DNA from: Candidatus Zixiibacteriota bacterium
GTDB lineage: Bacteria > Zixibacteria > MSB-5A5 > GN15 > JAAZOE01
Reading direction: 5' to 3'
NCBI GenBank assembly: GCA_030668485.1
Contig: DAOUTW010000027.1
Span: 1-54,829 of the forward strand
Length of the DNA: 54,829 nt
The notes beneath the pieces are model-generated. The model was not told the origin of the DNA. It saw only the letters and a list, made by a program, of their open reading frames with translations, and did no database searches. The translations under genes were made by a program, and so were the position numbers. Below, in pieces: positions 1 through 54,829 of the stretch; position 1 is the first letter of the stretch, and every line of letters starts with the position of its first letter.

Positions 1-666
1 GCCATCCCATTAAGGCGTCTTATCGTTATCAAATCGCCCCTGATCCTTCCGGGCGATAAATCACTAGGTGAACTGGTAGCTCATGAATATTCCCATGTCG
101 TGTTGGCTCATGCGGTCGCATATCGTCCCGTGCCGCGCTGGTTAAACGAAGGTATGTCGATGTATGTTTCCGCCGAATGGGGATGGGGCAATAATCTGTC
201 AATCGGTTGGGCAGTGGTCTTGGGAAGTGTGATCCCGCTCTCGGAGATCGAACGATTAAATCGATTCGAGGGTGACAAAGTCGGGGTTGCTTATTCGGAG
301 TCCTACCTCGCTTTCAAATACTTTGTCGACAACTATGGCGTTACGAGCCTAAATATATTATTGAATAATATCAGAATGGGACAGAGTCACGATTATGCCT
401 TTGTGGCCGCGATAGGAATCGATCAGGCTGCCTTCGAACGTGAGTTTGCGACCTTTTTAAGCGGGAGATACAACTTGCTGACCTTGATTTTCAATAGCAA
501 TATTTTGTGGCTTTTTCTGGCCCTGTTTATTGTCGTCGGATTTATCCTCAACCGGATCAAGCGGAAAAAGCGGATGGAGCAGTTCGACGATTACGACAAG
601 TTGCATTCGACCGATTTCGACTACGGCAATGTCGAGGAGCCGGATGAAGATAAGCCATGGGATTGA
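1..666 (+). CDS. Membrane-anchored HExxH metallopeptidase (peptidase MA-like), 5' truncated
   Basis: The frame is open from base 1, so the N-terminus lies outside the window; 221 codons are visible. The zinc motif HEYSH is encoded at 82-96, and a following WLNEGMSMY stretch supplies a likely third ligand (Glu at 148-150). This arrangement is typical of gluzincin peptidases of the MA-like type. A single hydrophobic helix (NILWLFLALFIVVGFIL) near the C-terminus is followed by a basic KRKK run and an acidic cytoplasmic tail, so the catalytic domain should face the periplasm. An ATG at 100 lies after the zinc motif and cannot be the true start. The next gene overlaps the last 23 bases. Substrate unknown. 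Confidence 0.75.
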   Translation, partial: AIPLRRLIVIKSPLILPGDKSLGELVAHEYSHVVLAHAVAYRPVPRWLNEGMSMYVSAEWGWGNNLSIGWAVVLGSVIPLSEIERLNRFEGDKVGVAYSESYLAFKYFVDNYGVTSLNILLNNIRMGQSHDYAFVAAIGIDQAAFEREFATFLSGRYNLLTLIFNSNILWLFLALFIVVGFILNRIKRKKRMEQFDDYDKLHSTDFDYGNVEEPDEDKPWD

Positions 667-1558
667 ATATTTCGCCGCCCGCCTGCTGGCTCTGATTTTT
701 CAACTTCTGCCGCATCAGGCGGCGATCAAGCTGGGCGAACGACTGGGAAGGGGCGCCGATAACTTATGGGCGGCGCGACATAAGGTTATTATCGATAACC
801 TGGAGATCGCCTTCGGCGATTCGATGACGGCAGCCGGAAGAGAAGAGTTGTCGCGCGAAGTATTTGGAAATATCGGTAAAACGATGGCCGAACTCTGCCG
901 TTCTCCAAGGTTGGATAAAGACCGGATTCTTGGACTGGTCGATTCCGAAGGTGAAGAGACTTTTCAGGAAGCGCTTGATCATGGCAAAGGAGCGCTGCTG
1001 ACCGGCAGCCATTTCGGCAATTGGGAACTTATGGGCGCTTATATTAATGCGCTTGGGTTTCCGGTCGATTTTCTGGTTAAAAGCCAGCACAATTCTTATG
1101 TTGACCGGTATCTGACTTATCTGAGAAAATGCCTCAATGTCAGGGTTATTCATTCTGAGCGGGGGATGATGGCGATTATCCGGGCCTTGAAAGAAAACCG
1201 CCAGGTGGCGATTGTTTCCGACCAGCACGCCGGTTCACAGGGCATTATCGTCAAATTTTTCGGGCGTCTGGTTTCAGTGCCCCGGGCTCCGGCAACGCTG
1301 TCGGTCAGAACCGGAGCTCCGATCATCACCGGTCAGATTTTACGCAATCCCGACAATACTCATCATTGCATATTTCAAAAGCCGGTTTACCCTCGTCCAG
1401 GAGCCGACCGGGAGGAAGAAATATTTCGGTTGACCAAATTATTCACCGGTCGCATCGAAGAGGCTATCCGCAAGCGTCCCGACCACTGGCTCTGGACTCA
1501 CCGCCGATTCAAGTACAAACCACTCCGGGAACAAAATGAAGGCTCATACGTAGAATGA
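644..1558 (+). CDS. Lysophospholipid/lipid A acyltransferase, LpxL/HtrB family
   Basis: The 304-residue product matches the usual length of the lipid A late acyltransferase family, which adds a secondary acyl chain to Kdo-lipid A at the inner membrane. The family H-x4-D/E catalytic motif is present as HFGNWE (within GSHFGNWELMG). A hydrophobic N-terminal segment (YFAARLLALIFQLL) can anchor the protein, and the C-terminus carries a conserved-looking DHWLWTHRRFK stretch typical of the family. I chose ATG 644 because GAGGAG at 634-639 lies four bases upstream; the longer open frame to 530 has no ribosome site. The start overlaps the preceding peptidase by 23 bases. Acceptor and acyl chain cannot be told from sequence. 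Confidence 0.88.
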   Translation: MKISHGIEYFAARLLALIFQLLPHQAAIKLGERLGRGADNLWAARHKVIIDNLEIAFGDSMTAAGREELSREVFGNIGKTMAELCRSPRLDKDRILGLVDSEGEETFQEALDHGKGALLTGSHFGNWELMGAYINALGFPVDFLVKSQHNSYVDRYLTYLRKCLNVRVIHSERGMMAIIRALKENRQVAIVSDQHAGSQGIIVKFFGRLVSVPRAPATLSVRTGAPIITGQILRNPDNTHHCIFQKPVYPRPGADREEEIFRLTKLFTGRIEEAIRKRPDHWLWTHRRFKYKPLREQNEGSYVE

Positions 1559-1632
1559 ATCTATCGAGCTATGAGGTTGCGATTGGTGCTGGCATTTTGT
1601 ATCATGAGGTTTGTTCTGCCTTTATAGTGTGA
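1555..1632 (+). pseudogene. 25-codon mini-ORF resembling the N-terminus of 3-dehydroquinate synthase (AroB)
   Basis: An ATG overlaps the stop of the acyltransferase gene (ATGA, 1555-1558) and opens 25 codons before TGA. The peptide contains SSYEVAIGAGILYHEV, close to the YxVxIGxGxL signature near the start of AroB proteins. Nothing resembling the rest of AroB follows. It could be the remnant of a deleted aroB that was once translationally coupled to the acyltransferase, or a chance match in a short peptide. The similarity spans only about ten residues, so this is a weak call. Confidence 0.25.
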
Positions 1633-1650
1633 ACCAGGAGGAGTGGGGGG

Positions 1651-1692
1651 ATGTCTGAACCGTTCTTGATGGTGCAAGAGAGGTCGATTTGA
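1651..1692 (+). CDS. 13-residue upstream ORF coupled to the adaptor gene
   Basis: ATG 1651 is preceded by an excellent Shine-Dalgarno sequence, AGGAGGAG at 1636-1643, and encodes MSEPFLMVQERSI before TGA at 1690-1692. Its stop overlaps the TTG start of the adaptor gene as TTGA (1689-1692), the classic geometry for translational coupling. It may be a short coupling leader, or the trimmed end of a gene lost between 1632 and 1651. No function is recognised. Confidence 0.35.
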   Translation: MSEPFLMVQERSI

Positions 1693-2936
1693 AAAAATAT
1701 CTAATCATCGCGTCAGCGATAATCGTCATAATTCTTATTTTTGTTTTTTCCGGCATCGGCGGTACCTCGCGGCAAATTCCTACTGCCAAAGCTACACGAG
1801 GTGAACTGGTCGTCTCTCTTTCGGAAAACGGCCGCCTGGCAGCAAAAAGGTCGATGTCGGTATCCTCACCGCGTGTCCGCGGTAATTTACAGATAATGAA
1901 ACTGGCCAAGGAAGGATCACTGGTTGAGGAAGGCGATTTTTTGGTACAGTTCGACCCGACCGAGCAGGAAACCCGCCTGCGAGACGCCGAGGCTGAGCTG
2001 AAAATTGCCGAGGCCAATTTGAGAAAGGCGAGAGCTCAGTACGATATGGATATCATGCAACTCGAATTGGAACTCAAGAAGGCCGAGCGTTCGTATTCGG
2101 AAAAATTATCCGAGGCCCCGATTATTCGCAAAGAGGCGGAGATGGAACGGGAATTGGCCGAGCTTAAATACACGAGCCAGCAAAATTCGCTGCTGGCTGA
2201 TATCGACAAAATGGAAGTCGAGGTGGGCAAGGCCAAGGATAAGAAGGAATCGGCGACTCGCGATCTGAAGAAGATGACCCTGACGGCTCCAATTCCGGGG
2301 CTGGTGGTTTATCTTGAGACCTGGAAGGGTGGCACAAGGGAGAAAGTCCAGGAAGGCGACATCCCCTGGTCGGGGCAAGCTCTGATTAACCTGCCCGATA
2401 TGTCGACCATGATCGTTAAAACCACTGTCTCCGAAGTTGATGTGTCCAAAATCAGCCTGGATCAGAAAGTTGAGATAACCCTCGACGCCATCCCCGGGCC
2501 GGTATTTACCGGTCTTGTGACCGATATCGGGACCTTGGCTCATTCCAAAGAGCGGGGATCGCAGATAAATGTATTCGACGTCGAGGTGCAGCTCGACAGT
2601 AGCGATGAACGTCTGAAGCCGGGCATGTCGGCCAAAGCCGACATTATTATTGATATCCTTGATGAAGTCATATCGGTGCCGATCGAGGCGGTTTTTGAGC
2701 GGGACGATACGACGGTGGTATATACCAAGAGCGGCAAAAAAATACCGGTGGCCCTCGGCGCCCGTAACGATGAAGCGGTGATTATTACATCCGGCCTCGA
2801 AGAAGGAGATGATATCGCCCTGATCGACCCGACCCGCAAGGCGGAAGATATCGAAATCGAGAGTATGGATAAAAAGCCGCAGAGAAAGCAAAAACAGGGA
2901 AGTTCCACCACGACAACGGTAATCATCGGGGGATAA
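1689..2936 (+). CDS. Periplasmic adaptor (membrane fusion) protein, HlyD/MacA-like
   Basis: This 415-residue protein has one N-terminal transmembrane helix (about residues 4-20) and the family layout: a barrel-sandwich (lipoyl-like) half around residues 38-75, a long charged alpha-hairpin coiled coil around 95-190, the second lipoyl half (TLTAPIPGLVVYLE), then beta-barrel and membrane-proximal domains (ending near 390). Such adaptors bridge an inner-membrane transporter to a TolC channel. Start TTG 1689 has AAGAGAGG at 1676-1683. The stop abuts the permease start, and a TolC-like gene follows, so the three form one export operon. A Lys/Gln-rich, Thr-rich tail ends the protein. Substrate unknown. 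Confidence 0.88.
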   Translation: MKKYLIIASAIIVIILIFVFSGIGGTSRQIPTAKATRGELVVSLSENGRLAAKRSMSVSSPRVRGNLQIMKLAKEGSLVEEGDFLVQFDPTEQETRLRDAEAELKIAEANLRKARAQYDMDIMQLELELKKAERSYSEKLSEAPIIRKEAEMERELAELKYTSQQNSLLADIDKMEVEVGKAKDKKESATRDLKKMTLTAPIPGLVVYLETWKGGTREKVQEGDIPWSGQALINLPDMSTMIVKTTVSEVDVSKISLDQKVEITLDAIPGPVFTGLVTDIGTLAHSKERGSQINVFDVEVQLDSSDERLKPGMSAKADIIIDILDEVISVPIEAVFERDDTTVVYTKSGKKIPVALGARNDEAVIITSGLEEGDDIALIDPTRKAEDIEIESMDKKPQRKQKQGSSTTTTVIIGG

Positions 2937-4226
2937 GTGGATTACGGTCGCATCACAGCGGTTTCTCTGGAATCGCTGATGACTCATAAGTTCCGCACAT
3001 TTCTTACCATGCTGGGAATTATCTTCGGGGTGGCGGCAGTGATCGCCATGCTCTCCATCGGGGAAGGCGCGAAGCAGGATGCCCTGGAGCAGATCGAACT
3101 TCTGGGCATGCGTAATATTATCGTCGAGGGTGTCATTCCCGGCGAAGAAAGCGGTTCCGATATCGTCGGCGGTCGAAGTCCCGGTCTGACAATGGGCGAT
3201 GCCGATAATCTGAGCAGTTTCGATAAGCTTTTTACACGGGTTGTTACGAGCCGGATCATCGACGGTATCAAGGCTTTTCATGCGGACGCTGAAGTGGAAG
3301 CGCGCATCGTCGCCACCTCGCCGGCATACCTGCCGACAATGAATATGACGATGCTGCGAGGCAGTTTTATCCGTATCGATGATCTTTCCGAATATAGCCA
3401 AGTATGCGCCATCGGGACGAACATCAAGCGCAAGCTTTTCGCATTCGACGATCCGATCGGAAAACAGATCAGAATTCACGATCTGCATTATACAGTGATC
3501 GGAATTGTCAGCGAAAAGGCGGTCGGATCATCGAGCTTCCAGGGAGTCGATATCAGCAATGTCAACAACGATATATATATTCCACGATCGACGGCCCTGA
3601 AAAAGATCCATAGGGACTTCGATTATGCCGCCACCCGATCCGGAATGGGAGAAGAGGCGAGACGGAAGTTTATTTCCGATGAAATCGACCAGATTATTCT
3701 TAATGTCAGCGAAGGACAGCATATCCCGACGGTAGCATCGCTGATAGAGCGTGTCATGGAACGACGCCACCGCGGCGTTCCCGACTATAATGTAATTGTA
3801 CCTGAGGCGTTGCTGGCCCAGAGCCAGCGGACGCAACGAATTTTCAACATTGTCATGGGTGCTATTGCCGGGATTTCGCTTCTGGTTGGCGGGATCGGTA
3901 TCATGAATATCATGCTTGCCTCGGTACTTGAGCGAACCCGTGAGATCGGCGTACGCCGCGCGGTCGGGGCGAGCCGCACCGATATCATGAGCCAGTTTCT
4001 CATTGAGGCGGTGACGATGTGTCTGATCGGCTGTTTTATAGGTGTTTTCGCCGGTTTGGGGTTGGCCAAAGGGATTTCCACCTATGCCGACTGGCGCACC
4101 ATAATCTCGATATTTTCCATTATCCTGGCGGTCGGAGTATCCACGGCAGTCGGTATTATATTCGGGTTTTTCCCGGCTCGGAAAGCCGCCTCCCTGGACC
4201 CGATTGAAGCATTACGTTACGAATAA
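2937..4226 (+). CDS. MacB/FtsX-type ABC transporter permease without ATPase domain
   Basis: The product is 429 residues: one N-terminal membrane helix (FLTMLGIIFGVAAVIAMLSI), a large periplasmic MacB-core domain (about 45-290), then three helices. The loop after the second helix carries LERTREIGVRRAVGA, the signature of FtsX-type permeases. E. coli MacB is about 650 residues because it has an N-terminal ATPase; here that domain is absent and no separate ATPase gene lies in the window. GTG 2937 directly follows the adaptor stop codon (TAA 2934-2936), indicating tight coupling. With the adaptor and TolC gene it should form a mechanotransmission-type tripartite pump exporting a periplasmic substrate. 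Confidence 0.9.
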   Translation: MDYGRITAVSLESLMTHKFRTFLTMLGIIFGVAAVIAMLSIGEGAKQDALEQIELLGMRNIIVEGVIPGEESGSDIVGGRSPGLTMGDADNLSSFDKLFTRVVTSRIIDGIKAFHADAEVEARIVATSPAYLPTMNMTMLRGSFIRIDDLSEYSQVCAIGTNIKRKLFAFDDPIGKQIRIHDLHYTVIGIVSEKAVGSSSFQGVDISNVNNDIYIPRSTALKKIHRDFDYAATRSGMGEEARRKFISDEIDQIILNVSEGQHIPTVASLIERVMERRHRGVPDYNVIVPEALLAQSQRTQRIFNIVMGAIAGISLLVGGIGIMNIMLASVLERTREIGVRRAVGASRTDIMSQFLIEAVTMCLIGCFIGVFAGLGLAKGISTYADWRTIISIFSIILAVGVSTAVGIIFGFFPARKAASLDPIEALRYE

Positions 4227-4238
4227 TATGGAGAGGTT

Positions 4239-5735
4239 ATGAGAAGAACAATAATGGCCATATCGATAATCGGGCTGTTATCGACCACTGCCTGGGGAGA
4301 AACGCTCAATTTAAACGGCGCCCTGGAGCGCTTACTGAACGAGACCACTCGCGGCCGCATAATTGCCGGTGAACGTGAAGTTGTCCATAATAAATTCAAT
4401 GCCGAAAAGATCGGATATTATATCCCCGAGATATCATTTAACACTACTTTGCCGTCATATCAACAGAGTCAGGATTTCGGATATCGGTCCGGATACAAGG
4501 AGCCGATATTCTACAGAGACAAGATGTTGGCAAGCTCTGGCAAACTCCAGATGAAGCAGAAAATTATTACCGGTGGAGATTTGACTCTATCTGCGACCTA
4601 TAATTATAGCGAACAGGATAATTTCCCGATCCCAAGTATCCGAGAAGTTCAGGTCGGGGATACAATCATCTCTATCATTGAAGAAAATACCGCCATTATT
4701 CGCAGACGGGGAGCATATTTTTCAATACAATTCAGTCAGCCGATGTTCATCAGTTCCGATTCGCGCTCGGAATATTTGGAAGCCCGTGACAATCTCTCAA
4801 AAGCTAATATACAATGGCGTGCCAATGCCGCCGATCTGAAGAGTGAAGGGATTTCCGCCTTTTTTAATTTCTTGATCTCAGATCTTGATTTGCAGATTTC
4901 GGATAACCAGAGCCAGTTGGGTGAGTTCAATGCCAAGTGGGATTCGGTCAAGTATGAGGATAGTGTTATTACCGAAGAGGCATGGATTGAGAGTAAATCG
5001 AATCGACTGGAAAAGCGTCTGGCTATGTTTGATTCCGAGGCGAATCTGCAGGAAAAGACTAATGAGTTTAATCATCTGATGGATTTGTCTTCGGCGACAG
5101 AAATCGATTTGCAGGTGCCCCCCATTCCGCCACAGCCGGATGAAATTGAAAAGCAACGTCTGTTGGCCGCTTCGGATAAAACGTCAGAATCTGAACTGGC
5201 TCGCATTAACATGGAGATGGCTGAGCGCCGGTTGAGCAACACTCGTAGCGCCATGGGATTGAATGGGTCATTGAATGCCACATATTCTATGGGGCAGGGA
5301 CAAATCAAACAAAGTCTTCCGAGTGTGGAGACGAGAGATCAAAATGACACGAAGGATTGGCAGGTATCTTTTGAATTTACCTACCCAATCTGGGACGGCG
5401 GCGCTTCCGGAGCCAATCTCCATTCGCAGGAATTGGCCTATGAATCGGCACGCTTGGAATATCAGGCCTCGGAGCGAAATGCCAAAAACAAAATGGAAAT
5501 TCTGCTCAAGCGGATCGAGATCGGACATGCCAAACTGGCACTTCTCGACCAGGAACTAAATCTGGCTGAAAAAAAGCTTCAGGATGCCGAGGAGCGGCAT
5601 GAAATCGGCATGATCTCCGATGGCGCTTTACTGGAAAACAGAGTTTTCTATTTCGAGGCTCAAAAAAATCGGCTGGCGACCCTGAGAGATTATTACCTTG
5701 GCCTGACCGAATTGGAAAAGACAGACATCTCCTGA
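4239..5735 (+). CDS. TolC-like outer membrane efflux channel
   Basis: The 498-residue protein begins with a signal peptide (about residues 1-20, cleaved after an Ala-Trp-Gly). The rest is long alternating amphipathic helices and beta segments consistent with two outer-membrane efflux (OEP) repeats; the second half has TYPIWDGGASGANLHSQELA, typical of the family strand-to-helix turn, and the C-terminal helical hairpin ends with LRDYYLGLTELEKTD. ATG 4239 is preceded by TGGAGAGG. It lies 12 bases after the permease gene and supplies the outer-membrane part of the export complex. Confidence 0.87.
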   Translation: MRRTIMAISIIGLLSTTAWGETLNLNGALERLLNETTRGRIIAGEREVVHNKFNAEKIGYYIPEISFNTTLPSYQQSQDFGYRSGYKEPIFYRDKMLASSGKLQMKQKIITGGDLTLSATYNYSEQDNFPIPSIREVQVGDTIISIIEENTAIIRRRGAYFSIQFSQPMFISSDSRSEYLEARDNLSKANIQWRANAADLKSEGISAFFNFLISDLDLQISDNQSQLGEFNAKWDSVKYEDSVITEEAWIESKSNRLEKRLAMFDSEANLQEKTNEFNHLMDLSSATEIDLQVPPIPPQPDEIEKQRLLAASDKTSESELARINMEMAERRLSNTRSAMGLNGSLNATYSMGQGQIKQSLPSVETRDQNDTKDWQVSFEFTYPIWDGGASGANLHSQELAYESARLEYQASERNAKNKMEILLKRIEIGHAKLALLDQELNLAEKKLQDAEERHEIGMISDGALLENRVFYFEAQKNRLATLRDYYLGLTELEKTDIS

Positions 5736-5736
5736 T

Positions 5737-6753
5737 ATGAAATTAATTGTGCGAGCGCCCAACTGGGTCGGCGATGCGGTCATGGCAATGCCGACCATCG
5801 ATAACATTCGCGGGCTGACAAGCGCCGATCAGATTACTATTATGGCCCGCAAAGCGACCGCTCCCCTCTTCAAAAACCATCCTGATATTGATCGTGTCGT
5901 TACCATCGACGATAAGAGCTCGCGTCTCAAAGGACCGCAAACCGCGGCCAAAGCTATCAGAGATGATAATTACGATATCGGCCTGATCCTGCCGCCGTCG
6001 TTTTCGTCGGCGCTGATTTTTAAACTGGCCGGTATCAAAGGTCGGATCGGTTTTACGGGTGACAAACGGTCGCTATTGTTGACTCGTGCCGTTGATCCCC
6101 CGGAAGAACCGATGCATCGGGTGCGACAGTACTTATATCTAATCGAAAAACTGACCGGTCGCAAAGCGACCTTTGCCAATCCCCGGCTTTATTTGTCGCA
6201 TGATGATATCCCGGAAGGCGGCGAAATACTTGAAGCGCATGGATTATCATATGACGATCCCTATGTGGTAATCGCTCCTCGGGCAGTGGCGGCATCACGC
6301 CGCTGGGGTAGCGGCAACTACGGACTGCTTGCAACACGTCTCGCCGAACAGTACTCCTGCCGGATACTGTTAATCGGAACCGATGCCGATAGTGAAGAAG
6401 CCGAAGCGGTGAAAAGTCATGCTCCCGATTCAATAGTAAATCTCTGCGGGAAAACCGGCCTTCCGGCCGCCGCAGCTATAATTTCTTTTGCCCGCCTTTT
6501 TGTCGGAAACGATTCCGGACTGGCCCACCTGGCCGGAGCTGTCGATTGCCCCGTGGTGGTTCTATCCGGCCCGGATAATCCGCAGGAAACATCTCCTCTG
6601 TGCAAAAAGAAAAAACTGATAATCAAAGAGCTCGACTGTATCAGTTGCGTCAAGAACGACTGCCCCCAAAAGAGGGAGGAGTTCATGCGCTGTATGAAAT
6701 TGATAACGGTCGACGAGGTCTTCGATGCCGCTACAGCGATCTACAGAACATAA
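5737..6753 (+). CDS. Glycosyltransferase family 9, lipopolysaccharide heptosyltransferase-like
   Basis: The 338-residue protein starts with RAPNWVGDAVMAMPTI, the hallmark N-terminus of WaaF-type ADP-heptose:LPS heptosyltransferases, and has GNDSGLAHLAGAV in the nucleotide-sugar-binding C-terminal half, followed by a late Cys cluster (CISCVKNDCP) also common in WaaF homologues. It should add a sugar to an LPS core or related glycolipid on the cytoplasmic face. It starts one base after the TolC stop and overlaps the next gene by 29 bases. GT9 function fits with the acyltransferase upstream; the donor sugar is not certain. Confidence 0.88.
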   Translation: MKLIVRAPNWVGDAVMAMPTIDNIRGLTSADQITIMARKATAPLFKNHPDIDRVVTIDDKSSRLKGPQTAAKAIRDDNYDIGLILPPSFSSALIFKLAGIKGRIGFTGDKRSLLLTRAVDPPEEPMHRVRQYLYLIEKLTGRKATFANPRLYLSHDDIPEGGEILEAHGLSYDDPYVVIAPRAVAASRRWGSGNYGLLATRLAEQYSCRILLIGTDADSEEAEAVKSHAPDSIVNLCGKTGLPAAAAIISFARLFVGNDSGLAHLAGAVDCPVVVLSGPDNPQETSPLCKKKKLIIKELDCISCVKNDCPQKREEFMRCMKLITVDEVFDAATAIYRT

Positions 6754-7630
6754 AATAGGCGTCGTTGGGACTATCAACCGCGATACCATCTACCAGCCCG
6801 GCGGGGGACAGGTCGAATCGTGGGGCGGTCTGCTGTACAACCTGAAATTTCTCTGCGAAAGCGGCACCTCCCTAATAGTTCCTGTCGTCAATATCGGGCG
6901 GGATAGCTATCGATCCGTCATGGAGATACTCGGGCGTTTTCAGAATATCGACCTGGGGCAGATCAAAAAGGTTTCGGCCAAAAACAACCACTGCTTTTTG
7001 CATTATCATAATCAGTCGCATAAATGTGAAATTCTCAAAGGCGGTGTGCCGCCGCTGACATTGGCCCGTATGAAACCACTTCTGAATTGCGATCTGGTTT
7101 TGATCAATTTCATCTCCGGCCCGGATATAAAACTTGCTGCATTGGAAACATTCCGCCGTCATTTCCGTGGTATGATATATATGGATATCCATTCCCTGAC
7201 CCTGGGTCGCAAAAAAGTCACCGGCGGATACCGGCGTTTTCTTAGGCGGCCGCGCCACTGGAAACGGTATGTGTCATGCGCCGATATCCTGCAGGTCAAT
7301 GAAGGCGAATTTGAACTGCTTTCCGGAGAGAAATTCTCTCGCCGCACAGCAACCGCATTTGTCGACGACCAACCCAAAGGGTTAAAATGTCTGGCGATCA
7401 CGCGCGGTGCTGAAGGCTGTATAATAGTTTATCGCAAAGGGGAAAAACTGCTTTGCCGGAATATTCCACCTGTCAAGGTTAGTCGGGTACATGATACCAC
7501 CGGTTGTGGCGATATATTCGGGGCCGGTTTTGTAACTGAATTCTTAGGATCGGGCAGTTTTATCAAGGCGGCAGAAAATGGTAACCGCCTCGCCGCCGCT
7601 CGTTGTCGGGAGAAAAAGGAAATGTTTTAG
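6725..7630 (+). CDS. PfkB-family carbohydrate/nucleoside kinase
   Basis: This 301-residue protein carries the C-terminal PfkB signature as DTTGCGDIFGAGF, including the catalytic Asp and the anion-hole GxGD, and an N-terminal substrate region (GVVGTINRDTIYQPGGG). The family phosphorylates sugars, nucleosides or similar small molecules using ATP. The start ATG 6725 has GAGG at 6715-6718 and overlaps the GT9 gene by 29 bases, so expression is probably coupled. Being next to a heptosyltransferase-like gene it might act on a sugar for surface glycans, but it has no nucleotidyltransferase domain as in HldE and the substrate is unknown. Confidence 0.8.
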   Translation: MPLQRSTEHKIGVVGTINRDTIYQPGGGQVESWGGLLYNLKFLCESGTSLIVPVVNIGRDSYRSVMEILGRFQNIDLGQIKKVSAKNNHCFLHYHNQSHKCEILKGGVPPLTLARMKPLLNCDLVLINFISGPDIKLAALETFRRHFRGMIYMDIHSLTLGRKKVTGGYRRFLRRPRHWKRYVSCADILQVNEGEFELLSGEKFSRRTATAFVDDQPKGLKCLAITRGAEGCIIVYRKGEKLLCRNIPPVKVSRVHDTTGCGDIFGAGFVTEFLGSGSFIKAAENGNRLAAARCREKKEMF

Positions 7631-7659
7631 CAGCAGGGCTGATATTATTGTTATCCCTC

Positions 7660-7687
7660 TTGACCTCAAGCATTTCATTAGATAATT
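7660..7687 (+). promoter_or_regulatory. Candidate sigma70-type promoter for tldD-tldE
   Basis: TTGACC at 7660-7665 is followed after 16 bases by ATAATT (7682-7687); a GATAAT reading with 15-base spacing is also possible. It sits 40 bases before the tldD start, in the 97-base gap after the PfkB gene. Confidence 0.4.
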
Positions 7688-7727
7688 TACCTCAATCGAA
7701 AATTCACTCATCCTGCTTGGAGGTTTC

Positions 7728-9170
7728 ATGAAGGATAAACTTAAAGAATGTATAAACTGGCTCAAGAGCAAAGGTGTCGAATACGCCGATTGCCGGCTGG
7801 TGCGGCGCGAGACCGAGTCAATCCGCGTCACCGACGGCAATGTCGATACCCTGGCTCGCGACCTTGATGTCGGTGTCGGTATCAGGGTGTTGTCCAATGG
7901 CGTCTGGGGTTTTGCCGCCACGGCGGTGATGACGGAGGCGGAATTGAAAAAGACCGCCAACAAAGCGCTGCAAATCGCAAAGGCGTCGGCTCTGACCAAA
8001 CGTCATCCGGTCGTTCTGGCCGAGCAAAAACCGTTTGTCGATACCTTCAACACCAAATTCCAAAAAGATCCGTTTGCGGTTCCGACCGAAAATAAACTTG
8101 GTCTCATGTTTGAGATTACCAATAAGTTGAAAAAAACTAAAAAGATCAAGAAGGCCGAAGCGACCATGGGTTTCTACAAGACCCATAAGATCTTTGTTTC
8201 GAGCGACGGGGCGGATATCGAACAGAATTTGATGGAATCGGGCGGCGGATTCAATGCCATCGCATTCGATGGCAAGGAAGTGCAAAAACGTTCCTACCCG
8301 AATTCATTCGGCGGTGATTTCGGTACCGGCGGCTATGAGTTCGTCGAAGCCCTAAATATGGGCGATCACGTCGAGCGGATAGGCAGCGAAGCGGTGCAGC
8401 TTCTCTCGGCCATACCCTGTCCCGACACGCAGACAACGGTGATCATCGGTGCGCCGCAGATGGCCTTGCAGGTACATGAGTCATGTGGTCATCCGATAGA
8501 ACTTGATCGGGTTCTGGGGACGGAAATATCGCTTGCCGGTGGGTCGTTTATGACAGTCGACAAATTGAAAAAGCTGCAATACGGCTCTGAGATCGTCAAC
8601 ATCACCGCCGATGCCACCTGTCCCGGTGGTTTGGGGACCTTTGGTTATGACGATGAAGGGGTTAAGGCACAACGTACTCCGATAATCAAGAGTGGCCGTT
8701 TTGTCGGTTACCTGACCAGCCGCGAAACCTCTCCGATTATCAAAAAACGGTCCAACGGAACCATGCGAGCCGACGGCTGGAATCGTCTGCCGCTGATTCG
8801 GATGACCAATATCAATCTCGAACCGGGGAATTGGGAATATGATGATATGATCGCCGATACCAATAGAGGTATTCTCTTTGATATTAACAAAAGCTGGTCG
8901 ATCGACGATAAGCGTCTCAATTTCCAGTTCGGCGGCGAATGCGCTTGGGAAATCAAAAACGGTAAACGCGGGCGGATGTATAAAAACCCTGTTTATACCG
9001 GTATCACGCCCGAATTCTGGAATTCGTGTGATGCCATTTGCAATGAGGATCACTGGCATATCTGGGGTGTCCCCAATTGTGGCAAAGGCGAACCGATGCA
9101 AACCGCGCATGTCGCTCACGGCACTTCCCCGGCACGATTCCGCAACGTTAAAGTGGGGGTGAGCAAATGA
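7728..9170 (+). CDS. tldD: Metallopeptidase TldD
   Basis: The 480-residue product matches TldD in length and contains the family zinc motif HExxxH as HESCGH (His250, Glu251, His255 of this protein). TldD with TldE forms a heterodimer whose barrel-like cavity admits unfolded peptides; it is known for maturing modified peptides such as microcin B17 and for degrading CcdA. GGAGG lies just upstream of ATG 7728. The gene overlaps tldE by four bases (ATGA), as expected for subunits made in equal amounts. Cytoplasmic; no signal peptide. No peptide-modification genes are seen nearby, so a general proteolytic role is as likely as peptide maturation. Confidence 0.93.
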   Translation: MKDKLKECINWLKSKGVEYADCRLVRRETESIRVTDGNVDTLARDLDVGVGIRVLSNGVWGFAATAVMTEAELKKTANKALQIAKASALTKRHPVVLAEQKPFVDTFNTKFQKDPFAVPTENKLGLMFEITNKLKKTKKIKKAEATMGFYKTHKIFVSSDGADIEQNLMESGGGFNAIAFDGKEVQKRSYPNSFGGDFGTGGYEFVEALNMGDHVERIGSEAVQLLSAIPCPDTQTTVIIGAPQMALQVHESCGHPIELDRVLGTEISLAGGSFMTVDKLKKLQYGSEIVNITADATCPGGLGTFGYDDEGVKAQRTPIIKSGRFVGYLTSRETSPIIKKRSNGTMRADGWNRLPLIRMTNINLEPGNWEYDDMIADTNRGILFDINKSWSIDDKRLNFQFGGECAWEIKNGKRGRMYKNPVYTGITPEFWNSCDAICNEDHWHIWGVPNCGKGEPMQTAHVAHGTSPARFRNVKVGVSK

Positions 9171-10519
9171 TTGGAAAAGAAAAACTGTTTGCCCGGTTGG
9201 AAAAGGTCCTGGCCTATTCGCCGGCCGATGAAACCGAAATTATCTATGTTGGCAATGAATCGGGTCTGACCCGGTATGCTAATTCGGCCATTCATCAAAA
9301 TGTTTTTGAAAACAACAGTAAGATATATTTTCGCACCGTTTTCGGGAAGAAAATCGGCGTCGCCTCGACTAACTCTCTGGTCAATTCCGACCTGAAAAAG
9401 ACGCTCGAAAACTCGTGCGAGATAGCGCACAACCAGCCGGAAAATCCGAATTTCCCCGGCCTGCCGGGACCGGCCAAATATCGCGAGATCGACACGTTCG
9501 ATCAAAAGACTGCCAATTTCACACCCCGTAATCGCGCCATGGAGGTGAAAAAGATCATTAAAATCGCCGATCGTGAAAAGTTTACGCTAGCCGGAGCGTT
9601 TGCCACCACGATGGGGGAGATCGCAATTGTCAACTCCAAGGGTGTCCATGCCTACCAACCGATAACCTCGGCTTCAATCAATATGATCGCCATGTCCGAC
9701 AATTCCTCAGGATATGCCGCCGGATTATCGCGGGGAGTCGATAATATCGATTTTGAGAAATTGGCTGAGACAGCGGTTAAAAAATGTGCCCTGTCTCAGA
9801 ATCCGATTTCGCTGGAGCCGGGTGACTACGAAGTGATACTTGAGCCGGCTGCGGTCGGGGCGCTTCTGGAATGGATCAACTATGTCGGTTTCGGTTCCAA
9901 ATCATTCCAGGATAAGACCTCGCTTTTGGCTGGCAAAATCGGTAAGAAGATCACTTCCAGCATGATCTCGATTGTTGACAATGGCCTTAATGCCAAATCG
10001 GTGGCATTTCCTTTCGATTTTGAAGGGGTGCCCAAGAAAAAGGTTACAATCATCGACAAAGGTGTCGCCAGGGGAGTCGTCTATGATCGGACCGCTGCCC
10101 TTAAGGCAAAGACCAAGTCGACCGGTCATGCCCTGACACCGGAAAGCTCCGGGATGGGCGCAATCGCACTGAACCTGGAAATGGCCCCAGGCAAAACGCC
10201 GCGGTCGCAGATGATCAAGAAGGTCAAGCGTGGTATCCTGGTAACCCGTTTTCACTATATCAACGGTTTTATCGATACCCCTAACGCCGTTTTGACCGGG
10301 ATGACTCGTGACGGCACTTTCCTGATCGAAAACGGTGAAATCAAATCCGGTATAAAGAACCTTCGCTTCACCGATGCTATGATGCGGTCGTTCAAATCGG
10401 TCAAGGCAATTTCCCGGGAAACCGAATTGATCGAATCGTGGTGGGATGCGGTCGGATGCATCAGGGCGCCGACTCTACACCTGGGGTCGTTCAAATTCAC
10501 CGGTAAGACCGAATTTTAG
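9167..10519 (+). CDS. tldE: TldE/PmbA, non-catalytic partner of TldD
   Basis: This 450-residue protein is related along its length to the preceding TldD but lacks HExxxH, as expected for the TldE/PmbA subunit, which forms half of the proteolytic chamber. Recognisable family stretches include VILEPAAVGALLEWINYVGF and the Gly-rich C-terminal part (FHYINGFIDTPNAVLTGMTR). ATG 9167 overlaps the TldD stop codon as ATGA. A strong terminator follows within 20 bases of the stop, so tldD-tldE end their own transcript. Confidence 0.92.
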   Translation: MIGKEKLFARLEKVLAYSPADETEIIYVGNESGLTRYANSAIHQNVFENNSKIYFRTVFGKKIGVASTNSLVNSDLKKTLENSCEIAHNQPENPNFPGLPGPAKYREIDTFDQKTANFTPRNRAMEVKKIIKIADREKFTLAGAFATTMGEIAIVNSKGVHAYQPITSASINMIAMSDNSSGYAAGLSRGVDNIDFEKLAETAVKKCALSQNPISLEPGDYEVILEPAAVGALLEWINYVGFGSKSFQDKTSLLAGKIGKKITSSMISIVDNGLNAKSVAFPFDFEGVPKKKVTIIDKGVARGVVYDRTAALKAKTKSTGHALTPESSGMGAIALNLEMAPGKTPRSQMIKKVKRGILVTRFHYINGFIDTPNAVLTGMTRDGTFLIENGEIKSGIKNLRFTDAMMRSFKSVKAISRETELIESWWDAVGCIRAPTLHLGSFKFTGKTEF

Positions 10520-10537
10520 GCGAATTCCAACTTTAAT

Positions 10538-10566
10538 AAAACCCCGCTTTTGGCGGGGTTTTTTTT
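10538..10566 (+). terminator. Rho-independent terminator after tldE
   Basis: ACCCCGC (10541-10547) pairs with GCGGGGT (10553-10559) around a five-base loop; flanking A/T bases extend the stem, and a run of eight T follows at 10559-10566. This is a textbook intrinsic terminator. Confidence 0.92.
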
Positions 10567-10639
10567 GCCTAATCCGAAACCGAAGCGAGATTTCTACCGT
10601 AAAGAGAAATGAGGAATAGAGAAAAATGAGGAAGGTACT

Positions 10640-12409
10640 ATGCTAAAAGCAATGATTCTTGTAATTGTCACGGCAGTCGCTTTCTGCCTTTTTTGTCTGG
10701 TAGGAGCGACAATCGTCAAGGCATCCGAGCCAATCGTGGAAATAAACGAACTGGGAATCGAAGACCTGGCCGTCAAGGGTTTTGAATTAACAGAGAAAAG
10801 CACCATTGATATTTATGCTGTCGGAGCCAGTACCAAGTATTCCAAGAAATTCTTCGCTTATGGCTGGATTCTCAACGCTCAAAACCGGGAAGTTATCTGG
10901 TCGATGCAGGAAGACTGCTATGATATTAAGAAACTATCCGAAACTTTGGGCGAATGCGATGAGACGATAAAACTGCGACCCGGAAAATATGAAGTTTATT
11001 ACTACGTCGGTGTCCCTGGGAAGTTTTATACCACCGATATAAGCGTCGCCGTCGAGGATCTGGGCGATCTGGTTGACCTCGTGGGCGAGTTGTTTTCCGG
11101 CAAGGGTGGTGAAGAAGAAGAACGCTTTTACGAGGAGGATGCCGAGGAGCTGCTGATTACCATAAAAACCGAGCAGCCGGCCAGAACTTATATCCCTGAG
11201 TTCAGCGAACCGACCGGAAGTATTGTCTATTTCAATCAGCCGGAAAAAGACGAATACCATCACCAGGGATTTACCCTGAAAGATAAAATCGACCTGGAAA
11301 TTTATGCCATTGGCGAGTTCTCCGATTCTTATGACGTTTTTGTCGACGGCGCCTGGATTGTCAATGCTGACACCCGCAAAAAAGTGTGGAGTATGGACAA
11401 GTGGAATACCGAGCGGGCGGGAGGGGTGGCTAAGAACCGGCTTTCGAAAGATCTAATCGCATTGCCTGCCGGCGACTATATCGCATATTATGCCACCGAT
11501 GACTCACATGATCCCGGCGAATGGAATTCCCCGCCACCCAATGACCCTAAAAGCTACGGCCTGTCGATTTCTGTCGCCGATCCCGGTGACGCCAAATTTG
11601 TTGCACCGTTCGATGAAGAATTGAATGAAACCGAAATAGTCAGCCTGACCCGAATCCGCGCTGATGAATTCGAAAATGCCGGATTTATCCTCAATCACGA
11701 CGCCAAAATCCACATCGTCGGTCTTGGCGAAAGAGATTACAGTAAGGACAATCTGGTTGACTATGGCTGGATTGTCGATGCCGACGACCTCGATCGCATC
11801 TGGGAGATGACCGCTGAAAATACCGGGCATGCCGGCGGGGCAGCCAAGAACTGCCGTTTTGATGGTGTCATCGATCTGCCGGCCGGTAACTATATCGTAT
11901 ACTACCGTACCGATGACTCCCATTCCTACGGCGACTGGAATTCCCCGCCGCCGTTCGACAAAGGCAGTTGGGGTGTCGCCCTCTACGGTATTGGAGATAA
12001 TTTCGGGGCTAGTAGTTTTTCACTGGTAGATAAATTCCAGCCGCTCGGAAACGCTCTGGTAGACCTGTCGGGCCTGGGCGATGATGCAGATGTTGATCAA
12101 AGCTTTTCGCTCGATGGCACCACCCGTGTTCGTATCCTGGCCCTCGGTGAGGGAAAAGGCAGTCAGATGTACGATTACGGATGGGTCGAAAACGACAATA
12201 CCGGTGAAATTGTTTGGGAAATGACTTATCGAAAAACCGATCATGCCGGCGGGGCCACCAAAAACCGGATGGTGGTCGCCAATCTGACTCTGGATAAAGG
12301 AGGCTATACCGCCTACTTCGTCACCGACGATTCTCACTCATACGAGGATTTCAACGCCTCACCGCCCGATAATCCTGAACGCTGGGGAATGATCGTGACC
12401 AAAAAATAA
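10640..12409 (+). CDS. Secreted protein with four tandem ~130-residue repeats of an unrecognised domain
   Basis: A signal peptide or N-terminal anchor (about residues 1-28, cleavage near VKA-SEP) is followed by four repeats at roughly 30-140, 181-315, 323-452 and 459-589. Each has the pattern GFxL...I-x-I-x-A-x-G...YGWI-x-(N/D)A...IW-x-M, then in repeats 2-4 AGGxxKN, LPAGxYxxYY and TDDSH-x4-(D/W)N(S/A)(S/P)PP. Repeat 1 is divergent and is separated by an acidic linker (EEEERFYEEDAEE). The predicted strands suggest a beta-sandwich. I do not recognise the family. Start ATG 10640 has GAGGAAGG just upstream; it is transcribed alone between two terminators. Extracytoplasmic, possibly ligand- or surface-binding. 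Confidence 0.85.
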   Translation: MLKAMILVIVTAVAFCLFCLVGATIVKASEPIVEINELGIEDLAVKGFELTEKSTIDIYAVGASTKYSKKFFAYGWILNAQNREVIWSMQEDCYDIKKLSETLGECDETIKLRPGKYEVYYYVGVPGKFYTTDISVAVEDLGDLVDLVGELFSGKGGEEEERFYEEDAEELLITIKTEQPARTYIPEFSEPTGSIVYFNQPEKDEYHHQGFTLKDKIDLEIYAIGEFSDSYDVFVDGAWIVNADTRKKVWSMDKWNTERAGGVAKNRLSKDLIALPAGDYIAYYATDDSHDPGEWNSPPPNDPKSYGLSISVADPGDAKFVAPFDEELNETEIVSLTRIRADEFENAGFILNHDAKIHIVGLGERDYSKDNLVDYGWIVDADDLDRIWEMTAENTGHAGGAAKNCRFDGVIDLPAGNYIVYYRTDDSHSYGDWNSPPPFDKGSWGVALYGIGDNFGASSFSLVDKFQPLGNALVDLSGLGDDADVDQSFSLDGTTRVRILALGEGKGSQMYDYGWVENDNTGEIVWEMTYRKTDHAGGATKNRMVVANLTLDKGGYTAYFVTDDSHSYEDFNASPPDNPERWGMIVTKK

Positions 12410-12464
12410 CTATAAATTTCGCAATATGTTGTGCAATACCTAACCCCCTTCCTTTTCTCTAATT

Positions 12465-12500
12465 CAGGGGCCTGTCTATAAACAGGCCCCTGTCTTTTTT
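12465..12500 (+). terminator. Rho-independent terminator after the four-repeat gene
   Basis: CAGGGGCCTGT (12465-12475) pairs perfectly over 11 bases with ACAGGCCCCTG (12482-12492), loop CTATAA, followed by TCTTTTTT. On the other strand the downstream side is not T-rich, so it serves the plus-strand gene. Confidence 0.92.
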
Positions 12501-12506
12501 CCCTTT

Positions 12507-13469
12507 TCATGCATTTATTTTGAATTGAGCGTAAATGCCATAATGATCACTCAGATGGCGAATCAGATAACCGACATCGCTTCCATCACCATTGATTGGA
12601 GCCTCGGCTCTAAACCGTTCCGTAGAATATTTCATAGGGGCAATATTATCTCCCGGTTCATAAAGCATGAAATCGATACGATGCTTGCCTTGGCTGTTGT
12701 TATCGAACAACCGGTTGAGTCGGTTTACGTCGGCGTCCGAGGTATACCCCGGATAGAAGGCGGCATCCGGATGCAGAACCCGATAGGCATCCTTAAATGA
12801 CAAGGCCCGCAAGGCATTTTTATACTCCGCTGTTGCCCGGCCTTCATCGTTCTCGGCTTTTATATTGAAGTCACCGCACATGATAATCGGCATGCCGGCG
12901 AATTTCCTCCGGATCGCTATCAAAGTTCTCCTTATCTGATCGATTTGCTTATCCCGCGCAACTCGCTCTTCCCGGGCGCTTCCTGCCTGAAGATGACTTG
13001 TCAGAAAAACAACTTTGGCTCTGTCCTGCACATTTACCACTATTTGCAAAATACCCTTCTGGCTGATATTGTCGTGTCCCGCCTCCTTGGTATAATATCT
13101 GAACCGTTCATCGGAGAATTTATATTTACTGAAAACAGCCAGGCCCGAACCCAGAAGATCGTCTTCCAAATCTCGCATTTCGGGTCGGTACCAGAAGGGG
13201 AAATGCGGCGTCAGTTTTTGATGGAGCAGGTTTGCCATATCATCATCCCATATCTCGCATAATCCGACCATATCCAGCTTTTGTGATCCCCGGGATAATT
13301 TGATGATATGATTGGCGATTTTCCTGGCGCGGGTTTTCTCCTTGTACTTCAACTTACCGCCTCCGCTCAATTTGATAAAAGCATTGACTACCGGCAGGCG
13401 TTCGCCGAATAGATGGGTATTCAAGAACAAAGCGTTTAAGTTGACATGGGAATTGGTTGGTGGTGCCAT
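12507..13469 (-). CDS. Endonuclease/exonuclease/phosphatase (EEP) family hydrolase
   Basis: The 320-residue protein has the EEP-fold landmarks: an N-terminal NTHLFG-containing strand, VGLCEIWDD (metal-binding Glu), MCGDFNIK (the Asp/Asn metal site) and a C-terminal LSDHYGIYAQF (catalytic Asp-His). Such enzymes cleave phosphodiester bonds in DNA, phosphoinositides or sphingomyelin. No signal peptide is visible, suggesting a cytoplasmic enzyme or non-classical export. AAGGAGG precedes the start. It follows the barrel-like gene at 14423-13506 after 36 bases and probably shares its transcript. Substrate cannot be assigned. Confidence 0.82.
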   Translation of the reverse strand: MAPPTNSHVNLNALFLNTHLFGERLPVVNAFIKLSGGGKLKYKEKTRARKIANHIIKLSRGSQKLDMVGLCEIWDDDMANLLHQKLTPHFPFWYRPEMRDLEDDLLGSGLAVFSKYKFSDERFRYYTKEAGHDNISQKGILQIVVNVQDRAKVVFLTSHLQAGSAREERVARDKQIDQIRRTLIAIRRKFAGMPIIMCGDFNIKAENDEGRATAEYKNALRALSFKDAYRVLHPDAAFYPGYTSDADVNRLNRLFDNNSQGKHRIDFMLYEPGDNIAPMKYSTERFRAEAPINGDGSDVGYLIRHLSDHYGIYAQFKINA

Positions 13470-13505
13470 CTGATGCCTCCTTCCTTATGAATTATCCCTC
13501 AAAAT

Positions 13506-14423
13506 TTAATGCCCACGAAACGAATCGGATGGGCCAAAATTATATGTCATACTGAGCCAGGGGATGGGGAATCCGGCTTCCAATACTTCACCGATTAGCA
13601 GAAATCCGAAATCTGCCGAAAGACGCTCACCGAAAAATCTGATCGCTATTCCGAATGGTTGTTCGTTGAGATCGAAGTTTTCGCCGGTGGCCATCCAGTT
13701 CTCAGACACCAGGGCAACACTGTTTGACATGCGAAGATTACCGCCGAACATTATAACCGGATTATCCGCAAACTTAACATCATCCCCCTCACCGGCATAC
13801 CCCAAACCGATTCCGCCTGTGAATGCCGCATGATCAGGCCCGACGGTGCCGACCGCGAAGATCATTCCGGCCGTAAAGTCCTCACCCACCGTGGCATAGG
13901 CGGCACCCACCGAAAATGAAAAATTGTCTCCGAAACGATGACCGATTTTGGGGGCGAAATAGAGTAATTGTTGATCGAGATCCAGGCCGGGAATTATCGA
14001 TATACCAGCGAGAATAGTAATATTATCGGTTACTCCCAGGGCGATACCGGGGAAGAGCACGTAGGCATTTGAAAAATAGCCGTCGCCCCGCCGGAGCGGC
14101 CGACCGGTCGGGGCCAGCATCAGTCGCGAATAGTTGCGGTCGATCCGTTGGAACCGGTATTTCCTGTCAACTCCCTCGTTGGAAATCACACGAAGGAGGT
14201 TTTTTTTTCGAACTGTAATTTCATAGTCTTTCAGAGTTCTGATGGTCAGGCTTTCCGAGTCCTCGGCAATTACCACCCCGGTCAATATATCACCGTTATT
14301 CATATGAAGGGTGACGACCGAATCGACATCGTCAGCCGCCCAGGCCTGTGCCCCGACGTCTTCGCCGAAAATCGGAATAAATATTATTGCAAAAAAAATG
14401 GCAGCAAGAAAGCAATTACTCAT
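13506..14423 (-). CDS. Secreted protein with Sm/SH3-like N-terminal domain and beta-barrel-like C-terminal part
   Basis: Starting at 14423 (GGAGGAGGG immediately upstream) the product is 305 residues with a signal peptide cleaved near AQAWA. A short domain VVTLHMNNGDILTGVVIAED...ITVRKKNLLRV resembles the SH3/LSm-like fold seen in many FCB secreted proteins. The remaining ~230 residues are Gly-rich alternating strands (for example FSFSVGAAYATVGEDF and GGNLRMSNSVALVSE) consistent with an outer-membrane barrel, though the last residues (SFRGH) lack a clear aromatic C-terminus. A longer open frame to 14699 has no ribosome site and no plausible coding character. A near-consensus promoter lies upstream. 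Function unknown. Confidence 0.72.
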   Translation of the reverse strand: MSNCFLAAIFFAIIFIPIFGEDVGAQAWAADDVDSVVTLHMNNGDILTGVVIAEDSESLTIRTLKDYEITVRKKNLLRVISNEGVDRKYRFQRIDRNYSRLMLAPTGRPLRRGDGYFSNAYVLFPGIALGVTDNITILAGISIIPGLDLDQQLLYFAPKIGHRFGDNFSFSVGAAYATVGEDFTAGMIFAVGTVGPDHAAFTGGIGLGYAGEGDDVKFADNPVIMFGGNLRMSNSVALVSENWMATGENFDLNEQPFGIAIRFFGERLSADFGFLLIGEVLEAGFPIPWLSMTYNFGPSDSFRGH

Positions 14424-14517
14424 ACTACCCTCCTCCGGACATAATATACCGGGTATCGACGAAAATAGTATCCTGTGAACATTCGAGAAAGAAGCAATCC
14501 GAGATGACCTATTCCTG

Positions 14518-14546
14518 ATCATAGCCAATTGATTATTGGTTGTCAA
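14518..14546 (-). promoter_or_regulatory. Near-consensus sigma70-type promoter with palindrome in the spacer
   Basis: Read on the minus strand: TTGACA (14546-14541), 17-base spacer, TATGAT (14523-14518). The start codon of the downstream gene is at 14423. The spacer contains CCAATtgattATTGG (14525-14539), a 5-base inverted repeat that could be an operator. Confidence 0.65.
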
Positions 14547-14611
14547 GATATAGTGGAAACAAGGCTTTTTGATAAATCGGGGCTGGGGAGAAGTTCCTGA
14601 GAAAATCAATC

Positions 14612-14639
14612 TTGACAATTGGGGCCTTTGTCTTAGATT
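14612..14639 (+). promoter_or_regulatory. Candidate promoter for sucC-sucD
   Basis: TTGACA at 14612-14617, 16-base spacer, TAGATT at 14634-14639 (four of six matches to TATAAT). It lies about 60 bases before the sucC start in a 276-base divergent intergenic region. Confidence 0.42.
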
Positions 14640-14699
14640 GGAGCAGCTTGCATGAAAAAAATAACTCGGCCACTTTAAGGTAAAATTGAGGATTGTCAA

Positions 14700-15920
14700 A
14701 TGAGATTATATGAGTTTGAAGGGAAGATGCTGTTTAAAAAATTCGGGATTCCGGTACCCGAAGGGATGGTGGCAGACAGCCCGGAAGCGGCGGTCTCGTT
14801 TGCATCCGATAATAACGGTCCGGTGGTTCTCAAATCGCAGGTCCTCACCGGAGGGCGAGGCAAAGCCGGCGGTATCAAAATCGCCGATTCGCCGGATGCT
14901 GCCCGATCGCTGGCCGAAGAATTATTCAAGCTGACGATCAAATCATTCCCGGTTGAAAAACTTCTGGTCGAACCGAAACTGGATATTGTCAAAGAATACT
15001 ACCTCGGTATCACTATAGATCGCGCCAATTATAACCTGGTCGTGATCGGTTCCTCCGAGGGGGGAGTCGATATCGAAGAAACGGCCGAGACCAATCCCGA
15101 TGCGATCATCAAATTGGCTTTGGATGTCGATGAGCCGCTCTACGGTTTCGACGCCCTCAAGCTGGCGAAATTGATAGGTTTCGAACCGGCCCAGATCAAG
15201 TCGGCGCAGGGCATCATCGGTTCGCTTTTGAAGTTGTTTCGTGCCTATGATATCAAGATGGTCGAGATCAATCCGCTGGTCGAACTGGCCGATGGCAGCC
15301 TGATGGCAGCCGATTCCCGGATATCCCTCGACGACGACGCCCTCTATCGCCATCCCGATCTCAAAGATATGGGGATCGAAAAACGTCATGAGGAAGGCGA
15401 GATGACCCCGCGCGAACGGCAAGCGCATGAATGGGGTATCCCGTATCTCGATCTCGACGGCAATATCGGAATGTTCCCCGGCGGCGCCGGATTCGGGATC
15501 ATGGGTAATGATTTTATCAATTACTTCGGCGGCCGACCGGCCAATTTTATGGACAGCGGCGGTGGTCCTTCGCCGGAGCGGATCGCTCAAATGCTGGTGC
15601 TGCTGGATGAAAACCCCAATGTCAAAGTCATCTTCGGGGCTCGCTTCGGCGGCATATCCCGTTGTGACGATTATGCCAAAGGTGTCGTCAAGTTTCTCAA
15701 GGAACACGGCCTGTCGAAACCGATGGTGATGCGGATGACCGGCAATATGTGGCAGGAGGGGGTCAGGATTTTCGACGAAGAACGGAAGGCCAACCCGGAG
15801 CTGTTCAAACATATCGAAGCCCACGGTATCGAAACTCCGATTGAGGAGGTCGCCCGGAAGGCGGTCAACCTGGCCAAAGATGACGGCGGCCCGGCTCATA
15901 TGGACCTGGAGGTGATGTAA
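14700..15920 (+). CDS. sucC: Succinyl-CoA synthetase (ADP/GDP-forming) beta subunit
   Basis: The 406-residue protein begins with the family stretch LYEFEGKMLFKKFGIPVPEG and has the ATP-grasp nucleotide-binding segment VLKSQVLTGGRGKAGGIK, then MVEINPLVELADGSLMAADS, and a C-terminal flavodoxin-like CoA-ligase domain (FPGGAGFGIMGND, ANFMDSGGGPSPERIA). It converts succinyl-CoA, phosphate and NDP to succinate, CoA and NTP in the TCA cycle together with SucD. ATG 14700 has GAGGA upstream. The stop overlaps the sucD start by one base (TAATG). Confidence 0.95.
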   Translation: MRLYEFEGKMLFKKFGIPVPEGMVADSPEAAVSFASDNNGPVVLKSQVLTGGRGKAGGIKIADSPDAARSLAEELFKLTIKSFPVEKLLVEPKLDIVKEYYLGITIDRANYNLVVIGSSEGGVDIEETAETNPDAIIKLALDVDEPLYGFDALKLAKLIGFEPAQIKSAQGIIGSLLKLFRAYDIKMVEINPLVELADGSLMAADSRISLDDDALYRHPDLKDMGIEKRHEEGEMTPRERQAHEWGIPYLDLDGNIGMFPGGAGFGIMGNDFINYFGGRPANFMDSGGGPSPERIAQMLVLLDENPNVKVIFGARFGGISRCDDYAKGVVKFLKEHGLSKPMVMRMTGNMWQEGVRIFDEERKANPELFKHIEAHGIETPIEEVARKAVNLAKDDGGPAHMDLEVM

Positions 15921-16786
15921 TGGCTATTCTGGTTGATAAAAAATCGAAAGTGATGGTCCAGGGGATCACCGGCGGCAACGGCCGTTATCATACCGAGCGG
16001 ATGTGCGAATACGGAACTAATATTGTCGGCGGCGTTACCCCCGGCAAAGGCGGACAGAAAGTCTACGACCGCCCGGTATTCGATACTGTTGATGAATGTG
16101 TCGATTATACCGGCGCCGATACATCGGTAATCTTTCTTCCGGCCCAGTTTGTCAAGGAAGCGGCGATCGAAGCGATCCGGGCCGAAATCAAATTCATCGT
16201 CATCATCCCGGAACATATTCCGATTCATGATATGCTCCTGATCCGCAAGGAAGCGAAAGAATACGCCACTACCATAATCGGCGGCAACACGCCGGGAATT
16301 ATTACCCCCGGTCAGGCCAACCTCGGTATCATCCCCGATGTCGCTTTCAAGCCGGGTCGTGTCGGGACAGTCTCGCGCTCCGGATCGATCACTTATTATG
16401 TGGCCGATACCCTGACCCGCACCGGATATGGGGAGACCACCTGTGTCGGCCTCGGCGGCGATCCGGTTTTGGGATCGACCTTCAGTGAAATCCTCTGGCT
16501 GTTTGAGCAGGACCCGGAAACCAAAGCGGTAGTCATGACCGGCGAAATCGGCGGTGTATACGAAGAGATGGCGGTCGATACGATTGGTGGCATGAAAACT
16601 CCGGTGCTGGCGATGGTCGGCGGCCTTTATGCGCCTCCCGGCAAACGGATGGGTCATGCGGGAGCTATCGTCGAGGGCAAGATGGGTACAGCCAAAGAGA
16701 AGTTGGAAAAATTGGCCTCCGCCGGCGCTCATCCCTGCAAGACATTTCTGGACATCCCGAAGATGCTGGAAAAGTTGGAGGTCTAA
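15920..16786 (+). CDS. sucD: Succinyl-CoA synthetase alpha subunit
   Basis: The 288-residue product matches SucD length. The CoA-binding Rossmann domain is at the N-terminus (KVMVQGITGGNGRYHTERM) and the phosphorylated active-site histidine lies in MGHAGAIVEGKMGTA (His246). IIGGNTPGIITPGQANLGI is another family block. It forms the alpha half of the succinyl-CoA ligase with the overlapping sucC. A short GC hairpin with four T follows the stop and may end the transcript. Confidence 0.95.
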   Translation: MAILVDKKSKVMVQGITGGNGRYHTERMCEYGTNIVGGVTPGKGGQKVYDRPVFDTVDECVDYTGADTSVIFLPAQFVKEAAIEAIRAEIKFIVIIPEHIPIHDMLLIRKEAKEYATTIIGGNTPGIITPGQANLGIIPDVAFKPGRVGTVSRSGSITYYVADTLTRTGYGETTCVGLGGDPVLGSTFSEILWLFEQDPETKAVVMTGEIGGVYEEMAVDTIGGMKTPVLAMVGGLYAPPGKRMGHAGAIVEGKMGTAKEKLEKLASAGAHPCKTFLDIPKMLEKLEV

Positions 16787-16795
16787 CAAGAAGGA

Positions 16796-16814
16796 GCCGC
16801 CAGAAGGCGGTTTT
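16796..16814 (+). terminator. Weak hairpin terminator after sucD
   Basis: CCGCC (16797-16801) pairs with GGCGG (16806-16810), loop AGAA, then TTTT. The stem is short, so termination may be partial. Confidence 0.45.
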
Positions 16815-16994
16815 GACTTATATTTCACACTGCTGAAGCAGTGCGGCACCCGGCTGTCGCGAGGATGGTCTGAAATAATTACCATAGTAAACGCTGGGGC
16901 AGACGGGACGTCTGCCGCCCACAAAAATTTTTTTAACATACACCCCGGTATCATTTTATGTCCCATATGAAGATGTCGGGCATGGGTTTGCACG

Positions 16995-17118
16995 GAATTT
17001 GGCTTTGTTTGCTCATTTTTTAAAAAAGTTTTTTTGTTTCCTGTTTTCTGTCGTAATCTTGTTGTATGATGATGTCTCCCATCGGTTTATGGCGAATTGG
17101 GTTTGTTTGCTCACTTTT
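16995..17118 (+). repeat. Two copies of a GAATT(T)GG..TTTGTTTGCTCA(T/C)TTTT unit
   Basis: Unit 1 spans 16995-17020 and unit 2 17094-17118; they differ by one indel and a few substitutions and their starts are 99 bases apart. The composition differs from nearby genes. I see no further copy in this window. Confidence 0.6.
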
Positions 17119-17282
17119 AACATAATTGGTGTATCCTCCTGTCCATCGGCCGCATACCGGCCCTTTGCAATAGCCGGCGAAACCGCATTTAGCAGTGAAG
17201 TACTGGTGAAATTGTCATTTGATGGGTAAGCCCTCTTTACTGGTGGGAGGGTCCTTGCGAATTATAATATAGCGTCAGGAAG

Positions 17283-17311
17283 GCGTGGCCCGGAGCTCTG
17301 CTCCGGGTTTC
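17283..17311 (+). repeat. REP-like palindrome, left copy
   Basis: GCGTGG is followed by CCCGGAGC (17289-17296), loop TCT, GCTCCGGG (17300-17307) and TTTC. It lies just past the 3' end of the transposase gene and is an inverted copy of the unit at 17897-17925, with two mismatches over 29 bases. Confidence 0.85.
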
Positions 17312-17316
17312 TAACT

Positions 17317-17874
17317 TCATTTATTGATTCCGGCATCACCGAATTCAAGGGCATCAATCAATAATGGCGTGTCGGCCATCCCAGCTCGATCTCGTGCGCT
17401 CGACCAACTCCAGTCAATCGCTGCTGAAACCAATCCCCGGCGTACCGGATTGTATTCAATATACTCGATTGCCTTCTTAACACGAGACATCTGATACATG
17501 TTTCGGTCGAACCCGCCTCCCGCCTGCCAGAATCTAAACGAGACCTTGTCCCCGGTTTTCACTCGAAGTCGAGACAATATTTTCGGGGCGTGGTTCCGCC
17601 ACTCTGCAAGAACGCGACGAGCGAAAGGACCCTTAATCGATTGCATTATTCGAGTGATAGAATAGTTCTCCTCTTCAGGATGGAGAAGCAGATGAACGTG
17701 CTCGGGCATAATTACCCACGCCCATAATTTAAAATGGTACTGATCCCGTGCCTGATCTATCGACTGCATGAGCCATGCTCTTGTCCTCTCGTCTGTCATT
17801 AGTTGTTGACGCCGGTAACAGGAGAAAGTGAGATAATGCGCATGTCCGGGATCGTTAAATGACCGGCGTTTCAT
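17317..17874 (-). mobile_element. REP-associated tyrosine transposase (RAYT, Y1/HUH family)
   Basis: The 185-residue protein has the HUH metal motif in MPEHVHLLL and a C-terminal IEYIEYNPVRRGLV helix that carries the catalytic tyrosine, both hallmarks of the IS200-like Y1 family; the N-terminal YLTFSCYRRQQL is typical of the RAYT (TnpA_REP) branch. RAYTs nick and join single-stranded REP hairpins. The gene is bracketed by inverted copies of a GC-rich palindrome (17283-17311 and 17897-17925), the expected substrate. No accessory TnpB or drug-resistance gene is present, and the reading frame is intact, so it may be a domesticated single-copy gene. Confidence 0.9.
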
Positions 17875-17896
17875 GGCCTTGAATTCTCCTTCTTAA

Positions 17897-17925
17897 GAGA
17901 CCCGGAGCAAAGCTCCGGGCCACGC
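17897..17925 (-). repeat. REP-like palindrome, right copy
   Basis: CCCGGAGC (17901-17908), loop AAA, GCTCCGGG (17912-17919), flanked by GAGA and CCACGC. Its reverse complement matches the left unit at 27 of 29 positions. It lies in the 5' region of the transposase gene. Confidence 0.85.
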
Positions 17926-18044
17926 TTCCGGGGCACCCAATTGTGGGGGGGCTACGTGGATGGTTTAATAGGATAAATTATTAATTGCCGGTGAAGGGTA
18001 CTGAGGCGGGGTGACAGGGGGGCATGAGCTTGAATGAGGTTTTT

Positions 18045-18108
18045 ATATAAAAACGGTTGCTGCCGGATCAAAGGCATGGGGAGGGGCAAATGTGACCCGG
18101 CAGAACCG
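18045..18108 (-). terminator. Terminator for the small lipoprotein transcript
   Basis: On the minus strand CGGTT-CTGCCGG (18108-18097) pairs with CCGGCAG-AACCG (18066-18054, one bulged C), enclosing a loop of about 30 bases and followed by TTTTTATA. It is the only good stop signal downstream of the lipoprotein gene. Confidence 0.55.
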
Positions 18109-18139
18109 AAGATTCCCTTACCGTCCCGATAAAAACCAT
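18068..18139 (-). CDS. Possible 23-residue small ORF
   Basis: ATG at 18139 is preceded by AAGGAG (18150-18145) with a five-base gap and opens 23 codons to TGA (18068-18070), 22 bases after the lipoprotein gene. The peptide begins MVFIGTVRESS and has no recognised family. Its 3' part overlaps the terminator hairpin, which argues against a conserved gene, yet the ribosome site is as good as any here. Confidence 0.25.
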   Translation of the reverse strand: MVFIGTVRESSVLPGHICPSPCL

Positions 18140-18161
18140 AAATACTCCTTAGTTCGCGCGT

Positions 18162-18482
18162 TTACCTGGTAAATTCCTGATCCATGATATCAGCTTCGAT
18201 ATGTACGCCGGGGTCCGGATGAACCGGATCATCATACGGAAACACAACAACGTCGGGAGTCGATTTTTCCATCGATTCGATGGTCATCAGATCGCCATTT
18301 AGAATATCGCCGCTTATTTCCGGCTGGATCAGGATGGCATCGGTTCCGGGTGAATAATATTCGCCACCTGTTCCATCAATAGCCGGGGAAACGGGATTTT
18401 CAGCGGTACAACCGGTGATGAGAAGAATTGCCGCTCCGGTAAATATCACCATCCCTGTAAGAACGCTCTTCATGCGTTTCAT
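18162..18482 (-). CDS. Small lipoprotein of unknown function
   Basis: From ATG 18482 (AGGAGG seven bases upstream) the product is 106 residues. The signal peptide ends in LLITGC, a good lipobox with Cys about 23 residues in; the mature part is acidic and Pro-rich (PYDDPVHPDPGVHIEAD). ATG 18500, six codons earlier, has no ribosome site. The gene lies 240 bases downstream of the minor-pilin operon but is separated from it by a strong terminator, so it has its own promoter. I do not recognise the family. Confidence 0.7.
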   Translation of the reverse strand: MKRMKSVLTGMVIFTGAAILLITGCTAENPVSPAIDGTGGEYYSPGTDAILIQPEISGDILNGDLMTIESMEKSTPDVVVFPYDDPVHPDPGVHIEADIMDQEFTR

Positions 18483-18630
18483 GATTAACCTCCTGGTCAT
18501 GAATGTTAATGAGGGTTTGGCATATTGCTGAGGTGGTTACTTATCATTACGGCAAATTGAAGAAAAGGTTGCACCGGAGTTAATATTTGTCGGAAAATTA
18601 TGATAAATATTATGTGCGGGCTTCGGATGA

Positions 18631-18668
18631 TAAAAAAACCCCGGCAGGACGGAGGTACCTGCCGGGGT
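18631..18668 (-). terminator. Rho-independent terminator of the minor-pilin operon
   Basis: On the minus strand ACCCCGGCAGG (18668-18658) pairs over 11 bases with CCTGCCGGGGT (18648-18638), nine-base loop, then seven T (18637-18631). It lies 55 bases after the PilX-like stop. Confidence 0.9.
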
Positions 18669-18722
18669 CGATTCAACACACACCGTTGAATTATTATTAT
18701 TGTGTCTGCTTATGGTTTCTCT

Positions 18723-19892
18723 CTACAACTCCCGCCAGGCCACCAGTATTATTTCTCCGGTGGTCCCTTTGGTAATCTTGGACAGACTGCGGTCGTAGTG
18801 GAAACAGGCGCCTGCATCCAGTTGAATTGTACCGCCCACCAGGGATCCATACGCTTCGGTGGTCTGGTCATATTGAATATCGGCATCAGGACCATAGAAG
18901 CTGCCATAGAAGATATTATCCTGGTCAAACTGCAATTTGGAACCCTGAGAGAAAATCATGAGATCAAGAGGGCTGCCGCCGTCGTTGACGGTTGACGACT
19001 GGCCGAGGATGATATCGCCGGTGACATAAATGGTTACCGCAGCGCCCGGAGCGAGGGTAAACGTTGAACTCTGACCAAGGGTAATATCGGAAAAGTAATA
19101 CACTCCACTGGTCAGGACGACATTTCCGGTCGAGCCGGTTATCAATGACTTTGTAACGGGATCATAAGTATAGTTCGCACCTGACAATCCGCCGGGAGCT
19201 GTATTATTGGCGTTTGCATAATCAAATTCCGATTGAGGGATTATATCAAGTTCCACTGAATCGACGGTGGATGAGGTATCACCATTGACGGTGTTAAAAA
19301 GACCCAGGTCAATACCTCCGGGGGTGGCAACGCTGACATCGCCTCCGAAATTCACATCTTTGGATGATGTTACGGTACCATTGGACCCGATACCGCCGAG
19401 TGAGTCGAGCACCGTTGCGGCGTAAGTGCCGGAATCGGAGTTATATGAATCGGTGCAGGTGTTTTTGTCGAAAACAATTCCGGCCTCTCCGAATAATCCG
19501 TAGGCAAAGGGATGGATATATTCGGGAACGGTCGTCAACTCCACTTCGGAAACGGCATCGTCGAATAATCCGGTTGCTTGCACCAAGACCGTATCGAACA
19601 GGGCGACATTGATAGCCGAGTCGACGAGATTGACATCGTATGTCCCGTTGCCAAATGAGACAGTATCAAATCCCGCCCGCCAGGAGTTGGTGTCGTTGAG
19701 GACCACGAAGGCCCTCTTGACCCCGGCCTCGGCGATATAGAATGCCTTCTCACTGTGTACTTTGTAGAAGGACAGGTCGATATCGGTGTCTGAATTTTTG
19801 ACGGCCATGATGCCAATCAAGGCCAGCATCATGGTCAGGCAGATCGCTATCAGCAGGGCGCTGCCTTTCTGGTTTTCAGTGTACTTTATCAT
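18723..19892 (-). CDS. PilX-like type IV pilus assembly protein with large surface domain
   Basis: The N-terminus ENQKGSALLIAICLTMMLAL matches the PilX N-terminal region: a basic leader, Gly-Ser, a hydrophobic helix, and further on EKAFYIAEAGVKRA, a motif conserved in PilX proteins. The 389 residues then run into a Gly/Ser/Asp-rich, strand-rich domain with SGVYYFSDITLGQSSTFTL and VTIYVTGDIILGQSSTVN repeats, resembling the beta-solenoid domains (DUF7305-like) seen on pilus-tip or adhesin-type proteins. It is last in a three-gene operon with PilV- and PilW-like genes. It would be a minor pilin initiating or decorating a type IV pilus; the pilus engine is not encoded here. Confidence 0.75.
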   Translation of the reverse strand: MIKYTENQKGSALLIAICLTMMLALIGIMAVKNSDTDIDLSFYKVHSEKAFYIAEAGVKRAFVVLNDTNSWRAGFDTVSFGNGTYDVNLVDSAINVALFDTVLVQATGLFDDAVSEVELTTVPEYIHPFAYGLFGEAGIVFDKNTCTDSYNSDSGTYAATVLDSLGGIGSNGTVTSSKDVNFGGDVSVATPGGIDLGLFNTVNGDTSSTVDSVELDIIPQSEFDYANANNTAPGGLSGANYTYDPVTKSLITGSTGNVVLTSGVYYFSDITLGQSSTFTLAPGAAVTIYVTGDIILGQSSTVNDGGSPLDLMIFSQGSKLQFDQDNIFYGSFYGPDADIQYDQTTEAYGSLVGGTIQLDAGACFHYDRSLSKITKGTTGEIILVAWREL

Positions 19893-19902
19893 CCTAATAC
19901 CC

Positions 19903-20475
19903 CTATATCCCTAAATTCCTGAGCTTGATTCTTTCTACCGCGGTATATGATCGAAAACCGCCATTGTCAGCGTAGGCTTCATCAGCCTTTAGCGGCTGCA
20001 CAACTATCGTGATCTCAATGGTCGATGGATTGACAACATTATATCTGATGTCATTTATGTTATCAGCGAAAATCGCTGCGGCTTCGTGGTTCGTTTTGCG
20101 CATCAACTTCCGGGGTTTCTGCGAAGCATCGAGACTGTCGGGAAGTGGCAATTCAAAATCGGAATAATCCTCGAGGTAATACAGGACAGTATCGACCGGA
20201 TTCGTTCCGCTGAAGAAGATATAGAGACTATCGCCGTTGATACGATAAGGAGCATGGCCGTCGAGCTTAAATCCGGCCATTCGCAAAACCTTTTCCATCT
20301 CCTGAAGGCTGGCTCGAGAGCTCTGCTGCATCTCGGACACTTCCTCCTGGGTCAGGGCAGTGTTATGCATCTGGACATAGAACTGGAAACCACCGGCTGC
20401 CAGAAGGCCCGTTATGAAGAGAGAAATGAGCACTTCCGCAATCGTAAACCCTTTGCAATTCTGTAATATTCTCAT
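19903..20475 (-). CDS. PilW-like minor prepilin
   Basis: From ATG 20475 the product is 190 residues and begins MRILQNCKGFTIAEVLISLF, a type III prepilin signal: cleavage by prepilin peptidase after KG, with Glu at position 5 of the mature protein and a long hydrophobic helix. The remaining part has the PilW-like region with SSRASLQEMEKVLRMAGF. Two adjacent ATGs (20478, 20475) follow GAGGG; the second has better spacing. It is the middle gene of the operon, 16 bases after PilV and 10 before PilX. Confidence 0.82.
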   Translation of the reverse strand: MRILQNCKGFTIAEVLISLFITGLLAAGGFQFYVQMHNTALTQEEVSEMQQSSRASLQEMEKVLRMAGFKLDGHAPYRINGDSLYIFFSGTNPVDTVLYYLEDYSDFELPLPDSLDASQKPRKLMRKTNHEAAAIFADNINDIRYNVVNPSTIEITIVVQPLKADEAYADNGGFRSYTAVERIKLRNLGI

Positions 20476-20491
20476 CATGAACCCTCTGGTA

Positions 20492-20887
20492 TTAGTCCTT
20501 AACGATAAACGTTGAATAAGATGACGATCTTCGAACCGACTGATTGTCAGCCCATACAACCTGAACATCAACTTTGTACAGCCCCTCCGGAATCAGAGAG
20601 TCGGTGGCGTGGTCTTCGATAACGGTTGTCCTGGTAAACTGTCCCCCGAGGTTCAGTTCCTCTTCTTTGTAGGGAACGGTCGGCATCGGATCAAGTCCCT
20701 CGAAATATTCCAGCTTTTCCTTGAGGAGGCTGGCTGCGTCAGAATTTTCGCGGGCAATTACATTTCCCTCAACCGACAGGACTAACAAGGGAGCAAAACC
20801 AAGAAGACCGACGGCGATGATGACCATCCCGATCAGAACTTCCAGTAGGCCGATTCCTTTGTCATTTCGTATCAACTTCGTTTTCAT
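20492..20887 (-). CDS. PilV-like minor prepilin
   Basis: The product from ATG 20887 is 131 residues. NDKGIGLLEVLIGMVIIAVG is a clear prepilin cleavage site (after KG) with Glu5 and a hydrophobic helix, typical of PilV. AAGGA lies nine bases upstream; an upstream TTG (20896) would add three residues but overlaps that site. The C-terminal part, DVQVVWADNQSVRRS, is the usual PilV end strand. First gene of the operon. These proteins form the tip-priming complex of type IV pili or of a type II secretion pseudopilus. Confidence 0.82.
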   Translation of the reverse strand: MKTKLIRNDKGIGLLEVLIGMVIIAVGLLGFAPLLVLSVEGNVIARENSDAASLLKEKLEYFEGLDPMPTVPYKEEELNLGGQFTRTTVIEDHATDSLIPEGLYKVDVQVVWADNQSVRRSSSYSTFIVKD

Positions 20888-21291
20888 AAATATCAATCCT
20901 TATATATTTCTCAAGAATCGCTTCTATCTGCTTTGCAAATTCGCTGCCATAGAATAAAGGATGTTTTGGCTTGTGTATGGGACGCCTAAGTTGTTATTAG
21001 TCACTCTCTTTTCTGCTGCGGGTTTTGTCGTGGACATAAGAACCACCGCCAAATACGCCAAATAATCCTTCATAGTATTGGAATGACACCATACTTTTGT
21101 ACCAATCTGAACGTATGAAAAGCTCTTGAGGTAAATCTTATAAAAAAGCTCCCTGATTCGACCGGAAGTTGGCCGAAATTTACCCAAGTCGAGTAGAGAT
21201 TAAAAAATATCGCTTAGACCCTTGTCAAAGCGGCCAAAATCGATTTATTGGCTGTGGTGTAAGAACATTTTCAACATTGGGTAGAGTAGAT
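20888..21291. other. Divergent intergenic region, about 400 bases
   Basis: It separates the minus-strand pilin operon from the plus-strand asparaginase gene. It is AT-rich and contains a 7-base inverted repeat GGTAAAT/ATTTACC (21130-21136, 21178-21184). I found no convincing -35/-10 pair on either strand and no gene; the open frame continuing upstream of 21292 has no start signal or family similarity. Confidence 0.5.
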
Positions 21292-22299
21292 ATGGATAAT
21301 ATTGTAGTCAAAGTTTATAGAGGTAAGGGGCTGGAGTCGGTGCATCATGGAGCGATTTCCGTGGTTGATGCCGAGGGTAACCTGACTCATTACCTGGGTG
21401 ATCCCGATTTTTCGACCCAGGCCCGATCGGAGGCCAAGCCGTTTCAGTTGATTCCTCTTCTGCGAACCGGCGCCGCCGATCATTTCGGATTTACCGATCG
21501 ACAACTGGCGATTATGTGCGGATCTCATACCGGAACGGAAGAGCATGTTGAGGTAGTCAAGTCGAATCTGGCCGCGGCTGGGATTGACGAGTCGAAACTT
21601 CAATGCGGAACCCATCCGCCGATTCATTATGGGATCGATAAGCGACTTCCGCGGGAGGGTGAGGAGTTTTCTCCGCTGCAGCATAATTGTTCCGGGAAAC
21701 ATTCCGGTTTTCTGGCATTGGCCAGTTTTCTCAATGAAGACCTGGATAAATATCTTGATCCGGAAAGCAAAACTCAGCAATTGGTACTTGACGCCATAAG
21801 TGAGTTGTATGGATACCCGCGCGAGAAGATTACGATCGGTGTCGATGGTTGCAGCGCGCCGGTTTTCGGGATGCCGCTACGGCAGGCATCGATCGCTTTT
21901 GGTCGGCTGGCCAATCAAATATCCGATGACCCGAAGATGCAGGCGATCCTGACGCGGATCAAAACGGCGATGACGACTTATCCTGAAATGGTTTCCGGCC
22001 CCGGAAGGTTTGACCTGGCTTTGGCCAAAACTTTCCCCGGTAATGTGGTCAATAAGATCGGCGCCGAAGGTATCGAGGGGATCGGTTTTAGCGATCCGCC
22101 GATGGGGATAGCAGTGAAAATTCTGGACGGTAATGTTCGGGCGTTGTACCCGACGGTCATCGAGGTATTGCGGCAATTGGGTCTTCTTAAAGATGTCGAT
22201 ACCAGCCATCTTAATCCGTTTGTCAATCCGGAGGTTACTAATTATCGGGGACTTGTCGCCGGGCAGATAGTGGCCGATTTTAAGTTGAAAAATGCCTGA
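21292..22299 (+). CDS. L-asparaginase, rhizobial-type (asparaginase II, AnsA-like)
   Basis: The product from ATG 21292 is 335 residues, matching the thermolabile/rhizobial L-asparaginase family (PF06089), which is unrelated to E. coli-type enzymes. Conserved blocks include QARSEAKPFQ and CGSHTGTEEHV, holding the serine/lysine catalytic residues known from the Rhizobium etli enzyme, and QCGTHPP and GVDGCSAPVFG, whose cysteines bind zinc there. It should hydrolyse asparagine to aspartate and ammonia in the cytoplasm. A weak GGTAGAG precedes the start. It is 47 bases from the tryptophanase-family gene, suggesting an amino-acid catabolism operon. Confidence 0.9.
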   Translation: MDNIVVKVYRGKGLESVHHGAISVVDAEGNLTHYLGDPDFSTQARSEAKPFQLIPLLRTGAADHFGFTDRQLAIMCGSHTGTEEHVEVVKSNLAAAGIDESKLQCGTHPPIHYGIDKRLPREGEEFSPLQHNCSGKHSGFLALASFLNEDLDKYLDPESKTQQLVLDAISELYGYPREKITIGVDGCSAPVFGMPLRQASIAFGRLANQISDDPKMQAILTRIKTAMTTYPEMVSGPGRFDLALAKTFPGNVVNKIGAEGIEGIGFSDPPMGIAVKILDGNVRALYPTVIEVLRQLGLLKDVDTSHLNPFVNPEVTNYRGLVAGQIVADFKLKNA

Positions 22300-22346
22300 G
22301 AATGTCTATATTGCATCAGCTTAATGACTAAACTGGAAAGTGGATT

Positions 22347-23753
22347 ATGTCCAAAAAGCCTATAGAACCATTTCGTATAAAAGTGACCGAACCGATCAGT
22401 CTTCCTTCCGAGGAAGAACGGCTGGCCAAAATAGAAGAAGCCGGTTATAACATCTTTCGCGTGAAGGCGGAAGATATTTTTATCGATCTCCTCACCGATT
22501 CCGGCACCGGCGCTATGTCGCAGCATCAATGGGCCGGAATGATGCTGGGGGATGAGTCATACGCCTGCGGACGCAACTGGTATCATTTTGAAGCAACGAT
22601 CAAGAATATTTTCCAGAAACGATTTGTCCTGCCCTGTCATCAGGGACGGGTGGCGGAAAATATCCTGTTTTCCACTATTTTGAAACCGGGAGATTTCGTC
22701 CCCAATAATACTCATTTCGATACCACCCGGGCTAATACCATGCACAAAGGCGGCGTGGCGGTCGACCTGCCCTGCCCGGAGTTGGATGATGAGACCTCCG
22801 ATTTTCCCTTCAAGGGAAATATCGATACCGAGGCGCTAAGCGCCCTTATAAAAAAGGTCGGTCCAGAACGGGTGCCGGTGGTAGTTATGACCGTTACCAA
22901 TAATTCGGTTGGCGGCCTGCCGGTTTCGATGGCGAATATCAAAGAAGTGCGGCAAATTTGTGATCAGCATAATATCCGGTTCTTTTTCGATGCTGCTCGC
23001 TTTGGCGAAAACGCATATTTCATCAAAAAGCATGAGTCCGGTTTTGAAGACCGGACGGTCAAGTCGATTGCGCAGGAAATGTGTGCCTATGCCGACGGCG
23101 TGATGATGTCGGCTAAGAAAGACGGCCTGGCTAATATGGGTGGATTCCTGGCGGTCAACGACGAAGACCTGGCCGGACAATTGAAGGAATTGCTGATTCT
23201 GATTGAGGGCTTTCCGACTTATGGCGGACTGAATGGCCGGGACCTGGAAGCGATATCTATTGGATTACAGGAAGTTCTCAACGAGGATTACCTCGCTTAC
23301 CGTACCGGGCAGATAGAATATTTCGGAATGTTATTGCAACAGGCCGGATGTCCGATTGTCTCGCCGACCGGCGGACATGCGGTCTTTATCGATGCCGGAA
23401 AACTATTGCCGCAAATCGAGCCGGCTCATTTTCCCGGACAGTCGATGACGGTTGAATTCTATCGCCGCGGAGGCGTGCGGGTGGTTGAGATCGGTTCGCT
23501 GATGTTTGGGGGAGAAGACCCCAATACCGGCGAAATACTTTCGCCAAAGAAGGAACTGGTTCGTCTGGCGGTACCTCGCCGGATGTATACTAATACTCAA
23601 TTGGAGTATGTGGCCGAAATCGCAGGAGAAATAGTGAAGGACAGGGAAAAGTTGCGGGGCTACAAGATTACTCAGGAGCCGCAATTCCTCCGTCATTTCA
23701 CCTGCACTATGAAAGAGATGGTTGGCAATCCGGCGAAGGTTCCTTCCGATTAA
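22347..23753 (+). CDS. Tryptophanase / tyrosine phenol-lyase family PLP enzyme
   Basis: The 468-residue protein matches the beta-eliminating lyase family. The PLP-binding lysine lies in MMSAKKDGLANMGGFL (SAKKD is the TnaA form, SGKKD the usual TPL form); LTDSGTGAMSQHQWAGMMLGDESY and LPCHQGRVAENILF are further family blocks. Tryptophanase yields indole, pyruvate and ammonia; TPL yields phenol. I cannot decide the substrate. The C-terminus FLRHFTCTMKEMVGNPA is repeated at 25855-25923, the remnant of a second gene. Its stop codon overlaps the stop of the convergent lipoprotein gene, and it has no terminator of its own. Confidence 0.88.
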   Translation: MSKKPIEPFRIKVTEPISLPSEEERLAKIEEAGYNIFRVKAEDIFIDLLTDSGTGAMSQHQWAGMMLGDESYACGRNWYHFEATIKNIFQKRFVLPCHQGRVAENILFSTILKPGDFVPNNTHFDTTRANTMHKGGVAVDLPCPELDDETSDFPFKGNIDTEALSALIKKVGPERVPVVVMTVTNNSVGGLPVSMANIKEVRQICDQHNIRFFFDAARFGENAYFIKKHESGFEDRTVKSIAQEMCAYADGVMMSAKKDGLANMGGFLAVNDEDLAGQLKELLILIEGFPTYGGLNGRDLEAISIGLQEVLNEDYLAYRTGQIEYFGMLLQQAGCPIVSPTGGHAVFIDAGKLLPQIEPAHFPGQSMTVEFYRRGGVRVVEIGSLMFGGEDPNTGEILSPKKELVRLAVPRRMYTNTQLEYVAEIAGEIVKDREKLRGYKITQEPQFLRHFTCTMKEMVGNPAKVPSD

Positions 23754-25759
23754 TCCCGACGGACAGGTATATCCCATAGGCTAAAGACATAGTAGCCCAC
23801 CCATGCTCGTACGGCTATGAATATCCTATCATCATTCGCATTGAGCGCCAAATTAGTAAAATAAAGCCCCTGGTTCATTGCACCCTTGTTCCGCTCCTCT
23901 ATATATAGGTCGTCACCATCAATAATGCCAATAGAAGGATCCTGGGTGTCGCCAATATGAAAAAGGTCATTGGAATTATTTGAAAATATAGGCAAATACA
24001 CATCGATAAAGCACATGGGTAAATCGAATGATGCGACAAAGTTCAAATTGGCATCAAAGAATCCATTATGTTCATCCCATGAATAGGGACACGCCCAGAT
24101 GAGAGACCCATCATGATTAATTGCCACCTGATGAACTTCCCATCCGGGGTATGTCGTTTTAATTTCTCCTGAGAAGACGTCATATAGTTTAAGCCACCCG
24201 GCAGATGATCCGATACCAAGATATTGTCTGTTTCCTGAAACCGCAAGACACCAGTGTCGATCATCGGCTGTTAACCACTCTACTGTACTTACCTCTCCTG
24301 ATATCAGATCAACCACATATACATTGTAGTTTATAAACACCATGGCTTGATCATTGGCGGTGACTGCCAATTGCCAAAGCTCCGTATACTCCGGCGATCC
24401 CAGATGACTGAGATCAATGGTAGAAACGACTTGAGGCGGAAAGCGTGCAAGATCAATAATTTTGAGGGCAGGATCCAGGCGATTGCTTATAACGAGCCGT
24501 TTGCCATCGGCAGTGAGGTCTGCCAGTGAGGGTTCGTAGCCCACGGGGATGGCATCTACAATCGATTTATGGGTCATGGAGTATTTGTCAATACGCTCCA
24601 TCTCGGTGTTAACGAGATAGATAACATCGCGCACGTCATCAACCACGAGATCGGTAATGATGCCTTCGACCGGTATCTCAGTCCTTAGATTAACCTGCAC
24701 GCGATCGGTAGAGTAGAAATGCCCGCCAAGCCGACCGTAATTGCCAAAAGCATCGGTGCAGGTAATATAATAGGCGTTACCATTATAACAGAATGTAGAA
24801 TCAGGTACATAGATTGCAAAATAAGCGCTATCAATTGGGGCAAAATACTCGCAGTAAAGGCTATCGCCCCGTGAGGGTAAACCTCTCCAGATATAGTAAC
24901 TAATCTGTTTTAACGGCACCCGCGCTTTTCCGATGATCCAGAAGCGTAAAGAATCTCCCTTCTGTACCAGAGTGTCCGATTCAAGGCGTATAGATATCTT
25001 TGGCGGTATATTTTCGGTCAACATTATTTCATGGGGCAGGGTATCCGCGGCTGAGTTCAACCCGGCATCATAAGCAGTTACTTCGAAGGAAAAGCTGATG
25101 TCATAATACGTCGTGTCGGGGAGGAGGAAGACAATCTGAGTATCGATTTTTTGGGGATAGGGCGGGGCAAAAAACAGGGTGTCCCGGGACTCATAGGCAC
25201 CTGAAGTATGGTAGGTTATATAGTAAAGGCCGTTATTGTCCTCAGCGGCCAGACCCACCTTGACATAATCGCCGGGGGCATAGGCAGTGGTGCTGTCATG
25301 GCTTAACGCAAGCGAGGGAGGGATTGTATCGGTCGGTGATATTTCATGAGCATATCTGCTGGAATCATTCCTGATGTCATAGACCAGAATGTTTAATATG
25401 ATGTTTGACTCGACCGGTGCGTCAGGCGGGATTTCGAAAGAAAAGACTTCTTCAATAGCTTCTGGCGGTGGTGAATATACGACAGAATCTTCGATTACCA
25501 CTGCTCCGGAAATAGCATACTTCATTTTAGCTATATTCGAACTACCGGCGCTGGCCACCACATTGATCTCAATACGACTACCGGGTCCGATTTGCTCAGA
25601 GGCGGTTGTGATGGTAATGTTGACTACAGGTGGTGTCATCTGCGGGGTGTCGGGCACGATTCCTTTATCTTGGTTACACCCGCCAATGAGGGCAACAGCG
25701 ATAATAGCCAACAGGAAATGAAACCTGCCGGTATGACGAATCATTCCTAAACACGACAT
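23750..25759 (-). CDS. Propeller lipoprotein (YncE-like), paralogue 1
   Basis: From ATG 25759 (AAGGAG upstream) the product is 669 residues. The signal peptide ends in VALIGGC, a lipobox. Residues about 30-350 are Ig-like strand-rich domains with Asp/Ser/Thr-rich linkers (for example PPSLALSHDSTTAYAPGDYVKV); the last ~300 residues are YncE/WD40-like propeller blades (DVRDVIYLVNTEMERIDKYS, DGKRLVISNRLDPALKIIDL). It is about 40% similar by eye to the two following paralogues but clearly diverged. It should sit in the outer membrane as a binding protein of unknown ligand. Its 3' end overlaps the convergent gene by four bases. Confidence 0.82.
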   Translation of the reverse strand: MSCLGMIRHTGRFHFLLAIIAVALIGGCNQDKGIVPDTPQMTPPVVNITITTASEQIGPGSRIEINVVASAGSSNIAKMKYAISGAVVIEDSVVYSPPPEAIEEVFSFEIPPDAPVESNIILNILVYDIRNDSSRYAHEISPTDTIPPSLALSHDSTTAYAPGDYVKVGLAAEDNNGLYYITYHTSGAYESRDTLFFAPPYPQKIDTQIVFLLPDTTYYDISFSFEVTAYDAGLNSAADTLPHEIMLTENIPPKISIRLESDTLVQKGDSLRFWIIGKARVPLKQISYYIWRGLPSRGDSLYCEYFAPIDSAYFAIYVPDSTFCYNGNAYYITCTDAFGNYGRLGGHFYSTDRVQVNLRTEIPVEGIITDLVVDDVRDVIYLVNTEMERIDKYSMTHKSIVDAIPVGYEPSLADLTADGKRLVISNRLDPALKIIDLARFPPQVVSTIDLSHLGSPEYTELWQLAVTANDQAMVFINYNVYVVDLISGEVSTVEWLTADDRHWCLAVSGNRQYLGIGSSAGWLKLYDVFSGEIKTTYPGWEVHQVAINHDGSLIWACPYSWDEHNGFFDANLNFVASFDLPMCFIDVYLPIFSNNSNDLFHIGDTQDPSIGIIDGDDLYIEERNKGAMNQGLYFTNLALNANDDRIFIAVRAWVGYYVFSLWDIPVRRD

Positions 25760-25784
25760 GATGAATCTCCTTATAATGCTTAAA

Positions 25785-25813
25785 AATTTAGTCCGAATCG
25801 GACATAATGTCAA
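25785..25813 (-). promoter_or_regulatory. Promoter of propeller lipoprotein 1 with a perfect 13-base palindrome
   Basis: On the minus strand TTGACA (25813-25808), 17-base spacer, TAAATT (25790-25785). The spacer contains GTCCGAATCGGAC (25791-25803), a perfect inverted repeat of GTCCGA around one base, in the position of an operator. Confidence 0.55.
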
Positions 25814-25854
25814 CTATAATCAAGATTGCCGTACCGATCCAATTAGGCGGTAAA

Positions 25855-25923
25855 TTTCTGCGGCATTTTACCTGTACAATGGAAGAGATGGTGGGGAATC
25901 CGGCCCGGACGGTATCCAAATAA
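25855..25923 (+). pseudogene. Orphan 3' end of a second tryptophanase-family gene
   Basis: The frame encodes FLRHFTCTMEEMVGNPARTVSK and a stop (TAA 25921-25923), matching the last 22 residues of the intact enzyme at 22347-23753 in 17 positions with identical distance to the stop. Of the 17 identical residues, nine use a different codon, all at third positions, so the copy diverged under protein-level selection before its body was lost. Upstream of 25855 similarity ceases. A strong terminator follows, oriented for this lost gene. Confidence 0.8.
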
Positions 25924-25955
25924 TAATGTCGCGAAGAAGAGTCTATTAAATCGAT

Positions 25956-25990
25956 AAGGGCCGGGATGAGAAGGTCATTCCGGCCTTTTT
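25956..25990 (+). terminator. Terminator left behind by the lost tryptophanase-family gene
   Basis: AAGGGCCGGGATGA (25956-25969) pairs, with G-U steps, with TCATTCCGGCCTTTT (25975-25988), five-base loop, tail TTTTTT. It is oriented plus, opposite to both neighbouring lipoprotein genes, and lies 33 bases after the orphan stop codon. Confidence 0.85.
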
Positions 25991-26007
25991 TCTGTTGCCG
26001 CTAATCG

Positions 26008-28023
26008 CTACCGCGGATCGATGGGGATATCAAAAAAGTAAAAAGCCTCCAGACCTCTCTGACCGGTCATAAAAAGCCGATCTCCGGCAGCATTCGTCTC
26101 CGACCAACAGAGATTCGACATTTCGAAATGGGGGGGCCAGAGAAGATAAATATGCTCAGTCGACCAATCCTCAGTATTGACGTGTGTGAGAGCTTGATAT
26201 GCTTGGAAGTAGTAATTCCGATTATCACGTGAAAATACACCAGGGGCATAAGGATTAAAGGGACCTCCGGTTATGGAATCTATCAGGATAAAGTTATTAT
26301 CGAGAACGCCGGCTGTTTTCCCCCCATTCCAAAGACCGACAATGAAACGTGAACCATCACGGTTACAGGTAAGGTAACTTACACTCCAGTTAATTAATTG
26401 AGTAAAGACCACACCGATACCGGACTGGTACATAATCAACCGGTGATTAGGAGATTCAAATGTATGGATAAGTGCATACTCTGAATTCCCGGAAACCGCG
26501 ATTTCGGCAGGACCTCCCATTCCAATATCAATAGTATCCATTGTATAATTCGTTAAATCGAGGTGAAGTAATAACCATGGATCCTCCCAAAAGGCCAACT
26601 TGATCAAGGCCGTGCCATCGGAAAGAGTTGCTATAACGCTGGGAAATCCCGGTAGCGCAATAGTTGTGTCAACATGGGGTACGGATTCATCAATGTCTAT
26701 TATCGATATTGCAGAATCGAGAAGGTGTGATACCAGAATTGAATTGGTATCAGCGGAAAGGCATAACATTGTGAATCTGAAAGGGACATCAATGGGATCG
26801 AGAAACTGCTGAGATGTTTGCGAATAAATATTGATCCGTCGCTGATACATACCTCCAACATAAACCAGGTCCCGTCGATCATCAACATGCAATAAGACAT
26901 AGGAATTTTCAGGGTATGGGGTCTTGAATATTGTGGCTTGGGAAAAACGGATGCGATCTTCCACCATGATATAACTATTTGCGCCATAATGAGGCCCAGA
27001 ATTGGCGTAGGCAAAAGGTTTGACATTGACAATATTGCTGAAGTAACAGGTATCCGGTACAAGGTACTCAAAATAGGCGCTGTCTATGACATCAAACTCG
27101 CCGGATATGCTATCTCGCAAATCAATAGTAAACCACACTTCATTACGGCCATATTGGAGGCTATACCCGAGGCATGTGAGGGGGGGATTATTGTAGCCGA
27201 CGACCCAGAAACGTAGCGAATCGCCACGCCTCACCCAGTTACTGCCGCCAATGGGATGGACCTCGACCACCGGGCTATTACCAAAAACAATGGAGATATT
27301 ATCTTCCCCTGACACCATGGTGGAATTGAAATTGGCATCCACCGCCTCGGCGGTTATCCAGAAATTGAAACCCAAATAGCTGGGGATGGGAATCGGAATC
27401 GATATGATCGTATCAATTTCGGTGGGGTACGGCTTTTCAAATCTCAGGGTGTCGTTCCAGGCAAAAGCCCCGGCGGTGGAGAAGGCAATATAATAGAGGC
27501 CTTTATTATCGGAGGCTGTAACATGTACCGTGACGATGTCCCGAGGAGCGTAGCCGTGGACGTCATAATCGATTGAGATTACCGGCGGCTGCATATCTAT
27601 GGGATTGAAGCTGTGCACGTATCTTGCATCAGCTCCGTGATCATCGATGGCGATTATTTTTAGGGTCAGAGACGAGTCCAGGTCAAGCCCTATTTCGCCC
27701 GGAACATGAACTACCTCTGATATTTCCATGATTGGCGGTGAGTACTGCAAGGTGTCGGTCTGGCTGGTTTGTCCGGATATCGTATAGATAATTCGCTCAA
27801 TGCCAGCATCGCCTCCCGATACTTGAACTCTAATGCCAATAACGGAAGCGGTTTCCGATTGTTCGGCTGGTCGATTTACTGATACACTTATCAACGGGCC
27901 GGGTTTGGATGATGTCTCGGAAGTAATGTTGTCATTTCTCGAACAACCGCCTATCAGCACCAGGCCAATAACCGGAATTATGGCAAGGAGTGTTAATGAT
28001 CTTGATAGCAGACGCAAATTCAT
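26008..28023 (-). CDS. Propeller lipoprotein, paralogue 2
   Basis: From ATG 28023 (GGGAGGA upstream) the product is 671 residues; the signal peptide ends in VLIGGC. The layout is the same as in paralogue 3: two Ig-like domains, then a YncE-like propeller (RDLVYVGGMYQRRINIYS; DSAISIIDIDESVPHVDT). The codons for SIDYDVHGYAPRDIV to WITAEAVD are almost identical to those of paralogue 3 (254 bases, five differences), whereas the flanks differ much more; gene conversion is likely. It follows paralogue 3 by 16 bases in one operon. Confidence 0.83.
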   Translation of the reverse strand: MNLRLLSRSLTLLAIIPVIGLVLIGGCSRNDNITSETSSKPGPLISVSVNRPAEQSETASVIGIRVQVSGGDAGIERIIYTISGQTSQTDTLQYSPPIMEISEVVHVPGEIGLDLDSSLTLKIIAIDDHGADARYVHSFNPIDMQPPVISIDYDVHGYAPRDIVTVHVTASDNKGLYYIAFSTAGAFAWNDTLRFEKPYPTEIDTIISIPIPIPSYLGFNFWITAEAVDANFNSTMVSGEDNISIVFGNSPVVEVHPIGGSNWVRRGDSLRFWVVGYNNPPLTCLGYSLQYGRNEVWFTIDLRDSISGEFDVIDSAYFEYLVPDTCYFSNIVNVKPFAYANSGPHYGANSYIMVEDRIRFSQATIFKTPYPENSYVLLHVDDRRDLVYVGGMYQRRINIYSQTSQQFLDPIDVPFRFTMLCLSADTNSILVSHLLDSAISIIDIDESVPHVDTTIALPGFPSVIATLSDGTALIKLAFWEDPWLLLHLDLTNYTMDTIDIGMGGPAEIAVSGNSEYALIHTFESPNHRLIMYQSGIGVVFTQLINWSVSYLTCNRDGSRFIVGLWNGGKTAGVLDNNFILIDSITGGPFNPYAPGVFSRDNRNYYFQAYQALTHVNTEDWSTEHIYLLWPPHFEMSNLCWSETNAAGDRLFMTGQRGLEAFYFFDIPIDPR
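27344..27597 (-). repeat. Near-identical tract shared with 29370-29623 (copy A)
   Basis: 254 bases with five differences to copy B. The sharp boundaries within otherwise more divergent paralogous genes suggest gene conversion. Confidence 0.88.
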
Positions 28024-28039
28024 GACAATTCCTCCCGAT

Positions 28040-30055
28040 TTACATTTCCGGATCGATGGGGATATCCCAGAAGAAGAAATCATACCCTTTCATTCCGGTT
28101 ACGAACAATCGATTGTCGGTGGCGTTGGTGGCCAGGTCTATAAAGGACGTTATTTCCAATTCCGGCCGGAATCCGTAATAGCCTTCAATAGTCCAACCGT
28201 TGCTTACGGCACGGCCGATACTTGTCATACCCTTCAGATAAAGATCTTCACCGTTACGGGAAAAGACTGCCGATTCAAAATCCTGATGGCATCCACGACC
28301 GGATATGGAATCAATAAGGCATAAGTCATTATCGAAAATATGGGCCATGAAATTGTGACTCCAAGAACCTGCAAAAAAGCGGGAACCGTCGTGATTACCG
28401 GCAACCCGGTGTACTTCCCAGTCAATTGTTCTGGTCGCTATCACGCCAACATGAGCCTGGTATATAAACAATTGGGAATCAGGAAATGTGTTGGCCGAGA
28501 TGATGGCATACTCTGAATTTCCGGAGGCGGCAATGTATTGAAGATTGTCCATTCCCAGTTCAAGCGAGTCAAGAGAATAATTTGATAAATTCATTCGGAG
28601 TATTGATCCACTGTAATCTTCCGAGTAGGCGAAGATAAGCGCCGTGCCATCGACAAGGGTTGCAATACAGTATGGGCTCAATGGAAGCGAAATGGAAGTG
28701 TCAACATGCGGACTTAAGGCATCAATATTGATAATTGAAACGGATTTGGCTTCCTTATGCAACACGAGCAACGAATTGGTATCGGGGGAAAGACAAAACC
28801 AGTTGCCAATAGCCGGGAGATCTATGACATATGTAAATTCCCGGGCTGCCTGAGAATAAACGTTAATTTGCGGTTGATCTGAGTTACCAACATATACCAA
28901 ATTACGCCGATCATCGACATGAAGAAGGGAATATCTATTGGGGTAAACTACTTCGAAAGTTGTGGCTTGAGAAAAGCGGATACGTCCTTCAACATTGAAG
29001 TAATTTAAATTGCTGGTGTGGCGTCCCTGGGTATCGTAGGCAAAGCTCTTAATGTGTAGATAATTATCGCAATAGCCGGTATCAGGTACAAGATAGGCGA
29101 AATAAGCACTGTCGATGAAGTCAAACTCGCCGTTGATACTGTCGCGCAAATCAATAGTAAACATAAAACCGTTGTTGCCATACTGAAGATTATACCCGAG
29201 GCAGGTAAGAGGGGTGTTGCTATATCCGACCACCCAGAAGCGCAAGGAATCGCCGCGCTTTATCCAATTACCGCCACCGATGGGATGGACCTCGGTCATT
29301 AGCCCGTCAAGTACAATTGTTATCTCATCATCAGGAGAGGCCATGCTGGAATTAAAATTAATGTCCACTGCCTCGGCGGTTATCCAGAAATTGAAACCCA
29401 AATAGCTGGGGATGGGAATCGGAATCGATATGATCGTATCAATTTCGGTGGGGTACGGCTTTTCAAATCTCAGAGTGTCGTTCCAGGCAAAAGCCCCGGC
29501 GGTGGAGAAGGCAATATAATAGAGGCCTTTATTATCGGAGGCCGTAACATGAACCATGACGATGTCCCGAGGAGCGTAGCCGTGGACATCATAATCGATT
29601 GAGATTACCGGCGGCTGCATATCGAAGGGGTAAAAGCTATGCTTAAAGGTGGAACTCAATCCGAACTCATCGATAGCGGTTACTTCCAAGGTGAGGGATG
29701 AATCTTGATTAAGCCCGACCTCATTTAAAGCATGAATTATCTCAGATAATTCCATCATTCCGGGAGAGTATAGCAGGGTGTCCGTCCGAATGGTTTGGCC
29801 CGACATTGAGTAAATGATTTTTTCAATAACGCCATTCCGACCGGAGGCGTTCACTATCAGTGATAATTCTCCGCCCGGCTCAGCCGATACTGATTCAGGG
29901 TCGAGAAAACACTCAAGAGTCGGCGGTTCGATTGGAGTAGGGTGGGAAGTTATCTTATCGTCGCGTGAACATCCGATGGCAATAATGACTAATATCACCA
30001 CGGATAAAATCAATAATCGTTCGATATTCGAAGCTCTTTTATTCTCAACAGTCAA
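28040..30055 (-). CDS. Propeller lipoprotein, paralogue 3
   Basis: I start at TTG 30055, which has GGGAGGGT five bases upstream; the frame continues to an unsupported TTG at 30070. The product is 671 residues with a lipobox ending in IIAIGC. It has two Ig-like domains and a C-terminal YncE-like propeller (RNLVYVGNSDQPQINVYS; AKSVSIINIDALSPHVDT). It is first in the two-gene operon with paralogue 2, with which it shares the converted tract 29370-29623. A promoter lies directly upstream. Role unknown; such proteins can bind glycans, proteins or small ligands at the outer membrane. Confidence 0.83.
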   Translation of the reverse strand: MTVENKRASNIERLLILSVVILVIIAIGCSRDDKITSHPTPIEPPTLECFLDPESVSAEPGGELSLIVNASGRNGVIEKIIYSMSGQTIRTDTLLYSPGMMELSEIIHALNEVGLNQDSSLTLEVTAIDEFGLSSTFKHSFYPFDMQPPVISIDYDVHGYAPRDIVMVHVTASDNKGLYYIAFSTAGAFAWNDTLRFEKPYPTEIDTIISIPIPIPSYLGFNFWITAEAVDINFNSSMASPDDEITIVLDGLMTEVHPIGGGNWIKRGDSLRFWVVGYSNTPLTCLGYNLQYGNNGFMFTIDLRDSINGEFDFIDSAYFAYLVPDTGYCDNYLHIKSFAYDTQGRHTSNLNYFNVEGRIRFSQATTFEVVYPNRYSLLHVDDRRNLVYVGNSDQPQINVYSQAAREFTYVIDLPAIGNWFCLSPDTNSLLVLHKEAKSVSIINIDALSPHVDTSISLPLSPYCIATLVDGTALIFAYSEDYSGSILRMNLSNYSLDSLELGMDNLQYIAASGNSEYAIISANTFPDSQLFIYQAHVGVIATRTIDWEVHRVAGNHDGSRFFAGSWSHNFMAHIFDNDLCLIDSISGRGCHQDFESAVFSRNGEDLYLKGMTSIGRAVSNGWTIEGYYGFRPELEITSFIDLATNATDNRLFVTGMKGYDFFFWDIPIDPEM
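29370..29623 (-). repeat. Near-identical tract shared with 27344-27597 (copy B)
   Basis: Same tract as copy A, encoding the second Ig-like domain of paralogue 3. Confidence 0.88.
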
Positions 30056-30081
30056 CTGTGACCCTCCCAACTATATCTTAT

Positions 30082-30110
30082 ATTTAATTTAGAACGGAGC
30101 AGAGAGTCAA
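30082..30110 (-). promoter_or_regulatory. Candidate promoter of the lipoprotein 3-2 operon
   Basis: On the minus strand TTGACT (30110-30105), 17-base spacer, TTAAAT (30087-30082), about 27 bases before the TTG start at 30055. Confidence 0.45.
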
Positions 30111-30371
30111 CAATAACAGGGGGTTGGCAAACCCTGTCAATTGGGCGAAAGATGGGTTGTTTTTGGGTATTTTTCCGGCAAAAGGCTGAAAAATATTTCA
30201 TTTTTTTCCCATAAATAAGTCAGCTTTTATCCGAAAATTGGAGGGAACGGAATTGGCATAAAATTGTTAAACGATTGGGATATATTATGGTACGTTGATT
30301 TGTATTGAATAGGATGATTTCGGCCAAGAATTTGCATTGATCGGGAGGTGAAGGAATATTATGCAAATTAC

Positions 30372-30400
30372 TTGACTTGAATGGCGTAAACGATTAAACT
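30372..30400 (+). promoter_or_regulatory. Candidate promoter of the C25/PorV-like operon
   Basis: TTGACT (30372-30377), 17-base spacer, TAAACT (30395-30400, four of six matches). It would start a leader of about 190 bases that contains the structured RNA. The rest of the 30111-30371 stretch is AT-rich and I see nothing else defined in it. Confidence 0.38.
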
Positions 30401-30450
30401 ATAAAGCTTAAAGAACGTTATACTAATAGAAGGAGATACTATCGAACGTA

Positions 30451-30599
30451 GTTAAAGAGTTTTTGTTGTAGGATGAAACAGCGGAATCGTCCGAAAAGTA
30501 ATATGGGACTTTTCGCAGAACAAAAATGAAGGATTACTCTTTAACAGCGGTTGGATAGTATTTTTGTTTGTCCAGCCGTGTTAGGGCCAGGCCCATAAC
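30451..30599 (+). ncRNA. Structured 5' leader RNA with competing helices (riboswitch-like), class unknown
   Basis: Perfect helix P1 joins GTTAAAGAGT (30451-30460) and ACTCTTTAAC (30536-30545). Inside, TTTTGTT (30461-30467) pairs with AACAAAA (30519-30525), enclosing two hairpins: GGATGA/TCGTCC (30471-30476, 30487-30492) and GAAAAGT/ACTTTTC (30493-30499, 30508-30514). A further hairpin CGGTTGGA/TCCAGCCG (30548-30555, 30571-30578) follows, and its loop carries a second TTTTTGTT (30561-30568) that could instead pair with AACAAAAA. Two mutually exclusive folds are thus possible just before the start codon at 30600, whose own ribosome site is weak. I do not recognise a known riboswitch consensus. 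Confidence 0.5.
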
Positions 30600-33500
30600 A
30601 TGGTTTTTTTTGTGAGACATAGCCTGACATCAATAACAATCCTGACTATCAGTTTTATCGTTGTTGCGTTACTGCCGATGTCGATTGCTATGGCCGGGGC
30701 CGGCCCTCATTATCCGGACTGTGAAGTAAAAATTATATCGGATGAGCATATCATCCTCAAATACAATCCTCAATTATCAGACGATCTCAACACTGTCGGC
30801 AGAACTTGCCTCTATCCGGTCGATGGGCGCGAGGTTCTTGGACGAGTAGTATTAATGGCGGTGCCGTCTGATGGTGAGATATCCTACAGCGTTAATTTTA
30901 GCCGAGCCGGTTCGACTACGCCGACCGCGACAGAAAAGTATATCTCGGCCTCGACGCCGTTGGTGATGCGCGGGACTGCGTTCGATGCCCGCGGCCATCG
31001 CCTTGTACGCCTGGTGATTTTCCCGCAAAGGATGGAAAACGGCAGTCTGGCGGTTTACAAAGATTTTGTCATCGATATTTTTTTGACGGGGTCGAATCGG
31101 ACGGTCGATCTTTCTCCACGTTTGACCCGCCTCGATACGGTTTTGGCGGGAAGTGTGATCAATCCCGGGCAATTTTATCGTTTTGGAGCTGCTCCAAGGC
31201 AGCAGATATTGCGTAAAGAATCGGCCGGTTCTTTCGACGACAGGCATGACTGGATAAGGATTGCGGTAAATGAAAATGGAGTGACGAGAATAAATGGATC
31301 GGCACTGGCGGCGGCCGGTCTCAACCTGACTGACCTTTCTTCCGATTCTATTCGTTTGTACTATGCGGGAGGCAAAACAGCTCCCGAGAGTTTGGCCGAG
31401 CCACAACCGGAATTGTATCAGGTCACGATCAAGGTTGAAGACGGTGGCGATGGCAAATTCGGTTCCGGGGACCATCTTTTGTTTTATGCTCAGGCACCCG
31501 ACCGATTTGAATTTGATGTCCAAACGCTGGTCTATGTGAAAAATTCCTATAACGACGAAAATTACTACTGGTTTACCACCGGAAGTCTCGCCGGTGACGG
31601 TCCTGAACGCTGGTCGATTATCGATGGCGGACTTAACGGTACTCCCAATCTGATAGTCTCGTCGGCTCGGCATATGATGAGAATCGAGCAGGAGAACCTG
31701 AGTAAGATTGAAGGCGACGGCCGGGTTCGCAATTATTTTGACTGGTTCTGGTCCGATGAGCGGGAAGAAACGATTGCGTTAAATCTTCCCAATCTGGTAC
31801 CCGGCGATTCGATTGATATTTTCATGGAAGCCTTCAGCAGTTATGGCTCATCGACCATATCGATCAACGGCACCCCGATGAATAAAGCGATGATAGACAA
31901 TACATATTTTCGTTTCTGGGATAACACCGGCGCAGCCGTAAGCGGATTAAATAATCTGAGAATAAATCTTTATCATGTCAGTGGCCAGTACCTCGATTAT
32001 CTCGACATCGATTATCAGATGTATCTTAAAACATCCGGACCGCAGATAACTTTTAATTCTCGCGGATACTCCGGTATTGTTCGATATTCCGTAACCGGGT
32101 ATACACCGTCCCATTATGTGCTCAACATCACCGATCCCGATTCAGTCAGCCTTGTCAGCGATGTGGAGATAATGAGCGATACGGCCCGCTTTCAGCGGCC
32201 CGAATCGAGCGCCAGAGTTTCGCGATACCTGATCTATTCTTCAAATTCCCTACTGTCGCCGGCGGCGGTCGAGGCGATCGATCCCGGCAACCTGCGTCAG
32301 GACCTGACCCAGTATGATCAGATTGTCATCGCTCCGCAGAAATTCATCGGAGCAATGGCGGAATACGCCGTTTATCGTTATGAAAACGGCGAGTACCGGA
32401 TCAAGCTGGTGGCGGTGGAGGATATCTATAACGGCTTCGGTTATGGGATGTTATCGCCGATGGCGATTCGCAATTACTTGAAATTCGCTTATGAAAATTA
32501 CAACGACCCGGCGCCTTTTTCGGTTTTGCTGGTCGGGGACGGCTGTTATGATTTCCTAAATAACACCGGACATAATGCGGTTTCGTATATCCCTCCGTTT
32601 ATCTGGTCTCAAGAATATTCTGCGGGCGACGACAACTATGTTTATTTCGACACCCTCAATCTTCTTGATTCCGACAGCAGTTATATTTATGAATCTGACC
32701 GGGGCTGGGATATGATGGTTGCCCGCTGGCCGGTTCGCACCAAGGCAGAGATCGCCGCTCATATCGAGGCGATTAGGAATTACGAGTCATCCACCAGCCA
32801 GGGAAACTGGCGTACGCGGATTACTTATGTGGCCGATGATGAGTTCAAAGGGCAGATCACCAATGAAATCATCCATACTGCCATGGCCGAAACTCTTGCC
32901 GTTTTTCACACGCCGCCGGAATTTATCCATCAGAAAATATATGCGACTGATTATCCCTTCGCCTCCAACGGCGAAAAACCGACCGTCAATAATGCTGTCG
33001 TCAAAGCCATTAATGACGGCACCCTGATCCTAAATTATATCGGCCACGGTTCGCCCGATGTGTGGGCCGACGAGCATATTTTGAAAAAGTCGGTCGATCT
33101 GGGCCGGATGAACAATGAAGATAAGCTGGCAGTAGTAATTGCCGGTTCTTGTTCCATCGGGTTTTTCGATGATCCTGCCAAGGAAGGGATGGCGGAGATA
33201 TTGTTCCGCCAGCAGGGCGGGGCGATCGAAACGGTTTCGGCCACCAGACTGGTTTATGCCACCGACAATGCGATTTTCAATTATGATTTATATGAGGCTC
33301 TTTTCGGAAACAATTGCAATGTATCCGAGGCGGTATATACGGCCAAGGTTATGCATCAATATAATTTTGACCGTTCATTGATCAAGAATGACCGGACCTA
33401 TGTCGTATTCGGCGATCCTCTGGGCCGTTTCGGACTGCCTGAATACCGGCTGCAATTCAATCTCACGTCGGACAGCGTTCTGACACCTCTGGACTATTTC

Positions 33501-34490
33501 AGTTTTTCGGGTACCGTCACCGATCTGGATGGAAATCCCAAAGCGGTAAGCGGCGAAATTGAGATCACCGCCTTTGATTCCCATATTATGCGGAATCACG
33601 AATTGGGTATCAGCTATTCTCTCGGTGGTCCGGCTATTTTCAGGGGAACAGTGGTGGTTGAATCCGGTTCTTTTGAAGGAGGATTCATAGTTCCTCTGGA
33701 TATAGATTACGGCGCTGATGCCGCGTACCTGATCGGTTATGGAGCCTTCGGCGCCACCTCCGCGATGGGGGGAGTCGATTCTCTGTCCATTGCCCTAAGT
33801 GCCGTATCGACTGAGGATAATAACGGCCCCGAGATAAACTATCTGGTCGAAGATATTCCCGATTTTGTTTCCGGCGATCAGGTGTCTTCCAACGCCACGG
33901 TGATACTGCAATTGAATGATGAGTCGGGTATCAACCTGACTGGCGGGATGGGGCACCGGATTGAGCTGGTGATAGACGATGATAACAATTCGACCATGAA
34001 CCTGACCGATGAATTTTCGTATAATTCCGGCAGTTATCGGGACGGCGAGTTGCAGTTTTCTCTACCTGATCTTACGCCCGAACTGCACCGTTTCAAAATC
34101 CGGGCCTGGGATAATGCCAACAATCCGGCCACCGTCGAATTTGAGGCTACGCCTACTCAAGAGAGCCGAATAGCTCTTTATGATGTAATGAATTACCCGA
34201 ACCCGATGGAAGAGAGTACGGAGTTTTTCTTCAACCTGACCGAATCAGCCGAATGGGTTGAACTTCAGATATTTACCCTGGCCGGAAGGATGATAAAAGA
34301 TTTTCGCGCCGACAACCTGTCCATGGGCAAGAATCGCCGATTTAACTGGGACGGGCGGGATTTGGACGGCGACCGGATCGCCCAGGGAGTATATCTATAT
34401 AAAATTACGGCTAAAGGACGTCTTGCCGCGAATACAGGATCTGCCGATAATATGGCAGAGGTCTTCGGCAAGCTGATCTTGTTGAACTGA
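30600..34490 (+). CDS. PorU-like C25 (gingipain-family) cysteine protease with FlgD-like C-terminal domain
   Basis: The 1296-residue protein has a signal peptide (about residues 1-32), a long N-terminal region, and a C25 peptidase domain near residues 590-960: catalytic His816 in NYIGHGSP and Cys851 in VIAGSCSIGFF, 35 residues apart as in gingipains and PorU. The C-terminus has NYPNPMEEST, then a FlgD-Ig-like segment (GRMIKDF, FNWDGRDLDG, GVYLYKI), the type seen in type IX cargo and in PorU itself. PorU is the sortase that removes sorting domains and attaches cargo to a lipid. Being next to a PorV-like gene supports a PorU-like role, but a secreted C25 protease is the alternative. First gene of the operon; weak ribosome site. 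Confidence 0.85.
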   Translation: MVFFVRHSLTSITILTISFIVVALLPMSIAMAGAGPHYPDCEVKIISDEHIILKYNPQLSDDLNTVGRTCLYPVDGREVLGRVVLMAVPSDGEISYSVNFSRAGSTTPTATEKYISASTPLVMRGTAFDARGHRLVRLVIFPQRMENGSLAVYKDFVIDIFLTGSNRTVDLSPRLTRLDTVLAGSVINPGQFYRFGAAPRQQILRKESAGSFDDRHDWIRIAVNENGVTRINGSALAAAGLNLTDLSSDSIRLYYAGGKTAPESLAEPQPELYQVTIKVEDGGDGKFGSGDHLLFYAQAPDRFEFDVQTLVYVKNSYNDENYYWFTTGSLAGDGPERWSIIDGGLNGTPNLIVSSARHMMRIEQENLSKIEGDGRVRNYFDWFWSDEREETIALNLPNLVPGDSIDIFMEAFSSYGSSTISINGTPMNKAMIDNTYFRFWDNTGAAVSGLNNLRINLYHVSGQYLDYLDIDYQMYLKTSGPQITFNSRGYSGIVRYSVTGYTPSHYVLNITDPDSVSLVSDVEIMSDTARFQRPESSARVSRYLIYSSNSLLSPAAVEAIDPGNLRQDLTQYDQIVIAPQKFIGAMAEYAVYRYENGEYRIKLVAVEDIYNGFGYGMLSPMAIRNYLKFAYENYNDPAPFSVLLVGDGCYDFLNNTGHNAVSYIPPFIWSQEYSAGDDNYVYFDTLNLLDSDSSYIYESDRGWDMMVARWPVRTKAEIAAHIEAIRNYESSTSQGNWRTRITYVADDEFKGQITNEIIHTAMAETLAVFHTPPEFIHQKIYATDYPFASNGEKPTVNNAVVKAINDGTLILNYIGHGSPDVWADEHILKKSVDLGRMNNEDKLAVVIAGSCSIGFFDDPAKEGMAEILFRQQGGAIETVSATRLVYATDNAIFNYDLYEALFGNNCNVSEAVYTAKVMHQYNFDRSLIKNDRTYVVFGDPLGRFGLPEYRLQFNLTSDSVLTPLDYFSFSGTVTDLDGNPKAVSGEIEITAFDSHIMRNHELGISYSLGGPAIFRGTVVVESGSFEGGFIVPLDIDYGADAAYLIGYGAFGATSAMGGVDSLSIALSAVSTEDNNGPEINYLVEDIPDFVSGDQVSSNATVILQLNDESGINLTGGMGHRIELVIDDDNNSTMNLTDEFSYNSGSYRDGELQFSLPDLTPELHRFKIRAWDNANNPATVEFEATPTQESRIALYDVMNYPNPMEESTEFFFNLTESAEWVELQIFTLAGRMIKDFRADNLSMGKNRRFNWDGRDLDGDRIAQGVYLYKITAKGRLAANTGSADNMAEVFGKLILLN

Positions 34491-34531
34491 GAAATGAGTG
34501 TTTTGATACTAAATGTTTGGAGAATGAAGTC

Positions 34532-37285
34532 ATGAAACAGATTCCTGTCCTAACCATCCTCATAACTTTGCTTATTCTTGTCACCGCCTCTACCGCAGGC
34601 GCGGTGTCGAATGCCGCTGTTTTATACTTGCGGGTTGCCGCCGGTGCACGCCCTGCCGGTATGGGAGAAGCATTCGTATCCATCGCCGATGATGCGGCCG
34701 CGACCTTCTGGAATCCCGCCGGTTTGGGAAACGCCCCGATTGCAGGCAAACTCGAGACGAAGAAGCTGCCGGAACGTTTTGGGGAGATCACCGACGTCGT
34801 GACCATAAAATCCTACAATAATAACATCGAAACCTGGGCCATTGCCGGTGATGAACTGATTATGTATGATGGCGTGACGTGGAACCGGGGACGTATTTAC
34901 ATGACCTCCTCCGATCAAAATCTCCATGATTTTCTCCGTACAATTCTGGATATCGAGGACGAGGGAAAAATGGATATGATGGCCAGGCGGGTTGTTCGGG
35001 CCAACAGTGGTGTATCCAATGAAGAGATGGCCTCCTTTGTCGATATGGTGGCGGCCAATATTCCCGAAGATTATAAGGAAAAGGATGAACTCAGACGAGG
35101 CCTGGATACTCTTCAATCCGGTTATAATATGTGTCTTCTCAATGATCAGCGTTTCAGAGGTCTTCAGAAAAAGCTGAAAGATATGATGAAGGACAGCCTG
35201 GTTGAAAATTCAGAATTGGACAAAATTACATTTTCACTCGAACAGGCTGTTTTGCGTTTTCTCCCAAGTCGGCTGATGGTACCGTATGCGGCGGCAATCG
35301 GCGGCCGGATGTTGACCCTGTCCAGCACCGGAACTTATCTGTGGGTGGGAACCGATTATGGTCTGTATCGACGTTCGGCGATGACGTGGGCCCGGTATAC
35401 CACCGAACACGGGCTACCCTCGGATACCATATTGGACCTCGATAGCAAAGAAGAACATCTCCTGATCGGGACCGGAACCGGTGTTGCCGAATATTCCAAA
35501 GGTACGTTTAAAAGTTTTGACAATCTCCCCCATGCGCCCGCAACGGCAGTATCTCACGGTGCATTAAACCAGAATTATGCCGTTATCGGCGGTATCATGT
35601 ATCGTTTTGATGGCCAGACCTGGCAGGAAAGTTTCCGCTATACTGTGCGCATTGACGATACTATCGAAAAAATAGTCAAGCGGATCGCAATTTATCATAC
35701 TCAGGCCGAGTATGAATATCTGACCGGCCGTATAAAAGTACTCAACCAGAGTCTTGTTTCGGCCGCCGAGGTTGTGAATACCGAGGAACTGTCGGATCCG
35801 ACGGCTGAGATTGCAACCGGCGATTCGGCTGCTGTGGAAGCGGCTGAAGCAGTTGCCGAGGAAGTCATCGGCGAACCGGAAACCCCGGCGATTACAGACG
35901 ACGCCGGAGAAGAGGTTGTCGATGAGATTCCGGTTGAAGTTGAAGAGTCAACTTCCTGGCTGGTTCAGGGTACTGTGATTCAATTGCCGTACAGTCCTAT
36001 CTTCCGCTTTGATGTCACCGCCCTCTATGCCGATGATGTGACTGGAAATGTCTGGGTGGGAACAACGAGTGGTTTGCTGCTCTTCAACGGTCAGACCTGG
36101 AGAAAATACGGATACGATACTTTTATCGTTCCTCGTCCCGATTCGACCGGAACGGTTGTTTCAATGACGGCCAAGGATATTGCCCGCGAACAATTACCTT
36201 ATGGCGATTCAGCTCGAATCGAAGCTCTGGCTGAAAATATCGACGACTACAATGATTTACACGGGCAGTCGGCAACTTCCGGCCAGACGGTTTTTGTCTA
36301 CAATCATAATACCGGCTCCGAAATTCGCACGATCGGATCGGTGTTCGGCGAATTATATGTCGGAACCAGATACAGTCTGGAAAAATACAATTCCGGGTGG
36401 TGGGAGCCGTCCGAATTAGGGCATCTTGATCGACAGCCGTTTGTCGGTATCTATGACTTTGACGGTCAGGGCTACTATGTTGCATCTCGCGGAATAGGTA
36501 TAGAAGCCAAGGGTAAACGAGAGTTTATCATGATGTTTGTAAAGTGGCTGCCGACTCTCAATTTGGATATGTATTACGGATTCATTTCATATGTTCATCA
36601 TGCCCGCGGACTGGGCACTTTTGGAATAAGCGGCATTTACCTCAGTTACGGTTCCATAGCCTTTACCGATGCGGAAGGGCAGCCGCTTGGTGAGGAGAAT
36701 CCATTTGAATTTTCACTGGCACTGTCTTATGGAACGGCGGTGAATTCCAGATTATCGCTGGGTGGTTCGGTAAAGGCAATCCATTCTCATTTGTCCAGTA
36801 TCGGCGCCGGAAAAGAGGAGGGCAGCGGTATAGCCTGGGCCTTTGCCGTTGACGCCGGTATTTTGTTCAAGATCACCAGGCGGTTGCAATTGGGTACCGC
36901 TGTTACCAATCTCGGCCCGAACATCTCCTATATTGATGCCGCTCAGTCCGACCCGTTGCCGCGTAACCTGGCTTTGGGATTGTCATACCGTCTCTGGGAC
37001 TCGCCATACAACAGCCTGATTGTTCAGACTGAAATGAATGAAATGCTTACCACGCCGTATAGGATTAGAAACGCTACCTATCATTTCGGCGCCGAATATT
37101 GGTATGCCAGGTTCATCGCCTTAAGGGCGGGATATAAACACGATGATGAAGGCGAGGTCAAACATTTGACGTTTGGCGCCAGCCTGCAATACGAAATGGT
37201 CCGTTTTGATCTGGCCTATGTGCCGTCATCGGTCGATTCACCGTTGGCTAACACCCTGCGTATTGCCTTTAGCCTCGGCTTTTAG
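34532..37285 (+). CDS. PorV-like outer membrane barrel with inserted PorZ-like beta-propeller
   Basis: From ATG 34532 the product is 917 residues with a signal peptide. Residues about 28-68 (RVAAGARPAGMGEAFVSIAD, then TFWNPAGLG) are the start of PorV/PorQ (UPF0164) barrels. The barrel resumes around residue 660 (LNLDMYYGFISYVHHARGLG, ... GGSVKAIHSHLSS, LQLGTAVTNLGPNI) to the end. Between lie ~560 residues containing two-component-regulator-type propeller blades (LWVGTDYGLYRR, HGLPSDTILDLDS, VWVGTTSGLLLFNGQTW, LYVGTRYSLEKY) and an acidic Glu-rich linker. PorZ of the type IX attachment complex is made of such blades, so one chain may combine PorV and PorZ roles. 41 bases after the C25 gene. Confidence 0.82.
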   Translation: MKQIPVLTILITLLILVTASTAGAVSNAAVLYLRVAAGARPAGMGEAFVSIADDAAATFWNPAGLGNAPIAGKLETKKLPERFGEITDVVTIKSYNNNIETWAIAGDELIMYDGVTWNRGRIYMTSSDQNLHDFLRTILDIEDEGKMDMMARRVVRANSGVSNEEMASFVDMVAANIPEDYKEKDELRRGLDTLQSGYNMCLLNDQRFRGLQKKLKDMMKDSLVENSELDKITFSLEQAVLRFLPSRLMVPYAAAIGGRMLTLSSTGTYLWVGTDYGLYRRSAMTWARYTTEHGLPSDTILDLDSKEEHLLIGTGTGVAEYSKGTFKSFDNLPHAPATAVSHGALNQNYAVIGGIMYRFDGQTWQESFRYTVRIDDTIEKIVKRIAIYHTQAEYEYLTGRIKVLNQSLVSAAEVVNTEELSDPTAEIATGDSAAVEAAEAVAEEVIGEPETPAITDDAGEEVVDEIPVEVEESTSWLVQGTVIQLPYSPIFRFDVTALYADDVTGNVWVGTTSGLLLFNGQTWRKYGYDTFIVPRPDSTGTVVSMTAKDIAREQLPYGDSARIEALAENIDDYNDLHGQSATSGQTVFVYNHNTGSEIRTIGSVFGELYVGTRYSLEKYNSGWWEPSELGHLDRQPFVGIYDFDGQGYYVASRGIGIEAKGKREFIMMFVKWLPTLNLDMYYGFISYVHHARGLGTFGISGIYLSYGSIAFTDAEGQPLGEENPFEFSLALSYGTAVNSRLSLGGSVKAIHSHLSSIGAGKEEGSGIAWAFAVDAGILFKITRRLQLGTAVTNLGPNISYIDAAQSDPLPRNLALGLSYRLWDSPYNSLIVQTEMNEMLTTPYRIRNATYHFGAEYWYARFIALRAGYKHDDEGEVKHLTFGASLQYEMVRFDLAYVPSSVDSPLANTLRIAFSLGF

Positions 37286-37351
37286 CCGGTCAAAATTAAA
37301 TATCTCTGCGGTTGACAGCAGGATAAAAAGTTTTTAGATCATGGGATGATT

Positions 37352-40300
37352 ATGAAAAAAACAGGCCTTTTATTCTTTGTTGTGGTCATGCTGATGACTA
37401 TCCCCGTATGGGGAGGTAAACTGCTCACGATCGAAAGCCGCAATACAATTCAGGATGACCAGGGCGATCCGAACTGCAATCGCTGTTTCAAAACCGGGCG
37501 GGCTAAAGAGAAGTTGCTGAGTTTGGAGCGGGAAACACCTTATGGCCTGCCAAAGGCGGCGCTGCCTGCCGACTTCGTCGATACCATCGCAATCATGGCT
37601 ATCAGAGTCGATTTCGTTTACGAGGAACCGGACGATCCGACGACGACCGGGCGAGGATATTTTGATCTTCGTGATACCGCCACCTTTTTGGCCGAGGAGG
37701 GACATGCTCTCGACCCGGCGCCTCATAACCAACATTATTTCGAAGCTCACCTGCGATCTCTGGCACAATATTATAACATAGTCTCCAATGGAAAGCTGCA
37801 ACTGGTTTATGAAGTATGGCCCCGGGCCTCGGATTCGGCCTATCATCTTGACAGCACGATCGGTTATTACGGCAGCCAGCCACCGGCTTATGGTCTGGGC
37901 GAATATTTTCATGATGCGCTGGATGCTTTTGTCGAGGCGGAAGGGGACAGTATCTCGTTTCGCGATGAGCGGGGCAAGCGTAAAGCGGTGATGCTTTTTC
38001 ATGCCGGGGCCGACCGGCAAACCGATTTGTGGTTCTCGGCGACGCCAACACCGAATGATCTTTTTACCGGCTTTTTGACATTTGAGGGTGAGAACCGATG
38101 GTTTATGAATCCCGACACATTCTTTGTCGGCGAGGATATGATTGTCACCGGGCAGGATACCATCGTGGAGGGCGTTGTTATGCCGGAAACGATGACTCAG
38201 GATAATCGGGTCACCTGTATGAACGCGGTCATCGCCCATGAATTCGGCCATCAACTCGGTTTGGTCGATCTGTACAATACCGGCAGCATACCGTTTCTGA
38301 CTCAGATGGGCGATTTTGCCCTGATGGATAATATGGGGATGAATACCGCTGCCTATATCGGTGAGTATGGTGTCGGCGCTTTCGGCACGGTGCCGGTGTT
38401 TCCGATGGCCTGGTCGCGGGCCTATCTTGGATTCGACGAAGTCGTGGAATATACCAAAGGAACATCCATCGAACTGGCCGCGGTAAAAATGGAAACAGAC
38501 GGCGTAAAGATTGCCAAAATTCCGATATCATCGACCGAATACTATTTGGTGGAAAACCGCCGTTCGGATGTCGACACCGAAGTCGGGTTACGACAGGACA
38601 GTACTTCGAATGTTATCCTTTGGCCGGCGCGCTATGATGCCGAAGGGGATAGTCTCATTACCCTTCGCGAATATGATTTGTATCTCCCGCTCGGGTCGGC
38701 TGGATTGGCCATCTGGCATATCGACGAAATGGCCGCAGCCATGGATTATTTCCCATTTGACGGTTTCGATAACAACTTCGACGCCAATACGCTTCAATGG
38801 GACCCTGATCGCCGCTTTGTATCGCTGGCTGAGGCCGATGGCAGTATCGACTTCGGCGGCAATTACCACCGTGGTTTCGGTTTGCCGGAGGACCTTTTCT
38901 ATGCCGGTAATAATTCCACCTTCGGTTCCTATACCAACCCTCCTTCTATTTCCAATGACGGCGGGTATACGCATATCAATGTCACCAACATCTCGAATCC
39001 CGGTATGATCATGACCTTTGACTTGAACCGGGAAAAAATGGCGAATAATTTTCCTCGTCGCGTTTCAGTTCCGATCAATCCGAATCTGTCGGCTATTTCT
39101 GCTAATCTTGATGGAAGCGTTAACGATGAGATCCTCGCCGTATCGGGCAAACGACTGCTGGCCATGACCGTCGACGGTCACAGTTTTATCGATCCGAATG
39201 GGACTTGGGATAGTCATCCCGAAAATATCGATATGATTTTCAGCGCCATCCAATCAGTTACCGATGCCAACTCGGGCAAGCCGATTGATACCTCTTATGC
39301 ATTAATGCCGGTATTCTCCGATAATGCCACCAGTGAATTGACGACTCCGCCGGTGGTGGCGACCTTTAATGATACCACCCTGGTTCTGGTCGGGGATGCC
39401 AATGGGTTAATTTACTCTTATCTGCCGTATGATTCCATGGCGGCGGAGCCGAGCCGGGCGCAGTTGTTTAGGGCGCGTCTAACAAGTAAGGCCGGTGCCG
39501 TTAAGGCCATTCTACCGGATGAGTCTCGCGGATTAATTCATGGCGTCTATGAAGACGGCGGATTCGCTTCGGCTCCATGGGATGCAAACGGTACTGTAGA
39601 TGCCACCTACGATTTTGAAAAAACTTTTGTGGGGGCCTGTTCTTATAGCAATGGCAGGCTGCTCCTTTTTGAAGATGACAGCAGTTCATACCTTTATATG
39701 ACTCGCGATGTCCCCCTGGAATTGCCCGGGGATTCAATGGTGATAAGCGGTCTATCCTATCATCCGCCGGTTGCGACCGATTTTGACCGCGATGGAAACG
39801 ACGAGGTAGTATTAGCATCACCAACGGGAAAAATACAAGTCTTCACCTGCGATGCGGATGGATTGATACCTTATGATGGGCTGTCAGGTCTGGATGTAAA
39901 CGATACTATCGCAGCAGGTCCGGCTATAGGTGATATGACCGGCAATGGATATCCTGAACTTATAATACCGGGCACCAATTGTCTGTACGGATTCGACCGC
40001 AACGGCGTTATTGTAACCGATTTTCCGGTGATCCTTGACTATGGTCGGCCCGGTCAGTTGGTCATTACGCCGCCGATCATATCCGATATAACCGGCGACA
40101 ATGTTCCCGATCTGGTCGTGACCGCTCTCGATTCGACGGTGCATACCCAGTCGATCGATGCCTATTACTTCATTCTGGTGGATACTCTCAACTACCCCGA
40201 TTCCGTAATCAGAGTCGATACGGTAATCGATTATTATTATTATAACTACTTCAGCAACGTGCATGTCGTTTCGCCCGGGGTGCGGCGGGTTGAGGGCTTT

Positions 40301-40837
40301 CCGGTTTCGGCCGGCGTTTATGGTATTCGCCAGCCGGGGGATACCGTTATCGGGGCCGGTTCGGCGCTACATCTTGAGGATGGCAACAAAGGTATTCTCG
40401 TTACCACCGGCGCCGACGGTTGGCTGAACGCTTGGGAATGCGAATGGTCGGACGATGCGGCCTTGTGGCCGATGGCCGGAAGGACATCGGACGGGTCGGG
40501 ATTTTTGCCGCTTGAAGAACTTAATTCGGAAGTGGTATTGTCCGACTTTTTACCGGAATCGAAATTTTACAATTATCCCAATCCGGCCACCGGACAGGAA
40601 ACAACAATCAGATTCTATGTCAGTGAACCGGCGGCGGTAACGATTACGATTATCGATGCCGTCGGTGATGAAATATGGGAGACCGGGTGGGAAGTCAGCG
40701 ATGGTAACTCAGAGAACGAGATATCCTGGGATCTGGACGGGGTCGCATCCGGAGTATATCATTGCCGCCTTGAAGCGACTGCGTTGTCCGGATCGGAATC
40801 GAAGGTGGCTTTCAAAACTATCGCGGTCATAAAATAG
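37352..40837 (+). CDS. Secreted M6-family metalloprotease with C-terminal sorting-type domain
   Basis: ATG 37352 is preferred over 37346 because GGGA lies five bases upstream. The 1161-residue product has a signal peptide (VWGGKLL region), an M6 (immune-inhibitor-A-like) peptidase domain with the zinc motif HEFGHQLGLVDLYN (His near residue 296), then VCBS/FG-GAP-like segments (DFDRDGNDEVVLASP, GDMTGNGYPELIIPG, SDITGDNVPDLVVTA), and a C-terminal NYPNPATGQETTIRFYV...GVYHCRLEA block of the FlgD/type-A sorting kind. It is the likely cargo of the attachment proteins encoded just upstream. Confidence 0.88.
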   Translation: MKKTGLLFFVVVMLMTIPVWGGKLLTIESRNTIQDDQGDPNCNRCFKTGRAKEKLLSLERETPYGLPKAALPADFVDTIAIMAIRVDFVYEEPDDPTTTGRGYFDLRDTATFLAEEGHALDPAPHNQHYFEAHLRSLAQYYNIVSNGKLQLVYEVWPRASDSAYHLDSTIGYYGSQPPAYGLGEYFHDALDAFVEAEGDSISFRDERGKRKAVMLFHAGADRQTDLWFSATPTPNDLFTGFLTFEGENRWFMNPDTFFVGEDMIVTGQDTIVEGVVMPETMTQDNRVTCMNAVIAHEFGHQLGLVDLYNTGSIPFLTQMGDFALMDNMGMNTAAYIGEYGVGAFGTVPVFPMAWSRAYLGFDEVVEYTKGTSIELAAVKMETDGVKIAKIPISSTEYYLVENRRSDVDTEVGLRQDSTSNVILWPARYDAEGDSLITLREYDLYLPLGSAGLAIWHIDEMAAAMDYFPFDGFDNNFDANTLQWDPDRRFVSLAEADGSIDFGGNYHRGFGLPEDLFYAGNNSTFGSYTNPPSISNDGGYTHINVTNISNPGMIMTFDLNREKMANNFPRRVSVPINPNLSAISANLDGSVNDEILAVSGKRLLAMTVDGHSFIDPNGTWDSHPENIDMIFSAIQSVTDANSGKPIDTSYALMPVFSDNATSELTTPPVVATFNDTTLVLVGDANGLIYSYLPYDSMAAEPSRAQLFRARLTSKAGAVKAILPDESRGLIHGVYEDGGFASAPWDANGTVDATYDFEKTFVGACSYSNGRLLLFEDDSSSYLYMTRDVPLELPGDSMVISGLSYHPPVATDFDRDGNDEVVLASPTGKIQVFTCDADGLIPYDGLSGLDVNDTIAAGPAIGDMTGNGYPELIIPGTNCLYGFDRNGVIVTDFPVILDYGRPGQLVITPPIISDITGDNVPDLVVTALDSTVHTQSIDAYYFILVDTLNYPDSVIRVDTVIDYYYYNYFSNVHVVSPGVRRVEGFPVSAGVYGIRQPGDTVIGAGSALHLEDGNKGILVTTGADGWLNAWECEWSDDAALWPMAGRTSDGSGFLPLEELNSEVVLSDFLPESKFYNYPNPATGQETTIRFYVSEPAAVTITIIDAVGDEIWETGWEVSDGNSENEISWDLDGVASGVYHCRLEATALSGSESKVAFKTIAVIK

Positions 40838-40847
40838 GGAGATGTTT

Positions 40848-41765
40848 ATGAATCGGTACCGCCTGTCAATCAGCGGGATTATTACAGCGCTTCTGCTGAC
40901 GCTTCTTTCGGCGCCGGCAATCTCCTCCAATACCGAACCGGTTCGGCCGATTATCGGCCTTGATAATTCTTCCGAGGTTAATCTGTATCTGGCCGAGATG
41001 CAGAACGAGGGAAGGGCTTATCTGCAATCACCTCAAGTAATCGACGAGCCCCGGGGTCTGGATATAGGAGAGTCGGTCCCGGATGCCGAGAAATATGCAA
41101 AGCGGAAAAGTCCTCTTAAAGCGTTTATCTATTCGGCAATCCTGCCGGGCTCCGGGCAATTGTACACCGGATCCAAATTGAAGGCGGCCGTTTTCCTGGG
41201 ACTGGAGGCGCTCACCTGGACCGGGCAGATTGTGTATAATAACAAAGGCGATACCAGAACTGACGAGTTCAATGATTTTGCCGACACCCACTGGTCCGAA
41301 AACCGCTATGAAGATTTTTTAGATCGCAACTGGGATGTGCGTGATGACGATAGTGTTTTTGATGATTTCACGGGCCATTCCTATTTTACTCATCATCTTC
41401 CCGATAGCCCGACTCAGCAGTATTACGAGATGATCGGAAAATACGATCAATTCGTATTCGGCTGGGATGATATCGATACCGTTTCGACCCCGCCCGACTC
41501 GGAATATTACACGGTGGCCTATTCGGCCAACCGGATGCATTATGAAGAGATGCGCCATAAAGCGAATCAGATGTATGACCGGGCGACGGTCTCCCTGATT
41601 GCGACCATGACCAATCACCTCATCTCAGGCTTTGAGGCGGCGCTGGCGGCCAGGAATCATAATAAAAAAATAAAGACCGGCGACAATCGGTTGTCATTTC
41701 GTGCTGTTACTGCCCATATAGATGATAACTATTTCCCGATGCTGACCATGACCTATAAATTTTAG
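40848..41765 (+). CDS. DUF5683-like protein, copy 1
   Basis: ATG 40848 has AGGGAG six bases upstream; ATG 40842 abuts that site. The 305-residue product has a signal peptide (ending near APAISS) and a DUF5683-like core: KAFIYSAILPGSGQLYTGSK with an adjoining hydrophobic helix (LKAAVFLGLEALTWTGQIVY), a charged central part, and a second hydrophobic helix near 245-265 (VSLIATMTNHLISGFEAALA). It lies ten bases after the M6 gene. The family has no established function; the PGSGQLYTG motif also occurs in TM2-like membrane proteins. Confidence 0.75.
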   Translation: MNRYRLSISGIITALLLTLLSAPAISSNTEPVRPIIGLDNSSEVNLYLAEMQNEGRAYLQSPQVIDEPRGLDIGESVPDAEKYAKRKSPLKAFIYSAILPGSGQLYTGSKLKAAVFLGLEALTWTGQIVYNNKGDTRTDEFNDFADTHWSENRYEDFLDRNWDVRDDDSVFDDFTGHSYFTHHLPDSPTQQYYEMIGKYDQFVFGWDDIDTVSTPPDSEYYTVAYSANRMHYEEMRHKANQMYDRATVSLIATMTNHLISGFEAALAARNHNKKIKTGDNRLSFRAVTAHIDDNYFPMLTMTYKF

Positions 41766-41772
41766 GATAGTG

Positions 41773-42555
41773 ATGAAAAAATCTGTCATATTAATAGCCA
41801 CCGTCTATTGTCTCTGCCTGATTTCCGCAAGTCAGGCCGAAAAGTTGAACCTCACTTATTCCGATTTGTTGATTCAGACCACACCGATATCGTCAAGACT
41901 GGCTTCCGCGCAGGGCGACGATGACCGTGCTTATCTGGATATGTCGCAGAAGGGGTCAGAAAAACAGATTTCGATGAAAAAGGCGATGGTCCTGTCGATG
42001 CTGTTTCCCGGGGCGGGGCAATATTATGCCGATTCCAAATTCAAAGGTCAGGTCTTTATGGGTGTCGAGGCCTCTATCTGGGCCGGGTTTATATCCTATC
42101 AAGTTTACGGCGGGTGGAAAAAGGACGATTATAAAGATTTCGCCGCAGCCCATGCCGGTGTCGATAACAGCGATAAGGACGAAGAGTTTTATGACTGGGT
42201 CGGCTTTTATGAGAATCGTGAAGAATTCAACCAGTTCGGACGGCTGTACTATCCCGACCGGGCTTACCTGCCCGACAACGGTTCGTATGATTGGCAATGG
42301 GATTCCGAGTCCAACCGCGCTACCTTTAAAGAAATTAAAGATCAATCAAAGACAGCTTTGCGCAATTCGACTTTTATGATCGGGCTGGCGATTGCCAACC
42401 GGATTATTGCCGGTATTGATACATATCGAACGGTCAAGGCAGCCAAGGCGAAAATTAAGTCATTGACCCAGCTTGGGGAATACCATTTCGCCCTTTCTCC
42501 GAAATTGTTCGGAGATAATCCGCGTATGAACCTCACCGTTTCCCGAAAGTTTTAG
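41773..42555 (+). CDS. DUF5683-like protein, copy 2
   Basis: The 260-residue product (ATG 41773, AGGA upstream) is paralogous to the preceding gene: signal peptide, then MVLSMLFPGAGQYYADSKFK and a hydrophobic segment VFMGVEASIWAGFISYQVYG, an acidic region, and a C-terminal helix STFMIGLAIANRIIAGIDTY. It follows copy 1 by seven bases and precedes the NHL gene by two. A tandem duplication followed by divergence is likely. Function unknown, inferred to be in the envelope. Confidence 0.75.
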   Translation: MKKSVILIATVYCLCLISASQAEKLNLTYSDLLIQTTPISSRLASAQGDDDRAYLDMSQKGSEKQISMKKAMVLSMLFPGAGQYYADSKFKGQVFMGVEASIWAGFISYQVYGGWKKDDYKDFAAAHAGVDNSDKDEEFYDWVGFYENREEFNQFGRLYYPDRAYLPDNGSYDWQWDSESNRATFKEIKDQSKTALRNSTFMIGLAIANRIIAGIDTYRTVKAAKAKIKSLTQLGEYHFALSPKLFGDNPRMNLTVSRKF

Positions 42556-42557
42556 CG

Positions 42558-43523
42558 ATGCGGGCGGCGGTTGTTATTCTCATTTCCTGTGTCTTTCTCT
42601 CCTGTGCCGGAAGCCAGCCCAATCTTTCCAGGAAAGAGTCGGTTCGTCCTGTCAAGGTCCCGATCGGGGTTACCTTCGAGAAAGAAATCTCCGGGCGGAT
42701 ACTGGCTTATAATCTCAAACGCCCGTCCGGCCTGGCCATCGACGCTCAGGGCTATCTTTATATCAGCGATAGCGATAATCATCGTATCCTGAAACTCGAC
42801 CCGGAATACCGAGCTGTCCGTGATTATGGCGGTTATGGCGGGGGAGTCGGGAGTTTTATCAATCCGGAAGATTTGATAATCGACCGTGGTCTCAATCTCT
42901 ATATCCTCGATACCGGCAACCGGCGTATCGTTCAATTGGATGTCCGGCTTAATTATGTCGATGAGATTTTCCCGGAAGATGATCCCGAAGAAATTATTTC
43001 CAACCGAGGGAAACTGTCGGGGCTGCAAATTTCATCGCTGGGTGAGATAACCGTCTCGGATTATGATAATTCACGGTTGATCAGGATGGATAATTTCAAC
43101 CGTTTCAGCCGCTATGTCGGTGATTTCGGTTATGGCCGGGGATCGCTTCTCAACCCGGAGGATATGGCCATCGACATAGACGGTCGCATCTATGTCGCCG
43201 ATGCCGGAAACGGGAGGATTGCGGTTTATGACGACTATGGAAATTATCTCCGCCAGATCGGAGGTGATTTGCTGGGTCGACCATCGGCCGTGGCGGCATC
43301 GCCATATGGTACTATATGGACTGCCGACGCCGAGGCGCAGAAACTATACGCCTTTTCATCCGAAGGTATCCATCTGTTGACGATTGAGACGACCGAACAG
43401 CAGCCGGCCGGTTTTTCCGATATCGGGGCTATTGCCGTTTCTGCCGACGACAAGATTTATATTGCCGATAGCGGCCACAACCGAGTAATGGTGTACAGCA
43501 TCGATTATGAGGGTAACAGGTAA
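42558..43523 (+). CDS. NHL-repeat propeller lipoprotein
   Basis: The 321-residue protein has a lipoprotein signal ending in FLSC and then about six NHL-type repeats (for example GLAIDAQGYLYISDSDNHRI, DLIIDRGLNLYILDTGNRRI, DMAIDIDGRIYVADAGNGRI, AIAVSADDKIYIADSGHNRV), a complete six-bladed propeller. NHL propellers often bind proteins, peptides or carbohydrates. It overlaps the next gene by 17 bases and should be co-translated with it, suggesting that it works with the large barrel protein. Confidence 0.87.
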   Translation: MRAAVVILISCVFLSCAGSQPNLSRKESVRPVKVPIGVTFEKEISGRILAYNLKRPSGLAIDAQGYLYISDSDNHRILKLDPEYRAVRDYGGYGGGVGSFINPEDLIIDRGLNLYILDTGNRRIVQLDVRLNYVDEIFPEDDPEEIISNRGKLSGLQISSLGEITVSDYDNSRLIRMDNFNRFSRYVGDFGYGRGSLLNPEDMAIDIDGRIYVADAGNGRIAVYDDYGNYLRQIGGDLLGRPSAVAASPYGTIWTADAEAQKLYAFSSEGIHLLTIETTEQQPAGFSDIGAIAVSADDKIYIADSGHNRVMVYSIDYEGNR

Positions 43524-46500
43524 AATAATATCCCGCCTGCGATTCGTTGTTCTATTATCAGTCGTATGTCTTATCCTGCTGTTATTACCCGGAGAAATTT
43601 TCGCCGGGCGGGTTTCGCTGGTCATACCGGTCGGTGACAGTGGTTCGATGTTTGAGACCGGTTTGCAACCGCTGGCATTCGAATCCGACTCCGTCTATTG
43701 TGACGGGCGTTTGCTGCAACGCGGTGATGATTATACTATCAACCTGCAAAACGGCCGACTGATTTTTGCCAATCCTCCGCTGTGCGACACCATAATGTTC
43801 ACCGCTTTTCAGATACCATCATGGTTGAATACTCCATCGGGCAATCCGGTGCCTCTGGGAAAAAAACTGCTGGAGGTCGGGGGTGAATCCGATTACAGTC
43901 CGCTTGTCAGCGGGCGATCGGCCCGCAAACTGACATTATCGGGAAATAAATCGTTTTCATTCCAGGTCGGACGGACCGGTGAGGGGCGTTTTACACAGGG
44001 TTTAAACCTTGATTTTGACGCCCATATGACTGATGGCTTGCGGCTCCGAGGCGCCGTTTCGGATCGGGGAGGGACGGGCAATCAAACTTTATCCGGTGAC
44101 GGCGGCACGGTTATTTTATCGGAGTTGGATAAGTATTTTTTCGAAATCGACGGCAAGCGAATCATAGCCAGAGGCGGTGATATCGCCGCTGCCGAAAGCC
44201 GGTATCTTCCGGCCAAACGAATTAAGGGTATATATGCCGCCTATAAATCAGATGCCCTTAATTTGGCTGCAGATATCGGACGTCCCGCGGGAAAATTCGT
44301 GAGCCGGAAATTGAACGGCATCGACGGTCGGCAGGGTCCGTATCAGGCGGTCGGCGTCGATGGTTTGCCTACCGGTGTCGTTCCGGGCACTGAAAAAGTT
44401 TATGTCGACGGCCGTATCCTTGAAAGCGGCGCCGACAAACATTACCTGATCGAATATCCATCGGGCCGCATCACCTTTTCCCCCCGGGTCCTGATTACAT
44501 CCCGCAGCCGTATCGAAATCGATTTTGAAGCGGCCGCCAACGATTATGAACAGGTGGTGTACGATATCGCGACCGATGTCAGGTTATGGAACGGCAGAAT
44601 AAAATTGAGCGCAGGAGGCAGACGAGAAACGGATAATAAAGATAAGCTGCGATTCGGAGCTTTATCCTCATCCGATATCGAAACATTGAGACAGGCTGGT
44701 GATACCGCCGGAATGGCTTTCACCTCCGGGGTTGTTTCCGATAGCTCCGGCGATTATCAAGCGGTCATCGACACTTCCGGAATGCAGTATTACCAATATG
44801 TTGGAAGCGGGGAAGGGAATTACACGGTAACATTCTCATACACCGGCGAAGGTCGGGGGGATTATCAGTATCTTGGCGACGGTGTTTACCAATACCGGGG
44901 GAAAGATGCGGGGGATTACTTACCGATCCGATATCTGTCGCTTCCGACAAGGAATGATTTTTTCTTCTCGATCATGGAATTGACACCCTATTCCGGAGGA
45001 GTCTGGCGGCTGGAATATCAGGGCAATAGCCGTGATAACAACCTCTTTTCGACCCTGGATGATGGCGACAATTTCAAAAGCCGGCTGGTCGGCGATATCT
45101 TGCATAAAGGCAAAAATATCAGGTCGAATCTCAATGTCCGGTTCCGTCAGCAGGAATATGATCCGGTATACCGTGTCGATCCGCCCGATAACAGCCGTCA
45201 ATGGGCGTTGTCATCGGTTAGTTCTTCCGGCGATGAGTTGCGTGTGTATTTAAAGAATGACTGGAAAACGAAAAACAACAGTTTGTCAGCCGAAGCAGGG
45301 TATCTTGATTACAAGGATAATCTCCGCTCACGGCGTCTTAAATTCGCCGGAAATCTGTTCCGTGACAAGTCAATCAGCCCCCGTTTCGATTATGGGACTG
45401 CCTCCTCCGAGAAAACCGACGGCTCATTGGGTGTCGGTCTTTATGAGAAATACAAAGCCGGTCTTGCGATTAGGCCGTTCCGTCATGCACGGATGGAACT
45501 TGACTATGATCGAGAGTTAACCAAAGATAATTACGCTACCGCTCCTGATCTCGAAAAATATCATCAATACCGGGCTGCTGTGTTTTTCGGGCGGACGGTG
45601 TTATCAGCATCGCACCGGATGGAATACCGCAGCGACGATCTGGGGGTAAAAGGTCCGCAGCAGGATAAAATTGAATTGACTTCGGATGAAACCTTCGGGC
45701 GTTTACAGGTTTCGCTGGCCGGGACATGGTTTAACCAGAAGGGGATCGACAGTGATCGCGGGGATCGCACCGAGCAGTTGTTTGTCACCGCATTCCGATA
45801 TGCACCGTCATCCTCCTGGATGACGCTTCAGGCGGAATATCGCCAGAATCGTCAAAGTGTGCGCGCCACCGGATATCGTTATATCCCGGTTAACAGCGGC
45901 GAGGGTGATTATCGGTTGGAGGAAGGTCGCTACCTCTATGACCCGGACGGCGACTATATCCGCATACGCGAAGAACTTGGTGACGCCGCTTCGGTTTCGG
46001 TCGGTGAGAAGAATCATAATATTACCGTTTATCCGGGCCGGATGCTGGCGTTGAAACGATATAAAGGACTGTTTTCTCAATTTGCCTTCCGGCTGCGGAC
46101 GGAGATTATCGAGGAAATGCCGGGTGGCGATCGTCGTGTGTTGTCATGGATACTTCCCTGGACCAGCCGTTCGGGTATAGCGTATATCAAGCGTTATCGC
46201 CGGGAGAAGTATACCTGTCTGTTATTCCCGGCCTACAATTTCTATGTCATCAACCTCTCATATGCTAACAGCTTTGAGGAGCAGGAATCAGGTTCGTTGA
46301 TATTTCGCAGCGACCGGAAATATACGGCGGAGGTAAAAAACCGGATTTTGCCAACCGTGCTCAGTCGCCTCGAATGGCAATATCATCGCAGCGATGCATC
46401 GGGCGTCGGGGTCATCGATCTCAATCTAACCAGCAACAAATATACTGCGGGGCTGAGCATCAATCCGGCCCGATTACAACTGACCCCGGCCGTCAGTTAT

Positions 46501-46818
46501 TTAAGATTTACCGATCAATACTCAGGTGGTGAGGGCCACGGAGTTATTATGAGTGCCGAAGCGGTCTGGCGGCAACCCGAAAAGGGAGAGATTCGTATCA
46601 ACGGTGAAATGCGATCATTGACTGAGAAAATCGCCTTTTCTCAGCCGGAATATCTTGTCACCGACGGCATGCGTTTCGGCCAGTCGGCATTGGTCAATCT
46701 GGTCGTAAATTATGAAATCAGCAAACTATGGCGCCTGACAATCAATCTCACCGACCGCTTCTATGAAGGTCGCCCGGCGGAATTTGTCGGAAGGGGGGAA
46801 TTACTTGCCAGGTTTTAG
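43507..46818 (+). CDS. Large (1103-residue) outer-membrane barrel-like protein, unknown family
   Basis: A signal peptide (LLSVVCLILLLLPGEIFAG) leads into two copies of a small domain with the pattern Y-x-DGR-x-L...DDYxINxxxGRIxF (near residues 58-85 and 295-325), then a run of alternating strands from about 150 to the end, rich in Tyr, Arg and Gly (GRTGEGRFTQGLNLDFDAHM, DYQYLGDGVYQYRGKDAGDY, YIRIREELGDA), typical of large outer-membrane barrels. The terminal residues VGRGELLARF end in an aromatic, as barrel C-termini do. I do not recognise the family. It overlaps the lipoprotein gene by 17 bases and the Omp85 gene by 14, so three products are coupled. Confidence 0.8.
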   Translation: MRVTGKIISRLRFVVLLSVVCLILLLLPGEIFAGRVSLVIPVGDSGSMFETGLQPLAFESDSVYCDGRLLQRGDDYTINLQNGRLIFANPPLCDTIMFTAFQIPSWLNTPSGNPVPLGKKLLEVGGESDYSPLVSGRSARKLTLSGNKSFSFQVGRTGEGRFTQGLNLDFDAHMTDGLRLRGAVSDRGGTGNQTLSGDGGTVILSELDKYFFEIDGKRIIARGGDIAAAESRYLPAKRIKGIYAAYKSDALNLAADIGRPAGKFVSRKLNGIDGRQGPYQAVGVDGLPTGVVPGTEKVYVDGRILESGADKHYLIEYPSGRITFSPRVLITSRSRIEIDFEAAANDYEQVVYDIATDVRLWNGRIKLSAGGRRETDNKDKLRFGALSSSDIETLRQAGDTAGMAFTSGVVSDSSGDYQAVIDTSGMQYYQYVGSGEGNYTVTFSYTGEGRGDYQYLGDGVYQYRGKDAGDYLPIRYLSLPTRNDFFFSIMELTPYSGGVWRLEYQGNSRDNNLFSTLDDGDNFKSRLVGDILHKGKNIRSNLNVRFRQQEYDPVYRVDPPDNSRQWALSSVSSSGDELRVYLKNDWKTKNNSLSAEAGYLDYKDNLRSRRLKFAGNLFRDKSISPRFDYGTASSEKTDGSLGVGLYEKYKAGLAIRPFRHARMELDYDRELTKDNYATAPDLEKYHQYRAAVFFGRTVLSASHRMEYRSDDLGVKGPQQDKIELTSDETFGRLQVSLAGTWFNQKGIDSDRGDRTEQLFVTAFRYAPSSSWMTLQAEYRQNRQSVRATGYRYIPVNSGEGDYRLEEGRYLYDPDGDYIRIREELGDAASVSVGEKNHNITVYPGRMLALKRYKGLFSQFAFRLRTEIIEEMPGGDRRVLSWILPWTSRSGIAYIKRYRREKYTCLLFPAYNFYVINLSYANSFEEQESGSLIFRSDRKYTAEVKNRILPTVLSRLEWQYHRSDASGVGVIDLNLTSNKYTAGLSINPARLQLTPAVSYLRFTDQYSGGEGHGVIMSAEAVWRQPEKGEIRINGEMRSLTEKIAFSQPEYLVTDGMRFGQSALVNLVVNYEISKLWRLTINLTDRFYEGRPAEFVGRGELLARF

Positions 46819-48472
46819 ATTGATCATACTTATCTGCTTCCTCTGTGCGGCTGCTGCCTTCACTCAGCAATTGCAACCTTGTACAGTCAGGTATGGCGAG
46901 GAAAATCCGGATCGCCGGGTGATGGTCCGAATCGAAAAAGCGGCTTCCCGTGGAGATTGCGATAGCATCGGAACGATCCTGACCGATGAAGGATACTTCG
47001 ATTTTGATCTGAAATACTCCGGTGACACCATAATCATAAATCCGAAGGAACGGTTTCATCTGGGTGATGTTGACCTGATTATTGTCGATTCCGAGGGTGA
47101 GATCAGGCAGGAAACGGTATCGGGATATCGTGGTTTGGTAGCGACAAAAGTCGCACTAAATGCTGTCAAGGAAAACCTCCTCTTGCCATATCAAGAAAAG
47201 GGTTACTATTTTACATCGCTGAACACCGATCGGGTGAGGATGAATGAAGGCATCATCGAGCCTCGATACAAACTCATCGCCGGACCGCAGGTTGCAATAG
47301 AACGCGTGCGGTTCAAAGGACTGCGAAAATCGAAACCGGAGTTTGTCCATAAATTATCGGGTCTCAGAGAAGGCGATCTATTCGTGACCGATGCCTATCG
47401 AGGGGCGATTCGCCGAATCGAGGCCGGGGATTATCTTCAGAATGATTCTTTGCCGCATCTGACACCTAATGAGAATTACGATGGTGTCGAGTTACTGTTC
47501 TATCTCACGGAGTTGAAAAGCAATCGTCTGGAACTGGGTGGCGGTTATCTCCCCGGTCGGGGAACCGAGAAGGGAGAATTTGTCGGGCGATTTCGTTTTG
47601 AATCCAAAAATCTGTTCGGGTCCGGCAGGCGGATCAATCTGATGTTCGATCGCAAAGACAGGGCATCGTCGCGAGTCGATTTCCGATTTGTGCAACCGTT
47701 TTTCATCCCCGACCATCTGGAACTCGATTTACATTTCCACCAGGTCGATTATGACTCGTCATATCACCTGTTCACGGTCGAGGGAAACCTGGCACTGATC
47801 ACTCGCGGTCATACCCGGATCGGAGCCGGGCTGTCATGGACCAAGACCGAACCGCAACGATTGAGCCAGCCGCCGTCCCGCATATTGTCAGGATCGGTCA
47901 AATTCGAAAGACGAAATCTCGATTATGTTCCTAATCCGTCCACGGGACGTTTTCTGAAAGCCGGTTTCTCTTATCTGCGGAGAACCAGTTGGCCCGATAC
48001 CGTCGCCTCGGCGATCATCAACGATGAAAGTATGTTTGAAATTTCCGCCGATAATTATTTGCCGGCCGGCCGCGGCATCATCTTCAGAATCAACCTGGAA
48101 TCCAGAGTCCGAGTAACCTCGCGGGAACTGATTGATTATTCAGAGCAGTTCAAGTTTGGGGGATACGGGTCGCTTCGCGGCTATCGACAGGATCAATTCG
48201 CCGGTCGAAGGATATTTCTGGGACAATCGGAAATTCGTTTTCGGCCATCGCAGAAAACGGCGGCTTATATTTTCACCGATGTCGGGTATATCTATTCGCG
48301 CAAAGAAATCGTTCCCGGCGAAATCCGGGCGGAGGAACTGGCTCGGGTTGGCTCCGGATTTGGATTTTATCTCGGCAACCCAACGGCCCGAGTTACACTG
48401 GAAATCGGTTGGGGGTATCATGATCGAGCGGATGAAGGAAAAGTACATTTCGGACTGGTCACAATGTTTTAA
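46805..48472 (+). CDS. Omp85-family outer membrane protein (BamA/TamA-like)
   Basis: I start at TTG 46805, which has AAGGGGGG six bases upstream and gives a clean signal peptide (PGFRLIILICFLCAAAAF); the alternative ATG 46763 lacks a ribosome site. The 555-residue product has POTRA-like domains (about 20-225, for example GPQVAIERVRFKGLRKSKPE, LREGDLFVTDAYRGAIRRIE), then a barrel with the Omp85 lid motif GGYGSLRGYRQDQF and a C-terminal strand ending VTMF. BamA is about 800 residues and TamA about 580, so this is TamA-sized. It probably inserts or exports the neighbouring barrel proteins; the gene order suggests the 1103-residue protein as a candidate client. Confidence 0.85.
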   Translation: MPGFRLIILICFLCAAAAFTQQLQPCTVRYGEENPDRRVMVRIEKAASRGDCDSIGTILTDEGYFDFDLKYSGDTIIINPKERFHLGDVDLIIVDSEGEIRQETVSGYRGLVATKVALNAVKENLLLPYQEKGYYFTSLNTDRVRMNEGIIEPRYKLIAGPQVAIERVRFKGLRKSKPEFVHKLSGLREGDLFVTDAYRGAIRRIEAGDYLQNDSLPHLTPNENYDGVELLFYLTELKSNRLELGGGYLPGRGTEKGEFVGRFRFESKNLFGSGRRINLMFDRKDRASSRVDFRFVQPFFIPDHLELDLHFHQVDYDSSYHLFTVEGNLALITRGHTRIGAGLSWTKTEPQRLSQPPSRILSGSVKFERRNLDYVPNPSTGRFLKAGFSYLRRTSWPDTVASAIINDESMFEISADNYLPAGRGIIFRINLESRVRVTSRELIDYSEQFKFGGYGSLRGYRQDQFAGRRIFLGQSEIRFRPSQKTAAYIFTDVGYIYSRKEIVPGEIRAEELARVGSGFGFYLGNPTARVTLEIGWGYHDRADEGKVHFGLVTMF

Positions 48473-48508
48473 CCTTGACCGACATCTAATTTTTGCTCAA
48501 TGTAATCC

Positions 48509-49363
48509 GTGAGACTTTTTTGGGCATATTTCACGCTTATTCGCATCCCAAATTGCCTGGTGGCGATGGCCGCCGTGGCGGTCGGGCAGTATTTAACCCC
48601 TGAAGCCGATAAACTGGCCTTAAACTCGTATGCCATGGCGGCGGCATTTTTTGTCTGCGGTTTTGGCAATATCATAAATGATATCCGCGATATCGAAAGT
48701 GACCGAATCAATCATCCTCAAAGAGCCTTGCCGTCAGGGACGATTTCCCGGGTTGGAGCAGGCACGCTGGCATTTCTATTTCTAATAGTTTCATTGCTGT
48801 TACTGATCAAGTTGAACGGAATCGGTCGCATAATTGTTGTCACCGCTGTCCTCTTGGTCGTATGGTACAATATCAGACTAAAACATACTGCCTACCTGGG
48901 CAATCTGGCCGTTTCGCTTTTGGGGGCATTGACTTTTCTACTGGGAGGGGCGACCTATGGTTTCAATGCCGTGTGGTCCCTTCCGGGGGCGATAGTTCCT
49001 GCCGTTTTCGCTTTTCTGATGCATTTTGGCCGGGAGATAATCAAGGATATCGAAGATAGTGCCGGTGATGCGCTGGCCGGCAGCGTCACCGCGCCTTTGC
49101 GATCGGGGGTGACAGCACCTTTGATTCTGGTTGGAATTGTTTTTGCCATTCTGGTTGGGGTTTCACTCGCGGTTTATTGGCAGGGGTGGTTTAGTCAGGT
49201 CTATCTGTATATCATATTGATCTTTATACATCTGCCGCTGACAGGCCTTTACGTGTGGCTTATTGTCAGGCCGGAGCGGGAAAGATGCCGGGTGGTTTCC
49301 GCAGGGTTGAAAATACAAATGATTATCGGCCTGGTAGCCTTGCTTGGCGGCCGAATATATTGA
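48509..49363 (+). CDS. UbiA-family prenyltransferase
   Basis: The 284-residue membrane protein has the two Asp-rich motifs of the family: NDIRDIESDRINHPQRALPSG and GREIIKDIEDSAGD, with seven to nine hydrophobic helices. RALPSG-type sequences are common in digeranylgeranylglyceryl phosphate synthases and in quinone or heme-type prenyltransferases, so the isoprenoid acceptor is open. GTG 48509 is the only start near the conserved LIRIPNCLVA; no good ribosome site is seen, consistent with coupling to the Omp85 gene 36 bases upstream. Confidence 0.85.
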   Translation: MRLFWAYFTLIRIPNCLVAMAAVAVGQYLTPEADKLALNSYAMAAAFFVCGFGNIINDIRDIESDRINHPQRALPSGTISRVGAGTLAFLFLIVSLLLLIKLNGIGRIIVVTAVLLVVWYNIRLKHTAYLGNLAVSLLGALTFLLGGATYGFNAVWSLPGAIVPAVFAFLMHFGREIIKDIEDSAGDALAGSVTAPLRSGVTAPLILVGIVFAILVGVSLAVYWQGWFSQVYLYIILIFIHLPLTGLYVWLIVRPERERCRVVSAGLKIQMIIGLVALLGGRIY

Positions 49364-49365
49364 AC

Positions 49366-49411
49366 CGGTCGGCTCAAAAGTCTCCGTTACTTGCTGCGAC
49401 CGAACAGATTT
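49366..49411 (+). terminator. Weak terminator-like hairpin after the UbiA gene
   Basis: CGGTCG (49366-49371) pairs with CGACCG (49395-49400), large loop, followed by AACAGATTTTT. It is a poor terminator, but it is the only candidate between the envelope operon and the Bat-type operon. Confidence 0.3.
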
Positions 49412-49479
49412 TTAAAATTCCTTCAAACCTTTTGTGAAAAAAACGGTATAAAACATCTTTAACCAGGTCTTGAAAGGAC

Positions 49480-49508
49480 TTGACGATAATTGCCTTGATG
49501 TGTTAATT
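49480..49508 (+). promoter_or_regulatory. Candidate promoter of the Bat-type operon
   Basis: TTGACG (49480-49485), 17-base spacer, TTAATT (49503-49508). The -10 is weak (three to four matches). The start codon is at 49520, so the leader would be very short. Confidence 0.35.
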
Positions 49509-49519
49509 AGACGACTACT

Positions 49520-50407
49520 ATGGCAAAGATAAACGGTTACCTGACAACAACGCTGATCCTACTGGCGCTGATGCCCGCAGCTTTCGCGAGTTCCGGCGAT
49601 ATCGGCATTTCGGTCGAAATCAGCCAGTCTTCAATCGCCTTCGATGATAAAGATACTCTAACCGTCATAATGGTCTGGGAGGGAGAGCCGTTTCTTTATC
49701 AGATCGATGATTTCCCGATGCCGACCCTGGAAAAGCTTGAAATCTTGGGGTCATCGTCATCGGTTTCGACCGCTTCCGATTCCACCGTTTCTTCGTCAGA
49801 AATCACCACCCGTACCTTTAAGTATATTTTACAGCCGACCGATTTCGGTACAGGTATCATTAACCCGTTAAATATCACAGCAAAACATAGAGTTACAGGC
49901 GAGGCCAGGGAACTGCAAACCGGCCGCCTGACAATCGAAATTGCCAAACCGGTCCCGAAAGTCATTTCGGAATCGGGCAATACCGCCCTTTATTTAGTAA
50001 TTATTGTCGTTGTCGTTGTGATCGGTGGCGCGGTAATTGTAATTATGCTTAAGAGAAAAAGACGCGATGATGCAGAATCACCGACCGATATGAGCTATCT
50101 GGATAGTCTAGGGGAAATCAAAAAGGAGACGGTTTCGGATAGCAAACTTTTCTATTCGCGACTCTATCGCCTCCTGCTGAGTTACCTCGAAAAAGAGCGG
50201 GGATTGGACGTATCGAGTAAAACCGGTGAAGAGGTGGTCAGAATTGTGGGTGAGTTGGAGGATGATTCCGAAAAGGCTAATTTGATGCTGTGGATAAATC
50301 AGGCACAAAAAGTCAAATATCGTCCCGAAGCGCCGTCATCCGGCGATGTGGAAAGTTGCTTCAATGCCGTAAAACAGTTTTTCGAAAACAGGTTGCACCA
50401 AAGATAG
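49520..50407 (+). CDS. BatD-like membrane protein with cytoplasmic C-terminal domain
   Basis: The 295-residue protein has a signal peptide, an extracytoplasmic Ig-like BatD-type domain (residues ~28-155; KDTLTVIMVWEGEPFLYQID, FKYILQPTDFGTGIINPL), a transmembrane helix (LYLVIIVVVVVIGGAVIVIM), and a cytoplasmic domain of about 100 residues (SKLFYSRLYRLLLSYLEKERG) of the kind fused to BatD or DUF4381 proteins. It is the first of the Bat-type set, eleven bases before the MoxR start. The Bat proteins are linked to aerotolerance and envelope stress in Bacteroidetes. Confidence 0.78.
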   Translation: MAKINGYLTTTLILLALMPAAFASSGDIGISVEISQSSIAFDDKDTLTVIMVWEGEPFLYQIDDFPMPTLEKLEILGSSSSVSTASDSTVSSSEITTRTFKYILQPTDFGTGIINPLNITAKHRVTGEARELQTGRLTIEIAKPVPKVISESGNTALYLVIIVVVVVIGGAVIVIMLKRKRRDDAESPTDMSYLDSLGEIKKETVSDSKLFYSRLYRLLLSYLEKERGLDVSSKTGEEVVRIVGELEDDSEKANLMLWINQAQKVKYRPEAPSSGDVESCFNAVKQFFENRLHQR

Positions 50408-50418
50408 ATGGAGGAGAT

Positions 50419-51408
50419 ATGGACCTCGACGTCAAACAGATACAGGAAGAGGTAGAAAAGAAGTCACAGTTTGTCGCCCAACTGAGTCAGGAATTGAGTG
50501 GGGTTATTGTCGGTCAGCATTATATGATAGAACGGTTGATAATCGGCCTCCTTGCCAACGGTCATATTCTACTGGAGGGTGTTCCCGGTCTGGCGAAAAC
50601 GCTGGCGGTCAAGTCTCTGGCATCGGCGATAAAAGCCGGGTTCCAGCGGATACAGTTTACCCCCGATCTGCTTCCGGCCGATTTGGTTGGTACCATGATT
50701 TACAATCCTCAGAAGGCTGAGTTTACGGTCAAGAAGGGGCCGGTGTTTACCAATATCATTTTGGCCGATGAAATCAACCGCGCTCCCGCCAAAGTGCAGT
50801 CGGCTCTGCTGGAGGCGATGCAGGAGCGGCAGGTGACCATCAGCGATAAAACCTATCCGCTTGAAGAGCCGTTTCTGGTCATGGCGACGCAGAACCCGAT
50901 TGAACAGGAAGGAACTTATCCTCTGCCGGAAGCCCAGATCGACCGGTTCATGCTCAAATTGAAAATTACCTATCCCACGCATGAAGAGGAGCGCCTGATC
51001 ATGGATCGGATGACGGTCGGCAAGGATATCAAAGTCAATGCCACGGTTAGCGCACAGGATATACTCGAAGCGCGCAAGGTTGTCACGAGCATATACGTTG
51101 ACGAGAAGGTTAAAGATTATATCCTCAATATCGTTTTCGCCACTCGTGAGCCTGAGAAATACGGTATCGGCGAATTGTCCGAATTAATAGCCTACGGCGC
51201 TTCTCCGCGTGCCTCGATCTACCTCAACCTTGCGGCCAAGGCGCATGCCTTCCTCAAAGGGCGCGGGTATATTACCCCGGAAGATGTGAAGGCGATCGGT
51301 CATGATGTCCTGCGCCATCGGATTATCATTACCTACGAAGCCGAGGCCGAAGAAAAATCGGCTGACGATATTGTCCAGAAGGTTTTTGACACCATTGAGG
51401 TACCATAA
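50419..51408 (+). CDS. MoxR-family AAA+ ATPase
   Basis: From ATG 50419 (GGAGGAG upstream) the product is 329 residues, the normal MoxR size. The Walker A motif is GVPGLAKT, Walker B is NIILADEINRAP, sensor ATQNPIEQEGTYPLPEAQ and the arginine-rich SPRASIYLNLA follow. MoxR ATPases act as chaperones for VWA-domain proteins, here the DUF58 protein and perhaps further targets encoded next to it. An upstream GTG in the same frame would add 43 residues but has no ribosome site. Confidence 0.94.
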   Translation: MDLDVKQIQEEVEKKSQFVAQLSQELSGVIVGQHYMIERLIIGLLANGHILLEGVPGLAKTLAVKSLASAIKAGFQRIQFTPDLLPADLVGTMIYNPQKAEFTVKKGPVFTNIILADEINRAPAKVQSALLEAMQERQVTISDKTYPLEEPFLVMATQNPIEQEGTYPLPEAQIDRFMLKLKITYPTHEEERLIMDRMTVGKDIKVNATVSAQDILEARKVVTSIYVDEKVKDYILNIVFATREPEKYGIGELSELIAYGASPRASIYLNLAAKAHAFLKGRGYITPEDVKAIGHDVLRHRIIITYEAEAEEKSADDIVQKVFDTIEVP

Positions 51409-51414
51409 AAAGCA

Positions 51415-52290
51415 ATGGTCCCGAAAGAGATATTTAAAAAGATCCGCCGGATCGAAATCCGTACCCGGAAACTGGTCAACGACCTTTTTTCCGGTGAATA
51501 CCATTCCACATTCAAGGGACAGGGAATGGAGTTCGAAGAGGTGCGGGAATATACACCGGGCGATGATATCAGGCTGATCGACTGGAACGTGACCGCCCGC
51601 ACCGGAGCGGCTCATGTTAAAAAGTTCAAAGAAGAACGGGAATTGACCGTTATCCTCCTGGTCGATGCCTCTTCGTCGGGACGATTCGGTACTTTTGAAA
51701 AATACAAGGAGGAATTGGCCGCGGAGTTGTGCGCTCTTCTGGCGTTTTCCGCGATCAAAAACAATGACAAAGTCGGTTTGATTGTGTTCACCGACAAGAT
51801 CGAGAAATTTATCCCGCCGCAAAAAGGGAAACCGCATGTCTTAAGGCTGATCCGGGAAATTATTTATTTCCAGCCGGAACATACCAAAACCGATATCGCC
51901 GGAGCGCTTGAATTTTTCAGCAAGGTTATCAAGCGGAAATCGGTGGTGTTTCTGATTTCTGATTTTCTGTCGGAAGATTTTTTCACGCCCCTGCGGATAG
52001 CCAACAAAAAACATGATATCATCGCCGTAAAGATTTCCGATCCGCGCGAATTGCGGTTCGGAAATTATGGTTTGATCGAGCTGGAGGATGCCGAGACCGG
52101 CGAGGTCATGGTGCTGGATACCTCATCGCATGCTTTCCGAAAGGAATTCGAAATCCAGGCAGCGCAATCGACCGATGATCTGAAACACCGATTTCGACTG
52201 ATCGATTTGGATTTTATTCAGATCCGTACCGACCGGCCTTATACGGGACCCCTGATTCAGTTTTTTAAGATGAGGGAGAAGCGGCATTGA
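51415..52290 (+). CDS. DUF58 / VWA-like protein of the Bat set
   Basis: The 291-residue protein carries the DUF58 signature FEEVREYTPGDDIRLIDWNVTA and a VWA-like MIDAS (LLVDASSS), with later D and T ligands in the fold (FLISDFLS). No membrane segment is present, so it is cytoplasmic. It follows moxR by six bases and its stop overlaps the next start (TTGA). It is the expected substrate/partner of the MoxR ATPase. Confidence 0.92.
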   Translation: MVPKEIFKKIRRIEIRTRKLVNDLFSGEYHSTFKGQGMEFEEVREYTPGDDIRLIDWNVTARTGAAHVKKFKEERELTVILLVDASSSGRFGTFEKYKEELAAELCALLAFSAIKNNDKVGLIVFTDKIEKFIPPQKGKPHVLRLIREIIYFQPEHTKTDIAGALEFFSKVIKRKSVVFLISDFLSEDFFTPLRIANKKHDIIAVKISDPRELRFGNYGLIELEDAETGEVMVLDTSSHAFRKEFEIQAAQSTDDLKHRFRLIDLDFIQIRTDRPYTGPLIQFFKMREKRH

Positions 52291-53222
52291 TAGCCCCCAC
52301 CAACAAATCGAATTCCATCCTGGCGATAATCGGGATAGCTCTGGCTGCGACATCACTAGTGATAGTGATCATGGTTTATACTTCGCTGACGGAAAATTCG
52401 AAGGATGATCTTGTCACCGGCTCTCGCAAACTGGCCGGAGAATTGGCGGACAATAATCTGCCGGAAGCGGCCATTGAGGAATACGAGAGAATCCTGGAGC
52501 ATGCGGATTTGGACAGCGGCCAGCGAGGTTCGATTAATTATCTGATCGGGAAAATCTATTTTGAGGATGTCGGCGATTATGAACAGGCGGCGGCATATTA
52601 TATTCGGGCCAGGTCTCTGGATGAAAACGGTTCGTATGTGACCGAGGCGGGAAAGAACCTGATCACCTGTCTGGAAAAACTGGGGCGGCGTCTCGATGCC
52701 CGCCGTGAACTGGATCAGCAGGTCAGCGCGGAACCGAATACGGTTGATCAACTGGGCAAACTGGTGGCCAAAGTCGGCAGTCGGAATATCACGGTGGCCG
52801 ATTTCAATGCCGCCATGCAGGCTCTGCCTCCCGATATGCAGCAGCAGATATCCGGGTTTGAGGGGAAAAGAAAATTTCTGGATCAATTGATCGGGCGGGA
52901 ATTGATATATCATGCTGCCCTGCGTGAGGGACTCGATCGAGATGACCGCCTGCAGAAGGATTTGCAAGCACTTGAGAAGGATTACCTGGTTCAGTTTTAT
53001 ACGCAATCGAAAATTGCGCCGACTGTCAAGCCGGACAGCTCGGAGTTGATGCTGTATTACAATGCCAACAAGGATAAGTTCAGCGGTGAGACTTTCGATG
53101 AAGTGCGTGACGAGGTAACGAAAGAATATATGAATTACATCGGGCAGAAGGCTCTTAATGACTATATCGGCACCTTGCTCAAGGCCGAACCGGTTCAGGT
53201 TTTCGAGGAGAATATCAAATAG
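52287..53222 (+). CDS. Membrane-anchored TPR plus SurA-like chaperone domain protein
   Basis: TTG 52287 overlaps the DUF58 stop codon (TTGA) and has GGGAG nine bases upstream. The 311-residue product has one N-terminal helix (SILAIIGIALAATSLVIVIM), TPR-like helices (about 45-130; AAIEEYERILEHADLDSGQR, YEQAAAYYIRARSLD), and a C-terminal segment like the SurA/PpiD N-terminal chaperone region (VAKVGSRNITVADFNAAMQA, FLDQLIGRELIYHAALREGL). No parvulin catalytic core is visible between residues 235 and 275, so it seems to be a chaperone without isomerase activity. It may help fold envelope substrates. Confidence 0.75.
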   Translation: MIAPTNKSNSILAIIGIALAATSLVIVIMVYTSLTENSKDDLVTGSRKLAGELADNNLPEAAIEEYERILEHADLDSGQRGSINYLIGKIYFEDVGDYEQAAAYYIRARSLDENGSYVTEAGKNLITCLEKLGRRLDARRELDQQVSAEPNTVDQLGKLVAKVGSRNITVADFNAAMQALPPDMQQQISGFEGKRKFLDQLIGRELIYHAALREGLDRDDRLQKDLQALEKDYLVQFYTQSKIAPTVKPDSSELMLYYNANKDKFSGETFDEVRDEVTKEYMNYIGQKALNDYIGTLLKAEPVQVFEENIK

Positions 53223-54707
53223 ATGAAAGGCGGCAGGATAAAAAATATCATACCCTGGCTGTTAATCGCAGTACAGCTATGCCTGCTGGTGTTTTTCGCC
53301 TTCAATCGGCTGGTGGACGGCGATGAAGGGTTTTACCTTTCGGCGGCCCGTGAAGTGGCCGAGGGCCAAACCCTGTATGCCGATTTTTTCTATCCCCAGA
53401 TGCCGTATCTGCCGCATATTTTTTCCGTATTTGCCGGTAAGGGGTTTACAACTCTCTACCTGACCCGACTCGCATCGGTCTTAATGGGCTTGTTGACCAC
53501 CGGTATTTTCTATCTCATACTGAAGAGGCTGACTACCGATAAGGTGACGATTAATTTCATCCTTGCCCTATACGTATTTTCCGGCATGATAATCAGTTGG
53601 CATTCGGTGGCCAAAACCTTTGCCTGGACCGACCTGTTCCTGATCGGGACGTTTTATTGTCTGGTGAGCTTTGTCCGTTCGCCACGGTTATGGCACCCGG
53701 TGGTTGCCGGAGTGCTGATGGCGCTGGCGGTCAATACCCGACTTGTATTTGTCCCTTTGGTCGTTCTCTTTCTTATTCCGTTTATCGTTGTTTCAGGACG
53801 GAAATGGGGTAAATATGCTCTGGCATATATCGTCCCGATGATTATCACCGCAATTCCGGGGATCATCTACCTGCTCCGCGACACCCGGCGCTTTATGTTT
53901 GATAATTTGTATTTTCATTTCATGCGGAATCCGGGTGTCGAATTCCCGCAGTCCTATTATCAGAAGCTCTTTGTGATCGGCAAGCTTCTCGTTAATCCAC
54001 AGATAATGCTTCTTTTAATACTAGTCGTTGGCGCTTATCTGTACGGCAGGAAAGTTCATGCCAATAGCGCGGGTGGCAGTATTTTCACTTCACCGGCAGG
54101 AATCGCGGGGATAACGGCCGGTGTAATAACCATCGTTTACTTTTTGCCCAATCCGGTCCTTCAACAATATTTCGTGCAGGCGATTCCGTTTGCCCTGATC
54201 GTTTCGGTTAAAGGTGTGGAACATTACCTTTCGGCGATCCGGAGGGGGATGGCCGGTGCTTTCAAATCGAAGCTGCCGGCGATTGTGACAGCCGTTTATA
54301 TTCTCGGCATCATTCCGTATTTTGTCGTTTTCGTCGGGGCTGTCCGAGAGTTTGACGGTCATACCGATATCGGCAATATGACCCGGATATGTGCTGCGAT
54401 CAATGAATATCCGGGGGATGATCCGATCCTTGCGGAGTTGCCGATGGTTTCGGTGCTGGCTAATAAGCCGGTTGTCAAGGGCGTCGAGTTTCTCGGTTTT
54501 GAGTACCCGTTACCGCTCGATGACAGCGAACAAAGGTATTTTCGCCTGGTTCTGAATGAAGATTTAAAACGGATATTGGATAACAAAGAGGTGTCATACT
54601 ATATCGTCGTCAACGATCCTCCGGATGAGCTGGTGGCATCGACAGAGGCCAATTATCAGCTTCAGGGAACGTATGAGCGCTTCAAGGTTTACCGGAGGAA
54701 ATCTTGA
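53223..54707 (+). CDS. GT-C-type glycosyltransferase (ArnT/PMT-like, GT39/83 type)
   Basis: The 494-residue protein has about ten hydrophobic segments, and in the first periplasmic loop GDEGFYL (a DE-type catalytic motif as in GT-C enzymes using polyprenyl-phosphate sugars). It starts one base after the TPR gene and overlaps the following gene start by four bases. Such enzymes transfer a sugar from undecaprenyl- or dolichyl-phosphate donors to proteins, lipid A or other acceptors. Being in the middle of a Bat-type set is unusual; the acceptor is unknown. Confidence 0.8.
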   Translation: MKGGRIKNIIPWLLIAVQLCLLVFFAFNRLVDGDEGFYLSAAREVAEGQTLYADFFYPQMPYLPHIFSVFAGKGFTTLYLTRLASVLMGLLTTGIFYLILKRLTTDKVTINFILALYVFSGMIISWHSVAKTFAWTDLFLIGTFYCLVSFVRSPRLWHPVVAGVLMALAVNTRLVFVPLVVLFLIPFIVVSGRKWGKYALAYIVPMIITAIPGIIYLLRDTRRFMFDNLYFHFMRNPGVEFPQSYYQKLFVIGKLLVNPQIMLLLILVVGAYLYGRKVHANSAGGSIFTSPAGIAGITAGVITIVYFLPNPVLQQYFVQAIPFALIVSVKGVEHYLSAIRRGMAGAFKSKLPAIVTAVYILGIIPYFVVFVGAVREFDGHTDIGNMTRICAAINEYPGDDPILAELPMVSVLANKPVVKGVEFLGFEYPLPLDDSEQRYFRLVLNEDLKRILDNKEVSYYIVVNDPPDELVASTEANYQLQGTYERFKVYRRKS

Positions 54708-54829
54708 AATACGTCGTTCGCATAGCTATTGCCGTTCTTCTCGCAGTTATCTGCAGTTATGCCTGCCGGGCGGCCGAGTTGATTGATGTGACCGCTTCGG
54801 TGGATAAGCAGACGGCATATATCGGTGAC
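54704..54829 (+). CDS. BatD-like protein, 3' truncated by window end
   Basis: TTG 54704 overlaps the stop of the previous gene (TTGA at 54704-54707) and has GGAGG at 54694-54698. Forty-two codons are visible: a signal peptide (VVRIAIAVLLAVICSYACRA) and the start of a mature domain, DVTASVDKQTAYIGD, resembling the opening strand of BatD/oxygen-tolerance proteins. The full BatD has several Ig-like domains and is much longer. The match is short. Confidence 0.6.
   Translation, partial: MKYVVRIAIAVLLAVICSYACRAAELIDVTASVDKQTAYIGD

Follow-up and report, generated by a model that had tools for sequence, protein, structure and literature searches.

A structured leader RNA with attenuator anatomy, apparently a new family, upstream of the type IX sortase gene porU in Zixibacteria

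The porU locus and its promoters

The DNA analysed here (the window) is a stretch of 54,829 nt, contig DAOUTW010000027.1 of assembly GCA_030668485.1, whose nearest named relatives are metagenome bins of Zixibacteria (Candidatus Zixiibacteriota, also called GN15); in the family labels of our genome search (f1 to f18), it belongs to f1. An open reading frame on the plus strand (30600-34490) encodes a PorU-type type IX sortase (NF033707, 646 bits against a cut-off of 420). Downstream of porU, and on the same strand, lie genes for a PorV-family protein, a T9SS M6-like protein, two DUF5683 proteins, an NHL propeller and an Omp85 protein, and it is plausible that porU and these genes form one operon under the leader described below. 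The 922-aa protein encoded at 34517-37285 has its PorV match confined to the C-terminal third, with a weak PorV2-type match near the N-terminus and a long unmatched stretch between the two. Divergent from porU, on the minus strand (23750-30070), are three genes in a row, encoding proteins of 676-691 aa that have weak matches to beta-propellers only.

The start codon of porU is likely the GTG at 30612 (giving a plus-strand coding region of 30612-34490) rather than the ATG at 30600, which falls within a terminator-like hairpin that we term T: in three f1 relatives (G002, G005 and G006, each with six U after T), this ATG meets an in-frame stop at once, so translation must begin after the U-tract.

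Two types of promoter precede the leader on the plus strand. The upstream one, of sigma-54 type (TTTCGGCCAAGAATTTGCATT, 30318-30338), has a conserved GG-N10-GC (GG at 30322-30323, GC at 30334-30335), and in 43 of the 49 leaders of f1, f3, f4 and f5, including all seven of f1, such a site precedes the TTGAC box by 25-69 nt, against 17 of 2941 control windows (0.6%); RpoN is encoded in the genome of the window and in 30 of the 31 genomes searched. The downstream one, of sigma-70 type (TTGACT-17-TAAACT, 30372-30400), came from a promoter scan, is conserved in the seven f1 leaders and can be read in other families. Transcription from it is expected to start near 30407. With both sites present, tandem control of porU by sigma-54 and sigma-70 is possible. 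A transcription start downstream of 30545, which the preliminary description of this region had named among the findings that would speak against its leader, is unlikely because both the conserved TTGAC box (30372) and the sigma-54-type site (30322/30334) are upstream of the fold. In f3 and f4 leaders (e.g., L019, L027 and L031), the motif GGAACTT is conserved in the spacer of the TTGACA promoter, just before the -10 hexamer.

Helices of the leader and their overlaps

The preliminary description placed an undescribed structured leader at 30451-30599, closed by a perfect 10-base helix. The structured region is larger than this: It begins at an AAGGAG element (30430), continues with a long helix (P0/P1), a hairpin (H2) and then hairpin T with its tract of eight U, and reaches the GTG at 30612, amounting to about 180 bases of folded RNA directly 5' of porU. 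The predicted fold of the leader region reaches -53.9 kcal/mol, compared with a mean of -38.1 for shuffled sequences (z = -3.9), and is more stable than all 200 dinucleotide shuffles.

All four pairings reported earlier are present, namely the 10-base helix (30451-30460 with 30536-30545), two pairings of eight and nine bases (30460-30467 with 30519-30526, and 30519-30527 with 30560-30568) and an 8-base hairpin (30492-30499 with 30508-30515). The 10-base helix is, however, only the inner part of the 24-pair helix P0/P1 (30436-30460 with 30536-30561), which consists of the P0 5' arm (30436-30448), the P1 5' arm (30449-30460, including GTTAAAGAGT), the P1 3' arm (30536-30547, including ACTCTTTAAC) and the P0 3' arm (30548-30561). 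In the f1 alignment, 91% of P0/P1 cells are paired and seven pairs have changed on both sides; none of 500 shuffles matched the covariation score, and sliding the arms against each other abolishes it. Arms also pair better with their own partner than with one swapped in from another species, both in f1 (p = 0.00025) and in f4 (p < 5e-5) and the deeper families (p = 0.001), with a weaker result in f3 (p = 0.04), where P1 is nearly invariant; these permutation p values ignore the relatedness of the species. The domain that P1 encloses (30461-30535), which contains both internal hairpins of the preliminary description, was searched for conservation in the leader alignments, and none was found in either sequence or length.

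At the foot of P0, beside the consensus helix and outside of it, is the Shine-Dalgarno-like AAGGAG (30430-30435), about 180 nt 5' of the porU start codon. Its AGGAG is invariant in the seven f1 leaders, and a motif of the AAGGAG type occurs in nearly all leaders of the other families, 4-10 nt before AU(A/C).

Hairpin H2 (30548-30578) pairs 30548-30557 with 30569-30578. Although 97% of its cells are paired in f1, the two pairs that have changed on both sides are both in G004, and H2 covariation taken by itself, which rests on this one species, shows no excess over shuffles among the f1 leaders. The same bases of G004 that compensate in H2 disrupt three pairs of P0, indicating that H2 has been retained there at a point where the two folds conflict. 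In f3, H2 is present in variant form (UUCGAC/GUCGAA in L026 against GUCGGC/GCCGGG in L016). Conservation of the H2 loop was looked for in the f1 leaders and not found.

Hairpin T (30576-30603) reads CCGUGUUAGGGCC-AGG-CCCAUAACAUGG and is followed by eight U (30604-30611). Hairpin and U-tract (U6 to U8) stand between the promoter and porU in all f1 leaders, and the pairs of T change but persist across families, its base reading CCGUGU/ACAUGG, CCGAGU/ACUCGG or CCGGGU/ACCCGG, with a fourth pair that is U-A, A-U or G-C in different leaders. The sequence after T is U-rich in f3 and f8-f12, and the tract is short or absent in f4. A simple terminator scan of the window did not list T, probably owing to its bulge.

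These helices cannot all coexist. P0 and H2 share 30548-30557, the first ten bases of the P0 3' arm doubling as the H2 5' arm, and are thus mutually exclusive, while H2 and T share the CCG at 30576-30578, that is, the pairs of T adjoining the U-tract. In f1 the overlap of H2 with T amounts to no more than three pairs, and in f9 P0 and H2 are without clear overlap. In all seven f1 species, the predicted energy of P0/P1 together with T is 7-16 kcal/mol lower than that of the H2 fold; H2 is predicted to be rare in the full RNA of these species and, in six of the seven, also in an RNA ending before the T 3' arm. The earlier proposal of two competing folds stands for the P0 3' arm against the H2 5' arm, but not for the elements to which it was originally assigned: AACAAAAA was supposed to choose between two T-rich partners, and although its pairs (such as AACAAAAA/TTTTTGTT) exist, they are not conserved, the best interior or loop match in six relatives being at differing places and often weak.

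Distribution across Zixibacteria and the f4 variant

The element is found directly before porU in all six other f1 genomes, and a search for further copies in the genome of the window returned none. Much of the same plan is readable upstream of porU in f3, f4, f5 and f8-f12, where it comprises TTGACA-17-TATAAT, GGAG, UAU(C/A)G, GUUAAAGG, a variable domain, the P1 3' arm, T and porU. A covariance model built from f1 leaders only (R1) matches, where they would be expected, the leaders of f3, f4 and f8-f12 and, with weak scores, those of f14; at the porU loci of KSB1, Marinimicrobia and other outgroups it gave nothing convincing. The leaders come close to being palindromes, and R1 picks up antisense strands as well, at about 1e-5, so that position and the result of a second model outweigh its weak E-values. 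That model, R2, was trained on 15 leaders of f4; in a run on 132 genomes it detects a single copy in each of 46, among them, outside its training set, nine genomes of f3 (E down to 9e-9) and one of f8 (2e-5). The leader adjoins porU in every genome that has both on one contig, a few genomes having the two on different contigs or not being cross-checked. When 22 leaders were aligned to R1, 89.0% of cells paired, a figure that is favoured by fitting the alignment to the model; none of 500 shuffles exceeded 79.0%.

In f2 and several deeper families (parts of f13-f18), the leader was not recognised, and may be absent or too diverged; a regular-expression search for P1 across families missed many variants, and absence from it is not evidence. 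The comparison of homologous leaders by covariance model, as suggested in the preliminary description, recovered them at porU in many other families of Zixibacteria, and the helices are kept in relatives, with compensatory changes. A homologous porU leader is present in most branches of Zixibacteria that can be checked, its helices supported by paired base changes. We therefore hold with high confidence that the sequence before porU is a conserved structured leader. With its phylum-wide porU-linked homologues, its compensatory pairs and the lack of an Rfam match, the original call of an undescribed structured leader ahead of a PorU-like operon is borne out, and it is a real, apparently new family of cis-acting RNA with the anatomy of an attenuator.

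The leaders of f4 differ at their 3' end: T ends 0-8 nt before the AUG and the long U-tract is absent. On account of this decayed tract and this spacing, T in f4 more likely blocks translation than terminates transcription. In addition, the 5' end of the f4 leader (GGUUUAUACAG) pairs with nucleotides 13-23 of porU (CUGUAUAAAUC), own partners exceeding swapped ones (p = 5e-5, for a contact that had been spotted by eye before testing), with matched changes in L032, L133, L134 and L098. Across f4 loci (L132, L133, L134, L098, L032 and others), this complementarity to porU codons 5-8 occupies a fixed place. A restricted test for such a clamp in f1 and f3 found none, leaving it specific to f4, and a free duplex search gave noise. 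The bases CGGCCC, which immediately precede the P1 3' arm, could form a pseudoknot with GGGCCG in T; a test of this candidate gave p = 5e-5 in f4 but no support in f1. At loci of f3, f4 and deeper families (e.g., L089, L103, L176 and L190), a pairing of the P1 flank with T is suggestive only.

Proposed attenuation and alternative readings

Because P0 and H2 share one strand, and H2 and T another, the arrangement has the logic of an anti-antiterminator (P0/P1), an antiterminator (H2) and a terminator (T), and we consider it moderately probable that the leader is a cis-acting attenuator of the porU operon. When P0/P1 is formed, H2 would be blocked and T could zip fully against its U-tract, such that transcription would stop before porU; when the P0 5' arm is held open, H2 would form and capture the CCG that T needs at its base, letting transcription continue. 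In favour of this reading are the compensatory changes in P0/P1 and H2, the pairing kept across the phylum, the single copy next to porU, the recognition of other families' leaders by both models, the U-tract after T in f1, f3 and f8-f12, the fold energies of the alternatives and the position of both promoters. Against it weigh the H2 covariation, confined to one f1 species and no stronger than in shuffles, the short overlap of H2 with T, the predicted rarity of H2, the unclear overlap in f9 and the missing U-tract of f4. Given the predicted advantage of P0/P1 plus T, the resting state would be OFF, with termination by default, and the trigger would have to hold P0 open. Judged only by position, the likeliest opener would be a ribosome or an RNA-binding protein on the AAGGAG at the foot of P0.

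An anti-antiterminator, an antiterminator and a terminator are likewise combined in trp-type leaders and in the expression platforms of many riboswitches. The porU leader resembles them in the order of its elements, its mutually exclusive helices and a terminator just before the gene, but differs in having no conserved leader peptide or recognised aptamer, in an H2 that overlaps the base of T only, and in a start codon directly after the U-tract. In RAT/LicT-type protein-dependent antiterminators, a hairpin overlaps the base of the terminator and competes with it, as H2 does here, whereas the porU leader has an additional, far longer helix as a competitor of that hairpin.

Alternatively, the leader might act in translation, with AAGGAG as the Shine-Dalgarno sequence of porU some 180 nt away and the folded RNA either bringing it near the start codon or hiding both. 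The GTG of porU has no local Shine-Dalgarno sequence, which 21 of the 36 genes in the window possess (by a lax search), and the invariance of AAGGAG in f1 agrees with such a split site, as do the f4 leaders, through both the closeness of T to the AUG and the pairing of their 5' end with porU. Phage T4 gene 38 has a hairpin-bridged site of this kind, similar in that folded RNA splits a Shine-Dalgarno-like motif from the start codon; in the porU leader, however, the two are about 180 nt apart, the interval holds several helices, and in most families it includes a terminator. The start codons of f8-f12 are some 20-40 nt past a clean terminator, the U6 to U8 after T suits termination better, and f1 and f3 lack the clamp into the coding sequence, all of which makes a split site unlikely.

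A ligand-binding riboswitch, with its aptamer in the P0/P1 domain, would account for the mutually exclusive folds, for a terminator at the right place and for the possible pseudoknot of f3 and f4, and Rfam riboswitches are similarly structured 5' leaders with alternative folds. Yet the enclosed domain, variable in sequence and length, offers no conserved aptamer core, the leader is single-copy and confined to one gene context, and a scan of 30300-30720 against Rfam yielded no match at E <= 5; a scan of 11 other leaders also yielded no credible match. The riboswitch-like appearance first attributed to this region therefore has no support so far in the strict sense of a ligand, and we regard this reading as quite improbable.

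Still less probable is a stand-alone small RNA, 6S-like or trans-acting, that ends at T and precedes porU by chance. It would have its own promoter, a long closing helix and a terminator within about 200 nt, and a search of 13 of these genomes detected no 6S gene; 6S RNA (RF00013) shares the length and the long closing helix round a variable interior. But RF00013 has no match in the leader or in the genomes searched, linkage to porU is strict, and the porU start codon directly follows T in f1, f3 and f4, which makes the element part of the porU mRNA. Attenuation through a leader peptide, from a tiny reading frame beginning at AUC or AUA 4-10 nt after AAGGAG, is hardly credible, even though the distance from the motif to AU(A/C)G is conserved: every start codon would be non-canonical, neither frame nor length nor peptide is conserved, and a stop arrives within 16 codons in 97% of cases, compared with 95% in another frame, revealing no frame preference.

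Beyond the proposed attenuator, a broader and more tentative possibility is that of an RNA switch devoted to type IX secretion throughout the phylum, single-copy and always at porU, which would sense translation or the state of the envelope and whose output hairpin would have shifted from a terminator (f1 and f8-f12) to a start-codon clamp reaching into the coding sequence (f4). Our search of the open-access literature, covering Zixibacteria or PorU together with riboswitch, leader RNA or sigma-54, and type IX secretion together with attenuation, returned no description of such a leader, nor any report of type IX secretion genes being controlled at the RNA level. Zixibacteria are known mostly from metagenome bins, and a covarying, single-copy porU leader provides both a defined RNA family to curate and a handle on the control of surface secretion in this phylum, in which one leader has apparently changed from transcriptional to translational output.
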